The notes under the pieces were generated by a model. It was not told the origin of the DNA. It saw only the letters and a program-made list of their open reading frames with translations, and searched no databases. A DNA stretch of 49,341 nucleotides, taken from Chloroflexota bacterium (GTDB lineage: Bacteria > Chloroflexota > Anaerolineae > Anaerolineales > UBA11858). The position numbers and the translations under genes are program-made. Where the stretch lies: assembly GCA_030609055.1 (NCBI GenBank), contig JAUWCZ010000003.1, positions 1-49,341 of the forward strand, read 5' to 3'. Shown in pieces: positions 1-49,341 of this stretch (its first letter is position 1; each line of letters starts with the position of its first letter).

Positions 1-399
1 AAAGCGATTAAAACCTATCGTTTTCACTGTGTGTGGTCGGGCAACAATCCATAAAGCTAAACAGTTAAGCCTCTTGGCAAGATAACCGAAGGTTGATGAA
101 TATGTTCCTCGATAGCCGTTGTCACAGACGGCAGTCCAGTCGCTAGATGTGGGGATTAATAAGAATTTATCGCTGTTCGACCTTTGAAGGGGTAATAAAC
201 TACGTAAGACCGTTTCGAGATCACCAGAAATTTTGGAATCCTTAATAATTAGCTGGTGATCAAGCCGGGAATTTATCTCTTGAATCCAGGTATGGAACTC
301 ATCCGCCACTGATTGAATATCTGCCTTAATAAAACCCAAGCTTGTAGTGATGGGCGCAAGTTTATCGGAGAAAAGCAGATCTGTGAATTCAATAATCAT
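1..399 (-). CDS. Hypothetical protein, C-terminus cut by window edge
   Basis: An open frame starts at ATG 399 and runs off the left edge, giving 133 codons without a stop. It begins MIIEFTDLLFSDKLAP. Near the cut end it has a Trp-rich segment (SDWTAVCDNGYRGTYSS followed by GYLAKRL). The layout (DWTA, DNG, GT, YLA.RL) recalls small cytosolic proteins of unknown or immunity-like function, but I cannot name a family. There is no signal peptide or membrane segment. The ribosome-binding site is weak (GGGG about 12 nt upstream). It is on the same strand as the P-loop gene that follows at higher coordinates. Coding is supported by the long open frame and ordinary amino-acid composition only. Confidence 0.6.
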   Translation of the reverse strand, partial: MIIEFTDLLFSDKLAPITTSLGFIKADIQSVADEFHTWIQEINSRLDHQLIIKDSKISGDLETVLRSLLPLQRSNSDKFLLIPTSSDWTAVCDNGYRGTYSSTFGYLAKRLNCLALWIVARPHTVKTIGFNRF

Positions 400-525
400 A
401 GGATCATACCCCAAAAATTGGAAATGGTCTAAACGGGGGAAGATATGGTTCTTTCAAAAGCTATTATCCATCCTCACTGATGGAGTAATTTAGGTTGCAG
501 TCATTCGTAGGTGATTGTGGTGTAG

Positions 526-1080
526 TTATGTTGTGTCTAAACCCTTGATCTGATGAGGCTGCAGAGGCGAAAACGATCCTTCTCGGCTTTCAATAAGCGT
601 GAACGGGATTTGATTCTTTCGGAGTTCCCGACACCATTCTTGGTAGACTAACTCCAGGCTCACTTGTCCAAGTAATGCCATTCTCTGCTCTTGTAGAAAA
701 AGCACATTGTGCTGACGACGCAGTCTTTTTGGCTCGCTATCAATCCGTGCTGAAATTCTTTTTTCGAGCACGGATCGCCGAGCCACGAGAACAATAGCTT
801 TTTTCCCGCTTTTTTGGGAAAGAAGCTGCAACCAGAACGGCTCATTAAAATTTGTGTAATTATCAGGTCTGAGGAGATTTTCCTGGAATAATTGATTGGC
901 AGCCCGGAGAATACTATAGTGGTAGTAATAATCAAAGTCAGGAACAATTTCCTGCTTTGTTATATACCGTGGAAAGATCACCGGCGCCGAGTGAGAAATA
1001 TCAGTATACTGCTTTCTGGCTGGGCTGGTGAGGAAAGTGCTTTTTCCTGAGCAGTTTGGCCCGCTAATAATCCAAATCAT
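526..1080 (-). CDS. Small P-loop NTPase (kinase-like)
   Basis: This 184-aa protein starts directly with MIWIISGPNCSGKST, so a Walker A loop (GPNCSGKS) lies at residues 6-13, typical of nucleotide or small-molecule kinases and zeta-toxin-like P-loop proteins. A longer frame reaches 1185, but the internal ATG at 1080 is preferred because the Walker A strand normally sits at the N-terminus and the extra 35 residues look non-coding. An Arg/Lys-rich helix around residues 100-130 (RRSVLEKRISARI) could be a lid. No clear Walker B is visible. The substrate is unknown. The neighbouring unknown gene is on the same strand, 126 bp downstream. Confidence 0.7.
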   Translation of the reverse strand: MIWIISGPNCSGKSTFLTSPARKQYTDISHSAPVIFPRYITKQEIVPDFDYYYHYSILRAANQLFQENLLRPDNYTNFNEPFWLQLLSQKSGKKAIVLVARRSVLEKRISARIDSEPKRLRRQHNVLFLQEQRMALLGQVSLELVYQEWCRELRKNQIPFTLIESREGSFSPLQPHQIKGLDTT

Positions 1081-1453
1081 GAAAAGTTCTTGATCCCTTA
1101 ATGATGGGACCGTTGATCTAGTATAACATTCGCAGTGATAAAAAAAACTTGCGTATTTGACCGATATTTGAATGCAAAGAAACAATAGCTATCATTAAAG
1201 AGATGATTATCCAAAACGAATAAAACGATAACAACCCTAAATATTCACGTTTAAAAGATTCCATCCTCTATCATTTCCATAATTTTTCTTTTCACCATAG
1301 GTTTTAATCTGATCCGGTTATTCCTAAAGTGTTTTCACTAGATATTCCCGATTTCCATCTGTTTTCTCTTAGTGATCAGAAAATCCTGATTTGACAAAGC
1401 AGCTTTTTGAGCTTCTGGATAAATAGGATTGAGACAAAACTAGGAGCGGGAAT
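1081..1453. other. Intergenic, nothing recognised
   Basis: An AT-rich stretch between the starts and ends of two minus-strand genes. I see no long frame, strong hairpin or repeat in it. It probably carries the promoter of the P-loop gene, which I could not place. Confidence 0.4.
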
Positions 1454-2182
1454 CTACCATTTAAACCTGTTTTCATCTTTGATTTGATACATATCACGGT
1501 CCGCCATATTTAAGATTTCATCTATCGTGGTGACATCATCTGTGAACCTTTTTACACCAATACTTGCTGAAACCCTGATCGATTGAGTATTATCTATGAG
1601 ATGAATATTCCTGATGATCTGGATTATCCGAGTGCAGTATTGCTCTAAATCAACATCTTCAGACTGTGGGACCAGTACAACAAATTCATCTCCGCCCCAC
1701 CTGGCAATGTGATCCGTGTTGCGTATCCTTACTTGGCATTGATGAGCGATTTCCTGAAGCATTTTATCGCCAACGGCATAACCGAACCGGTCGTTAATAT
1801 GCTTAAACTCATTAATATCAAATAATACAATAGAAAACTCCACGCCATACCTTATTGCGCGATCCAATTCTCTCTCCGCTATCTCTATAAATGCCCCGCG
1901 ATTGCTGATACCTGTTAAATCATCTTGTCTTGAAAGATTCTTAAATTTTTGCTCTGTTTCATCTAAATCGAATAATAGCTTTAGAATGATAATGCTAAAG
2001 AATGCAGTTGTTGCTCCGGGTGTTACAACTGTAGCAATTATCCCGGGCCTGGTAATTTTCCCACTGGTTAACAGCATAATTCCGATTGTTAATAATACAG
2101 AGATGATTATCGTGAGAAAAACCAGAACAATAACTGATCTAAATATCCCGATTTTTAGGAACCAGCCTTTAATTTTTTCCAT
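1454..2182 (-). CDS. Membrane-anchored diguanylate cyclase (GGDEF)
   Basis: A 242-aa protein that should make cyclic di-GMP from two GTP. Two membrane helices occupy about residues 12-35 and 48-70, followed by a short linker and a GGDEF domain (about 85-242). The active-site motif GGDEF is intact within ARWGGDEFVVLVP. An RNTD sequence lies exactly five residues before it, matching the RxxD inhibitory I-site, so product inhibition is likely. There is no periplasmic sensor domain between the two helices. A TTG at 2203 would add seven residues; the ATG at 2182 was chosen because it follows AGAGAGATC and directly precedes the basic N-terminus. The ligand or signal is unknown. Confidence 0.9.
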   Translation of the reverse strand: MEKIKGWFLKIGIFRSVIVLVFLTIIISVLLTIGIMLLTSGKITRPGIIATVVTPGATTAFFSIIILKLLFDLDETEQKFKNLSRQDDLTGISNRGAFIEIAERELDRAIRYGVEFSIVLFDINEFKHINDRFGYAVGDKMLQEIAHQCQVRIRNTDHIARWGGDEFVVLVPQSEDVDLEQYCTRIIQIIRNIHLIDNTQSIRVSASIGVKRFTDDVTTIDEILNMADRDMYQIKDENRFKW

Positions 2183-2245
2183 ATGATCTCTCTGATTTGA
2201 CAATCCAATCCGTGTGTATTAATATTCTTCTTCTGTATATTCTTG

Positions 2246-2441
2246 TTAGTTAATAGATTCAGATTTGGCGAAGCGTCCAGGTTTTGGCAGGTCGATATCG
2301 GTGTAGGTAAAAGAAAATGGCAGCCCCCGGCCTTCTTTGGGTGAGCTGGTTACATGAAAATGCAGGTGAGCACTAAAAAAATCCTCTGGTATCAATAGGA
2401 GTAGAGGTTGAGAATCTATTCCCAAGTGTTTTCTCTGTCAT
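2246..2441 (-). pseudogene. Remnant of an M23-type metallopeptidase gene
   Basis: A strong ribosome-binding site (AAGGAGGAG) precedes ATG 2441, which opens a frame of only 22 codons ending in TAG. In another frame the sequence continues as ...HLHFHVTSSPKEG..., ending ...FAKSESIN at TAA 2246. The His-Leu-His-Phe-His motif followed by a short proline-rich tail is how M23 (LytM) peptidase domains end. I infer that a deletion and frameshift removed almost all of the gene, leaving its start signal and extreme C-terminus. Confidence 0.55.
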
Positions 2442-2548
2442 GGCTACTCCTCCTTGTGTATTTATACCGTTGATTTCTATTTTAAGTAAGTAGAGAAAAA
2501 CAGATCCAAATTATTAGGACTCATAATAGTTGGTGATTATTTCCGTGC

Positions 2549-2566
2549 TACAATATCGTTATCATG
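2549..2566 (+). promoter_or_regulatory. Possible -10 box giving a near-leaderless mRNA
   Basis: TACAAT at 2549-2554 resembles a -10 element and lies only nine bases before the ATG at 2564. No Shine-Dalgarno sequence is visible. If this is the promoter, transcription would start within a few bases of the start codon. The -35 element is weak. Confidence 0.35.
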
Positions 2567-2974
2567 GCAGAGAAGAATGGATCCCCGGCAGGCTCCAGTT
2601 TCTGGCAAATCATTTTCCCAGCGCTGATTGGTTTTATAATTATTCTCCTGATATGTGTTTGGTTGGTGATCAACATAAGTCCCGGGAATCTCTCACGCTT
2701 TGCGGAGATATCAACTGTGCTGCTGGTTCTTCCGGTTTTGTTCTTTTCCTTGATCATCATGTTAATTCTTGCTGCTGCAGTTATTTTGGTGATCAGGCTC
2801 ATACGTGGAATCCCTCCCATAACCAATCAAATTCTGGAATTCCTTTCAAAGATCCAGGATGGAGTGAGAAAAATCTCACAGTTGATTGTGAATCCGGTTA
2901 TCCAACCGGCGAGGATCCTGGGGGGAATCCGGTCACTTTTAATCAGAAAGAAATCCAGATACAGGATTGAATAG
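2564..2974 (+). CDS. Small two-helix membrane protein, unknown function
   Basis: A 136-aa protein with two long hydrophobic helices at about residues 13-36 and 47-75, followed by an amphipathic segment (QILEFLSKIQDGVRKISQLI) and a basic tail ending SLLIRKKSRYRIE. An overlapping +1 frame of similar length (2530-2970) lacks membrane-protein character and was dismissed. The gene lies 17 bp upstream of a second small membrane protein, so the two are probably co-transcribed. I do not recognise a named family; the architecture suggests a membrane-bound structural or accessory protein. Confidence 0.65.
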   Translation: MAEKNGSPAGSSFWQIIFPALIGFIIILLICVWLVINISPGNLSRFAEISTVLLVLPVLFFSLIIMLILAAAVILVIRLIRGIPPITNQILEFLSKIQDGVRKISQLIVNPVIQPARILGGIRSLLIRKKSRYRIE

Positions 2975-2991
2975 AAAGGTGGTAAGTGGTT

Positions 2992-3204
2992 ATGAATGAT
3001 GAAAACCAAGAAAAGCAGGTAAGTTATGGACTTTATATCCTTTTGGGCGCAATATTAGGCGCGTTAACTGGCGCAGGCGCAGGGTATTTATTGACAAAAC
3101 GGATTGAAGAAGGGGAGGAGATTCAATTCACAGCCGGGGACGGGATTAAAATCGGGGGATCCATAATTGCCTTTTTACGGCAAATATCCAGCCTTGGTAA
3201 TTAA
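2992..3204 (+). CDS. Small glycine-zipper membrane protein
   Basis: A 70-aa protein with one membrane segment near the N-terminus built from small residues (LLGAILGALTGAGAGYLL), a glycine-zipper pattern that packs helices tightly. A charged stretch (KRIEEGEEIQ) and a second Gly-rich hydrophobic stretch follow. ATG 2992 is preferred over the GTG at 2986 because the AGGTGG sequence is better spaced from the ATG. It follows the previous membrane protein by 17 bp and precedes the PfkB kinase by 29 bp on the same strand. Function unknown; loosely similar to YtxH-type small proteins. Confidence 0.6.
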   Translation: MNDENQEKQVSYGLYILLGAILGALTGAGAGYLLTKRIEEGEEIQFTAGDGIKIGGSIIAFLRQISSLGN

Positions 3205-3233
3205 TGATTCTGTACCTGTAGAAAACATCTGTT

Positions 3234-4259
3234 ATGTCTGGTAAAAATCCCTCCCCGCGGGATGTTTTTGTAGGGGAATTCCGACGGGAATTCTCAATCT
3301 CCGCTGATGAGCACTGGATTTTAGATACACCGGGGGGAAATGCTTTGTATGCTGCAGCTGGTTACCTGGTTTGGGAGAAAGATACTTCCCCCGGTATTCT
3401 AACCAGAGTAGGCGAGGATTTTCCCCAATCGTGGCTGGAAGAATTTTCAAATCAAAGAATCAATATTGATGGTGTGGTGGTTCTCCCCCAGGCATTAGAC
3501 CTCCGGGCATGTTATGTCCATCAAGGACACCAATCCCATCAGGTGGAAGATCCTATTCCGCACTTTTCCAGCTTGGGGATGGCTTTGCCCCCTGGGTTAA
3601 TTGGATACCCATCACAAACTCAAACTCCCACGGGACGGAGATCTGCCAAAGCCACATCAATCCGGGAAAGAGATATTCCCCAAAGCTATTTAACAGCGAC
3701 TGGAGCACATCTCTGTCCTCAGGATTATATTTCCCATAATCTTCTTCCAGCAGTCTTACGGCAGCAGGGTTTCTCAACTATCACACTAGATCCTTGCTCA
3801 TCCTATATGGATCCGGCTTTTATTGGTGATGTTCCAGCCCTGGTCATGGGACTCACTGCCTTCATCCCTTCTGAAGACGATTTAAGAAATCTCTATAAAG
3901 GGAAATCCACTAATCTGTGGGAGATGGCATCGGAATTATGTCGGTATGGGTGTGAAATGGTGATTATCAAGCGTGGGGAGAATGGGCAGTACCTTTATGA
4001 TTCGGGGACAGATAAGCGCTGGGATATCACTGCTTATCCGGCAAGAGTTCGAAATCCTATCGGGGCTGGGGATGCTTTCTGCGGTGGTTTTTTAGCGGGT
4101 TACCGGCGTACTTTTGATCCCCTCCAAGCTGTCCTATACGGGAATGTAGCTTCCTCTCTCGTCATCGAAGGAAACGGTCCTTTTTATGCGTTGCAGGCAA
4201 TACCGGGATTGGCTGAAGCTCGGCTGGCTTATATTCAGGGGGCGGCGAGAGAGGTTTGA
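3234..4259 (+). CDS. PfkB-family sugar/nucleoside kinase
   Basis: A 341-aa ribokinase-fold protein that should phosphorylate a sugar, nucleoside or related alcohol with ATP. The N-terminal half has the glycine motif used in substrate binding (TPGGNALYAAAGYLVW, near residues 36-51). The C-terminal signature NPIGAGDAFCGGFLAGY contains the anion hole and the catalytic Asp (GAGD). The segment KRGENGQYLYD matches the family's nucleotide-binding strand. The length is normal. Residues 117-150 (around GYPSQTQTPTGRRSA) look less conserved. The start ATG follows a weak Shine-Dalgarno, so it may be co-translated with the upstream small genes. The exact substrate cannot be told from sequence. Confidence 0.9.
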   Translation: MSGKNPSPRDVFVGEFRREFSISADEHWILDTPGGNALYAAAGYLVWEKDTSPGILTRVGEDFPQSWLEEFSNQRINIDGVVVLPQALDLRACYVHQGHQSHQVEDPIPHFSSLGMALPPGLIGYPSQTQTPTGRRSAKATSIRERDIPQSYLTATGAHLCPQDYISHNLLPAVLRQQGFSTITLDPCSSYMDPAFIGDVPALVMGLTAFIPSEDDLRNLYKGKSTNLWEMASELCRYGCEMVIIKRGENGQYLYDSGTDKRWDITAYPARVRNPIGAGDAFCGGFLAGYRRTFDPLQAVLYGNVASSLVIEGNGPFYALQAIPGLAEARLAYIQGAAREV

Positions 4260-4289
4260 TAGATAAAAGGGGGAAAACAAGGGAGATAC

Positions 4290-4460
4290 ACTTCGCCTTT
4301 CTCATCCATTTTCGACTGCACTCAGCCCTGCGGGCTTTATTCCGCCTGTCCTGAGTTTATCGAAGGGCTCAATGAGTTAAAGCGCCTGGAGAGAACTCAA
4401 TCTATTAACTCTCAGAGCGGACACCGAGCTCAGGCGAGGTGGAAGTCGAAGAGATTAGTT
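4290..4460. repeat. Intergenic inverted repeat with CTTCGAC/GTCGAAG ends
   Basis: The non-coding gap after the kinase contains self-complementary pieces: TTTTCGACTGCACTCAG on one side, GGTGGAAGTCGAAGAG on the other, and CCTGTCCTGAGTTTATCGAAGG and GAGCTCAGGCGAG in the middle. Such 'CTGAG...TCGAAGG' modules are seen as dispersed palindromic intergenic repeats in many bacterial genomes. It lies between two convergent genes, so it may also act as a bidirectional terminator. No second copy is seen in this window. Confidence 0.5.
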
Positions 4461-4497
4461 ACAGGTATTCTCTAATTCCGGTTCCACTCAGCACAAA

Positions 4498-5715
4498 TTA
4501 TCTCCGCGGATTCAGGTCGAGATACCCATCTCCAGAAAACAGGTTCGTCAATTGGTTAGATTGAACCTCAAGTATCTTACTGTTTTCAAAAAAAGGAAAG
4601 TCAAAGTTTGTTGGATCCCCGGCTTTTTTTCCTGGTATCGGCATTAGTCTGGCAGTGAGGGGCTTGTTGAGCCTGGTTGAGAGGGCTGCCAGATCAAATA
4701 AAATAGCGCTGAGCTGATCAGAAGATATATCTCCTGGAAGCGGGATGGTATCCAGGCCGGTTCCGCAGACTGCTGAAAAAAGGAGTAAGTCCTTTAATAC
4801 GAGATGGCCATTTGCAGCCCGGTCTGCCAGGATCGCATCTTCCAGTAACGGAAAAAATAAACCGCTGAATCCTGTTCGGGGAAAATCTGCCTGGTCAATA
4901 GTACTAGCCAGGAAAGCGGCAGCAGCCAACGATCCATGGTCCCCCAACGGTTTTACCCCGAGACTCTCCAGTGCTGTACCAATTGAGAGATCTGTCTGCG
5001 GAAATGGCGCCAGTGAAAAATCAATCCCGGTGAATGAAGTCCGGGAGTTCTCTTCTAGCTCCTGGGATAGCCGATTTAATTTCTTTCCATGCTGTTCAAT
5101 TTTTGATACTAACCTGTCTCTGGCTTCCTGAAAAGAGGAAGCCGCTGAGAACGATTTTACTGCCAGATCAGCTCCTTCCACCGCAATTGAAAATACCGGC
5201 TTATCTCCCTGATGGTATGCTGCCGGAAAAAATGGAGAGCCAGGAGGTACATTTCCCAGGGCGGCAAAAAACAAATTGGCAAATCCATCCGATTTTTGTG
5301 GAGCAAGTTTGTGAATGATATCTCCGCAGAACCTAACAGATTGTAGTGAAATACCTCTTTCAGGATCTGTCATCAGCCCGGCACAGAAGGTACTTTCAGT
5401 GCTCTGAATTAGATCCGGGATAAGAGCGTAGCTATCAGGATAGGAAGGGATGGCGGGTCCAAGGGATAAGTAATCAAAACCCAGGGATTTAAGGGAGTGC
5501 TCCAGCTCTTCTGCGTAGGAGAGAACCCTGTCGTTTTTTAACTCATGCAGGAATAATGGAAAAGGGGGCGTTGCGTAACGAATCGTTTGAATCTCGTATC
5601 CGGATTGTTTAAAAATACCTTTTACCTGTTCGATAAATATTTCTGCCAGGGATAAACATTCCTGCCGGATGGGATATCCGGGATTATCAAACAATGTCAG
5701 GGAGCGAATTTTCAT
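4498..5715 (-). CDS. DUF711/UPF0210 family protein
   Basis: A 405-aa cytosolic protein of the DUF711 family, related by fold to glycyl-radical-type barrels but without a known reaction. Recognisable parts are the N-terminal MKIRSLTLFDNPGYP, the central acidic/Gly segment GVKPLGDHGSLAAAAFLAS, and the C-terminal pair CGTGLDTIPLPGD and LTARLMPIPGKKAGDPTNFD, which are the most conserved blocks of the family. The length is slightly under the usual 430-450 residues. It lies 72 bp downstream of the CcrM-type methyltransferase on the same strand. Classified with confidence; the substrate is unknown. Confidence 0.85.
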   Translation of the reverse strand: MKIRSLTLFDNPGYPIRQECLSLAEIFIEQVKGIFKQSGYEIQTIRYATPPFPLFLHELKNDRVLSYAEELEHSLKSLGFDYLSLGPAIPSYPDSYALIPDLIQSTESTFCAGLMTDPERGISLQSVRFCGDIIHKLAPQKSDGFANLFFAALGNVPPGSPFFPAAYHQGDKPVFSIAVEGADLAVKSFSAASSFQEARDRLVSKIEQHGKKLNRLSQELEENSRTSFTGIDFSLAPFPQTDLSIGTALESLGVKPLGDHGSLAAAAFLASTIDQADFPRTGFSGLFFPLLEDAILADRAANGHLVLKDLLLFSAVCGTGLDTIPLPGDISSDQLSAILFDLAALSTRLNKPLTARLMPIPGKKAGDPTNFDFPFFENSKILEVQSNQLTNLFSGDGYLDLNPRR

Positions 5716-5787
5716 AAATCTATACCAGGAGTTCCTATTTTTCCGAGGAGGACACTAAATATCAGGAGGTGGGATTAATCCCCGGCA

Positions 5788-6879
5788 TTAAAAATAATCT
5801 TTACGGACGATTTCCCTCAGGGTATCTATCGATTGGAAATTTCCATTTTCATCTGCATAAAACCAGTGCAGCCAGCCATTGGCAGGTTTTCCATCCAGGA
5901 TATGTTTTGTGGTTTGATGGATTGACCCCTCAAACCCGTTATAGAGAAGATTTCCATTTGGTTTCACAGTCGCAGTTTGCTCCGGATTTAGATTAAAACA
6001 AAGTTCCTGTCCAGGTTTTAATAATCCGTATTCAAGCAACCGGGCAAAGGGGACCCGGGGTGCAAGACGTTTTTTATCCTTGATATCAAAGGTTTGAGGA
6101 GCAAATTTTTCAGGCTTGATCAGGTCAATTCGTTCCTGGGCGACGGGAATGTAGAATTTGTCCTGCTCAATTCCAATCCAATTCCTATGCAGGATTTTTG
6201 CCGCAGCTCCAGTAGTTCCAGTACCGAAAAAGGGATCGAGAATCACGTCTCCCGGATTGGTAGAGGATAGAATCACGCGGTACAACAAAGCGAGTGGTTT
6301 TTGAGTGGAGTGAACCCGCTCTCCATTTAATCGTATGCGTTCTTTCCCTTTGCATATTGGGAGTGTCCAGACGCTCCGCATTTGTTTTCCATTGTTAAAG
6401 GGTTTCATTGCATGATAATTAATGGTGTATTTTCCAGATTCGGTTTTTTTAGCCCAGATTAAAGTCTCATGGGCATTCGTGAAACGAACACCACGGAAAT
6501 TCGGCATGGGATTTATTTTCTCCCAAATGATTTCGTTTATGATCCAAAAACCCAAATCCTGGAGAAGTTTTCCCACCCGATAAATATTGTGATAGGTACC
6601 GATCACCCAGATAGCACCATTGTCCTTGAGCAGTCGATGAGCTGCCTGTAACCAAGCCAGGGTAAAGGCATCATAGGACCGGTAATCTTCGAATTTATCC
6701 CATTCATCATCCACGCCATCCACTTTACTGAAATCTGGTCTCCATAAGTCTCCCTTGATCTGCATGTTGTAGGGTGGATCAGCAAAGATCAAGTCGATGG
6801 AGTTTTCAGGAAGCGCATTCATTTCCTTTACAGCGTCCCCGTGAATGATCTGGTTAATTGGTAGGGTTTGGTCTATCAT
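5788..6879 (-). CDS. CcrM-type adenine-N6 DNA methyltransferase
   Basis: This 363-aa protein is a beta-class DNA methyltransferase. The catalytic motif DPPY (residues 34-37, ADPPYNMQIKG) precedes the SAM-binding motif DPFFGTGTTGAAAK. The blocks WVIGTYHNIYRVG, INPMPNFRGVRFTNAHETLIWA and VHSTQKP match the CcrM group, which methylates GANTC. The C-terminal part (RLAPRVPFARLLEYGLLKPG ... GSIH ... NGW..W) is the RAMA-type domain found in CcrM. The start is taken at ATG 6879 because an upstream extension to 6948 would overlap the preceding gene and lacks family similarity. No restriction endonuclease lies nearby, so it looks like an orphan, regulatory methyltransferase. Specificity for GANTC is inferred. 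Confidence 0.9.
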   Translation of the reverse strand: MIDQTLPINQIIHGDAVKEMNALPENSIDLIFADPPYNMQIKGDLWRPDFSKVDGVDDEWDKFEDYRSYDAFTLAWLQAAHRLLKDNGAIWVIGTYHNIYRVGKLLQDLGFWIINEIIWEKINPMPNFRGVRFTNAHETLIWAKKTESGKYTINYHAMKPFNNGKQMRSVWTLPICKGKERIRLNGERVHSTQKPLALLYRVILSSTNPGDVILDPFFGTGTTGAAAKILHRNWIGIEQDKFYIPVAQERIDLIKPEKFAPQTFDIKDKKRLAPRVPFARLLEYGLLKPGQELCFNLNPEQTATVKPNGNLLYNGFEGSIHQTTKHILDGKPANGWLHWFYADENGNFQSIDTLREIVRKDYF

Positions 6880-6907
6880 AAAAAATACCAAATATCTAAT
6901 ATGAACC

Positions 6908-7690
6908 TTAAAGCCGATTTGCTCGGGTCCTCTGCCGAAGGACTTCATACATCAGTACCGCCCCGGCTACCGCTGCATTTAAGGATTCAGTGTCATCCTT
7001 CATGGGGATATGGATCAGGGCATCAGCCAGATTGCGAGCGTCTTTTCCAAGTCCGTGGGCTTCCCCGCCGATGAGCAATCCCAGGGGATTTGTCAGATCA
7101 GTATCCCAATACCTCGTTCCATTAGCCATATCCGCAGCAAACACCGTCAGGCCATCTGTGGCTATCTTGATCTCTTCCCAGGAGCAGCTAAAAACCGGCA
7201 TTCGGAAATGGGCTCCCATTCCCGCCCGGATTACTTTGGGAGATGTGGGATCCACTGTTCCTGGTGAAAGCAGCATAGCCTGGGCACCGGCAGCTAGTGA
7301 AGTCCGCAGTAGCGTTCCCAGATTACCAGGATCACGGATTTCATCTGCAATCATCAAAAAATCCACATTAGCTGGTAAGGGTAGTGGTTGAAAGGGTAGA
7401 ACAGCCAGGATACCCTGGGGAGTTTCTGTGTCACTGGCAGATTTTAGTACATCCGGGGATACTTTCTCACAAGGAACTCCCCTCTGTATAAATACCTCCA
7501 ACAGCTGTTGACCCCGGCGGTCGAGGTTCGACGTGAAGATCACTAGTTCCGGTATCTGATGAGATTTTAGGGCTTCTTCAAGTATACGAACGCCCTCAAT
7601 TACAAAAGCTTTGTGCTTTTTTCGAGACTTGGCCTGGCTCTGCAGAAGTCGTATGCGTTTTATTTTAGGGTTTTGGATGGAAGATATCAT
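6908..7690 (-). CDS. TrmH/SpoU-family RNA 2'-O-methyltransferase
   Basis: A 260-aa SPOUT methyltransferase expected to methylate ribose 2'-OH in rRNA or tRNA using SAM. The N-terminal substrate-binding domain (about 1-100) has the typical VIEGVRILEEAL block. The catalytic domain carries motif 1 (DEIRDPGNLGTLLRTSLAAGA, with the Arg), motif 2 (GGEAHGLG) and motif 3 (IPMKDDTESLNAAVAGAVL), which forms the SAM knot. The start is ATG 7690, four bases overlapping the TGA of the macro-domain gene (ATGA), so translation is coupled. A longer frame to 7708 adds six residues inside the upstream gene. RlmB or TsnR-like activity cannot be separated by eye. Confidence 0.9.
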   Translation of the reverse strand: MISSIQNPKIKRIRLLQSQAKSRKKHKAFVIEGVRILEEALKSHQIPELVIFTSNLDRRGQQLLEVFIQRGVPCEKVSPDVLKSASDTETPQGILAVLPFQPLPLPANVDFLMIADEIRDPGNLGTLLRTSLAAGAQAMLLSPGTVDPTSPKVIRAGMGAHFRMPVFSCSWEEIKIATDGLTVFAADMANGTRYWDTDLTNPLGLLIGGEAHGLGKDARNLADALIHIPMKDDTESLNAAVAGAVLMYEVLRQRTRANRL

Positions 7691-8250
7691 ATCTGAGCCT
7701 GATCCCAAACAGCGGAAAAAATGGAGGCAGCACCCTCATCATACAAAACCAGCTGAATAATCTTCAACGACGTGTCAGGTGTAGAGTCAGCATATTCCTG
7801 GATTCCCAACAGAAAAACCTCAGCTGCGGATTCAAGAGGGAAGCCGAAGATACCGGTAGAAATTGCCGGAAAGGCGATGGATGTTATTTTCAATTCTTCA
7901 GCCAGCGCCAGCGATCCCTGAACGGTGGAGCGCAATTTTTCTTGTTCATTTCCGGATCCCCAAACTGGTCCAACTGCATGTATGATATGCTGGAAGGGAA
8001 GCTCACCAGCGTTTGTATAAGCTGGAGACTCATGTTCTACTGGACCATGATCACGGACCCAGGCAAAGCTCTCCTGCTGCAGGATCGGACCTGATTTGCG
8101 GGAGATTAAGCCAGCCAGCCCTCCACTGTGATTAAGCTGACTGTTGGCAGGGTTGACGATGACATCCACAGCTGCTTGGGTGATATCTCCTTGGACTAAT
8201 TGAAAGTGAAGCCCGGAGGAAAGGGAAGTTTCGCGTAAGATTTTGGTCAT
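7687..8250 (-). CDS. Macro-domain ADP-ribose-binding protein
   Basis: A 187-aa single-domain macro protein, likely an O-acetyl-ADP-ribose deacetylase or ADP-ribosyl hydrolase. The N-terminal binding block QGDITQAAVDVIVNPANSQL is followed by NHSGGLAGLI (the Asn and Gly loop contacting ADP-ribose). The second loop is FPAISTGIFGFP, the phosphate-binding segment of the family. The length is that of stand-alone macro proteins. It is the first gene after the rplT terminator and overlaps the RNA methyltransferase start by four bases, so the two form a small operon. The coupling hints at a role with RNA or RNA-derived metabolites, which is inference. Confidence 0.9.
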   Translation of the reverse strand: MTKILRETSLSSGLHFQLVQGDITQAAVDVIVNPANSQLNHSGGLAGLISRKSGPILQQESFAWVRDHGPVEHESPAYTNAGELPFQHIIHAVGPVWGSGNEQEKLRSTVQGSLALAEELKITSIAFPAISTGIFGFPLESAAEVFLLGIQEYADSTPDTSLKIIQLVLYDEGAASIFSAVWDQAQI

Positions 8251-8331
8251 ATACCGCTCAGCATGCCCAGTGAGGAAAACTATTCGTTCTGATTGACAAG
8301 GAACCTTCCAGAATCGATTGTAGCATTAAAA

Positions 8332-8364
8332 GGAAAAAGGACAGGGCTACCCTGTCCTTTTTAT
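8332..8364 (-). terminator. Intrinsic terminator after rplT
   Basis: The stem AAAAGGACAGGG / CCCTGTCCTTTTT with a short loop (ctac) ends in a T run on either strand. It sits between the rplT stop and the start of the macro-domain gene, so it closes the infC-rplT unit. Confidence 0.85.
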
Positions 8365-8380
8365 TTTCTTTATTACATTT

Positions 8381-8737
8381 CTATTTGATGGCTGCATTTG
8401 CCTTGTCTACTACCTTGGCAAATGCTTCGGGATGTCGAACAGCCATATCAGCTAGTATCTTGCGATTCAAGTTGATTTTGGCTTCTTTTAATCTGTAAAT
8501 AAAGCGGCTGTACGGCAGGCCATTCAAGCGGGAAGCAGCATTGATCCGGGTAATCCACAACCTGCGCAGATCCCGTTTCCTTGTTCGGCGGTCCCGGTAT
8601 TCATACCAGAGACTCTTCAGCATGGCTTCATTTGCACGGCGGTAGAGACGGCTCCTGGTGCCGTACTTTCCTTTTGCCATCTTGAGTATTTTTTTGTGCC
8701 GTCGCCGGCGGTTTGAACCTGTTTTTACTCGTGCCAT
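8381..8737 (-). CDS. rplT: Ribosomal protein L20
   Basis: This 118-aa protein is bacterial L20, an rRNA-binding 50S assembly protein. It starts [20 protein letters not shown], with the long basic N-terminal helix of L20, and continues with [20 protein letters not shown] and the globular C-terminal part containing [17 protein letters not shown]. Length and sequence are typical. The start ATG follows GGAGAG. It lies downstream of infC, the standard bacterial order, but the rpmI gene normally placed between them is not seen. L20 commonly represses its own operon by binding the leader; the 205-bp gap upstream could hold such a site. Confidence 0.97.
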
Positions 8738-8942
8738 TCAATTCTCTCCTGCAGTCCCCTGAGCGCCGGTTGCTTTTCCTTTCTGGAAAGGCACCTGTTA
8801 CTGCACCCAGCAGCTGCGATACTTGATAAATCCAACCGGTTTTGCTGATTTTCCAAATCATGGGCTGACACACAGAGCGATGGCGGTTTCGGTTGGAGAT
8901 AAACCACCCTATACACCTCTGAGATAGTTGGAAAAGGAAGTT
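8738..8942 (-). other. infC-rplT spacer lacking a recognisable rpmI
   Basis: In most bacteria rpmI (L35, about 65 codons) occupies this position. The two minus-strand frames (8628-8873 and 8725-8916) do not show the L35 pattern of Lys/Arg-rich THKGAAKRF and HLLTKKS blocks. The strand contains a hairpin CCTTTCC-AGA-AAGGAAA and separated complementary AACCGG pieces, so a structured L20-binding leader is possible. Confidence 0.4.
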
Positions 8943-9458
8943 TTATTCTTTTGCAGGGGCTATCACCATAAGCATGGAATAGCCTTCCCGGGATGGTTTT
9001 TGTTCTATCACTCCAACGTCACTGAGTTCTTCAGCGATTCGGTTCAGCATATCCAAGGCAATTTCTGGATAATGCACTTCCCGACCCCGGAACTGAATCC
9101 GGACGTTGACTTTCTTATTTTCAGTCAACCATCTGCGCGCGTTACGTATTTTGAAGGTGCGGTGATGTTCCGTGGTTTTTGGCCGCAGGCGTATTTCTTT
9201 GACTTCAACGATTTTTTGTGCCTTGCGAGCCCTTTGGCGCTTTTTTTCCTGTTCGTAAAGGAATTTCCCCAAATCCATCACCTTGCATACCGGCGGATTT
9301 GCATTGGGGGCTACCTCTACCAGGTCTAAATCAGCTTCCCTGGCAATGTTTTGGGCTTCTTCTGTCGGAACTACTCCTATGTTTTCCCCATCGGGGTCAA
9401 TGAGGCGAACTTCGCGAGCCCTGATACGATCATTCGCCCTGTAGTTAATGTCTCCTAT
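8943..9458 (-). CDS. infC: Translation initiation factor IF-3, non-AUG start
   Basis: A 171-aa IF-3 that binds the 30S subunit and rejects wrong start codons. The C-terminal domain begins at VMDLGKFLYEQEKKRQRARK and ends EGYSMLMVIAPAKE. The N-terminal domain (YRANDRIRAREVRLIDPDG and ADLDLVEVAPNANPPVCK) lies upstream of the first ATG, so ATG starts would cut the protein in half. Between the stop TAG at 9485 and the first conserved residues there is no ATG, GTG or TTG. The best start is ATA at 9458, six bases after AAGGAG; ATT at 9449 is the alternative, with AGGAG only two bases away. Non-AUG infC starts give autoregulation in other bacteria, and the same is expected here. Confidence 0.9.
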   Translation of the reverse strand: MGDINYRANDRIRAREVRLIDPDGENIGVVPTEEAQNIAREADLDLVEVAPNANPPVCKVMDLGKFLYEQEKKRQRARKAQKIVEVKEIRLRPKTTEHHRTFKIRNARRWLTENKKVNVRIQFRGREVHYPEIALDMLNRIAEELSDVGVIEQKPSREGYSMLMVIAPAKE

Positions 9459-9492
9459 TGCTCTCTCCTTTATGATATTAACCTAGATTTTG

Positions 9493-9522
9493 ATCATACC
9501 ATAGATAAGGGAAAAACGTCAA
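9493..9522 (-). promoter_or_regulatory. Sigma-70-type promoter for infC
   Basis: On the minus strand TTGACG (9522-9517) and TATGAT (9498-9493) are separated by 18 bp. Transcription would begin about 28 bases upstream of the ATA start, giving a short leader, so infC-rplT can be expressed independently of thrS. Confidence 0.7.
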
Positions 9523-9536
9523 CGGAAGAATGCGGA

Positions 9537-9567
9537 GGCAGCGGAAATGTGAGAGGTTTCCGCTGCC
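9537..9567 (-). terminator. Hairpin downstream of thrS
   Basis: A perfect 11-bp stem (GGCAGCGGAAA / TTTCCGCTGCC) with a nine-base loop lies directly after the thrS stop. It lacks a long T tail, so it may be a weak terminator or an mRNA-stabilising 3' hairpin. Confidence 0.65.
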
Positions 9568-9574
9568 AAAAGAT

Positions 9575-11368
9575 TTAGACCTGGGAGTGATTTTTTATCT
9601 CCTCAGACATTCTGGCAATCAAATCATCAATACTGATTGGATCCAGCTGGGAACCCGAGCGCAAACGTGGTGCAACTGTGCCGGCTTCCTCTTCTCTATC
9701 TCCAACAACCAGCATATAGGGGATCTTTAGTTTCTCTGCATCACGGATTTTGGCACTCATCCGGTCACTACTGTCATCCACCTTAACCCGAAAGCCAATT
9801 TCTTTGAGTTGTTCAGCAGCCTTTTCTACATAAGGCAGGTTGCGATCCGTAATCGGAATTAACACAGCCTGGGTCGGAGCTAACCAGAGCGGGAAAGCTC
9901 CTCCGTAATGCTCAATTAATACGCCCATAAAGCGCTCCATGGATCCCAGCAGTGCCCGGTGGATCATATAGGGCCGATGCTGTTTTCCATCTTCTGCGAT
10001 GTAAGTCAGATCAAATTGATCAGGCAAATTGAAATCAAACTGGATGGTACTTAACTGCCATTCCCGATCCAGCGCGTCAATCATCTTCAGATCGATTTTG
10101 GGTCCGTAAAATGCAGCGCCACCCTCATCCATGTCGTAGGGCAGTTTCGCGCGTTCCAGGGCAGCCCGTAGAGCGTCCGTGGCGTCATCCCAACGCTTAC
10201 TCTCGCCAGGGGATTTCTCAGGGTCTCGGGTTGCTAGGTAGGCATGGAAGTCTTGAATGCCAAAACCACGCAGGATATGGAGACAGAAGTTTAACACCCG
10301 ATCAATCTCTTCAGGCATCTGTTCAGGACTGCAGAAGATATGGGCATCGTCTTGCGTAAATCCTCGGACCCGCATCAAACCATGCAGAACGCCGCTGCGC
10401 TCATACCGGTAAACCGTGCCCCATTCAGCCCAGCGGAGGGGCAGATCCCGGTAGCTGTGCAGCGAATTTTTGTAGATCATGATGTGGAAGGGGCAGTTCA
10501 TTGGTTTAAGGAAATATGATTCCTCATCAATGTCCAACGGAGAATACATATACTCGTCGTACCAGGTCAAATGACCGCTGGTCTCCCAGAGATGGGCTTT
10601 TCCAATATGAGGTGAATAAACGAACTCATATCCGTTTTTTAGATGTTCGTCCATGCAGTATTGTTCTGCTTTGTAGCGCACATAAGCACCATTGGGATGC
10701 CAGAGCACTAAGCCGCTGCCAACATCAGGGTTGGTGCTGTAGAGATCAAGATCTTTGCCCAGCCGACGGTGGTCGCGCCTCTTGGCCTCTTCCAGTTTTT
10801 GCAGGTATTTTTCCAGGTCCTGTTCTGTTTTCCAGGCGGTTCCATAGATCCGCTGCAGCATAGGATTCCGCTCATCACCACGCCAGTAAGCGCCGGCGAC
10901 GTTTAACAGTTTTACAGCTTTGGGATTCAGATCTTTGGTACTGTTAACATGCGGACCACGGCACAGGTCAACAAAATCATCGTGGGTATAGATCGAGATC
11001 TGTGTATCCTCTTCCAGTGGTTCTCCATATTCATCAAACCCGCCGGCTTCCAACCCATCGATCAAATCCTGTTTGTAGGACTGACCCTTAAAGATCTCCC
11101 GAGCTTCATCGGCAGATAACTCTCTGCGGATAAACTCATGATCCTCCGAGAGGACTTTCTGCATTTTGTTTTCGATCTCCTCCAGGTCTTCCGGGGTTAA
11201 GGGTCGGGGCAGGTCAAAATCATAGTAAAAACCATCAGCGATAGGAGGACCGATCGCAATTTTGGCTTTTCCAGTCGGGAAAAGATCCCTCACGGCCTGC
11301 GCCATCACATGAGCAGTCGAATGTCTGATTTTCCACAGCTCTGATCCAAAATAATCTCCTTTTGCCAT
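9575..11368 (-). CDS. thrS: Threonyl-tRNA synthetase without TGS domain
   Basis: A 597-aa class II synthetase charging tRNA-Thr. The protein starts immediately with the editing domain: H16-x3-H20 (RHSTAHVMAQA) and the later CRGPH complete the N2 editing site that hydrolyses Ser-tRNA. The TGS domain that precedes it in most ThrRS (about 60 residues) is absent. The catalytic core has the zinc Cys in KPMNCPFH, motif 2 (RYERSGVLHGLMRVRGFTQD) and motif 3 (GSMERF). The anticodon-binding domain begins near VLIPITDRN. The ATG follows a strong GGAGGTG. Expression is under a T-box riboswitch. The absent TGS is a lineage trait, not a truncation, since upstream sequence is the riboswitch. Confidence 0.97.
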   Translation of the reverse strand: MAKGDYFGSELWKIRHSTAHVMAQAVRDLFPTGKAKIAIGPPIADGFYYDFDLPRPLTPEDLEEIENKMQKVLSEDHEFIRRELSADEAREIFKGQSYKQDLIDGLEAGGFDEYGEPLEEDTQISIYTHDDFVDLCRGPHVNSTKDLNPKAVKLLNVAGAYWRGDERNPMLQRIYGTAWKTEQDLEKYLQKLEEAKRRDHRRLGKDLDLYSTNPDVGSGLVLWHPNGAYVRYKAEQYCMDEHLKNGYEFVYSPHIGKAHLWETSGHLTWYDEYMYSPLDIDEESYFLKPMNCPFHIMIYKNSLHSYRDLPLRWAEWGTVYRYERSGVLHGLMRVRGFTQDDAHIFCSPEQMPEEIDRVLNFCLHILRGFGIQDFHAYLATRDPEKSPGESKRWDDATDALRAALERAKLPYDMDEGGAAFYGPKIDLKMIDALDREWQLSTIQFDFNLPDQFDLTYIAEDGKQHRPYMIHRALLGSMERFMGVLIEHYGGAFPLWLAPTQAVLIPITDRNLPYVEKAAEQLKEIGFRVKVDDSSDRMSAKIRDAEKLKIPYMLVVGDREEEAGTVAPRLRSGSQLDPISIDDLIARMSEEIKNHSQV

Positions 11369-11385
11369 ATTGCACCTCCAGTAAA

Positions 11386-11650
11386 AATAAAAAAACTCCT
11401 GCCGACTGGGGCAAGAGTTTCTCGCGGTTCCACCCAGATTTAAACCCGGATTCCAAGGTCACCAAGCTTATCTCATTGGGCCAGTAACGGGGGCCAGACG
11501 GTTCACCTTACTTCCTTCTGCAGGGTTCAGGTTTCTGCTCGCGGGGGGTATTCACGGAAGGCCTTCCAAGAAAGTTTTCAGTCTCTGACTTTCTTTCCCT
11601 GTTGAAGGCGATAACCACTACTCGTCCCGGTCATCGCGTTTGACTAATTG
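11386..11650 (-). ncRNA. T-box riboswitch (Thr) controlling thrS
   Basis: The leader contains the T-box sequence GGGTGGAACCGCG on the minus strand (about 11446-11428), which pairs with the uncharged tRNA acceptor end. It is followed by a terminator hairpin ACTCTTGCC / GGCAGGAGT and a T run (about 11418-11387). The 5' part has the conserved GATGACCGGGACGAGTA typical of stem I. A candidate specifier ACC (Thr) lies at 11549-11547 in GAATACC; the specifier loop was not proven by folding. Uncharged tRNA-Thr should favour the antiterminator and turn thrS on. Confidence 0.92.
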
Positions 11651-11656
11651 CTGGAT

Positions 11657-11684
11657 ATTATAGCGCCTTTTTCCTGAAAAGCAA
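11657..11684 (-). promoter_or_regulatory. Promoter of the thrS T-box leader
   Basis: TTGCTT (11684-11679) and TATAAT (11662-11657) on the minus strand are 16 bp apart. The inferred start near 11650 lies just before stem I of the T-box leader. Confidence 0.7.
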
Positions 11685-11735
11685 GTTTGGTTTTCTCTCT
11701 CCTTATTTGGAGAGGGTCTTTTCCAAGATCAAAGG

Positions 11736-13058
11736 TCAGCCCTGAATTTGATCCATATAGCTCTTGACCTCAGGGATAGTGGTCAATTTCTCATAAAAGA
11801 AGTTGTTGACAATGTTGATCACTTCATCCCGGGCAGTTTCAACATGGATGTGCAGTTCCTGACCTTGTTTTTGATTATCCAGTGAGCCTCTCAGCTGCAG
11901 GAGATGTTTTACGACAATTGTTTCCTCATCCCCTTCCAACGCCCGGACGACCTCCAGGATCAGCCTGTCTGCCTGGGATTTGACGCTATCTAAAGAGATG
12001 CTTGACTCAGGCTGACTGCATTCGTCCATGGTGCGGATCAGAGCCCACACCTGATATAACATCGAGGAGGGTTCATCGAACAACTCCCGGATCAGGGCTG
12101 CCTCGCTGTATTTTCCAGTTAAACGAAAGATGTTATACATTCTTTTGGCAGCCTTCCCGTAATTAATATCCTTGGTGAGATATTTGTTTACTTCTTTCTC
12201 TAATTGACTGACGTACTGATCCAGGGCATTGGCAGAGACATGTTGTGAGAGTTTGGAAAAGATCGGAATGGATTCCCCATCCAGGTAGATTTCCTGAAAA
12301 TATGGATCTAAAAAACCATCCAAGGGAGTAATTGTGCCATCTGGGGCTTCCCAGGTGACATCCAGCATATTGCTGGCGTTGACCAGCTCATTGCGGATTG
12401 GATCGGCAACAACCCAATCCAATTTGCACCAGCCCGGGTTGTGGGCGACATCAAACCAACCAATGGACACCGGATCACCAGAGGGAGTAACCCCGTCGAT
12501 CTGACTTGCCTTAATCTCATCTACCGACCACGAGATTGAACTGTCGGCCGGGAAGGTCCGATCTCCTACAGTGATATCAAAGGGATAAGATCCAAAACGG
12601 ACCTCCATTAACTGAAAAGTGGGTCCCGACTCTGCTGACAGCACCTTCTCACGAATCAATTCAGCCAATATTTGACAAGATTTTTCCCTACTATCGGTGA
12701 TGATATTTATTCGCTCAAAATAATCCGCATCACCAGGGTAGGCTTGGATTTTTGATTGGGCTGCCGAACCAGAGAGTGCCAGAGCGGTCTCCACTTTCCC
12801 TGGAATGTCTACAAATTCCACCAGCTGGCCAAGTTTTCGGAAATGCGTCAGATCCGCATCGCTGAAATCGAGCATGGATATCTTGTGGCCAAATACTCCG
12901 GCGCGCTGATCAAAAACCACATCATCTTCTTCCTGAGCTGCTGCGATGGCAGTCAGCCACTGCAGGGCATCAGATTCATCCAATTCAATGCCTAATCGTT
13001 GGGCGGATTGAATGATTTTGCTTAATTCCTGATTGGGAGATGATTGTTTAGAAGCCAT
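11736..13058 (-). CDS. Unknown 440-aa protein with nucleotidyltransferase-like motif
   Basis: I do not recognise a named family. The protein is cytosolic, with no signal peptide or membrane helix. Residues about 93-125 read ALSGSAAQSKIQAYPGDADY followed by FERINI. The Gly-Ser pair followed by Asp-x-Asp is what the active site of polymerase-beta-type nucleotidyltransferases looks like, so a catalytic core of that type is possible. A beta-rich middle (about 150-270, many Trp and Asp) and a helical C-terminal half (about 285-440, KEVNKYLTKDINYGKAAKRM) follow. The start has AAGGAG spaced eight bases from ATG. Flanked by the T-box leader downstream and a lipoprotein gene upstream. Function unknown. 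Confidence 0.75.
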   Translation of the reverse strand: MASKQSSPNQELSKIIQSAQRLGIELDESDALQWLTAIAAAQEEDDVVFDQRAGVFGHKISMLDFSDADLTHFRKLGQLVEFVDIPGKVETALALSGSAAQSKIQAYPGDADYFERINIITDSREKSCQILAELIREKVLSAESGPTFQLMEVRFGSYPFDITVGDRTFPADSSISWSVDEIKASQIDGVTPSGDPVSIGWFDVAHNPGWCKLDWVVADPIRNELVNASNMLDVTWEAPDGTITPLDGFLDPYFQEIYLDGESIPIFSKLSQHVSANALDQYVSQLEKEVNKYLTKDINYGKAAKRMYNIFRLTGKYSEAALIRELFDEPSSMLYQVWALIRTMDECSQPESSISLDSVKSQADRLILEVVRALEGDEETIVVKHLLQLRGSLDNQKQGQELHIHVETARDEVINIVNNFFYEKLTTIPEVKSYMDQIQG

Positions 13059-13195
13059 CGGTTGTTCTCCTTCCCCGGGGGATCAATCACATCCGGGCAG
13101 GATTTATTGCCTATCGCCGGATCAAGAAATAATTGTATCTAGAACTAACTCCTGGCGGGGCAGCGGTTAAGGATTTTCTCCCCAAAGAATGCTTA

Positions 13196-13624
13196 CTATT
13201 GGGGAGATTCACATTCCCCAATAAAGTAGTCATATTCGGGACAGGATGATCCGTCAGGGAAGTTGCAGATCGCGATGTTGTCGTCTTCCTGAATAACGCC
13301 CCCCTGTCTCTGGCAAAATGACCACTCTTTCGAGCACCGACCGGCTAGAAAGTCCCATTGATCACATTCATTCCCATCGGGAAAGATGCAAACCCCTTGG
13401 GTCCCTTGATCGGTTTCTCTCATATCAACTTCATATCCCATTTCCTGGCAGTAAAAAGATGCCGGATTGGGTACACCAATAAAGGGGTCTCCTTCTTCAT
13501 CCTCTCCTCTTTCAATAAACGGGGTTGGGGTTGGATTAGCTTTTGATCCCAGACATCCTGATAGAAATATCACCCCAATCAACACCAGGGACACTACCAG
13601 AAAAGGCTTTGGTTGTTTGATCAT
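13196..13624 (-). CDS. DUF333-type lipoprotein with two Cys-rich repeats
   Basis: A 142-aa secreted lipoprotein. The signal peptide ends in FLSGC (lipobox). A short Pro/Thr linker (NPTPTPF) precedes two related units: NPASFYCQEMGYEVDMRETD...GVCIFPDGNECDQWDFLAGRC and WSFCQRQGG...AICNFPDGSSCPEYDYFIGEC. The shared pattern (C, then C-x-FPDG-x-x-C, then G-x-C) is the DUF333 fold, expected to be disulfide-bonded outside the membrane. The ATG at 13624 follows GAGGAG; a start at 13642 would add six non-signal residues. Function unknown; DUF333 proteins are sometimes linked to inhibitor or hemolysin annotations, which is weak evidence. Confidence 0.85.
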   Translation of the reverse strand: MIKQPKPFLVVSLVLIGVIFLSGCLGSKANPTPTPFIERGEDEEGDPFIGVPNPASFYCQEMGYEVDMRETDQGTQGVCIFPDGNECDQWDFLAGRCSKEWSFCQRQGGVIQEDDNIAICNFPDGSSCPEYDYFIGECESPQ

Positions 13625-13680
13625 TATGACTCCTCGCGGCAAATCCTGGTTTACCGCCTACGGTTTTTATACCACACTCC

Positions 13681-13782
13681 TGGTCCGAAGAAGAAGCTGT
13701 TGCCTACCTCAAAGAGCAATCAGGCAAACAGTTTGACTCCCAGGTAGTCGAGGCATTTTTTGACCTGATCGGCCAATCCTGA
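13681..13782 (+). pseudogene. C-terminal fragment of an HD/HD-GYP phosphohydrolase
   Basis: A plus-strand frame ending in TGA at 13780 reads WSEEEAVAYLKEQSGKQFDS then QVVEAFFDLIGQS. The 'S-E-E-E-A ... QSGKQFD..VV..F' pattern is the closing helix pair of HD-GYP and related HD phosphohydrolase domains. No catalytic HD residues or start remain, so this is the tail of a deleted gene. Confidence 0.6.
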
Positions 13783-13852
13783 ACATAAGCACAGCTGGAA
13801 AGGCGACCCCAGGGGGGAAGACAAACCCAATATTTTGTTCATAATATCCACC

Positions 13853-13918
13853 TTTTACCTAGATTCTCACACGACTAGAAGGGGAGAGTACGGAAAAACG
13901 CCAATTTTCTAGGTAAAA
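13853..13918. repeat. Perfect 11-bp inverted repeat upstream of the ArsR-type gene
   Basis: TTTTACCTAGA (13853-13863) is repeated inverted as TCTAGGTAAAA (13908-13918) with a 44-bp spacer. It lies upstream of the promoter for the regulator at 14049 and might bind a regulator at both arms. Confidence 0.55.
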
Positions 13919-13953
13919 AGCGTAAAAAAACCCAAAATTGCTCAAATTACCCC

Positions 13954-13981
13954 TTGACAAAGGGTTTTTTTATGCTACGAT
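13954..13981 (+). promoter_or_regulatory. Promoter of the ArsR-type regulator gene
   Basis: TTGACA (13954-13959) and TACGAT (13976-13981) are 16 bp apart. A small palindrome ACCCG-atagag-CGGGT (about 13991-14006) follows just downstream of the start region, a good position for autorepression. Confidence 0.7.
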
Positions 13982-14048
13982 ATGAGCATAACCCGATAGA
14001 GCGGGTAGAATGAATAACCCGAATAAGTCATTAATGTAGGAGAAATCA

Positions 14049-15140
14049 ATGCCAAAAACAGATGCCATAGTAAAGCCAGGAGTATCCAAAGTGGATATCA
14101 GGCTCGATCCAGTTCAAACCATTATACACAGCATGGTCTTGATGGCAAGGAGCGAAGAGTTATCCGGCCTAAGTCCCTGGATCTATGAAACTGTTAGTGC
14201 TCTCACACCAGAACAAAAAGCCACCCACTATCTGGTTTTGATAGGCGTTCATTATGCTGTCCTGCCCATGCGTGTTTGGAAGGATTTTCCAACCTATCTA
14301 GCACACTTGGAGAACAGTGATCCGTCAGCTTTACGTGATAAAGTACTGGATTTCTATCTCTGCTGTGATCCGCATGACAAAGAAAGTCAGAGTATTGAAG
14401 CGACCAAGGAATCGTTGATGGAGGAGTTTGATTTTTTCCTGGAATATTTACAGTCCAAGTTTAAGGCTGAATATGTTATTCCGGAGATTGAAGAACCAGC
14501 CTATCAATTGCTTAAAGATCCCGTAAAAATGCAGCAGGTGATTGTGTCTCATCTGAGCTTCCTGTGGCAGGATTATTTCCAAGCGGAATGGGAGCGCATC
14601 ACACCCATGCTGAACGACGCGGTGATAGCATTTGAAGAAATGGATTTCAACAGTATGGACCGGGTGGAGATTGCCAAATATATAACAGGGCAAGACCTCG
14701 ATCAGGAGTATTGGCACCTTAATTCTGAAGAAATTGACCAGTTGACTTTTGTACCCAGCGCCCATGTGGGTCCATACCTGGGAAAATTCAAATACAAAAA
14801 TGCTCTGGGCGTAATCTTTGGAGCCCGACTTCCCAAAGATACCAAGATCCATGCGCCGGACTTAAGCATCAACGAAATCACCATTCGGCTCAGCGCCCTG
14901 GCAGATGATATTCGTCTGCATATACTGAAGCTCATCTCGGAAGAAGGAGAATTACGCTCACAGGAAATCATGGAGCGTTTAGCGCTCAGTCAGTCAGCCG
15001 CTTCCAGGCACTTAAAACAGTTAAGTGCCACAGGCTATCTGATAGAAAGGCGCTGCTCGGGAGCAAAATGTTATACCTTAAATGCCGAGCGGATCCAGGA
15101 TACCGTGCGGGCTGTGTCAGCTTTTTTATTGGGTGATTAA
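14049..15140 (+). CDS. Long ArsR-family transcriptional regulator
   Basis: A 363-aa regulator with an ArsR-type winged helix only at its C-terminus (about residues 278-355): LSALADDIRLHILKLISEEG, then RSQEIMERLALSQSAASRHLKQL as the recognition helix and a wing (GYLIERRCSGAKCYTL). The first 270 residues form a helical domain of unknown ligand specificity, so it is much longer than metal-sensing ArsR proteins (about 100 aa). Similar long ArsR-type proteins occur in Chloroflexi and Actinobacteria. AGGAG precedes the ATG by seven bases. A TTGACA promoter and a palindrome upstream suggest autoregulation. The small gene at 15286 follows 145 bp downstream. Confidence 0.85.
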   Translation: MPKTDAIVKPGVSKVDIRLDPVQTIIHSMVLMARSEELSGLSPWIYETVSALTPEQKATHYLVLIGVHYAVLPMRVWKDFPTYLAHLENSDPSALRDKVLDFYLCCDPHDKESQSIEATKESLMEEFDFFLEYLQSKFKAEYVIPEIEEPAYQLLKDPVKMQQVIVSHLSFLWQDYFQAEWERITPMLNDAVIAFEEMDFNSMDRVEIAKYITGQDLDQEYWHLNSEEIDQLTFVPSAHVGPYLGKFKYKNALGVIFGARLPKDTKIHAPDLSINEITIRLSALADDIRLHILKLISEEGELRSQEIMERLALSQSAASRHLKQLSATGYLIERRCSGAKCYTLNAERIQDTVRAVSAFLLGD

Positions 15141-15285
15141 CAAGACCTTCGGAGGTAGAAAATGGAGAGATTAATTAGGAGTTTTCAATAAGTAAGAATC
15201 AGATGCTGAAATGCATCAGAAGATAATATGTTGAGGAGTATCACTAAAAGAAATTATTACCGCTAACGCGAAAAGGAGAATAACA

Positions 15286-15522
15286 ATGTTTACCTGGAAA
15301 GATTACTACGTAGAAAACGAACGACGGCAAGACCAATTAGAACAAGCAAGACAGTTTCGTTTGGCAAAGGCATTCTCAGAAATGAGAGAAAAACGTTTCA
15401 CAAATCTGAGCATCAGGATTTTGGATGTAGTAGGATCACAATTGGTCCGGTGGGGACATCAACTGCAATGCCGCTGTGCAGAACTAGCCAATAGCGCTGC
15501 AAAACGCTCATATGTATCATGA
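15286..15522 (+). CDS. Small basic protein, unknown
   Basis: A 78-aa, Arg/Gln-rich protein: MFTWKDYYVENERRQDQLEQ opens a helical N-terminal half, followed by a weakly hydrophobic helix (LSIRILDVVGSQLVRWGHQL) and a tail with two Cys. The strong AAAAGGAG site and a downstream terminator support a real gene. The amphipathic central helix could lie on a membrane. Its position after the ArsR-type regulator suggests joint regulation, but I can assign no family. Confidence 0.65.
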   Translation: MFTWKDYYVENERRQDQLEQARQFRLAKAFSEMREKRFTNLSIRILDVVGSQLVRWGHQLQCRCAELANSAAKRSYVS

Positions 15523-15549
15523 AAAAAGCTGACAATCATCCTTATGGCT

Positions 15550-15587
15550 GAACCGGAGCACTGAAAAATGCTCCGGTTCTTTTTTTA
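15550..15587 (+). terminator. Intrinsic terminator
   Basis: The stem GAACCGGAGC / GCTCCGGTTC with a ten-base loop is followed by eight T residues, ending the transcript of the small gene at 15286. Confidence 0.92.
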
Positions 15588-15634
15588 CTATTGAACGAAC
15601 TAAAATCCCCCAAGGATTACAGTTCGGTTTTTTC

Positions 15635-15700
15635 TCAGGATTTATTCTTTAGAATCACTTTTTGGGGCTTTTCTCCCTTGGTCAGTGTGTCAGTTCCCAT
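15635..15700 (-). pseudogene. Truncated start of a TetR-like regulator gene (possible)
   Basis: A very good ribosome-binding site (ACAGGAGG) precedes ATG 15700, but the frame is only 21 codons (MGTDTLTKGEKPQKVILKNK then S, stop). The basic, short N-terminal tail and the adjacent operator-like palindrome suggest a TetR-family gene cut off before its helix-turn-helix. It could alternatively be a genuine leader or small peptide. Confidence 0.35.
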
Positions 15701-15716
15701 ACATACCTCCTGTAAA

Positions 15717-15730
15717 AACGAACATTCGTT
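15717..15730. promoter_or_regulatory. TetR-type operator-like palindrome
   Basis: AACGAA-CA-TTCGTT is a perfect palindrome with two central bases, embedded in AT-rich promoter-like DNA. It lies 17 bp upstream of the truncated minus-strand frame and about 105 bp upstream of the HsmA-like gene, so it may have controlled both. Confidence 0.5.
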
Positions 15731-15835
15731 ATTATTATAAATTAAATCGGAGACATTCACAATCAAAATAATGGTATATTCGAGAGGTTGAACATTGAAC
15801 TGTTATTCTAATAACCGAGAATTATGGAGGACTGG

Positions 15836-16201
15836 ATGGATTCCACTGCAACCATCATCATTACGGCAGCATTAATCTTCTACTCCATAGGTGTATGGAG
15901 TGAGCGTATTCAAGGCAGATTAAAACCCTGGCATTTGGTTTTTTTTGTTTTAGGTCTGATATGTGATACCTGGGGTACCGGGATGATGCTTGATTTTGCA
16001 GGTGGGATTACATTTGATATCCACGGCTTATCCGGATTGATTGCAATTATTCTGATGTTTATCCATGCTGCCTGGGCGGGTGTGGTGCTGAAACGTCAAG
16101 ATGAAAACGCCATTCAAAACTTTCATAAATTCAGCGTCCTGGTCTGGGTAATCTGGCTTTTACCCTATTTCAGCCCCATGTTTTACAATCTGGCCGGGTG
16201 A
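15836..16201 (+). CDS. HsmA-like four-helix membrane protein (TIGR03987 type)
   Basis: A 121-aa integral membrane protein with four helices (about 4-20, 32-52, 60-78, 92-112). The block HLVFFVLGLICDTWGTGMML and the short segment DIHGLSGLIAIILM are typical of the TIGR03987/HsmA family, a small uncharacterised group. Conserved His residues in helices (HGLSG, HAAWAG, FHKFS) could bind heme or metal, but this is inference. ATG 15836 is preferred over 15824 because GGAGG lies directly before it. The gene stands alone; an operator-like palindrome is found upstream. Confidence 0.75.
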   Translation: MDSTATIIITAALIFYSIGVWSERIQGRLKPWHLVFFVLGLICDTWGTGMMLDFAGGITFDIHGLSGLIAIILMFIHAAWAGVVLKRQDENAIQNFHKFSVLVWVIWLLPYFSPMFYNLAG

Positions 16202-16382
16202 TAAAAATTCAAGAAAATGCCTGAATATCGTTTTAATCCCTCATTTATCTCAAACATTTTCCAGTTAAATCCCTCTGTGTGATCAAAGTGGAGAGATTTT
16301 CTTTTGAGTAAATAGATCGTAACCAAATCGAATAATTGAAGTTATCTACGGTGAGCTGAAATTATTTTCCAAAGGAGAAAAA

Positions 16383-16553
16383 ATGCAACTCACACCCCCA
16401 ACCAAGAACGCGTTTTACGCATCCGCTGTACTGGCAGTATTGGGCATCGTGGCAACCTTTGTTCGCATCCCCTTTGTCTCCGATTATGCCTACTGGTTTA
16501 TGGTGTTAGCCTATGTAGTTTTGTTCCTCGGCAACACCATGAAAGGTTTCTAG
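16383..16553 (+). CDS. Small two-helix membrane protein (56 aa)
   Basis: A short gene with a strong site AAAGGAG and a terminator just after it. The 56-aa product has two hydrophobic segments: NAFYASAVLAVLGIVATFV (about 9-27) and YWFMVLAYVVLFLGNTM (about 37-53), joined by RIPFVSDYA. Proteins of this plan (helix, short polar turn, helix, basic tail) are common, unnamed and often missed in Chloroflexi. Ribosome-binding site, composition and terminator agree. Function unknown. Confidence 0.7.
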   Translation: MQLTPPTKNAFYASAVLAVLGIVATFVRIPFVSDYAYWFMVLAYVVLFLGNTMKGF

Positions 16554-16571
16554 TCTTTGTTCGAGTGACTT

Positions 16572-16604
16572 AAAAAATGCCCCGGGAAACCGGGGCATTT
16601 TTTG
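16572..16604 (+). terminator. Intrinsic terminator
   Basis: AAAATGCCCCGG / CCGGGGCATTTTTT with a GAAA tetraloop, directly after the 56-aa gene. The stem is flanked by A and T runs, so it can work in both directions. Confidence 0.93.
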
Positions 16605-16756
16605 CGTTAATCACCGCTAATTGACAATCAAGATGATTTACCCTTCGATTTATATAAAATCTTTTATTGTGCCGTGCAACCTTGGATAATGTTCTCCGTA
16701 AATAAGGGTAGCTTATCATGAGGATCAGAGAGAGGAGGGTGATTAATAGGTCCACA

Positions 16757-16840
16757 GGACATATTGGAATCGCCTTTGCGGTCAAACCCAGAGCACCAAA
16801 AACGCCACTCTCGATTGTGTTGATCGCCGGAACGATCAGC
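16757..16840 (+). pseudogene. Fragment of a membrane metal-dependent hydrolase gene
   Basis: Within a non-coding stretch the plus strand encodes GHIGIAFAVKPRAPKTPL and SIVLIAG. This resembles the N-terminus (GHFGVGFAAKP.APKTPL) of small membrane 'metal-dependent hydrolase' proteins common in Anaerolineae. The reading frame then loses similarity, and no start with a good site exists. I read it as a decayed remnant. The rest of 16605-17008 shows nothing else. Confidence 0.4.
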
Positions 16841-17008
16841 CCTTTGTTGAGCACTCAAGACCAAGGCGATACTTTGATTTTGGTATTTTTAGGTGGATCA
16901 GATCCTGGGAAATCCTTGGGACTGTTTGGTTGACCAATCTTTAGTAATCAGTGTTTGATTGGGTTATCATTAGTAGTGAAAACTTCTAGCCCAGTGTGAG
17001 TAAATAAA

Positions 17009-17689
17009 ATGAATCGATATCGTTTTCTTCCTGTTTTTCTCTTGGCTGGCTCATTGCTTGTGCTCTTGGTTATGTTCTTTGTGCGGATTTTCAGCGCTGA
17101 TAATCAAATCTCCCAGGCGTCTCTGACACAGACAGTTGCTGCGGGAGAAGTTAAAACTGAGGTGATTCCAACAAACGCACCCACAGAATCACCCCAACCC
17201 AGTGAGACCCCAATCCCGGAACCCACCTCCACCGAGAACCTTCCTACCATCATAATGCCCCCAACAGCTACGGATGGCATAGAAATCGAGTCCCCAGAAG
17301 GCTGTGATGTGGCTGCCTTCCTGGTAGATGTCACCATTCCGGATGGAACAGAATTTGATCCGGAGACTAAATTTACCAAAACCTGGCGATTGCAAAATGA
17401 TGGTACCTGCACCTGGAACAATAAGTACAAACTCTACTTCTATTCCGGAGATAAAATGTCCGGTCCTGAAAGTCAACGGTTGGTAACCATTCCAATTCCC
17501 CCGGGTAAATCGATCGATATCTCAGTTGTGTTATTTGCGCCAAAAGAACCGGGAACATATAAAGGCTATTGGGCACTGAAAAACGCCAATGGGGTCCACT
17601 TTGGTCTTGGCCCGATCAATAAACCTTTTTATGTCAAGATACTTGTAGTTGGCCCTTCTGTTGCCCCCACGGATACCCCTACGCCTTAA
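17009..17689 (+). CDS. Membrane-anchored protein with NBR1-type Ig domain
   Basis: A 226-aa exported protein. The N-terminal helix (FLPVFLLAGSLLVLLVMFFV) anchors it, followed by a Pro/Thr/Glu linker (about 45-85, NAPTESPQPSETPIPEPTST). The C-terminal domain (about 98-215) has the NBR1-like Ig signature: DVTIPDGTEFDPETKFTKTW, LQNDGTCTWNNKY, IPPGKSIDISV and EPGTYKGYWAL. Such domains are frequent in Anaerolineae surface proteins and probably mediate binding to other proteins or carbohydrates. It stands alone between a remnant-bearing gap and the TauE/SafE gene. Ligand unknown. Confidence 0.88.
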   Translation: MNRYRFLPVFLLAGSLLVLLVMFFVRIFSADNQISQASLTQTVAAGEVKTEVIPTNAPTESPQPSETPIPEPTSTENLPTIIMPPTATDGIEIESPEGCDVAAFLVDVTIPDGTEFDPETKFTKTWRLQNDGTCTWNNKYKLYFYSGDKMSGPESQRLVTIPIPPGKSIDISVVLFAPKEPGTYKGYWALKNANGVHFGLGPINKPFYVKILVVGPSVAPTDTPTP

Positions 17690-17878
17690 CCTGCGCTGGT
17701 AGCTACATAATATATTGAAATGGTTTGTATCTTGTAAGCGATAGTGTTATGTCCTCCAGATAACAATTCCAAGTGTCCACAAAAAGATAAGTGATATCTC
17801 GTAACGGGGATTAAAACATTACCTGGGAAGTAAGACCATATAAAATCAACTCCTCTATTAGATGAGGTCGTTTGGATT

Positions 17879-18742
17879 ATGTTAATTACTCTTCAATACT
17901 GGTATATGCTGCCAATCGCTGTCTTGATTGCGACTGTCGCGATGGCAGCTGGCGTGGGCGGGGCGACTTTTTTTTCGCCCTTGTTTATCTTAGCCCTGGG
18001 ACTGCCGCCGGAGGTGGCGATTGGGACAGGATTAATAACCGAAGTGTTTGGCTTTGCCAGCGGGTTATTTGCCTACTCCAGGCAACGATTGATTGACTAT
18101 AAGCTGGGATTAACTCTGCTGTTTGTCACAATCCCGATGGCTGTTTTGGGTACTATTGCTGCCAATTGGATTGATTCCCTGGTGCTCAAGGTGATTCTGG
18201 GTGTTGGGCTTTTTGCCGTAGCTCTCAGTTTTCTGCGGACACCGGACCACGATGAAATTGATCAATTTGATAACTCAATTAAAGAGGAATATGGGGGAGA
18301 AAAGGCTGAAACATTTTTAACAACTAGCGATGGGGAGGAAATCCGTTATACGGTCTGCAACAGGACTGAGGGACGCCTAATTGCAGGGATTGGTGGTTTG
18401 TTTGTGGGATTAATCTCTACAGGGTTAGGAGAGCTGAACAGTTATTTCCTGCTCCGGCGCTGCCGGGTGCCCAGCAAGGTCTCCATTGCCACCAGCGTGT
18501 TTGTGGTCGCCGGCACGGCGTTTGCCGCTTCCCTGGGGCATTTTGTCAGTTTTGCTCAAGCAGGCGGAGAAACCCTGCTGACAGTTTTGAGCATTGTCAT
18601 ATTTACAATTCCAGGTGTGATCCTGGGTGGACAGTTGGGCTCTAGAGTTGCCAACCGGATTTCCCAGACGACCATGGAACGTAGTCTGGGCGTGTTGTTT
18701 ATTCTGGTAGCAGCCCTGACCCTGGGAGAGGTGATTCTGTGA
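17879..18742 (+). CDS. TauE/SafE-family sulfite or anion exporter
   Basis: A 287-aa inner-membrane permease of the TauE/SafE (DUF81) family, which moves sulfite or organosulfur anions. It has eight or so helices in two homologous halves. The first starts AAGVGGATFFSPLFILALGL (the conserved Gly-rich block) and the second is marked by IAGIGGLFVGLISTGLGELN. A soluble loop of about 40 residues (around 122-160) lies between the halves, longer than usual. The next gene starts at GTG 18739, overlapping the stop by four bases, so the pair is translationally coupled. The true substrate is unknown. Confidence 0.88.
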   Translation: MLITLQYWYMLPIAVLIATVAMAAGVGGATFFSPLFILALGLPPEVAIGTGLITEVFGFASGLFAYSRQRLIDYKLGLTLLFVTIPMAVLGTIAANWIDSLVLKVILGVGLFAVALSFLRTPDHDEIDQFDNSIKEEYGGEKAETFLTTSDGEEIRYTVCNRTEGRLIAGIGGLFVGLISTGLGELNSYFLLRRCRVPSKVSIATSVFVVAGTAFAASLGHFVSFAQAGGETLLTVLSIVIFTIPGVILGGQLGSRVANRISQTTMERSLGVLFILVAALTLGEVIL

Positions 18743-19476
18743 TCCGGGCGATGATTTTTGATTTAGATGGAACCCTGGTGCAGACCGAAAAGCTCAAAGC
18801 CTTATCCTATGCCCGGGCGGCTGTGGAGCTCTGCCCGTATGATATCGAAGAGAAGGAAGTGATTGAAGCGTTTAAAGATGTGGTGGGACTTTCCCGTCAA
18901 GAGGTAGCCACTGCCCTGGTAGAGAGATTTGATTTGGCAGGTAAGGCTCAGGGGAGGATGGCTGAGTTTGGGGTGTCCACTCCCTGGCAGGTTTTTGTTC
19001 AGGTACGGCTGGGCATCTACCAGGAGATGCTGGCGAATCCCCAGGTGATCCGTGACAATCAATGGCCCCATAATATGGCGCTGTTGGATCAGGCTCTGAG
19101 AGAAAAATGCAAAGTGGGCTTAGCGACCATGTCCTATTGCCAACAGGCCCAGCGAGTTTTGGAGATCTTAAAGCTTAAAGATGCCTTTGATTTCGTGGCT
19201 AGCAGGGATGATGTCATGCGGGGTAAACCGGATCCAGAAATGTACTTACTGGTAGCTAGAGAATTGGGAGTAGACCCCGCAGAATGTCTGGTTATTGAGG
19301 ATTCACCAACTGGAGTGCAGGCAGCGATTAATGCCGGGATGAAGGTAGTAGCGGTAAGCACACCGTTTACACGTCAACGACTGCATAACAGCGATCTGCT
19401 GCCGGAGGAACATATTGTTGATGATCCTGAGGAACTCGAGAAAGTTGTAGAACATGTAATCAGGCATTCTAGTTGA
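18739..19476 (+). CDS. HAD-superfamily phosphatase (beta-phosphoglucomutase-like)
   Basis: A 245-aa HAD hydrolase of subfamily IA. Motif I is FDLDGTLVQTEKLK with nucleophile Asp. The helical cap (about 20-95) is of the C1 type. Motif II is the Thr/Ser near GLATMSY. Motif III Lys is in MRGKPDPEMY, and motif IV is VIEDSPTGVQAAINAG with the metal-binding Asp pair. Sugar-phosphate phosphatase or beta-phosphoglucomutase activity are both possible. GTG start overlaps the stop of the TauE/SafE gene (GTGA), so they are co-translated. A hairpin terminator follows. Confidence 0.9.
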   Translation: MIRAMIFDLDGTLVQTEKLKALSYARAAVELCPYDIEEKEVIEAFKDVVGLSRQEVATALVERFDLAGKAQGRMAEFGVSTPWQVFVQVRLGIYQEMLANPQVIRDNQWPHNMALLDQALREKCKVGLATMSYCQQAQRVLEILKLKDAFDFVASRDDVMRGKPDPEMYLLVARELGVDPAECLVIEDSPTGVQAAINAGMKVVAVSTPFTRQRLHNSDLLPEEHIVDDPEELEKVVEHVIRHSS

Positions 19477-19489
19477 TTGCCGGAAGTTA

Positions 19490-19522
19490 AAAACCGCTCC
19501 TAATCTTGGCAGAGCGGTTTTT
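19490..19522 (+). terminator. Intrinsic terminator after the HAD gene
   Basis: AAAACCGCTC / GAGCGGTTTTT with a 12-base loop immediately after the stop codon. Confidence 0.9.
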
Positions 19523-19681
19523 GTGAGATGTATGGTTGATTCGGGAGGAATTACGAACTAGTGATCCCCGATTATTATCTGAATCCCAATGGGGGTAATT
19601 ATTCTCTATGAATAGTATTCCTCTTTCATCTGATACCAAGTCTGCGGCAGACTTAGCTAATAATTAGCTATTAATATATCC

Positions 19682-20194
19682 TTATTCTTTCTCCAGTGGC
19701 GTACTGCAATAAGGGCATGTATTCCAATCCGCTTCTACTGGCTGGGAGCAATTTGAACAGACCTTTTTTGGCCGAGAAGTGTGTCGATGTCCTCGAGCGC
19801 TAAACATATTCCCCAGCCAAACTCCAGTAGCGATAATCAATATCAAAAATATCACCGGAATTAACCATCCATAACCCATCAAGCCATAACCCATCATGCC
19901 ATAACCCATCTTGCCACAAGGCATCTTTCCATACTCCATTCTTTTATGGTTCTTCATGCCATAAAATATCTTGTCATAATCCATCTTTTCATGACCTATC
20001 TCTTCATAATCCATCTTGCCGTAATCCGTCTTGTCATAATCTGTTTTGTGATAACTCGCCATGCCATAACCCATTTTGCCATAACCGGAATGCTTCCCTT
20101 TCCCGGGTCCATACATAAAACCCTGAGGAACAAGGAGTAAGATTATTAGAACTAAAATGACGATTATGATCCAGTTACGATTGTTTTTCTGCAT
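19682..20194 (-). CDS. Membrane protein with Tyr-Gly-Lys-Met repeats and zinc ribbon
   Basis: A 170-aa protein of three parts. An N-terminal helix (IIIVILVLIILLLVPQGFM, about 9-27) is followed by an imperfect five-residue repeat region (about 38-108) built from units such as YGKMG, YDKTD, YGKMD, HEKMD, YGMMG. A second membrane helix (LIPVIFLILIIATGVWLGNM) and a C-terminal zinc ribbon (CSNC ... CPYC) follow. At DNA level the repeats are 15-bp tandem units of the 'ccataacccatcttg' type. Met, His and Tyr make the region a candidate metal (copper) ligand, in keeping with the neighbouring copper genes. GGGAGG precedes the ATG. Function unknown. Confidence 0.8.
   Translation of the reverse strand: MQKNNRNWIIIVILVLIILLLVPQGFMYGPGKGKHSGYGKMGYGMASYHKTDYDKTDYGKMDYEEIGHEKMDYDKIFYGMKNHKRMEYGKMPCGKMGYGMMGYGLMGYGWLIPVIFLILIIATGVWLGNMFSARGHRHTSRPKKVCSNCSQPVEADWNTCPYCSTPLEKE
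19861..20091. repeat. 15-bp tandem repeats inside the repeat protein
   Basis: About 15 imperfect copies of a 15-bp unit (consensus ATAACCCATCTTGCC on the plus strand) code for the YGKM-type pentapeptides. All copies keep the frame, and Tyr and Met/Lys positions are best conserved, so selection for protein pattern is likely. Confidence 0.85.
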
Positions 20195-20212
20195 TGTTTC
20201 CTCCCAGGAATA

Positions 20213-20776
20213 TTAATTCTCGAGATTTGCTTTGGTAAAACGAATTAACTCATCCACTTCAACATACATGGTGCGATTTGGATTATCCGGTGCGCCATAA
20301 TCTTTGATCCAGACGATTTTCCCTTCTCCGTCAACAAGCACAAATGTATGGCTCGGTTCGCCGTTTTCAATCGCCCACTGGAGCACATCGTACGCCCCTG
20401 AGACTTGCAGGTCAGGATCAGAGAGAACTGGCACGCTGGTAATTCCCAATGCACCCGCTTCAGGAGCCATCTCTGCGATTGAGTCCCGGGCAATACTGAT
20501 AACCTGGACGTTTAATGCTTGGAATTCAGGGCTGTTTTGCAAAACCACGATTTGCTGCATACAATGTGGTCAACCAACCGCCATGTGGAAAAAGAGTAAT
20601 ACAGGCGTTCCTCTATAATCGGACAGCGAGGTTTGCCCGCCCAGAGCGTCATCTAATTGAAAATCAGGAGCGGTTGACCCAACCAGCGAATCAGCGGGAG
20701 ATCCCTGAGGGCTGCAGGCGGTAAAGACCAAAGACAATCCAAATAGGAGGGATAGATAGACAGGAAATTTTTTCAT
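20213..20776 (-). CDS. Redoxin/peroxiredoxin-like lipoprotein, predicted selenoprotein (Sec69)
   Basis: One gene is split by an in-frame TGA at 20572-20570. The first part is a lipoprotein signal peptide (lipobox LVFTAC) and the start of a redoxin domain (APDFQLDDALGGQTSLSDYR, GTPVLLFFHMAVG). The second continues without a break in similarity: PHCMQQIVVLQNSPEFQALN to ...HTFVLVDGEGKIVWIKDYGA. Together they give 187 aa with the active site U69-P-H-C72, where relatives have C-x-x-C. A stem GCAAA/TTTGC with loop TCGTGGT lies 15-31 nt after TGA (20555-20539), fitting a bacterial SECIS. There is no ribosome-binding site for the second part. It should act outside the membrane as a thiol/selenol peroxidase or reductase. 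Alternative: a nonsense mutation. Confidence 0.82.
20539..20572 (-). promoter_or_regulatory. Sec UGA and putative bSECIS in the redoxin gene
   Basis: UGA at 20572-20570 is followed, after 14 bases, by GCAAA-TCGTGGT-TTTGC. The seven-base apical loop spans +20 to +26 from the UGA and contains GUGG. The five-pair stem was found by eye; no energy calculation was made. Confidence 0.55.
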
Positions 20777-20871
20777 TTTGCACCTCTAAAAAACGACTAA
20801 AGTTTGATAGTAGTAAAAGCGAATCATATCACATTATTAGTGGGGATCCAATCATTTTTTTCATTAATTGA

Positions 20872-20967
20872 ATTGAAGAGAACATAACCTATCAGATAGT
20901 TGATGCTTGCGGTAATGTGACTGTTGATTCTGAGACAGTGGTGGTCCCTCAAAACCAGAAGAAGTAA
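20872..20967 (+). pseudogene. C-terminal fragment of a surface protein with Ig-like repeat
   Basis: The plus strand reads ENITYQIVDACGNVTVDSET then VVVPQNQKK and TAA at 20965. 'ITYQ..DACGN...DS.TV.VP' is the ending of HYR/Ig-like repeats in large secreted proteins. A stop lies immediately upstream, so only the last 31 codons remain. Confidence 0.55.
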
Positions 20968-20997
20968 AAGCAACCAGACAAATAATGAAATGAAAAA

Positions 20998-21021
20998 ACA
21001 CTTGATAGCAATATCAAGTGT
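20998..21021. terminator. Bidirectional hairpin terminator beside repeat copy A
   Basis: ACACTTGATA-gcaa-TATCAAGTGT with A's before and T's after. On the minus strand it would end transcription from the caspase-like gene. The same ACACTTGATA stem recurs at 46847-46876 and, slightly changed, at 30555-30588. Confidence 0.8.
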
Positions 21022-21027
21022 TTCTTG

Positions 21028-21120
21028 TGGGCGGTATTGGACATAAGCGGGAGGGGAAGAATTCAAATCCCCCTCTCCTTTTTCCCAACTTAAGAGTGTT
21101 GGGGCAGATCTCGAACCGCC
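21028..21120 (+). repeat. Dispersed intergenic element, copy A
   Basis: Begins GGGCGGTATTGGACATAAGC, has an inner GGGAGGGGA/TCCCCCTCTCC stem, then TCCCAACTTAAGAGTGTTGGGG and TCTCGAACCGCC. Other copies at 22967, 38501, 46879 and 49173 share the order of blocks. The first GGCGGT and final ACCGCC are complementary, so the whole copy can close into one large stem. Confidence 0.85.
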
Positions 21121-21173
21121 TTTTATATACATTTTTCTCAATTATAAACTTACTAGTATCTTTTCTTGAGCGT

Positions 21174-22322
21174 TTAAGGATACGCATCCAATGCCAGGTA
21201 TAGCGGCTCACCAAGAGTATCATCCACGACGACGTGGGGATAGGTCGGATCCTCCTCAGGATAAGCACCGATGGTGTGATACAACTCTACCCACTCGGGA
21301 ATAACCAGGACGACGTCATGCAAATAAGCGCGCTGCTGTTCCTCGGCCATCAGCGCCGCCTCTTGAACTGAGATCAAACCATCGCTGTTGGCATCGGCAT
21401 CTGGATTTTCCAAGGCGTCGGCAAAGTAATGGGTGAAAACCCCGCCTATGATGGGAAGACCCTCCTCCTCCAAGCCTTTCCAGCCATATTCGTTTTCGGC
21501 CGCAGAGGCGACCGAAAGGTGCGGTGATGGGTCACCGGCTACTGAATTGGTGAATTCGCCGGCCTTGCAAACTTCAATGACTAACAGCCGCCGCTGGCTG
21601 GGAATTTGTAACCATTCATCGGCAAAAAAATCATGCCACAATATCACGTTTCGCAGGTAGCTGCCATGAGCAGCGACGAACAGGAAAACGATGTCGTTCT
21701 CATCGGCGCTCTCTTCCAGCCAGTCCAGTTCGGCCTGAAGAGTCTCTCGGTTGAACTCACGCAGATCGTGGATGTGGTCGGGATTCCAGCCCGAATTCTC
21801 AAGCACCTGGCGCATCAGGATAATATCGATGTAATCCACCAACATATCGCCCATGTTCAGCCCTTGATAATCATCTTTCTCAGCCAGGACTGCCCACCCC
21901 TCTACCGCGTTGCGCGGATGGATCTCAAAATCTCTTTCTATTTCTTCGTCCATTGCGATCTCAAATTTGAACCTTTCATCCACCCTGCATCCGCCTGAGC
22001 AATCCTCCCCTTTCCAATAAGTTGCTTCAACTTCATAACCTCCTGGAGGTAAACTAAAAACAGCGCATCCATCTACAACCTGTGTTGTTAGGTTATCGAC
22101 AATTCCCTTTTCATCCCAAAACGTAATCTCGCCATCCACCAACTCTCCCGCATAATAGATACAGCCCTTGAGGGTCCCATAAGGTTTGAGGGTCCAGGTT
22201 GGTTTCGGAGTAGAGGTAGGGGGTGCTTCCGGGGTAGAGGTGGGGGGTGCTTCCGGAGTCGCTGCGGTGCAGCTACTGAGCAGAATAGAAAGTAAAATGA
22301 TGGCGATAAACAGATTCCTCAT
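21174..22322 (-). CDS. Caspase-like (clan CD) lipoprotein with EF-hand loop
   Basis: A 382-aa lipoprotein (lipobox LLSSC, Cys18) with a duplicated Pro/Thr linker (PEAPPTST twice). A beta-rich domain (about 45-135) precedes a clan-CD peptidase-like domain. The predicted catalytic dyad is His219 in FLFVAAHGS and Cys252 in LLVIEVCKAGEF, the spacing and hydrophobic strands expected of legumain/caspase-type enzymes. A perfect EF-hand loop (DANSDGLISVQE, 310-321) lies downstream, so calcium may matter. ATG 22322 is chosen because AAGGAGGATT precedes it and the lipobox then falls at the right distance; a frame to 22382 is longer. An extracellular protease or sensor; substrate unknown. Confidence 0.8.
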   Translation of the reverse strand: MRNLFIAIILLSILLSSCTAATPEAPPTSTPEAPPTSTPKPTWTLKPYGTLKGCIYYAGELVDGEITFWDEKGIVDNLTTQVVDGCAVFSLPPGGYEVEATYWKGEDCSGGCRVDERFKFEIAMDEEIERDFEIHPRNAVEGWAVLAEKDDYQGLNMGDMLVDYIDIILMRQVLENSGWNPDHIHDLREFNRETLQAELDWLEESADENDIVFLFVAAHGSYLRNVILWHDFFADEWLQIPSQRRLLVIEVCKAGEFTNSVAGDPSPHLSVASAAENEYGWKGLEEEGLPIIGGVFTHYFADALENPDADANSDGLISVQEAALMAEEQQRAYLHDVVLVIPEWVELYHTIGAYPEEDPTYPHVVVDDTLGEPLYLALDAYP

Positions 22323-22966
22323 GACCAATCCTCCTTGTGAACATATTAATTTGTCATTGAAGAACACCCGCCTCCCTATCACTTGCGGGTATGTAATGTG
22401 TAATACGGAGGAGGAAATTGCTAAAAATAATTGAAGAAATGATAAATGGAAAGGTGTATCCCACTTTTAAAACGGAATAAGTTAGCAAAAACCTTTCTTC
22501 TATTGACGGGAAAAAAAGAACAATACCCAGGCACCAATAGTATTGTTCATCATTTGTCGGCTTTGTTAGTGGTATCGATTATTAGTTCTTTCTTTACCTG
22601 ATTATTCCAATATGATCTTAGCATATTTAATTAACTGTTTCAATGATGTGGATTATGTAAATATCCTTGTAATTTGATTCGGTGGATTGACAAGAATTGG
22701 TACTTCTTGTCCTTTATTGTTCGCAACTAACCTATCCATATTATGTTGATTTGGAATATCCTCATCATGAAAAATGTACTGATTCAAAAAATCGCCAAAG
22801 TGAGAGAGCGTCATCCTCTCGTTCTCGTATTCCCCTGTGCTCTTGCACAGGGATTGGACGATGGCGGAGTGGAAACCGCTTCGCCCTTAATCCCAACGCA
22901 AGAGCGGTGGAGTAAATCTGCACGAGTTAAGAAAAATCCACTCATTTCGAGGGGATTCGCTTTGCG
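22323..22966. other. Long intergenic stretch, no gene recognised
   Basis: Several short frames exist here on both strands, but none has a good start site or family similarity. A minus-strand terminator-like hairpin is found at 22511-22548. From about 22872 a segment (CCCTTAATCCCAACGCAAGAGCGGTGGAGTAAATC) resembles the right half of the dispersed element and also the sequence left of copy C. Confidence 0.5.
22511..22548 (-). terminator. Hairpin with T run on the minus strand
   Basis: GAACAATAC / GTATTGTTC with a 13-base loop; on the minus strand it is followed by seven T's. No gene that it would terminate is recognised. Confidence 0.5.
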
Positions 22967-23070
22967 TGTGGGCGATATTAGACATAAGCGGGAAGGGAAA
23001 AATCGAACCCCCCTCTCCGCAATACCAACACAGGAGTGTTGGGGCATATCGAGCCGGCGTTGCCGTTCCC
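22967..23070 (+). repeat. Dispersed intergenic element, copy B
   Basis: Contains GTGGGCGATATTAGACATAA, GCGGGAAGGGAAAAATCGAA, ACCAACACAGGAGTGTTGGG and GTTGCCGTTCC, in the same order as copies A, D and E. It lies between divergent genes, about 285 bp upstream of the PepSY gene. Confidence 0.85.
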
Positions 23071-23353
23071 CTCGAATTTTGGATGTACATCACCATTCGC
23101 GGGAGAATTTCACGATACATAAAATATCTAAATAACATCTACCATCAAGCCAAATATTACGCCTCTAATATTCAGTATATTGGAACGAATATTGAATCCA
23201 GTATATGAAGTCATAACAGATAAAATAATAATCTTCGATAAAAAACTTTACACGTTCTTTAAATTCCCTTTATTGATACTTCATTTCAAATTGATACACT
23301 CCTTCATGTATTCTGAGGCATCGATGCATGAGAAATGATAAGGGAGAGTGAAA

Positions 23354-24160
23354 ATGAATAGATCAGTGAGAATTGCCTTAGCAACCATCGTAATTTTAAT
23401 AATTGGTTGTGGATTAGTGTATTCGGGGATAATAATTGGAAGGTCCGCTTGGATTCCTCATTACGGAAGTATAAATTCGCAAGGAATGAGGATGCCTTTC
23501 ATGGGTAGCTCCGAATATTGTGCACACTCAAACAACTTCGGTAACTATATGATGGGTGGGCACCGGATGATGGGGGAATACTACTTTAATTCAGGAGATG
23601 ATATTCAACCTTTGCCGATTGATGAGGTTGACTTGATTATCCATGAGTATCTTGAAAATAACTCAGCAGAAGATTTAATCCTGGGTGAAATCATGGTATT
23701 TGATAATCATGCTTATGCCCAAATCATTGAAAAAAGCACTGGAATTGGCGCAATGGAAATTCTGATTGATCCCCAAACCAGATCGGTGTACCCGGAACAA
23801 GGACCAAATATGATGTGGAATTTAAAATACAGTCCAATGGATTCGTCAGACCGGTTTCAGGGACCTGGAATGATGTCGGGATCTAGTAGAGATGGATTTG
23901 AAGAATCGAATATAACCTCGGATGAAGCGGAGAATATGCCCGTGAGCAGTGACCAGGCAGTGGGCGCTGCCCAAAAATACCTGGATCAATATCACCCGGA
24001 AACCACAGCGGAAGAACACGCCGACAGGTTTTATGGATACTATACAATCCATGTTTTGAGGGCTGATGATGTGATTGGCATGTTGAGCGTAAATGGATAT
24101 AACAGCCAGGTCTTTTTCCACAATTGGCATGGGGAATTTATCCAAATGAGTGATCACTAA
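23354..24160 (+). CDS. Met/His-rich membrane-anchored PepSY protein
   Basis: A 268-aa protein anchored by one N-terminal helix (IALATIVILIIGCGLVYSGI). The extracellular part starts with a Met/His/Tyr-rich stretch (about 40-80: RMPFMGSS, MMGGHRMMGEYY) that could bind Cu(I). The C-terminal third (about 195-268) resembles a PepSY unit (SSDQAVGAAQKYLDQYHPET ... YGYYTIHVL). ATG 23354 is preferred over the GTG at 23348 because GGGAG is eight bases away. It is the first gene of the plus-strand copper unit, 113 bp before the response regulator, and may sense or buffer copper. No close family is named. Confidence 0.75.
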   Translation: MNRSVRIALATIVILIIGCGLVYSGIIIGRSAWIPHYGSINSQGMRMPFMGSSEYCAHSNNFGNYMMGGHRMMGEYYFNSGDDIQPLPIDEVDLIIHEYLENNSAEDLILGEIMVFDNHAYAQIIEKSTGIGAMEILIDPQTRSVYPEQGPNMMWNLKYSPMDSSDRFQGPGMMSGSSRDGFEESNITSDEAENMPVSSDQAVGAAQKYLDQYHPETTAEEHADRFYGYYTIHVLRADDVIGMLSVNGYNSQVFFHNWHGEFIQMSDH

Positions 24161-24273
24161 AATAATATACTGCACTCCCACAAATGGGGCTGATACTCTT
24201 TCAGCCCTACTTGTGGTTAAATAGAAGAACAGCAACCTGATTCTTAGCATGTTAAGTTTCATTGGGAGGATTG

Positions 24274-24960
24274 ATGGCAAATGAGAAGGTCTTGGTAATT
24301 GATGATGAGGTCAAGATCTTAAACCTCGTCACATCCTACCTTGAGAAAGAAGGTTATGAGATCTTTACCGCGCAGGATGGCATATCCGGATTACAGATTG
24401 CCCGGACTAAAAAGCCGGACATCATTGTCTTAGATATCATGCTCCCGGAAATGGATGGTATCGAATTGTTATCTCAGCTGAGAAGGGAATCGAATGTTTA
24501 CGTAATTATGTTAACAGCAAGAACCGAAGAGACAGATAAAATTGTCGGTTTATCAGTTGGCGCGGATGACTATGTGACCAAGCCTTTCAGTCCTAGGGAA
24601 TTAACTGCCCGTATCAAGGCGGCTCTACGTCGGTTAAGTCTCACTGGAAAACAAATCGATCGGAATACCCTGAGATTTAAACATATCACAATTGATCTTG
24701 GAAGCAGGAAAATTTGGGTTAATAAACAAGCGATTGATCTTACCGCCATGGAATTTGACCTTCTGACCGCTTTGGCCGAACACCCCGGTCTGGTCTTCAG
24801 CAGGGAACAACTTCTTGAGAAGGTTTGGGGACACGATTATTTCGGTGAATTACGAGTAGTAGATGTTCATATTGGTCATATCCGGCAGAAGTTGGGGGAC
24901 GACAAGTATATTGCCACAGTAAGAGGTGTAGGATATCGTTTTGAGGACGACTGGGAGTAA
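24274..24960 (+). CDS. OmpR-family response regulator
   Basis: A 228-aa two-component regulator. The receiver domain has the acidic pocket D10-D11-E12, phosphorylation site D54 (IIVLDIMLPEMDG), T81 and K103 (VTKPFSPREL). The C-terminal winged helix (about 130-227) is of the OmpR/PhoB type (TAMEFDLLTALAEHPGLVFS, then VDVHIGHIRQKL). The ATG at 24274 follows GGGAGG; a TTG at 24262 is ignored. It precedes its histidine kinase by four bases. Given the downstream CopB-type ATPase and DUF411 gene it probably responds to copper, although this is inferred from position. Confidence 0.95.
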   Translation: MANEKVLVIDDEVKILNLVTSYLEKEGYEIFTAQDGISGLQIARTKKPDIIVLDIMLPEMDGIELLSQLRRESNVYVIMLTARTEETDKIVGLSVGADDYVTKPFSPRELTARIKAALRRLSLTGKQIDRNTLRFKHITIDLGSRKIWVNKQAIDLTAMEFDLLTALAEHPGLVFSREQLLEKVWGHDYFGELRVVDVHIGHIRQKLGDDKYIATVRGVGYRFEDDWE

Positions 24961-24964
24961 TAAG

Positions 24965-26110
24965 ATGATAAAAAGAATTCGCCGTCATCTTGGGATCAAA
25001 TTCTTTATTTCATATTTTGTTGTCATCCTGATTGGAATCCTAGTTTTAATCATGGCAACAAAATATACGGTACCAGGTGCTTTTGACCGGCACATGGCAG
25101 CAATGATCGAGGTGATTGGTCCTTCAGCCTCAGAACTAGAATTTGATCTTTACAATAACTTCCAAAATGCGGTTAATGAATCCTTGATTATTTCTGCTGG
25201 GGCTGCTTTCATTTCTGCTGTGATCGTCAGTTTATTTGTCAGCAGACAGGTAGTTGCTCCAATTCGTCGAATCATGGTCGCCAGTCAGCGTATTGCTAAT
25301 GGGCACTATAGTGAACGTGTCCAAATTCCGGGCAGCCTAGATAAAGGGGAAATGGATGAACTAGCACAATTATCGCTAAGTTTTAATCAAATGACTCTGG
25401 AACTAGAACAATCTGAAACCCTCCGGAAACAACTGATCGGGGATATTGCCCATGAGCTGCGAACACCGCTGGCGACGATTAAAGGATCCATGGAAGGATT
25501 AATGGATGGTGTCCTCCCAGCCGGGGAAGATACCTATCACCAGGTATATCAAGAAGCCGAACGATTGCAACGATTGGTGGATGATCTGCAGGACTTAAAT
25601 CGTGTTGAAGCCGGAGCAATCCAGTTGACCCTTGAAAGAAATAATGTTAGGGAACTGATTGAATTAACCCAAAAGCGGTTGTTAAGGCAGTTTGATGAAA
25701 AAGGTGTATCCCTTAAACTAAATATTCCAGATGATTTACCTGAGGTATCTGTTGACACCCATCGGATAGGGCAGGTATTTATTAATCTTGTAGGCAATAG
25801 TTTACAATATACTCCCCCTGGTGGGGTGGTGACGATTACTGCGGAAGAACAAAACAATCAAATACTGGTCATAATTTCAGATACTGGGATTGGGCTCTCC
25901 GCAGAGAATCTATCGCATATATTTACTCGTTTTTACCGGGTTGATAAATCTCGCTCTCGGGCTGGAGGCGGAAGCGGCATCGGTTTAACTATCGCCAAAC
26001 ATCTTGTAGAATCACACGGTGGAAAGATCTGGGCAGAAAGCCCTGGATTAGGAAAAGGAAGCACATTTAAAGTTTTATTGCCATTGTCATTACCCACACT
26101 CCACCTCTAA
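24965..26110 (+). CDS. Membrane sensor histidine kinase
   Basis: A 381-aa kinase partner of the upstream regulator. Two membrane helices (about 13-32 and 73-95) enclose a short external sensor loop of about 40 residues. A HAMP domain (about 95-150) leads into HisKA with the phospho-acceptor His163 (GDIAHELRTPLATIKGS) and the HATPase domain: N box (FINLVGNSLQYTPP), G1 (DTGIGLS), F box (FTRFYRVD) and G2 (GGGSGIGLTIAKH). The start ATG is 4 bp after the regulator's stop, with GGGAG inside that gene's end. The small sensor loop fits metal-ion sensing as in CusS-like kinases, but is not proof. Confidence 0.95.
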   Translation: MIKRIRRHLGIKFFISYFVVILIGILVLIMATKYTVPGAFDRHMAAMIEVIGPSASELEFDLYNNFQNAVNESLIISAGAAFISAVIVSLFVSRQVVAPIRRIMVASQRIANGHYSERVQIPGSLDKGEMDELAQLSLSFNQMTLELEQSETLRKQLIGDIAHELRTPLATIKGSMEGLMDGVLPAGEDTYHQVYQEAERLQRLVDDLQDLNRVEAGAIQLTLERNNVRELIELTQKRLLRQFDEKGVSLKLNIPDDLPEVSVDTHRIGQVFINLVGNSLQYTPPGGVVTITAEEQNNQILVIISDTGIGLSAENLSHIFTRFYRVDKSRSRAGGGSGIGLTIAKHLVESHGGKIWAESPGLGKGSTFKVLLPLSLPTLHL

Positions 26111-26219
26111 AAAACTTTACAGAATCTTCATAGTCTCTACCAAATAACTTTATTTATCCCTGCTACTATGGGGCTAAATAGAGTTTTCTTTTTAATGGTT
26201 ATTCAAAGGAGATGATTAT

Positions 26220-26462
26220 ATGATGCACGGATTTGGATTTGGTATTGGCGGTTTCCTCGGCATGATTCTTATCTGGGGTCTTCTAATCATAGGAACTGTT
26301 TGGTTGATCCGGGCATTATTTTCCGGGGGAATTAATAAACCTCTCCGGGAAACCGATCGCGAAGATCAAGCAATCGATATCTTGAATAAACGGTATGCTC
26401 GAGGTGAACTCAAACGGGAAGAGTATGAGTTGATGAAGAAAGATTTGGTCGATGAGAATTGA
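26220..26462 (+). CDS. SHOCT-domain small membrane protein
   Basis: An 80-aa protein with an N-terminal Met/His/Gly-rich start (MMHGFGFGIGGFLGM), one membrane helix (ILIWGLLIIGTVWLIRALF) and a C-terminal SHOCT motif (AIDILNKRYARGELKREEYE), the short two-helix domain known from many small membrane proteins. SHOCT proteins often sit next to heavy-metal ATPases and copper genes, as here, 31 bp before the CopB-type ATPase. AAAGGAG precedes the ATG. The exact role is unknown; binding or oligomerising a metal transporter is plausible. Confidence 0.9.
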   Translation: MMHGFGFGIGGFLGMILIWGLLIIGTVWLIRALFSGGINKPLRETDREDQAIDILNKRYARGELKREEYELMKKDLVDEN

Positions 26463-26493
26463 TCAAGTGATAAATATGGTCAGGAGTTAGTTA

Positions 26494-28569
26494 ATGGATC
26501 ACCATGCAGAGCACAATCATGAGAATCAAATAGCAGATCACAACAACGATGCCCACGATCAACATCATGAAGGTCATCAAAGGGAATCTCATCAAGATCA
26601 TGGAGTTGACCACAGTGGACATGAAGATCTGTTCCGGCGACGTTTTTGGGTCTCGTTAGCGCTAAGTGTTCCTGTAATATTGTTCAGTGTTACTGTTCAG
26701 CAATGGCTTGGGTTTTCTACGCCTACCTTCCCAGGAAGTAATTGGATCGTGCCAATAATTTCCATAATCATTTTTGGGTATGGAGGTGTTCCGTTTATCC
26801 AGATGGCAGTTCCTGAGATGAAGCGGCGATCTCCGGGAATGATGTCCCTGATATCCTTGGCAATAATTGTAGCGTTTTCATACAGCGTTGCCACAACTTT
26901 TCTTAAATTCGGAGAAAGTTTTTATTGGGAATTGGTCACGTTGATTGATGTAATGCTCTTGGGACACTGGATTGAAATGCGCAGTGTACGGCAGGCCTCG
27001 GGCTCATTAAATGAATTAGCGAAACTACTACCGGATACAGCCGAACGAATTAACAAGGATGGTTCAATAGAAAGCGTGCCATCCCATCTTCTACACCCGG
27101 GAGATCTATTTTTAATCCGGCCGGGAGACAGCATCCCTGCAGACGGAAGAGTTGTTGAAGGGGAATCTCATGTGAATGAAGCGATGATTACCGGGGAATC
27201 AAAACTGGTATCTAAAACAACAGATGATCCGGTGATTGCTGGAACAATCAACGAAGAAGGAAGTCTGCGGGTTGAGGTATCTGCTACAGGAGATGATACC
27301 GCTTTAGCCGGAATCATGAGGCTGGTTAATGAAGCCCAGCAGAGCAAATCGAATACCCAGGTCCTGGCGGATAAAGCGGCAGGTTGGTTGTTCTACATAG
27401 CGCTTGTAGTGGCAGTTCTTACTGGTATTGGTTGGGTTGTCGCTGTAGGATTTGATATCGAAGTAGTCAAACGTGTCACGACTGTATTAGTCATTGCCTG
27501 TCCTCATGCCCTGGGTTTGGCAGTCCCACTTGTGGTTGCAATCAGCACTTCATTGGGAGCTGAAAATGGAATTCTGGTCAGAGATCGGATTGCATTAGAG
27601 GAAGCCCATTTACTGGATACGATTATCTTTGATAAGACAGGCACCTTAACCAAAGGTGAGTTTGGAGTTGTTGATATTGCAGTCGTTGATCATTGGAACG
27701 TAGAACAAGCCCTGGGATTTGCTTCCGCACTTGAAGGGGACTCGGAACATCTCATCGCCCGGGCAATTCAGGAAAAAAGCCAAGAGTTATCGAGTTCTAC
27801 TCCTAAAGCAGTTGGATTTTCAGCCATTAAAGGGCGAGGAGTGAAAGCAGAGGTAAATGGTCAGGACACATACATCGGGGGTCCGAAATTATTAGAGATG
27901 CTAAAAATTGAACCCTCCGGCAAGTTGGCTGAGTTTTCCAGAATAGCTGGTAATAAAGGGCAGTCAGTTGTCTTTCTGGTTCATGATAACCACCTTGTGG
28001 CTGCCTTTTCTCTGGCAGATCTGATACGAAGAGAGAGTGAAGAGGCTGTGAAGCAACTTCAAGGAATGGGCGTCGAAGTTGTTATGCTTACAGGTGATAG
28101 TCAGGAAGTCGCTCAAAATGTAGCCCAAGAGTTAGGAATATCACGATTCTTTGCGGAAGTATTGCCGGAAGATAAGGATAAGAAGGTAATTGAGCTTCAG
28201 GAAGAAGGAAAGCGTGTTGCGATGGTGGGCGATGGTGTAAACGATGCGCCAGCATTAACACGGTCTGATGTCGGTATAGCGATTGGTAGCGGCACTGATG
28301 TCGCGGTTGAGTCGGCTGGGATAATCCTGGTTAAAAGCAATCCGCTGGATATTGTTCAGATTGTAAAATTGAGTCGTTTAACTTATCGAAAGATGATCCA
28401 GAACCTGATCTGGGCAACCGGATATAACATCATAGCAATCCCATTAGCCGCTGGTGTTTTAGCACCCTTTGGAATTTTACTCTCACCTGCGGTTGGAGCA
28501 CTGTTTATGTCCCTAAGTACAGTGATAGTCGCATTGAACGCCCAATTATTACGAAGAGGGTTATTGTAG
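26494..28569 (+). CDS. copB: CopB-type P1B copper-transporting ATPase
   Basis: A 691-aa heavy-metal pump. The first 45 residues are His-rich ([12 protein letters not shown]..., about 15 His), as in CopB. The metal-binding membrane motif is Cys336-Pro-His338, the CPH form of P1B-3 ATPases rather than the CPC of CopA. Actuator TGES lies at 233-236, the phosphorylation site is DKTGT (Asp380), and the hinge is [10 protein letters not shown]. Eight helices are predicted. Cu(II) or Cu(I)/Ag(I) export out of the cytosol is expected. It is preceded by SHOCT and the two-component system, and followed 35 bp later by the DUF411 gene, so it belongs to one copper-resistance unit. Confidence 0.95.
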
Positions 28570-28604
28570 ATTGTCTAAGAGATTACCTAAAAGGAGAATT
28601 CTTT

Positions 28605-29072
28605 ATGAAACGGTTTCTTGTTGTAAGTCTTCTTATTGCTGTGTTGTTGTCGGCATGTGGAGCTGCCGCGATGCAGGGTGAGGACGTTCAGGAAGATCTA
28701 TTAGTTACGATTTATAAATCGCCTACTTGAGGGTGTTGTGGCACTTGGATTGAGTATCTGAAGGGAAATGGGATCAAAGTAAAGACCGAAAACGTAGAAA
28801 CGCTCGTTGAGGTCAAAACCCGCTACCAGGTCCCCGCAGAACTCCAGACCTGCCATACAGCCATCGTGGATGGCTATGTTGTAGAAGGCCATGTACCTAT
28901 TGCCGAAATTGAACGTTTGCTGCAAGAACGACCGGATGTGATCGGTATTGCAGTTGCAGGCATGCCAGCAGGAGCCCCGGGAATGGACATTGAAGGATTT
29001 GATTCCGAATCATTTGATGTGGTTACATTCGATAAAGAAGGTACCATTCAAATATATTCTAGTTACCAATAA
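28605..29072 (+). CDS. DUF411/CopG-type lipoprotein, predicted selenoprotein (Sec42)
   Basis: A lipoprotein start (MKRFLVVSLLIAVLLSACG, lipobox LLSAC, strong AAAAGGAG) leads into a DUF411 domain containing an in-frame TGA at 28728-28730. Read through, the 155-aa product has TIYKSPT-U42-G-C-C, where relatives have C-G-C-C, then WIEYLKGNGI, LQTCHTAIVDGYVVEGHVP and a Gly/Pro/Met tail. DUF411 includes CopG, a copper-resistance protein whose cysteines bind a copper cluster, so Sec would replace one cluster ligand. A stem-loop lies 14-33 nt after TGA (28744-28763) with loop TGAGT at +21 to +25. It is exported and sits after the copper ATPase. A nonsense mutation is the alternative. Confidence 0.85.
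28728..28763 (+). promoter_or_regulatory. Sec UGA and putative bSECIS in the DUF411 gene
   Basis: UGA at 28728-28730; CTTGGAT pairs with ATCTGAAG (one bulged G, one G-U pair), apical loop TGAGT 21-25 nt after the UGA. Spacing is close to that in the redoxin gene. Found by eye, not by folding software. Confidence 0.55.
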
Positions 29073-29102
29073 TATAAATAGTCACTTGATTTCTTAGTGA
29101 TT

Positions 29103-29131
29103 GAAAAAAGTCAACCTAAATTGGCTTTTTT
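29103..29131 (+). terminator. Terminator after the DUF411 gene
   Basis: AAAAAAGTCAA / TTGGCTTTTTT with a six-base loop, 30 bp after the stop. It ends the copper unit. Confidence 0.75.
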
Positions 29132-29281
29132 CACTTTATATATTCGAAGTCATCTGTATGCCCCATAGTAAAATGGGTGGTCTATTTAATCTTATCGAGT
29201 CAGAATTCGATTTTCTTATTGGTGTTCCTCTCGCTGAGTAAACTGATAGCGAGAGAGTAAGTACCCTAGGAGGGTAATGTT

Positions 29282-30520
29282 GTGAAGAGTTACAAAGGTG
29301 TCGAGCGCAAGATCACCAGAACATTGTTCCTATCCCAGAGTGTGGTTTCAGCCGCATTGATTACAACTGGCACGGTCAACGCTATCGCCGGAGCAGGGTT
29401 GAGCGGTGTCATCGCCTGGGCAGGTCTGCCAACGACGGTCCTTCAAATTTCCTCTGCATTAGGTGCCTTGACACTCGGTTTTGTCATGGAGCGTATTGGA
29501 CGGCGCAATGGATTAGCAATCGGTTTGGTAATTGGGGCGATTGGGGGTCTCTCAGCCGGCAGTGCCATCTGGCGGAGTTCATTCCCCCTTTTCCTGGTTG
29601 GAATGGCCATGTTTGGCTTTGCACAATCCGCAATGCAGCTGGGACGTTTCGCAGCTGCCGAGGTTAATCCACCAGCGAAACGAGGGCAAGCCATCGCCAA
29701 CGTTGTTCTGGGAGGAACTGTAGGCGCAATTGTTGGTCCTTTACTCGTCGGTCCTGCAGGAATCCTGGCCACCAGGCTCGGGTTTAATGAGTTGATTGGA
29801 CCTTACGGGACTGGTTTGGTCCTCTTTTTAATCGCTGCGATAATTGTATTTATTTTGTTGCGCCCAGACCCCTTAGATATTGCTAAAGAATTAGCTCTTC
29901 AGGAGGAAACTACCCATCAAAATACCGAAACCCTCAGAACGGTCCCGGAGATCCTGCGCCAACCGGGCGTCCTGGTGGCGATCATCACAATGGTTATCGG
30001 ACAAGCAGTTATGGTCATGGTGATGGTGATCACCAGTCTGCATATGAAAGGTTTAGGACATCCTTTATCGAATATCGCAATCGTGATCTCCGGGCATACC
30101 TTCGGGATGTTTGCTTTCTCGGTATTCTCCGGCCGCCTGGTTGACCGAATAGGCCGGGAGCCGGTGATAATTTTGGGATCGGTGATTCTCATCCTGGCGG
30201 GACTGAGCGCCGGGCTCTCACCTGATATATTGCCCATTGTGATTTCATTATTCTTATTGGGTCTTGGTTGGAATTTATGTTACGTGGGGGGATCAACACT
30301 CCTGACGGATCAACTTTCTACTCCAGAACAATCTCGTATGCAGGGTGTGAACGATCTTTTCGTGGGACTCTCCGCCTCTCTAGGGAGTCTTGGAAGTGGT
30401 TTTGTCTTTGCTGCAGTGGGATATCAGGTCATGGGTTTCATCGGGGCGGCATTTGCGATTATCCCGCTCATCGTCGCACTCTGGTGGATGAAAAACCCAT
30501 CCAGACTATCTGCAGCTTAA
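29282..30520 (+). CDS. MFS transporter
   Basis: A 412-aa major facilitator with 12 predicted helices and a central cytoplasmic loop around residues 200-225. The signature between helices 2 and 3, FVMERIGRRNGL, is of the normal D/E-R-x-G-R-R type, and its counterpart in the second half is GRLVDRIGREPVI. The start is GTG 29282 with AGGAGGG nine bases upstream; the near ATG is out of frame. A terminator separates it from the DUF411 gene, so it has its own promoter, but its position suggests drug or metal-chelate export. Substrate cannot be told. Confidence 0.88.
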   Translation: MKSYKGVERKITRTLFLSQSVVSAALITTGTVNAIAGAGLSGVIAWAGLPTTVLQISSALGALTLGFVMERIGRRNGLAIGLVIGAIGGLSAGSAIWRSSFPLFLVGMAMFGFAQSAMQLGRFAAAEVNPPAKRGQAIANVVLGGTVGAIVGPLLVGPAGILATRLGFNELIGPYGTGLVLFLIAAIIVFILLRPDPLDIAKELALQEETTHQNTETLRTVPEILRQPGVLVAIITMVIGQAVMVMVMVITSLHMKGLGHPLSNIAIVISGHTFGMFAFSVFSGRLVDRIGREPVIILGSVILILAGLSAGLSPDILPIVISLFLLGLGWNLCYVGGSTLLTDQLSTPEQSRMQGVNDLFVGLSASLGSLGSGFVFAAVGYQVMGFIGAAFAIIPLIVALWWMKNPSRLSAA

Positions 30521-30554
30521 CAAACTTATTCAATACAAAACCAGGTTTACCTAA

Positions 30555-30588
30555 AAAAAACACTTGATAAAAATATTAAGTGTTTTTT
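30555..30588 (+). terminator. Intrinsic terminator after the MFS gene
   Basis: AAAAAACACTTGATA-aaaa-TATTAAGTGTTTTTT. The stem is a variant of the ACACTTGATA hairpin beside copies A and D. The following sequence (GGGTTGTATTTGGGCAATCC, CGAACCAG) may be a badly decayed copy of the dispersed element. Confidence 0.9.
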
Positions 30589-30665
30589 TGGGTTGTATTT
30601 GGGCAATCCCGAACCAGTGTGTACAAGTTTATGTACATTTGATTTTACCTGTGAAACCGATCATG

Positions 30666-31619
30666 CTACGGCACTACCACACACCGAAACCCCACACCGG
30701 TGCTGCGTCCGTACGGCAGATCATAATATCGATAGCTGGTTCTAACGCTGCAGTAATTGGCATACCAGCTTCCCCCTCGTAAACTTCGATGCTCTCCACT
30801 TTTTGGGCCAGTGGGGTTTTGACTGGAGGCTTTGGAGTAATAACCAATATCATACCAATCCGCCGTCCATTCCCACACATTGCCGGACACATCCATCAAT
30901 CCGTAGGGACTGTTTCCCTGGGGGCTGTAAGAACCAACCGGCATAGGTCCTTCAATTCCCCCTTCTTCCGAGTTGCAGTTGGTGGATTCAAATTCATTGC
31001 CCCAGGGATATTTAAGTTCAGCAGTTCCCCGAGCTGCTTTTTCCCATTGAGCTTCTGTAGGCAAACGACCGCCAACCCATCCGCAATAAACCCCCACCTC
31101 ATCCCAGGTAAGGCAGGTTACAGGATAATCACTTTTTAAGGCATCCTGATAAGTTGATTCTCCCTGGCCACAGGATGCAGGTTCTACGCACATACCCGCC
31201 TTGACACATTTCTGATATTGAGCGTTGGTCACTTCGGTTTGATCAATCCAGTATTGGTTCAGATAAACTTTGTGTTTGGGTTGTTCATCCAAATGGGCAC
31301 AGGGGTCTTCCGCTTCTGATCCGATCACAAATTCACCAGCGGGGATGTACACCATCGTCATCCCATCGGTGGAACGTTTCCAAACATCACTGGCTGCCGG
31401 ATCAACCGGTAAATTCGGCCTGGGGGTTGGTGGATTTGCCGTGGGGGTAGAGTTATCAGTGGGTGGAAGAGAAGTATATGTAGCCGTGACTACGGGCGGT
31501 TCCGGGCTTGGGGTTGCTGTGGGCGGCAAGGGTGTCGGGGTAGAGGGCAGTGAAGGCGCAGGTTGGCAACCAGCAACCAGGAAAAACAAAGTGGTTAAGA
31601 GCCAGATGATCTTTTTCAT
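30666..31619 (-). CDS. Lipoprotein with FGE-sulfatase-type domain
   Basis: A 317-aa lipoprotein (lipobox FLVAGC) with a long Thr/Pro linker (about 25-75, including PTPLPPTATPSPEPP). The C-terminal domain (about 85-317) is of the formylglycine-generating enzyme type: MVYIPAGEFVIGSE, DQTEVTNAQYQKC, RLPTEAQWEKAARG, YPWGNEF, DVSGNVWEW, LRGGSW and the final GVGFRCV. FGE-like domains occur in true formylglycine enzymes and in many other secreted proteins; an enzymatic role here is not implied. No sulfatase gene is nearby. Extracellular, substrate unknown. Confidence 0.9.
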   Translation of the reverse strand: MKKIIWLLTTLFFLVAGCQPAPSLPSTPTPLPPTATPSPEPPVVTATYTSLPPTDNSTPTANPPTPRPNLPVDPAASDVWKRSTDGMTMVYIPAGEFVIGSEAEDPCAHLDEQPKHKVYLNQYWIDQTEVTNAQYQKCVKAGMCVEPASCGQGESTYQDALKSDYPVTCLTWDEVGVYCGWVGGRLPTEAQWEKAARGTAELKYPWGNEFESTNCNSEEGGIEGPMPVGSYSPQGNSPYGLMDVSGNVWEWTADWYDIGYYSKASSQNPTGPKSGEHRSLRGGSWYANYCSVRTSYRYYDLPYGRSTGVGFRCVVVP

Positions 31620-31695
31620 TATTTCAACCCGAATGGCAGCAAGGGTTAGCCTGATTGTGATTTACACTAGTTGTTCTCTTAACACCAGACTTTTT

Positions 31696-32121
31696 TTAAA
31701 GTTCTTTGGTAAGAAAGTACCGTTGATACCCGGGAGGAAAATCCAGTAGTTCGCCAAACACCTGATAGCCATGCTGTTTATAAAAGTCAGGCGCCTGAAA
31801 GCTGAATGTGTCCAGGTAGACATGCTTGGCACCACGCTGACGGGCTTCATTTTCAGCCTGGGTCAAAAGTTGACCCCCATATCCGCGACCGCGAAATTCG
31901 TCTTTTACCCACATCAAATCTAAGTAAAACCACCCCCAGTATACTTCTCCTAAAACGCCGCCAACAATTTCCTGATCAGGGGTTTGGAAGACAAAACACA
32001 GGCGTTGAAACTTATTATCACCTGCTTGTCGTTTGTTGTAATTACTAACGCCACCTCCAATTATCCCACAGGCGGAATCTTCAGGCTTATCAAAGTAGAC
32101 GATCTGATATTCTTGATCCAT
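31696..32121 (-). CDS. GNAT-family N-acetyltransferase
   Basis: A 141-aa acetyltransferase using acetyl-CoA. The core motif A is YLDLMWVKDEFRGRGYGGQL, with the CoA pyrophosphate loop RGRGYG, and motif B follows (HVYLDTFSFQAPDFYKQHGY). The length is normal for a single-domain GNAT. ATG 32121 is preferred over GTG 32133, which would sit too close to its ribosome-binding site. It lies 22 bp downstream of the homocysteine methyltransferase-like gene, so they are probably one transcript. The acyl acceptor is unknown. Confidence 0.9.
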   Translation of the reverse strand: MDQEYQIVYFDKPEDSACGIIGGGVSNYNKRQAGDNKFQRLCFVFQTPDQEIVGGVLGEVYWGWFYLDLMWVKDEFRGRGYGGQLLTQAENEARQRGAKHVYLDTFSFQAPDFYKQHGYQVFGELLDFPPGYQRYFLTKEL

Positions 32122-32143
32122 AGTCTTTTTCACTTCCTTAATC

Positions 32144-33040
32144 TTATGTATTTGTGACGATGTTCTTTAACATCTGGATATGTTCTAACCCTATGCCGCA
32201 GCAACCACCCACAACCTGGATTCCCTGTTGCAGCCATGAATTTGCTGCTGCTGCATAATCCTCTGGTGAGATTACATCGTTAAAAATCCAGTTTGGCTCG
32301 ACAAATTTTCCGGAATGTGCGTAGACACCGATCGGACCACGCCAGTTATCCTTCAAAACTTTTAAACAGGCATCGATATATTCGACTTCTGTATGCATGA
32401 TAAAAATGACCGGTACCTCTTTATCCCGAATCGCCTTAACCCCATCAAGTAAAGTGGGACCATCCAATAAGTGCGGCTCGCCTAGTTCATCCAGGTTACA
32501 GCTGAAGCCTATCCATATAGGAAGACCGCTTTTTTGTGCGGTATCCAGCAGGGTAAGCATGCGCTCAATATCGGACATCATTTCGAGTATGATTAAATCT
32601 GCCCCGGCATTTGCCATGATCCCAGCTTGTTCCTCGATATTCGCTCGCAGCTGATTGAGAGGGGGAATCTGTCCGGTAAAAGACCAGTGAGTAATCCCGC
32701 CCGCAACCAACACATTTGGGGTTTTCAGGTTGGTTCGTGCCTCAAGTGCGAGTTCAATGCCGCGACGGTTCAGCAATTCAAAATGTTCTTCAAGGCCAGC
32801 ATCTTTTAAGACATGTTGTGAGGTGGAAAACGTATTTGAGATCACGATTTGCGCACCGCATCGGATATAGTCCTCATGGACACCCCGCACGATATCGGGG
32901 TGTGTCATCGCGCCAGCCCCATTCCAGGCACTATTAACCATAGGGACACCCCGCTTTTCGATCTCTGTACCGGTTGCGCCATCGATCAATATTTGATCAC
33001 CGTTATGTAAGCGCTGGATCAATGCCTGATATCTGTTCAT
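32144..33040 (-). CDS. Homocysteine S-methyltransferase-like protein, odd zinc site
   Basis: A 298-aa TIM-barrel protein of the homocysteine/betaine S-methyltransferase family, which makes methionine with a zinc-activated thiol. It has the N-terminal DGATGTEIEKRG, SNTFSTSQHVL and the C-terminal zinc pair GGCCGIG. The third zinc Cys, normally in a G-[IV]-N-C strand, is replaced: the aligned segment reads VIFIMHTEVEYID, with His where Cys is expected. Zinc binding could continue via His, or the protein may have a different methyl acceptor. It is upstream of the GNAT gene and co-oriented. Start ATG is well placed. Confidence 0.85.
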   Translation of the reverse strand: MNRYQALIQRLHNGDQILIDGATGTEIEKRGVPMVNSAWNGAGAMTHPDIVRGVHEDYIRCGAQIVISNTFSTSQHVLKDAGLEEHFELLNRRGIELALEARTNLKTPNVLVAGGITHWSFTGQIPPLNQLRANIEEQAGIMANAGADLIILEMMSDIERMLTLLDTAQKSGLPIWIGFSCNLDELGEPHLLDGPTLLDGVKAIRDKEVPVIFIMHTEVEYIDACLKVLKDNWRGPIGVYAHSGKFVEPNWIFNDVISPEDYAAAANSWLQQGIQVVGGCCGIGLEHIQMLKNIVTNT

Positions 33041-33377
33041 AATAGATCCTTTAACATGAATTATCGAGGGGATCTGAATGGGTTGCCTTAATTATGTTCT
33101 AAAGTGTAGCATGATTCTAATAACCGGACTCGAACTGTTTTCCTTTGTTTTTTCATCCACAGTGCCGAGATATGTATCTATTTGATTCAGTGATCCCCAT
33201 TGTTCAAAGCGCAATGAAGAAAATAACGCTTACCTGTGAGAGTGTATCATCTCGCTCTTGCAGCTTGCGATGAGGATTAGAACAGAAGATAGCATTGCAG
33301 GAAAACATCCTCTCGTCTACAATACCAAAGTCTGACCTCCAGTCGGTTCAACTTTGACTGTCAAGTGGAGATTGAAT
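33041..33377. other. Intergenic between divergent genes, no gene recognised
   Basis: I see no frame with a good start or family similarity. The stretch must hold promoters for both the methyltransferase-like gene and the ABC operon. Short direct repeats or hairpins are not obvious. Confidence 0.4.
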
Positions 33378-34814
33378 ATGGATACAATCCGGAATAGTTT
33401 TAACAAAGGTTTTAATAGCCCCCGTATCATGGTTGCAATCGGTATCGTGTTAGGGATCATATTAGGTCTGGTATATGGATGGGTGATTTCCCCAGTAGAG
33501 TTTATTGATGGGTCCATCGCTCAGTTGAGAGATGATCTTAAAACAGAATACCTGCGGATTGCTATTGATTCCTATGCAATAAACAAGGATGCTGATTTAG
33601 CAGAAGCGCGCTATAACCGCTTGGGAGAGGACAAAACTTCCTATTTATTAGAGATCGAGTTTAATCCCGCCGGTCAATTAGCCAGTGAGATTGATTCTTT
33701 CCGTGATGTAGTGGAATTGACAGCCCTGGGAGAAGAGCTGGAAGAGACGACGGTAGAGGAAAAACCAAGTAATAACATTTTGAAATGGGGGCTACTGGTT
33801 AGCATTGTATTGGCAGTATCGCTGATCATCAGGTATTTCCTAGTAAGACGTTCTGAAAGTGAGACTGCACCTAAATCCGCCCCAGGAATCTCACAAGAAA
33901 TCACATCCAAGATGGAAAGCACCTTCAAAACTAAGGATCTCGAAGACATAATAGAAGTCAATAATCTAACCAAGTACTATGGAAAAGCCAGGGGAATCGT
34001 TGACGTCTCCTTCACCGTGAAAGAAGGCGAAATCTACGGATTCATAGGTCCCAATGGGGCCGGAAAATCCACTACCATCCGTTTATTTTTATCCCTGATT
34101 TATCCCACCAGCGGAGAAGCAAAGATTTTTGGCAAAGACGTCATAAAACATGGTCCAGAGATTCGGCAGGAAATTGGCTATTTACCTTCCGAGGTTTTTT
34201 ATTACGAGGGCATGAAAGTCCTTGACCTTCTGAAATACTCGGCTAGTTTTTATAATAAAGACTGCACTGATCGGATATATGAGCTGTCAGATCTGATGGA
34301 ACTTGATCTGAATCGCAGGATTGATGATCTCTCCTATGGGAATAAAAAGAAAGTGGGCATTGTCCAAGGACTGCTCCATCAGCCTAAACTGATAGTCCTT
34401 GATGAGCCGACCAGTGGTCTGGATCCGCTGATGCAGCAAAAATTCTTTAATCTGATCCGGGAGGAAAACCAACGCGGCGCGACCGTTTTCTTTTCTTCTC
34501 ACATCCTGGGTGAAGTGCAGAAACTGTGCAACCGGGTAGCGATTATCAAAGAAGGCAGCATCATAAATATTCAGGACATTGAGACTCTGCAGAAGGACAA
34601 CTATAAGAAAGTCCGGGTTGTGGCTGAAGGCATTGATCATAAACGATTTGATGTTGACGGTGTCAGCAACCTGAGCAGTGAAAATGGCGCGGTGAATTTC
34701 TTTTATAAAGGCGATATCAATTTGATCACCAGTTTGATCAGTGAAAAAGAAGTTTCCGATGTGACCATCGAAGCGCCCACCTTGGAAGAGATCTTTATCC
34801 ATTATTATGAGTAG
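33378..34814 (+). CDS. ABC-2 ATPase fused to an N-terminal membrane domain
   Basis: A 478-aa protein with an unusual build. Residues 1-165 form a membrane module: helix RIMVAIGIVLGIILGLVYGW, a 75-residue external or loop part (SIAQLRDDLKTEYLRIAIDS ... YNRLGEDK), and helix WGLLVSIVLAVSLIIRYFLV. Residues about 190-478 are an ABC ATPase: Walker A GPNGAGKSTT, signature LSYGNKKKVG, Walker B LIVLDEPTSGLD and the switch His. ABC ATPases of this type normally stand free. ATG 33378 has GGAG eight bases before. The two following genes are permeases, so this is an exporter with a built-in membrane piece. Confidence 0.92.
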   Translation: MDTIRNSFNKGFNSPRIMVAIGIVLGIILGLVYGWVISPVEFIDGSIAQLRDDLKTEYLRIAIDSYAINKDADLAEARYNRLGEDKTSYLLEIEFNPAGQLASEIDSFRDVVELTALGEELEETTVEEKPSNNILKWGLLVSIVLAVSLIIRYFLVRRSESETAPKSAPGISQEITSKMESTFKTKDLEDIIEVNNLTKYYGKARGIVDVSFTVKEGEIYGFIGPNGAGKSTTIRLFLSLIYPTSGEAKIFGKDVIKHGPEIRQEIGYLPSEVFYYEGMKVLDLLKYSASFYNKDCTDRIYELSDLMELDLNRRIDDLSYGNKKKVGIVQGLLHQPKLIVLDEPTSGLDPLMQQKFFNLIREENQRGATVFFSSHILGEVQKLCNRVAIIKEGSIINIQDIETLQKDNYKKVRVVAEGIDHKRFDVDGVSNLSSENGAVNFFYKGDINLITSLISEKEVSDVTIEAPTLEEIFIHYYE

Positions 34815-34823
34815 GGATTAAGC

Positions 34824-35627
34824 ATGAATATATTTAATCATGAGTTTAAATCGTATTCAAAATCCGTGGCCATCTGGTCTGGGTCCATTTTTCTGATTAT
34901 CTTGGTCTACCTGTCTGCCATGGCCAGCATATCTGTGGATATTCAAACGTTTAATGACATACTGGCGAGTTTCCCAGAGGAGTTTTTAATTGCCTTTGGC
35001 ATGACTGAGCTGGATTTATCCTCGATTGTCGGCATGTATGGATTGGTATTCCTTTTTTGCCAGATCTGCCTGGCAATCCAGGCTGCCAACTACGGTTTTT
35101 CCCTGATCTCAATAGAGGAAAGAGAATTAACGGCCGATTTTTTACTGGCGAAACCAATTGGACGTGGAAAAATCCTGACCGCAAAATTGTTAGCTGCGAT
35201 TGCGAGTCTGACAATTACCAATCTTACGGTGTGGGTGAGCAGTTTCTTGATCATCAATCTAAACAATGATGGACAGTCCTACGAAACCAAACCCGTGATT
35301 TTACTGCTGCTAAGCATCGTGGTCTTTCAATTGTTCTTTTTATCAGTAGGGGTATTGATATCCCTGTTGATGAAGAGAGTTCGTTCTGTGACCCCCTTAT
35401 CGATGGCTCTGGCATTTGGGATGTACGTGCTCAGTGCCTTTGGCGGTATGCTGGGAGAGGATACTATCGAACTTATTTCACCCTTTAAACATTTTGAGCC
35501 CAATTATATTATCAAAAATGTAGCTTATGACACACCCCTGGTGCTGATCAGTGTGATCACCATCCTGATTGCCATCCCCGCCAGCTACCTGCTTTTTTCA
35601 AAACGCAATATCCACTCAGCGGTATAG
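34824..35627 (+). CDS. ABC-2 type permease
   Basis: A 267-aa permease with six predicted helices (starts about 18, 68, 108, 150, 190, 240). It begins MNIFNHEFKSYSKSVAIWSG, and the conserved cytosolic loop EERELTADFLLAKPIGRGKI joins the ATPase. It lies nine bases after the ATPase gene and precedes its partner permease by 21 bp, forming an ABC exporter with two unlike permeases. Substrates of such systems include antibiotics, lipids and peptides; none can be chosen here. Confidence 0.9.
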   Translation: MNIFNHEFKSYSKSVAIWSGSIFLIILVYLSAMASISVDIQTFNDILASFPEEFLIAFGMTELDLSSIVGMYGLVFLFCQICLAIQAANYGFSLISIEERELTADFLLAKPIGRGKILTAKLLAAIASLTITNLTVWVSSFLIINLNNDGQSYETKPVILLLLSIVVFQLFFLSVGVLISLLMKRVRSVTPLSMALAFGMYVLSAFGGMLGEDTIELISPFKHFEPNYIIKNVAYDTPLVLISVITILIAIPASYLLFSKRNIHSAV

Positions 35628-35648
35628 GGCTTGATGGGAGTTTAAGCG

Positions 35649-36443
35649 ATGAATATCTATTTGCGAGAACTGAAAGCAAATTATAAATCCCTCTTGATTT
35701 ATTGTGGAATCAGCCTATTTTTCCTGGTGACTGGATTTACCAAGTTTAAAGCCTATGCTGAAAACCCGGATTTATTAGCCATCCTGGACAGTATGCCACC
35801 GGCCATGTTGGCTACCTTCAATATGAATGCTTTTAACCTGACCACACTTCCCGGATTTTTTGGGGTGTTTTATGTCTTTTTGGGCCTGATCCTTTCCATC
35901 GCAGCAGTGATGTGGGGTAGTGACATCATCTCCAAGGAAGAACGGGATAAAACTGTGGAGTTTTCGTTGACCCTACCGGTTAGGCGGAGTACCTTGATCA
36001 CAGCCAAGAGCGCTGCTGCATTAACCAACTGTATTGCCCTGGCACTGGTAACCTGGGGTCTCGTGCTGGCTAACTCAGCCCGATATAATCCTGACGCAGA
36101 ATTTTATAGTTTTGTTTCCTTGGGTATGGTATCCCTTTTTATAATTCAGTGTATTTTCCTGGCAGTGGGTATTTTCCTGGGAAGCGCAATGAAAAAACAC
36201 AAAAACTCCGGCTCAGTCGCGGTTTCGCTGCTGCTCGGAACTTATTTCATCTCAGTCATCGCTGGATTAAATGAAGACTTTGATTTTTTGAAGTACTTTA
36301 CCCCTTTTAAATATTTTGATCCAGCTTCGCTGCTGTATGAGTCAAGAATTGATCTTCCCTTTGTGTGGTTGTCTGCAGGGATCATCGCAGTTGCTTTGGT
36401 TGGCGCGTATATCGCATACTCAAAGAGAGATTTGTACATATAG
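35649..36443 (+). CDS. ABC-2 type permease (second subunit)
   Basis: A 264-aa permease related to the previous one, with six predicted helices and the same coupling motif (SKEERDKTVEFSLTLPVRRS). It starts MNIYLRELKANYKSLLIYCG. The similarity indicates a heterodimeric membrane channel. The gene ends the operon; a 145-bp gap separates it from the next small membrane gene. Start and length are normal. Confidence 0.9.
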   Translation: MNIYLRELKANYKSLLIYCGISLFFLVTGFTKFKAYAENPDLLAILDSMPPAMLATFNMNAFNLTTLPGFFGVFYVFLGLILSIAAVMWGSDIISKEERDKTVEFSLTLPVRRSTLITAKSAAALTNCIALALVTWGLVLANSARYNPDAEFYSFVSLGMVSLFIIQCIFLAVGIFLGSAMKKHKNSGSVAVSLLLGTYFISVIAGLNEDFDFLKYFTPFKYFDPASLLYESRIDLPFVWLSAGIIAVALVGAYIAYSKRDLYI

Positions 36444-36588
36444 AATCTAACAGTGAAAACCTCAGCCGAACACCGACGGCATATGGTCATAAATTGTCAC
36501 CAATACCGCAATTGTGGTGGACTTATATGAGGTCGTCTATATTTACTCGCACCAAAAATACAAGCAGGATTAGCATAAGGAGCAAGGT

Positions 36589-36798
36589 ATGAATTGGTAT
36601 CCAATTCTTGCATTATTGGCATTTGCTTATACTGGCTTAGTTTTTTGGTTGGTGATAAAAAAACCAGAAAAACTTTGGGGTATTTCCAAAATCAAAGTTT
36701 TTGTAAATGTGTTAGGAGAAAAAGTCGCAGAGATTTTCTTTTATGCTTGGGGTATTGGATTTGCAGCTTTAGGAATTTGGTTGCTTACTTTGTCGTAA
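36589..36798 (+). CDS. Small membrane protein (69 aa)
   Basis: A 69-aa protein with two helices: WYPILALLAFAYTGLVFWLV (about 3-22) and the C-terminal IFFYAWGIGFAALGIWLLTL, joined by a basic loop (KKPEKLWGISKIKVF). AAGGAG precedes the ATG by eight bases, supporting a real gene. It may be part of the ABC operon as a small subunit but the gap leaves this open. No family recognised. Confidence 0.65.
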   Translation: MNWYPILALLAFAYTGLVFWLVIKKPEKLWGISKIKVFVNVLGEKVAEIFFYAWGIGFAALGIWLLTLS

Positions 36799-36937
36799 AA
36801 CCTGCCAGAGTTTCGGAAGAATGAATAGGCTGATTATTTAATCGGGTCTTTTTTCTAAATAGCTGTACCTACAATAAAGCAAAAAATCTTAAACAAAACA
36901 CTTTGCGTTAGGTAGTATTTTGTCAATTGGTTGAATT

Positions 36938-36995
36938 TGGGGGATCTCGAACCAGCTTCGCCACGATTTTTGGTGAAAAGAATTAATGGGGGAAA
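36938..36995 (+). repeat. Dispersed intergenic element, right-half copy F
   Basis: GGGGGATCTCGAACCAGCTTCG then TTTTTGGTGAAAAGAATTAATGGGGGAAATAC matches the right end of copy E (ATCTCGAACCGCTGTTGCCG ... GAGTGAAAATCATCAGTGGG). The left half is missing, so this is a truncated copy between convergent genes. Confidence 0.6.
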
Positions 36996-37023
36996 TACAG
37001 GATTCTGCCCCTTTTCCTTTGAT

Positions 37024-37542
37024 TTATGGTTCTTCGGGTTCCCACGGAGTTCCTCTTGGGATCCATCGTGGTACATTCTCTTTATAGACAAGGAATTCTT
37101 CACCGAACCGCTTCTCAAGTTCTCGCTCCTCCGAAAAGGGAATATAAAAAAGATGGAGGATGATAGCAAAAGTTACGAAGATTAAGATCGAAAACGATCT
37201 TAATATGAGCCCCTCACCTAGCATCAGAGAAAAAACACCGACATGCATTGGATTTCGAACGTAACGGTATACACCTTCTACGATTAGCTCAGTGGTTGGC
37301 TCCCAAGGCATATTTGTACCCGCGTTCAATTTAAGGAAGAGGGGAATAGTTCTTAACAACAGCACAAACCCTAATGTGATCAAGAGCAAGCCGATTATTA
37401 AAACCAGATAATTCCAAGGAACTTCTCTAAGCCAGGAAATTCTATTTGTGTCTCCTAAGAGCACAGCAGCACTGGGAAAACCAACCAGGAAGACTACAGG
37501 CAGAATTAGACTAATAACTAATCGTCTAAGGAATTCATTCAT
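37024..37542 (-). CDS. ICMT-like membrane methyltransferase
   Basis: A 172-aa integral membrane protein of the isoprenylcysteine carboxyl methyltransferase / PEMT group, with four or five helices. The SAM-binding signature is GVYRYVRNPMHVGVFSLMLG and later EERELEKRFGEEFLVYKENV, as in ICMT-type proteins. Bacterial members methylate lipids or other small membrane-associated substrates. It starts MNEFLRRLVISLILP, and lies 70 bp after the DUF2284 gene on the same strand. The true acceptor is unknown. Confidence 0.9.
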   Translation of the reverse strand: MNEFLRRLVISLILPVVFLVGFPSAAVLLGDTNRISWLREVPWNYLVLIIGLLLITLGFVLLLRTIPLFLKLNAGTNMPWEPTTELIVEGVYRYVRNPMHVGVFSLMLGEGLILRSFSILIFVTFAIILHLFYIPFSEERELEKRFGEEFLVYKENVPRWIPRGTPWEPEEP

Positions 37543-37611
37543 TTAATAACCTCACTGATTCAATTATCCAAATTAACTTTGTGTCTTCTGCTATTCTTTG
37601 GATCTTAGAAT

Positions 37612-38175
37612 CTAGCGGACCATCAAAAAAACGTAACGATCCATGACTTGGGTATAATCTGTCCGAACAGAAATCTGATACCCCAATTTTTTGACGGTAG
37701 AGAATACATCCACAGCCAATCCTTCTGGTGCTGGGCGAGCCTTTTCGGGCAGGATACAGAGCGACCTTTCAGATTTACATTCCTGGCAGAGATAACATCC
37801 TCCAAAAATAAGAGCAAAAACCCTTTCAAAACCGGCTAGAAATACTCTCCGTTCTAGCTCTATAAACTTCATTGCCATTTGTTTGTACCACTCGGCACGC
37901 TCTTCGGGATTATCGTTTTGTAATCTGAGGTGAAAGACAACAGCATCACTATATTCATTAAAAAAACTTTGGCATTCAGTCACCGAAGGAGTCTGGGGAG
38001 GACAAGCTGCTTTATGACCATAATTAGGACACCCAAACATGCATTTCATACGCACCCACTGGGCAACCACAATTTGCTCCGGATCGATCCATTTAAAATC
38101 TGGAAAGCCATCATCTTTAAAAATTGTTTCGAGGGATGCATATTGGTTTTTGTCCGAATCTGGCTTTAGATCCAT
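37612..38175 (-). CDS. DUF2284 putative metal-binding protein
   Basis: A 187-aa soluble protein rich in Cys. Its N-terminal cluster (MKCMFGCPNYGHKAACPP) and the C-terminal one (GGCYLCQECKSERSLCILPE) hold the eight Cys that define DUF2284, a group thought to bind metal, probably an iron-sulfur cluster. The rest is helical. AAGGAG lies eight bases before the ATG. In many anaerobes DUF2284 proteins accompany corrinoid or methyl-transfer enzymes; no such gene is adjacent, only the ICMT-like one. Function unknown. Confidence 0.9.
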   Translation of the reverse strand: MDLKPDSDKNQYASLETIFKDDGFPDFKWIDPEQIVVAQWVRMKCMFGCPNYGHKAACPPQTPSVTECQSFFNEYSDAVVFHLRLQNDNPEERAEWYKQMAMKFIELERRVFLAGFERVFALIFGGCYLCQECKSERSLCILPEKARPAPEGLAVDVFSTVKKLGYQISVRTDYTQVMDRYVFLMVR

Positions 38176-38190
38176 TTTCTGTCTCCTTAA

Positions 38191-38268
38191 TTAGCAGGTT
38201 TTTTTTAGATAGGCCTCATGCAACAGGTTTGCCTTGCTTCTAACTTGGAGCTTTTTAATACAGGTCAT
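38191..38268 (-). pseudogene. Possible C-terminal remnant of a LuxR-type regulator
   Basis: A 25-codon minus-strand frame (MTCIKKLQVRSKANLLHEAY then LKKTC) resembles the last helix of a LuxR-type helix-turn-helix (I.KKL.V.S+..LL..A). A stop lies right before it. The similarity is short, so this is tentative. Confidence 0.25.
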
Positions 38269-38472
38269 CTAGATTTCACCCTACTTCGCAGTATAGCATA
38301 TGGACAAAGTGAATTTAGGTGGCAATCCCTGGAAGAAAATTGTATGATAGAAGGTATTATGATTCGATTTTGCTGGTTAGAGACTAAAAACCGCTGAAAT
38401 GCGCGGTGTCAACCTTCGCTCTCCCATAATCTCACTCCATGAGGAGTGAAGTAAATCACCCATGAAAAGAAA
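38269..38472. other. Intergenic, part of a long non-coding stretch
   Basis: No gene seen. Near 38390-38455 the segment CCCATAATCTCACTCCATGA and GGAGTGAAGTAAATCA resembles the sequence left of copy B, so copies B and C may share an extended left arm. Confidence 0.4.
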
Positions 38473-38497
38473 AAATCCACCCAATTTGGGTGGATTT
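38473..38497. terminator. Hairpin beside repeat copy C
   Basis: AAATCCACCCA / TGGGTGGATTT with a three-base loop, flanked by A's. It can end transcripts from either side. It is not the ACACTTGATA stem of copies A and D, so hairpins near the element are not one conserved sequence. Confidence 0.75.
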
Positions 38498-38500
38498 CTG

Positions 38501-38565
38501 TGTGGGTGGTATTGGACATAAGCAGGAGGGGAAACTCCAATCCCCCATCCCGGGATCCCAGCAGC
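38501..38565 (+). repeat. Dispersed intergenic element, left-half copy C
   Basis: GTGGGTGGTATTGGACATAAGCAGGAGGGGAAACTCCAATCCCCCATCC matches the left half of copy A. The right half (CAACACAGGAGTGTTGG block) is lost. Confidence 0.8.
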
Positions 38566-38813
38566 GTCAATCACCGGTGTAGAGAAAATGGCCTTTCCGG
38601 TTGCAAAGCTCCTGGGTTGATCCCCCTGGTAGGTCGCTGGCAGGGGAGAATTACCGGTATTGAGGGTATCCCTGCGGAAGGTGGGCTAGGTGGAACCAAG
38701 CTGCACTGCAGACTAGAGGGAATCGTCACATGAAATAGCTAGCATAGCAGTTCTGTGCTCTCAAGTGGGAGGTTGGATAGAATGTAGAATAAATATCAAA
38801 AAAGAAATGTCAG

Positions 38814-40001
38814 CTATTGGTAATCAACTTTTGTTAACTCAGGAATGATTTTTTGAACTTCCGCTAGATATGTTTTTTGAAAGTGTTTGTTTATTGTTTC
38901 TAAGTGATCTTGGATTTCTGATCGATGCTCTTTGATCTGGTTATACCTTGTAATGAGGTTTTCATTTGTTACATCTTCAACTCTTGAGGAGTATTGGGAT
39001 AAATCTAATAATTGAAGCAGATCTTGATTCTTCTTTGCATATTCGATACTTATGACCGGGGTGTTCACCGATGCTGAGAGAATTATTGAATGGAATCTTA
39101 TCCCGACAACTAAATGAAGCCTAGAGAACAGCCATTTCATCTCCCTGGGAGTTAATTGTTCATTTATAGTTATTACATTTTCTAATACATTGGTTTTGCT
39201 TATTAACCGATACACTTGATTAGCCGCTTTTCTATCGTCATCAGGATGATGAATATGCATAGGAAGAAGGAAAACTTTAGTATTATCCGCTTCAACCACG
39301 TGCTCAATAAAACGCGCCATGTGCAAATAGAAAGATTGAAGCATCTCGTCTGAAAACCTGTTTGAATAATGGTGATCTTGAAAGTTCCCACTGGATTCTA
39401 AACTCCGCATGCAGACTCCAATTTTTAAATTAGATGGCGTTAATCCCAATTCTGTTACCAACTCTTTATCAGATGAGATCTGAGTTGGTTTTAGAAAAAA
39501 CGCCGGATCGGGAAAGAATTTGACTTTGGCTGTGTCATTTACTAATTTGTAGAAGGCATTTAATGTTTCAAGTTCCCTCGCTCCGACAAATGTGGCAACC
39601 CGCAATATTATTTTTATGAACAATAATGCCGATCCCTTCGCTTTACGATAGCTAACTCCAAAAATGATGACTGATTTTCGGAATAATTTTGCCAAGACAG
39701 CTAAACTTGCATAATAGGCCATATGAATGGGGTCATTAAACAATGGAGTTCCACCTGTAAATAACAAATAATCTGATTTGATGATTGATAGGATTGTCTG
39801 AATGGGGTGCTGTTTTGGCGAGTAGGCGCGAACCTGATAAATGCTCCTGACGCGATTTGGATCCGAAGTTAGGACAGTGAAATCCGCCTGATTTAGGGTA
39901 TCCAAAATGCCACAAAATATAGCGTTATCTCCGATATTGGAACTGCTAAGCCATGTCCCTGTAGAAATTATGTTGATGATTTTTGCGGATTGATTACTCA
40001 T
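38814..40001 (-). CDS. Polysaccharide pyruvyl transferase-family protein
   Basis: A 395-aa soluble protein with the GT-B-like layout of CsaB-type pyruvyl transferases. It begins with a beta strand and GTW plus NIGDNAIFCGILDTL, typical of the family, then LLFTGGTPLFNDPIHMAYYA, where a phosphate-binding Gly pair lies. The C-terminal half has VVGIRFHSIILSASVNTPVI, which is the family's conserved 'R.H..I.A...P' block. It should add pyruvate ketal or a related group to a surface sugar. It is the last gene of a minus-strand glycan set, with a 218-bp gap to the GT4 gene. Exact substrate unknown. Confidence 0.85.
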   Translation of the reverse strand: MSNQSAKIINIISTGTWLSSSNIGDNAIFCGILDTLNQADFTVLTSDPNRVRSIYQVRAYSPKQHPIQTILSIIKSDYLLFTGGTPLFNDPIHMAYYASLAVLAKLFRKSVIIFGVSYRKAKGSALLFIKIILRVATFVGARELETLNAFYKLVNDTAKVKFFPDPAFFLKPTQISSDKELVTELGLTPSNLKIGVCMRSLESSGNFQDHHYSNRFSDEMLQSFYLHMARFIEHVVEADNTKVFLLPMHIHHPDDDRKAANQVYRLISKTNVLENVITINEQLTPREMKWLFSRLHLVVGIRFHSIILSASVNTPVISIEYAKKNQDLLQLLDLSQYSSRVEDVTNENLITRYNQIKEHRSEIQDHLETINKHFQKTYLAEVQKIIPELTKVDYQ

Positions 40002-40219
40002 AATTATTTAACTTTATCTCATATTACTGTGAATAGACGATGAATACCAGGCATCTGGATCAGACAAGATATCCACTCTACAAAAATCTAGCTTACTAAT
40101 TAATCCTAGGTTTCTAAACTTGGAGTCTTCAATCGAAATACTCCTGTTTGTAATTGGCAGCTTTGATTTTACAACTATTGACGAATGGGGATGTCAAGTA
40201 TGGGTTGTGTTAATATCGC

Positions 40220-41302
40220 TTATGATATTAGTCGCTGATATATTTTAATATGCTGATCGATGGCTTTTTTTTCATCAAATACATCTTTCACATATGCGCG
40301 TCCCCGTTGGCCTTGAGTCTGCCAATGATTATCTCTGAGCAAGTTAGTTAGGCCAGTCTTGAAATCATTATCCTCGATGTGATAACCATATAGAGATGCG
40401 AAGTTGTCAGGATCAACTGTGCTAAGAATAGCGCAACCTGAAGCAGCTGCTTCAATGAAAGAATTAGGCAGTCCTTCCCTGGCGGATGTATTTACGAGAA
40501 TCCAGCTCTTTTCAAGAATTGACGCTAATTCGCTGCTTTCAAATTGGTTGATAAAACCTCTCAGCTCTAAATTGGGAAGGTCACTGTATTTTGATCGAAG
40601 CCTTTCCTCTCTCTTTGCATCCTGGCTTTTCCCGAGAGCAATAAATTTTACATCAGGAAATGACCTCGCTAACTCAAAAAACAATTCAGGGCGTTTCCTC
40701 CGATCCCACCTGGAATTAAAGCATACCGTTGGTTGGGCTGCTTTTTCGATCTTTTGTGGGATTTTCACAGGTGTTGGAAGAAGCGCAGGCATTTCCTTAA
40801 GTTGATATTTGCGCTTGGCTTTTTTGGCGACATAATAGGAAGCTCCATATTTGCCAGAAGCATTGCGAACAGCTCGATGCACATAGAAATTGTCCTCATA
40901 GAGATTGTTGAAAAGAACTTGTCCATAGTTTCGAGAGGGCAATCTTAACTCTATAAACCAATCATATAAAGTTCGGGTATCCCGAAATGTGACAATATGC
41001 TTCATATGCGGTTGGGCTTGTTGAGCAAGGAATGTACCAAAAGATGGTTCCTGGGAGTGGTAAATATCTGCTTCAATTTGAGCATAAATTGATTTGGATG
41101 AAAGAAGTTCATTCTTGTCAAATCCAAAAACTCGGATCCCGTCAAGCAGTGCTTCTCGGGGTTGGTTGTTTCGCCTCGGTACAATAGCGCTAACTTGGAT
41201 TCCCCGTTGAGATAGCTCCCTACCAATAGTCCGAGTAGCCCGACCAAATCCACCATATTTTCCCCAAGCGAAGATCTCAGTTGAAATAAAACAGATGTGC
41301 AT
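40220..41302 (-). CDS. GT4-family glycosyltransferase
   Basis: A 360-aa GT-B retaining glycosyltransferase acting in the cytosol on lipid-linked or surface glycans. The N-terminal domain starts with FISTEIFAWGKYGGFGRATR and the C-terminal donor-binding part has NSRWDRRKRPELFFELARSF, REGLPNSFIEAAASGCAILS (the E-x7-E pattern) and a terminal helix. It starts three bases after the stop of the flippase-like gene, with AAGGAA inside that gene's last codons, so they are coupled. The donor sugar is unknown. Confidence 0.9.
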   Translation of the reverse strand: MHICFISTEIFAWGKYGGFGRATRTIGRELSQRGIQVSAIVPRRNNQPREALLDGIRVFGFDKNELLSSKSIYAQIEADIYHSQEPSFGTFLAQQAQPHMKHIVTFRDTRTLYDWFIELRLPSRNYGQVLFNNLYEDNFYVHRAVRNASGKYGASYYVAKKAKRKYQLKEMPALLPTPVKIPQKIEKAAQPTVCFNSRWDRRKRPELFFELARSFPDVKFIALGKSQDAKREERLRSKYSDLPNLELRGFINQFESSELASILEKSWILVNTSAREGLPNSFIEAAASGCAILSTVDPDNFASLYGYHIEDNDFKTGLTNLLRDNHWQTQGQRGRAYVKDVFDEKKAIDQHIKIYQRLIS

Positions 41303-41305
41303 TGG

Positions 41306-42328
41306 TTATGCTAATTCCTTATGTAATATGATTACTTCGACAAATTCAATTATTCCACCCATCAGACTAAGAATTAATGTTCGAGCAAATAACAATAATG
41401 AGAATGCTAAGGCAACTTCAGCCTCGATTTCATACAGGGATAACAGGACTACGTGACTGACCTCTCTGATGCCTAAACCTCCAGCAATTGATAATGGGGA
41501 TATTGAAGCTAAATCAACGATTGCCTGAATCCATCCTAGATCAATAATTGATATCCAGATTCCAGTAGAATAGGCAATAATGATATACGACAGCAATGCT
41601 ACTATATAAGCCAGGATTCCAATACTGAAAAGGTAGATTATATTCCTTATGCTGAAATCCCCATATGTATTCAAGGAATATAAGATCTTTCGAAGATATC
41701 TCCAAAACCAATTCCAGCTCTGACGATTAGAATCTTGGTTTGTATGGTTGTCTATCCAACTGGTTATATACCTGGTAGATTTAAAAAATAAAATCCAGAT
41801 AATACCTATAGAAGGGAAGAAGGCAGCAGTGGTTACCCAGTTTAGTTTATCATGTCCCAAACCATACAGGAACCAGAATAGTCCGGTAATAATGATGATA
41901 AATATATCAATCAAACGATTAAAGGCTACAGCTGCTAAAGCTTCAGCAGATTTTTCCTCGGGTGAGATTTTTCTCCATTTGATACCACTCCCAATTATCG
42001 TTCCAGGCAAGAACAATAAATAAAATTTCACTATTAAATTGACTAAAAACAACCTGTTTATCGAGATGGTCATACCTTGTTTGTGGGTTAGGAAGCCAAG
42101 CCTAACAGATTTTAAATAAATATTAAGCAAGCCACCCAGGATTCCAGCTATGAAAAAAAGGATATTAATATCTTTAAGTACATGTAAGACATCTTCTATG
42201 GGAATAATATAGAAAAGTGATAAGAATAGAATTAATAAAAGAACGATCTTAAGATATTGAAATATTTTGCGTGTTCTTGGCTTAGAGGTATGTCTGCGCC
42301 AGTTCTTAAATAAATTTTGTAATGACAT
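41306..42328 (-). CDS. UPF0104/lysylphosphatidylglycerol-synthase-like flippase protein
   Basis: A 340-aa integral membrane protein with about eight helices. The blocks SVRLGFLTHKQGMTIS, LPGTIIGSGIKWRKIS, ALAAVAFNRLIDIFIIIITG and ISPLSIAGGLGIREVSHVV mark the UPF0104 family, whose members move lipids or work with glycan synthesis, without the MprF catalytic domain. It is the first gene of the minus-strand glycan set and is tightly coupled to the GT4 gene. Its role may be to flip a lipid-linked sugar, which is inference. Confidence 0.9.
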   Translation of the reverse strand: MSLQNLFKNWRRHTSKPRTRKIFQYLKIVLLLILFLSLFYIIPIEDVLHVLKDINILFFIAGILGGLLNIYLKSVRLGFLTHKQGMTISINRLFLVNLIVKFYLLFLPGTIIGSGIKWRKISPEEKSAEALAAVAFNRLIDIFIIIITGLFWFLYGLGHDKLNWVTTAAFFPSIGIIWILFFKSTRYITSWIDNHTNQDSNRQSWNWFWRYLRKILYSLNTYGDFSIRNIIYLFSIGILAYIVALLSYIIIAYSTGIWISIIDLGWIQAIVDLASISPLSIAGGLGIREVSHVVLLSLYEIEAEVALAFSLLLFARTLILSLMGGIIEFVEVIILHKELA

Positions 42329-42782
42329 TGCATGAATTCTCAGATAAAAATCGATCTCATTATAGCACTCACTTGCCTTCAGCCAATAATTTCAATAGTA
42401 GTGAAAAATATTGAAATGAATATATGATAAATTATAGGATTGTTTTTAATGGATGGGTAAGTAGCCTCCGAGTATTGGGGACTTTTTGTATCCATATTTG
42501 CTGGTAGATCTAAAGGAGATGAGATTGGCATATAATATACTAGAAATCTGGATAAATTGTATATAAATCAATTCTAGAAGGCTAATATACCCAATAATGT
42601 GTTTAATAATTACGTTCGGACTGCTTTTGGTATCATAAACTATTATAATCAATTACCTATAAGGGAGGTTTTCTTCTGGAATTAAATCCTGTGAATGATC
42701 CATTCAAATGGAAAAGTTGCCTTGAAGTTTATTATCCACTCTCCTACCAAATATTGTGTGTCTTTTTCCTATCCGGACAATC
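42329..42782. other. Divergent intergenic, AT-rich
   Basis: This lies between the divergent flippase-like and GT-C genes and must hold both promoters. AAGGGAGG near 42662 precedes an open frame without a normal start (GAATTAAATCCTGTG...) whose TGA overlaps the ATG of the GT-C gene. The DNA just before that ATG resembles that before the paralogue at 47164, so the duplication included upstream sequence. Confidence 0.45.
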
Positions 42783-44693
42783 ATGAAACTACAAGATAAG
42801 GTTAAAAACTGGATTAACACCAAAAGCTATCTCCCGAAAGTCCTCGTTGGTTTAGCTGGAATATGCTACACCATTCAAGTCTGGATATATTCACATAATC
42901 AGGAATCCTTTTTAGATGAAGGATTTTATCTCTTAAAAGGGTATCTATTTGCCACTGGAAGATATACACCATTTCAAGAATATGGAACCTGGACGAATAA
43001 GATGCCTCTGGCATTTTTGATTCCTGGCTATATTCAAAAAGTGTTCGGACCTGGTCTTTACACAGGACGAACCTTTGCATTTTTCTTGTCGTTGTTGATT
43101 TTGATTGGGGCAGTCATGATTGGTAAACGACTGGGAGGAAAATGGGGGGGAGTACTTTCTGCCGTTTTGATGGCATTAAATCCTGCCAATCTGAAGATCT
43201 ACAGTATGATGCTTTCCGAGGTATTGATTGTATTCTTACTAGTAATGACCCTCCTTCTCGTTCTGGGAAAAGACCGACCGCTCTGGCAGATCTTAGCAGG
43301 TTCTTTTCTCGCCGGTATCATCCCCGTGACCCGGATCAATCTTTTCCCCGTGCTTCCGATGGTGATAATTTATCTTTTTTGGGAACATGGTTCTAGAAAA
43401 GGGATCTATGGATTATTGGTCAGTATGATACCATTCATCGGAGTGCAGCTCATCTATTGGCCGGAAATTATCCAGCAATGGGCCAAATGGATCCCAAAAG
43501 GCTTATTTCAAACCCTGGATGCATGGAAGCTTAATTTTGGTGATGCTATTGAACTCCATAAGCCTGAACGAACATTATTGAATCGTTACCTGGCATTTGT
43601 TGAGGGTATACGGTTTCATTTCCCAGCTGTGATGGGAGTTTTTACAGTTATTTGCTTATGGCCAAAGAAATGGTCTGATCGGAGCCAACATCGCTTAGCA
43701 GTATTCTTGATTGCTCTATTTTTTATGTTATTCTTAGCTCACTTTGGAGCATCAATCCTTCAAAACTTCAATATATATGCTTTCTCAGTTTACTTATCAT
43801 TCTTTGATATCCTGGGAATTTTCTTGGTAATAAGTACCTGGGCGGATTGGAATTATGAACCACCGTTTTGGAAACGGTTGTTTATTGGGCTTGGGATTGG
43901 ATTTGTAAGTCTTGGAATTGCCTATACCGCCTCAGGAGAAGAGACTTTATATGGAATTGGGATAAAGAAATTGTTACAAAAAAATGCATTGACATTTGAG
44001 GGTGGAAATGTTGAGTTTGCATCCTGGAGATGGTGGGAAGTGCTAAACAGTCGGCTCGGATGGAATTTCTCCACTTCGTTGAAAATTACCGGCATTGTAT
44101 TATTGATCTTTATTGTATTGATCATTACTGTGGTTATATCGACTCTTCTAAATCGTTTGTTTCGAGACAATAAAGATGTTCCTACTAAACTCTCCATTCC
44201 TCATATATTAGTTGTTTTTCTTGGTATTGGGATCCTTAGCTCTCCAACGGATATTCTCGGTGGAGGCAGGCAATTATATGATTGCCAGATAGGAGTTATT
44301 CAAACGTATGATGATGCCGTTGATAATATCTCAAAGTTTGTAGAACATGGTAATCAGGTGTTTTGGATTGGATCTGATACCCAACCTGTTCTACTTGGTT
44401 TGGTGGAAGAGAAGGATATACAGCTATTCCCCCAACAGCTTAATTCCCAATACTCATTTCGTTTAGGTGGTAATTCAGATCAATTAGCCAGGGCGGGGTT
44501 TTGGAACCCTTCGCTTGCTCAAGAGTGGATTAATGGATCACAAGTCCTTCTTTTTGAAGAACAAGCTTTATCAGGCTGGTTTAATCCTGTCTATCCTTTG
44601 ATTGAACTGGGAGAATTTGAAAAGGTAGGAGAAACTTTAATAATTGGCTGTTCTGCAAAACAAAGGATTTTAATTTACAGGAGAAGCCAATGA
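42783..44693 (+). CDS. GT-C (GT39/ArnT-like) membrane glycosyltransferase, paralogue 1
   Basis: A 636-aa integral membrane protein with about 11-12 helices and a C-terminal soluble part of about 130 residues. The first external loop carries an acidic motif (FLDEGFYLLKGYLFATG) where GT-C enzymes have the catalytic Asp/Glu, and the block EYGTWTNKMPLAFLIPGYIQ is shared with its paralogue at 47164. It would transfer a sugar from a lipid-phosphate donor outside the membrane. The ATG 42783 matches the paralogue's start; a TTG at 42756 is longer. The next gene starts four bases before the stop (ATGA). Donor and acceptor unknown. Confidence 0.85.
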   Translation: MKLQDKVKNWINTKSYLPKVLVGLAGICYTIQVWIYSHNQESFLDEGFYLLKGYLFATGRYTPFQEYGTWTNKMPLAFLIPGYIQKVFGPGLYTGRTFAFFLSLLILIGAVMIGKRLGGKWGGVLSAVLMALNPANLKIYSMMLSEVLIVFLLVMTLLLVLGKDRPLWQILAGSFLAGIIPVTRINLFPVLPMVIIYLFWEHGSRKGIYGLLVSMIPFIGVQLIYWPEIIQQWAKWIPKGLFQTLDAWKLNFGDAIELHKPERTLLNRYLAFVEGIRFHFPAVMGVFTVICLWPKKWSDRSQHRLAVFLIALFFMLFLAHFGASILQNFNIYAFSVYLSFFDILGIFLVISTWADWNYEPPFWKRLFIGLGIGFVSLGIAYTASGEETLYGIGIKKLLQKNALTFEGGNVEFASWRWWEVLNSRLGWNFSTSLKITGIVLLIFIVLIITVVISTLLNRLFRDNKDVPTKLSIPHILVVFLGIGILSSPTDILGGGRQLYDCQIGVIQTYDDAVDNISKFVEHGNQVFWIGSDTQPVLLGLVEEKDIQLFPQQLNSQYSFRLGGNSDQLARAGFWNPSLAQEWINGSQVLLFEEQALSGWFNPVYPLIELGEFEKVGETLIIGCSAKQRILIYRRSQ

Positions 44694-45637
44694 AACTGTC
44701 TGTGATTATTCCAGTTTACAATGAGGCGGTCACATTAAATGATATCAGGGAATTATTGTTTGATACTTTATCATCAATGAAACATGCCTGGGAAATCATC
44801 TTTGTAGATGATGGCAGCCAGGATGGTAGTTACCAAATCCTGAAGAATTTTGCTGAAGAACATCCAAAGCAGATTACCACAATAGGACTGCGTCGTAATT
44901 TTGGTCAAACCGCTGCTATTGCAGCTGGCATTGATCATGCAGACGGGGAGATAATCATCCTCATGGATGCGGATCTCCAAAATGATCCAGCGGATATTCC
45001 TTTGCTCTTAGGTAAGATTAATGAAGGGTATGATGTTGTTAGTGGTTGGCGAAGCGATCGCCAGGATAAATTTCTTACCCGAATTCTGCCTTCGAGGATT
45101 GCGAATAGAATCATCTCTTGGGTGACAGGAGTCTACCTCCATGATTATGGCTGTACATTAAAGGCTTACCGACGCGAGGTAATTACTGGATTTCGCCTCT
45201 ATGGGGAAATGCATCGGTTCATTCCAGCATATGCAGCACACATAGGAGCAAAGATTACAGAAGTCAAGATTAGGCACCATTCTAGGAAATATGGAAAAAC
45301 AAAATACGGATTGGAAAGGATGGGGAAAGTTATCTTAGATTTGATAACAGTCAAATTCTTGATCAGTTATTCCCTTAAACCACTGTATCTGTTTGGGGGA
45401 ATCGGTGCTTTTTTTAGTTTTAGTGGTATTTTGATTTTATTTTATTTAATGTCCCGACGTATGGTTATTGGCATTTCTCCTTTCTCATCTCCCCTATTCC
45501 CAACTTCCATTATGTTGGTAATTCTCGGATTCCAATCGATTTTAATGGGATTGATAGCAGAATTATTAGCCAGGACTTATCATGAAGCACAGGGTAAACC
45601 AACCTATACTATCCGAGAAATCGTTAAGGACAATTGA
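44690..45637 (+). CDS. GT2 glycosyltransferase (DPM1/ArnC-like) with two helices
   Basis: A 315-aa GT-A enzyme with a membrane tail that puts a sugar onto polyprenyl phosphate. It begins MKLSVIIPVYNEAVTLNDIR, with nucleotide-binding FVDDGSQDGSY and the metal/DxD site MDADLQNDPADIP. Acceptor contacts include HRFIPAYAAHIGA and HSRKYGKTKYGLERM. Two helices follow (about 225-248 and 263-290). The ATG overlaps the GT-C gene's stop (ATGA), and its own TGA overlaps the next ATG. It probably makes the lipid-linked sugar used by the GT-C enzymes beside it. Confidence 0.92.
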   Translation: MKLSVIIPVYNEAVTLNDIRELLFDTLSSMKHAWEIIFVDDGSQDGSYQILKNFAEEHPKQITTIGLRRNFGQTAAIAAGIDHADGEIIILMDADLQNDPADIPLLLGKINEGYDVVSGWRSDRQDKFLTRILPSRIANRIISWVTGVYLHDYGCTLKAYRREVITGFRLYGEMHRFIPAYAAHIGAKITEVKIRHHSRKYGKTKYGLERMGKVILDLITVKFLISYSLKPLYLFGGIGAFFSFSGILILFYLMSRRMVIGISPFSSPLFPTSIMLVILGFQSILMGLIAELLARTYHEAQGKPTYTIREIVKDN

Positions 45638-46770
45638 TGCGGATTTTAGTTGTTATTCATGAATTTCCCCCTGTCGGTGGTGGTGGAGGTCATGTTGCAA
45701 GGGACATCTGTGGGGGATTAGCTGCAAAGGGCCATGATATTAAAGTTATCACAGCTAAGTTACGGAGTGGGGTGGATAAGAATCTTGATCCAAGTTATTC
45801 AGTAAAGCGTGTCCCGAGCTGGAGAAGAAATCCTTCGCGAGCAAGCCTTTTGTCAATGATTTTATTTATTGTCAGTGCAGTAATCCATTGTGGCTTATTG
45901 ATACGAAACTGGAAACCGGATGTCATTCATGCTCATTTTGCTGTGCCCGCAGGACCTGTTGCCTGGATTCTCTCAAAACTGACTTCAATTCCTTATATTA
46001 TTACCATTCATTTAGGTGATATCCCTGGTGGGACACCCCAAAAAACAAACAAGTGGTTTCTTTTTTTAAAACCATTTACTTATCCCATTTGGAACCACGC
46101 TAAAAAAGTGGTTGCGGTCAGTGAGTTTAGCAGGGATCTTGCTCGAATGAATTACCAGGTCCCAATAGATGTGATTCATAATGGAATAGACATCTCTGCT
46201 ATTAAACCAAACACCTTGAAAAGTCATAAACCACCGCGTATTGTGTTTGCAGGTAGATTTGTTCCCCAAAAACAACCCTTAATGATCGTGGATATCCTTT
46301 CCGAGTTGTCGGATCAATTATGGGAGGCTGTTATGATGGGGAATGGTCCCCAGCTTATCAAGGTAAAGGAAACGGTCCTGCTAAGGAATTTGCAGGATAG
46401 GATATCTATAACGGGTTGGGTGGCACCAGAAGAAGTTATCCAAGAATTTACCCAGAGTGATATTTTACTAATGCCATCAATTTCAGAAGGACTTCCAATC
46501 GTTGGTATCCAGGCTCTTGCTTCAGGCCTCGCATTCATTGTCAGTAATATTGGGGGATTTAAAGACATGGTTGATGATGGTAGCAATGGATACTTGATTC
46601 CGTTTGAAGATAAGAAAATCTTCATTGCGAGACTACGATTATTATTATCAGATAGTGATCACCTAAATTATCTCCGGGAGAACTCCCTTAAAAAAGCAAG
46701 CTTATTTGATTCTAAAAGAATGGTTGCAGATTATGAAAGAATATTGTTATCTGTAATTAAAACAGACTGA
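45637..46770 (+). CDS. GT4-family glycosyltransferase
   Basis: A 377-aa GT-B enzyme. The N-terminal glycine loop is EFPPVGGGGGHVARDICGGL; the donor-binding domain has FAGRFVPQKQPLMIVDILSE and PSISEGLPIVGIQALASG (E-x7-E type). The start ATG shares one base with the preceding gene's TGA (TGATG), so translation is coupled. A hairpin and dispersed-element copy D follow. The sugar is unknown; it probably builds the same surface glycan. Confidence 0.92.
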   Translation: MRILVVIHEFPPVGGGGGHVARDICGGLAAKGHDIKVITAKLRSGVDKNLDPSYSVKRVPSWRRNPSRASLLSMILFIVSAVIHCGLLIRNWKPDVIHAHFAVPAGPVAWILSKLTSIPYIITIHLGDIPGGTPQKTNKWFLFLKPFTYPIWNHAKKVVAVSEFSRDLARMNYQVPIDVIHNGIDISAIKPNTLKSHKPPRIVFAGRFVPQKQPLMIVDILSELSDQLWEAVMMGNGPQLIKVKETVLLRNLQDRISITGWVAPEEVIQEFTQSDILLMPSISEGLPIVGIQALASGLAFIVSNIGGFKDMVDDGSNGYLIPFEDKKIFIARLRLLLSDSDHLNYLRENSLKKASLFDSKRMVADYERILLSVIKTD

Positions 46771-46846
46771 AATTCAAGAAATCTCAAATTTACAGAAATC
46801 CCTAAAGTTGATTTTTCATTCTCCTCGCTTGAAAGGTGTTAAAGAA

Positions 46847-46876
46847 ACAACACTTGATATCACTATCAAGTGTTGT
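46847..46876. terminator. Hairpin beside repeat copy D
   Basis: ACAACACTTGATA-tcac-TATCAAGTGTTGT, a 13-bp perfect stem. It is an extended form of the hairpin by copy A and ends the plus-strand glycosyltransferase genes. Confidence 0.8.
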
Positions 46877-46878
46877 TT

Positions 46879-46968
46879 GTGGGCGATATTGGACATAAGC
46901 GGGAAGGGAAAAATCGAAACTACTCTCTACGCAATTCCAACACAGGAGTGTTGAAAACCTTGATCCGT
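46879..46968 (+). repeat. Dispersed intergenic element, copy D
   Basis: GTGGGCGATATTGGACATAA, GCGGGAAGGGAAAAATCGAA, then TTCCAACACAGGAGTGTTG; the right end (AACCTTGATCCGTGTTCC) has diverged. It follows the hairpin by two bases. Confidence 0.82.
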
Positions 46969-47163
46969 GTTCCTTGGAATCAAATCGATGCTGATCAAAA
47001 CTATCTTCGTGGGGCCATTCTGATGATTATTTATAGCCATGATTGGATTATTTCTGATAGAATTTAATCTCATGGTAGATGCATTCAGGCAGCTAGGGAG
47101 CAACGAAATTCTGCAAGTCTTTTCCCACCAATATTTGTGGTCCTTTCTCCTCTGGAGTAAATT

Positions 47164-49068
47164 ATGAAACTTCTAGATAAGATTATCAGCTGGATAAACT
47201 CACAGCGATACCTCCACCACTTAATCCTTGGTTTGGCTGGCATGAGCTATACCATTCAAGCCTGGATTTTTTCCCAACAGCAAAGCTCTTTGTTAGATGA
47301 AGGAAATTATTTATATAAAGGATTCTTATTTGCTACAGGTAAATATGTTCCATTTCAAGAATATGGAACCTGGACGAATAAGATGCCTCTATCATTCCTT
47401 ATACCTGGCTATATTCAAAAAGTTTTCGGACCGGGACTTTCCACAGGACGGTACTATGCATTCGTCTTGTCGCTATTGATTTTGATTGCTGCTGCCATAA
47501 TTGGATATCGACTGGGAGGGAAATGGGGGGGAGTACTAACTGCTGTTATTATGGCGTTAAATCCAGCGCCCCTGAAAATCTATACCCAGGTGTTAACTGA
47601 GGGATTAACTGCCTTTCTACTGTTATTAACCCTAGTGCTGATCCTAGGAAAGGACCGCCCCCTCTGGCAGATATTAGCGGGGTCATTTGTGGTCGGCATG
47701 ATTCCGGTAACCCGCATCAATCTTTTTCCAGTTCTGCCACTGGTCATATTCTACCTGTTTTGGGAACATGGCTATAAAAAAGGGATTTATAGCTTGCTGG
47801 TCAGTATGATCCCTTTTATTGGTGTGCATCTTATCTATTGGCCGGGAATTCTTCAGCTGTGGTCTAGATGGATACCAGAGGGCCTGATAAGGTCTTATGA
47901 TGTCTGGAAGCAGCAATTTGGTGACCCCGTTGGATTACATCAACCAAACCTGACGATAACGAAACGTTTCTTGGCATTTTCATGGGGTATCCGCTTACAA
48001 TTCCCAGCAGTATTGGGTGTTTTTACAGCTTTGTGTTTATGGCCGAAGGATTGGCCAGATCGTAATCGCCAACGTACTGCGGTATTCCTATTTGTATTAT
48101 TTTTTGTGTTGTTCCTGACTCACCTTGGTGCAGCTATCTTTCTAAACTACAATATTCATGCTTTCTTTAGATATCTAAGCGCCTTTTATTACTTGGGAAT
48201 TTTCCTGGTAATAATAACCTGGGATAACTGGAATTATAAATTACCGTATTGGAAATTATTAATTATAGGGATTGGGATTGGATTTTTTTCCCTGGTAATT
48301 GGATATAGTGTTTCAGAACAAAGCTCATTCTTTGGAGTCTGGATAAAAGACCTGTTGCAAAAACAAGCTCTTACTTTCGAAGGAGGAAAATTAGAGATCG
48401 TTGCCTGGAAATGGTTGAAAGGGGTTCAAAACTGGTTTGGGTGGGATTTTTCTATTACTTTAAAGATTGTTGCGGTTGGTTTTATTGTAATGATTGTATT
48501 AATCATAATTCTCGGATTAAGGTGGCTGTATAACCATTTCTTACGCCAAAACGCTGATGAGTTAGCGAACTTCCATCTTCCCCATGCATTAATATCACTT
48601 CTTGTGCTTGGAATCCTCTTATCACCAACGAAAATCCTAGGGGGAGGCTATGATTATTATGATTGCAAGCGAAGAGCGATTCGACATTATCAGGAAGCTA
48701 TAAATGTAGTATCCAAATTTGTGGAACCAAACGACCAGATATTTTGGATTGGAAAAGATACCCAGGTTGTTCTGCTGGGTATCCTCGTGGAGAAAGAGTT
48801 TCAGATTTATCCCCAGCAGCTAAACTCAATCCATTCTTTTCGTTTAGGTGGCAATGCTGATCAATTAGCCAGAGCTGGATTTTGGAATGATTCCCTGGCT
48901 CAGGAATGGATAGATGAGTCCCAGGTGCTCCTATTTGAGGAACAGGCTTTTTCGGGTTGGTTCAGCACGATTTATCCCCAAATTGACCTGAGTGATTTTG
49001 AAAAAGTGGGAGAAACGAACATCATGGGTTGTTCTGCAGGACAAAGGATTTCGATTTACAGGAGATAG
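47164..49068 (+). CDS. GT-C (GT39/ArnT-like) membrane glycosyltransferase, paralogue 2
   Basis: A 634-aa paralogue of the protein at 42783, similar over its whole length. Shared blocks are EYGTWTNKMPLSFLIPGYIQ, GKDRPLWQILAGSF, PVTRINLFPVLP and the C-terminal NADQLARAGFWNDSLAQEWI. The acidic loop motif is LLDEGNYLYKGFLFATG. The Met-Lys-Leu start is shared, with CTGGAG eight bases before. The tandem duplication is separated by the GT2 and GT4 genes and copy D. Divergence lies in loop regions, which could mean a different sugar donor or acceptor. A terminator and copy E follow. Confidence 0.87.
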   Translation: MKLLDKIISWINSQRYLHHLILGLAGMSYTIQAWIFSQQQSSLLDEGNYLYKGFLFATGKYVPFQEYGTWTNKMPLSFLIPGYIQKVFGPGLSTGRYYAFVLSLLILIAAAIIGYRLGGKWGGVLTAVIMALNPAPLKIYTQVLTEGLTAFLLLLTLVLILGKDRPLWQILAGSFVVGMIPVTRINLFPVLPLVIFYLFWEHGYKKGIYSLLVSMIPFIGVHLIYWPGILQLWSRWIPEGLIRSYDVWKQQFGDPVGLHQPNLTITKRFLAFSWGIRLQFPAVLGVFTALCLWPKDWPDRNRQRTAVFLFVLFFVLFLTHLGAAIFLNYNIHAFFRYLSAFYYLGIFLVIITWDNWNYKLPYWKLLIIGIGIGFFSLVIGYSVSEQSSFFGVWIKDLLQKQALTFEGGKLEIVAWKWLKGVQNWFGWDFSITLKIVAVGFIVMIVLIIILGLRWLYNHFLRQNADELANFHLPHALISLLVLGILLSPTKILGGGYDYYDCKRRAIRHYQEAINVVSKFVEPNDQIFWIGKDTQVVLLGILVEKEFQIYPQQLNSIHSFRLGGNADQLARAGFWNDSLAQEWIDESQVLLFEEQAFSGWFSTIYPQIDLSDFEKVGETNIMGCSAGQRISIYRR

Positions 49069-49133
49069 AAATTCACCAGATATATAGCAAATCTGAGTTG
49101 ATATCTCGATTGAGATCTTAGAAGTAAGAAATA

Positions 49134-49164
49134 AGCGCTCTTGATGAAGGATGAGCGGTTTTTC
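49134..49164 (+). terminator. Terminator after the second GT-C gene
   Basis: CGCTC / GAGCG with a 12-base loop and a T run (GGTTTTTC) between the gene and copy E. Confidence 0.7.
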
Positions 49165-49172
49165 TATTTTTA

Positions 49173-49313
49173 TGGGCGGTATTGGACATCAGCGGGAAGG
49201 GAAAAATCGGCACCCCCAGCACTTAATCCCAACACAGGAGTGTTGGGGCATATCTCGAACCGCTGTTGCCGTTCCTCATGATTATCGAGTGAAAATCATC
49301 AGTGGGGGGAATG
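49173..49313 (+). repeat. Dispersed intergenic element, longest copy E
   Basis: GGGCGGTATTGGACATCAGC, GGGAAGGGAAAAATCGGCAC, ATCCCAACACAGGAGTGTTG, ATCTCGAACCGCTGTTGCCG and the extra right end to GTGGGGGGAATGG. The right end also occurs in copy F, so the element is about 140 bp when complete. Confidence 0.82.
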
Positions 49314-49341
49314 GATAGCTAATGATCACTCCTTTTTCAAT

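Follow-up and report, generated by a model that had tools for sequence, protein, structure and literature searches.

The window analyzed here, a 49,341-nucleotide stretch of Chloroflexota DNA (contig JAUWCZ010000003.1), carries on its forward strand, at positions 28605 to 29072, a gene predicted to encode a selenocysteine (Sec)-containing lipoprotein of the CopG/DUF411 family. The product has 155 residues, with an in-frame UGA read through, and the frame closes with a TAA ending at 29072. The start codon (ATG at 28605) is preceded by AAAAGGAGAATTCTTT, in which a Shine-Dalgarno sequence is clear (ribosome-binding site region with AGGAG, 28588 to 28597, forward strand). The translation begins with a lipoprotein signal peptide whose lipobox, L-S-A-C, spans residues 15 to 18 (28647 to 28658, forward strand), C18 being the lipobox cysteine. 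Signal and lipobox are also present in loci L017, L018, L020, and L022 and in other relatives. Apart from a single TGA at 28728 to 28730 (forward strand), the frame is intact. This codon corresponds to residue 42, in the context SPT-U-GCC, and occupies the first Cys position of the C-G-C-C (UxxC) copper/redox motif. The rest of the motif, G43-C44-C45, lies at 28731 to 28739 (forward strand), and C44 and C45 are invariant in the alignment.

The DUF411 core of the product reads CHTAIVDGYVVEGHVP. With the TGA read as a residue, a profile search gave a PF04214 (DUF411) score of 89.1 bits against a cut-off of 27. The match, at 28842 to 28985 (forward strand), includes C83-H84-T85 and the Met-bearing GMPxGxPGM segment. 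The sequence of the crystallized CopG (6wis) aligned to residues 31 to 154 with an E value of 8e-29, placing U42 opposite the first C of "CGCC." M120 and M127 are invariant in the alignment, and the CxCC motif is kept here as U-G-C-C, Sec standing for the first Cys. An AlphaFold2 model built from 18 relatives was confident (pLDDT 88), and its best structural matches were the CopG crystal structures 6wje and 6wis (rmsd 1.5 Å; TM 0.92 by target length). No second DUF411 gene was found in the source assembly.

The gene lies 35 nt downstream of a gene encoding a copper-translocating P1B-type ATPase (26494 to 28569, forward strand; TIGR01511, 603 bits against a cut-off of 397) with a His-rich N-terminus and an ACPHA motif. 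Farther upstream is a two-component system composed of an OmpR-family response regulator (24262 to 24960, forward strand) and a sensor histidine kinase (24941 to 26110, forward strand) whose genes overlap. Just upstream of that system, positions 23348 to 24160 encode a secreted or anchored Met/His-rich protein (MMGGHRMMG). It had no Pfam match and is possibly another metal-binding part of the locus. The metal-linked neighbor is a different one at locus L017, where the gene next after the Sec-form copG looks by eye like one for an FTR1-type permease.

The source genome encodes a complete Sec pathway: a tRNA-Sec whose anticodon is UCA (70.8 bits), SelA (438 bits), SelB (322 bits), and SelD (351 bits). 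SelD is itself a Sec form, with a TGA at its catalytic site (NCAGUASK). UGA also serves as an ordinary stop codon, terminating eight of 35 open reading frames in the window as well as selB. SelA was detected in 17 of 18 tested genomes carrying the Sec form of copG versus, in a wider set, eight of 20 carrying the Cys form. The one Sec-form genome without a SelA match (G002) is 88% complete, and tRNA-Sec is present there. A tRNA-Sec scoring above 60 bits was found in 16 of the 18 Sec-form genomes; no strong match was found in the other two.

Excluding duplicate records, we identified 23 distinct full-length genes, the window gene included, with UGA at exactly the codon for the first Cys of the motif. 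Twenty-one belong to Chloroflexota, one to a Desulfuromonadales MAG, and one to a Rokuibacteriota MAG; identity of the UGA-form relatives to the window protein is mostly 38 to 60%. The roughly 80 remaining homologues have TGC or TGT at this position, and neither TAA nor TAG occurred there in any homologue examined. Several samplings contributed to this collection. A search of 201 genomes around the window's lineage recovered both UGA-form and Cys-form genes, including 10 full-length genes (among them the window's) with an in-frame TGA at the motif codon. A phylum-wide draw added one more, in a high-quality three-contig genome, and a larger draw from the same order gave further TGA genes. Among 79 readable homologous loci in a scan of GTDB species genomes, the codon was TGC in 39, TGT in 31, and TGA in nine, with no other codon; the TGA loci include the Desulfuromonadales (L047) and Rokuibacteriota (L117) examples. 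One genus (g43) is mixed, with Sec forms at L022, L124, L126, L130, and L131 and Cys forms (TGC) at L125, L127, and L129, so that its species provide natural Sec/Cys pairs.

Some individual loci were unusual. Genome G606 has two diverged Sec-form copG genes (L128 and L132), each with the motif TGA. In genome G135, a Sec-form gene (L021/L043) has an additional in-frame TAA 3' of the motif and may have been damaged or misassembled; despite this later TAA, L021 is counted among the ten TGA genes of the 201-genome search. Genome G020 has copG fragments at contig ends (L025 and L033), one of which has the motif TGA followed by garbled sequence, probably reflecting misassembly or a broken copy.

In close Sec-Sec pairs, dN/dS after the TGA was 0.07 to 0.13, similar to that of Cys-Cys pairs, and the downstream part is therefore translated as protein. 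On a tree for which the motif site had been masked, the distribution of Sec and Cys was most simply explained by six changes, and well supported branches alone forced at least three. A single Sec clade was rejected (p 0.043), with the reservation of a short alignment and a tree that is unresolved in places. Nested inside the Sec clade are Cys genes such as L038, whose host genome (G398) had no SelA that we could find and no clear tRNA-Sec. As far as this partly unresolved tree allows, the two forms appear to have been exchanged several times, even inside one genus.

Taken together, these results make it very likely (probability roughly 0.95) that the product of the window gene is CopG (DUF411), a copper-resistance protein, in a selenocysteine form. 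The gene, its fold, the exact and recurrent exchange of UGA and Cys codons, purifying selection after the UGA, and the complete Sec pathway in the genome are shown by computation. Sec incorporation, copper binding, and any advantage of selenium are inferred. All of the evidence is genomic, mostly from MAGs, and comes without protein or selenium data. A first-pass annotation, made from sequence alone, had proposed this identity, and the proposal is supported by the Sec machinery, the recurrent TGA, and the Sec/Cys exchange on the tree. Its description of a DUF411 frame intact except for a TGA at the first Cys of C-G-C-C held (translation, PF04214 match, and 6wis alignment), as did that of a strong ribosome-binding site (the AGGAG region) and an intact lipobox (LSAC). 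Two checks that it had suggested both favor selenocysteine: tRNA-Sec(UCA), SelA, SelB, and SelD were all found in the same genome, and homologues from sister lineages have TGA at the identical position, not random stops.

The weakest part of the selenoprotein case is the SECIS element, for which evidence across the family is modest. The same annotation had placed a potential stem-loop from 14 nt after the UGA, with its apical loop at +21 to +25, and this claim was not supported. A weak candidate for a bSECIS upper stem-loop lies at 28743 to 28755 (forward strand; ACUU-GGAUU-GAGU), where ACUU and GAGU could form a 4-bp stem around the loop GGAUU, but it is no better than chance: it is not part of the minimum-energy fold, and the fold energy is average (z 0.13). 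We examined stem-loops by folding, by synonymous-codon shuffles against Cys forms, by pair enrichment, and by alifold on subclades. The best bSECIS-type hairpin of the window gene was average relative to its synonymous-codon shuffles (z 0.01). Across 18 Sec genes such hairpins were modestly enriched (mean z -0.55 versus -0.02 for Cys genes; p 0.019, synonymous shuffles), and the minimum free energy of the first 54 nt did not differ between Sec and Cys genes (p 0.70). In one subgroup (L028, L029, L030, and L117), a hairpin at +18 to +34 is clear and conserved, and its apical loops are rich in G.

Of the alternative explanations, the one that survives best is a variant of the main reading, in which the protein is a selenoprotein that uses Sec only for thiol/selenol redox chemistry (a glutaredoxin-like UxxC) and does not ligate copper. 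A Sec-xx-Cys at a helix start suits a glutaredoxin (Pfam PF00462, E 9e-4, with matches to thioredoxin-like folds), and bacterial selenoproteins are mostly thought to be redox proteins (PMC13188914). However, the same CxCC residues hold the copper cluster of CopG (PMC7558416), the conserved Met residues are retained, and a copper ATPase gene precedes this one, which together tilt us slightly away from this variant. Far less probable is that a suppressor tRNA or a reassigned code makes UGA specify Cys or another amino acid, without selenium. Cys does occupy this site in homologues, and Cys readthrough would also keep the frame. Against this, UGA terminates the eight window open reading frames and selB noted above, both a UCA-anticodon tRNA-Sec and a canonical Sec UGA in SelD are present in the genome, and the Sec form of copG accompanies Sec machinery across genomes. 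Genome-wide recoding of UGA was rejected on the same use of UGA as a stop codon.

That the locus is a Cys-form copG with a nonsense mutation or a sequencing error, or a pseudogene of that form, is all but ruled out. The window comes from a MAG, and one change from TGC or TGT to TGA would suffice, but separate assemblies supply another 22 distinct genes with TGA at the same codon, selection after the codon is purifying, and neither TAA nor TAG was found at the motif site. Equally remote is a true stop at the UGA, which does work as a stop elsewhere in the genome, yielding a 41-residue lipopeptide and a separately started downstream frame: the sole in-frame start within 150 nt after the UGA (GTG at 28866) has no visible Shine-Dalgarno sequence and lies inside the conserved core, past the motif cysteines, and the motif residues directly after the UGA are conserved as protein.

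For the preferred reading, a selenocysteine form of CopG, the following mechanism may be proposed. SelB and tRNA-Sec(UCA) would decode the UGA at 28728 as Sec42, and the product would be exported and anchored as a lipoprotein. It would fold as a CopG-type thioredoxin-like domain in whose CxCC copper motif Sec replaces the first Cys. CopG is reported to hold a tetranuclear copper cluster through this motif and two Met residues, and its proposed activities are copper transfer and the oxidation of Cu(I) to Cu(II) (PMC7558416; PMC8456105). Working most likely as CopG does, the window protein would bind the copper that the neighboring P-type ATPase exports and cycle between Cu(I) and Cu(II) or between thiol redox states, with the selenolate serving both as cluster ligand and as nucleophile of the UxxC redox pair. 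The likeliest function, inferred in the absence of biochemical data, is to bind copper outside the cytoplasm and control its redox state, with Sec acting as a ligand, a nucleophile, or both. The bolder proposal, that Sec42 directly ligates a multinuclear copper cluster in vivo, could in our judgment go either way. Selenium-copper ligation has not been shown, and the first-pass suggestion of Sec as a cluster ligand is plausible only by inference from CxCC ligation in CopG. To our knowledge, no natural protein holds copper through selenocysteine, and this one would be the first if Sec42 does so in vivo.

The Sec form of CopG is, very probably, a selenoprotein that has not been catalogued. DUF411/CopG is absent from the 119 prokaryotic selenoprotein families and subfamilies compiled in Table 1 of a May 2026 review (PMC13188914), no matching model in NCBIfam release 20 exceeded its cut-off for the window protein, and the literature searched contained nothing linking DUF411 or COG3019 to selenium. 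The earlier inference of novelty is consistent with these results, with the caveat that coverage was incomplete and an unlisted report or database annotation is not excluded. The finding would add a family to the prokaryotic selenoproteome beyond those in the 2026 catalogue and would tie selenium use to copper resistance. Under standard annotation, the gene would end at the UGA and the copper motif would be missed. Because both forms exist in one genus, the natural Sec/Cys pairs can be used to ask what selenium contributes at a copper site, and a selenium-copper bond is directly testable since the structure of a Cys relative has already been solved.

Several known systems resemble the window protein in part. 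The glutaredoxin-like (seleno)proteins Uxx-star (NF041212) and YruB (TIGR02196) resemble it in fold, and the first Cys/Sec of their motif falls at the corresponding strand-loop-helix position. The window protein falls far under both curated cut-offs (13.3 versus 66 bits for Uxx-star and 21 versus 88.55 bits for YruB), and membership in the Uxx-star family was rejected on this score. These short models do not cover the C-terminal half of DUF411, where the CHT and Met segments are found. Sec occurs at predicted metal-handling sites in the SO_0444 Cu/Zn transporter, a CopZ-like 2Fe-2S protein, a Sec P-type ATPase, and MerT (PMC13188914), but these heavy-metal proteins belong to other families, none of them DUF411. 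Formate dehydrogenase and [NiFeSe] hydrogenase use Sec to ligate a metal directly, but that metal is Mo/W or Ni and not copper. The closest counterpart is CopG of Pseudomonas aeruginosa (PDB 6wis and 6wje; DUF411/PF04214), with which the window protein shares a thioredoxin-like fold (rmsd 1.5 Å, ~40% identity), the motif position, the CHT and GMPxGSPGM segments, and a copper-resistance gene context, and from which it differs in having Sec for the first Cys of CxCC, a lipoprotein signal, and a Chloroflexota host.
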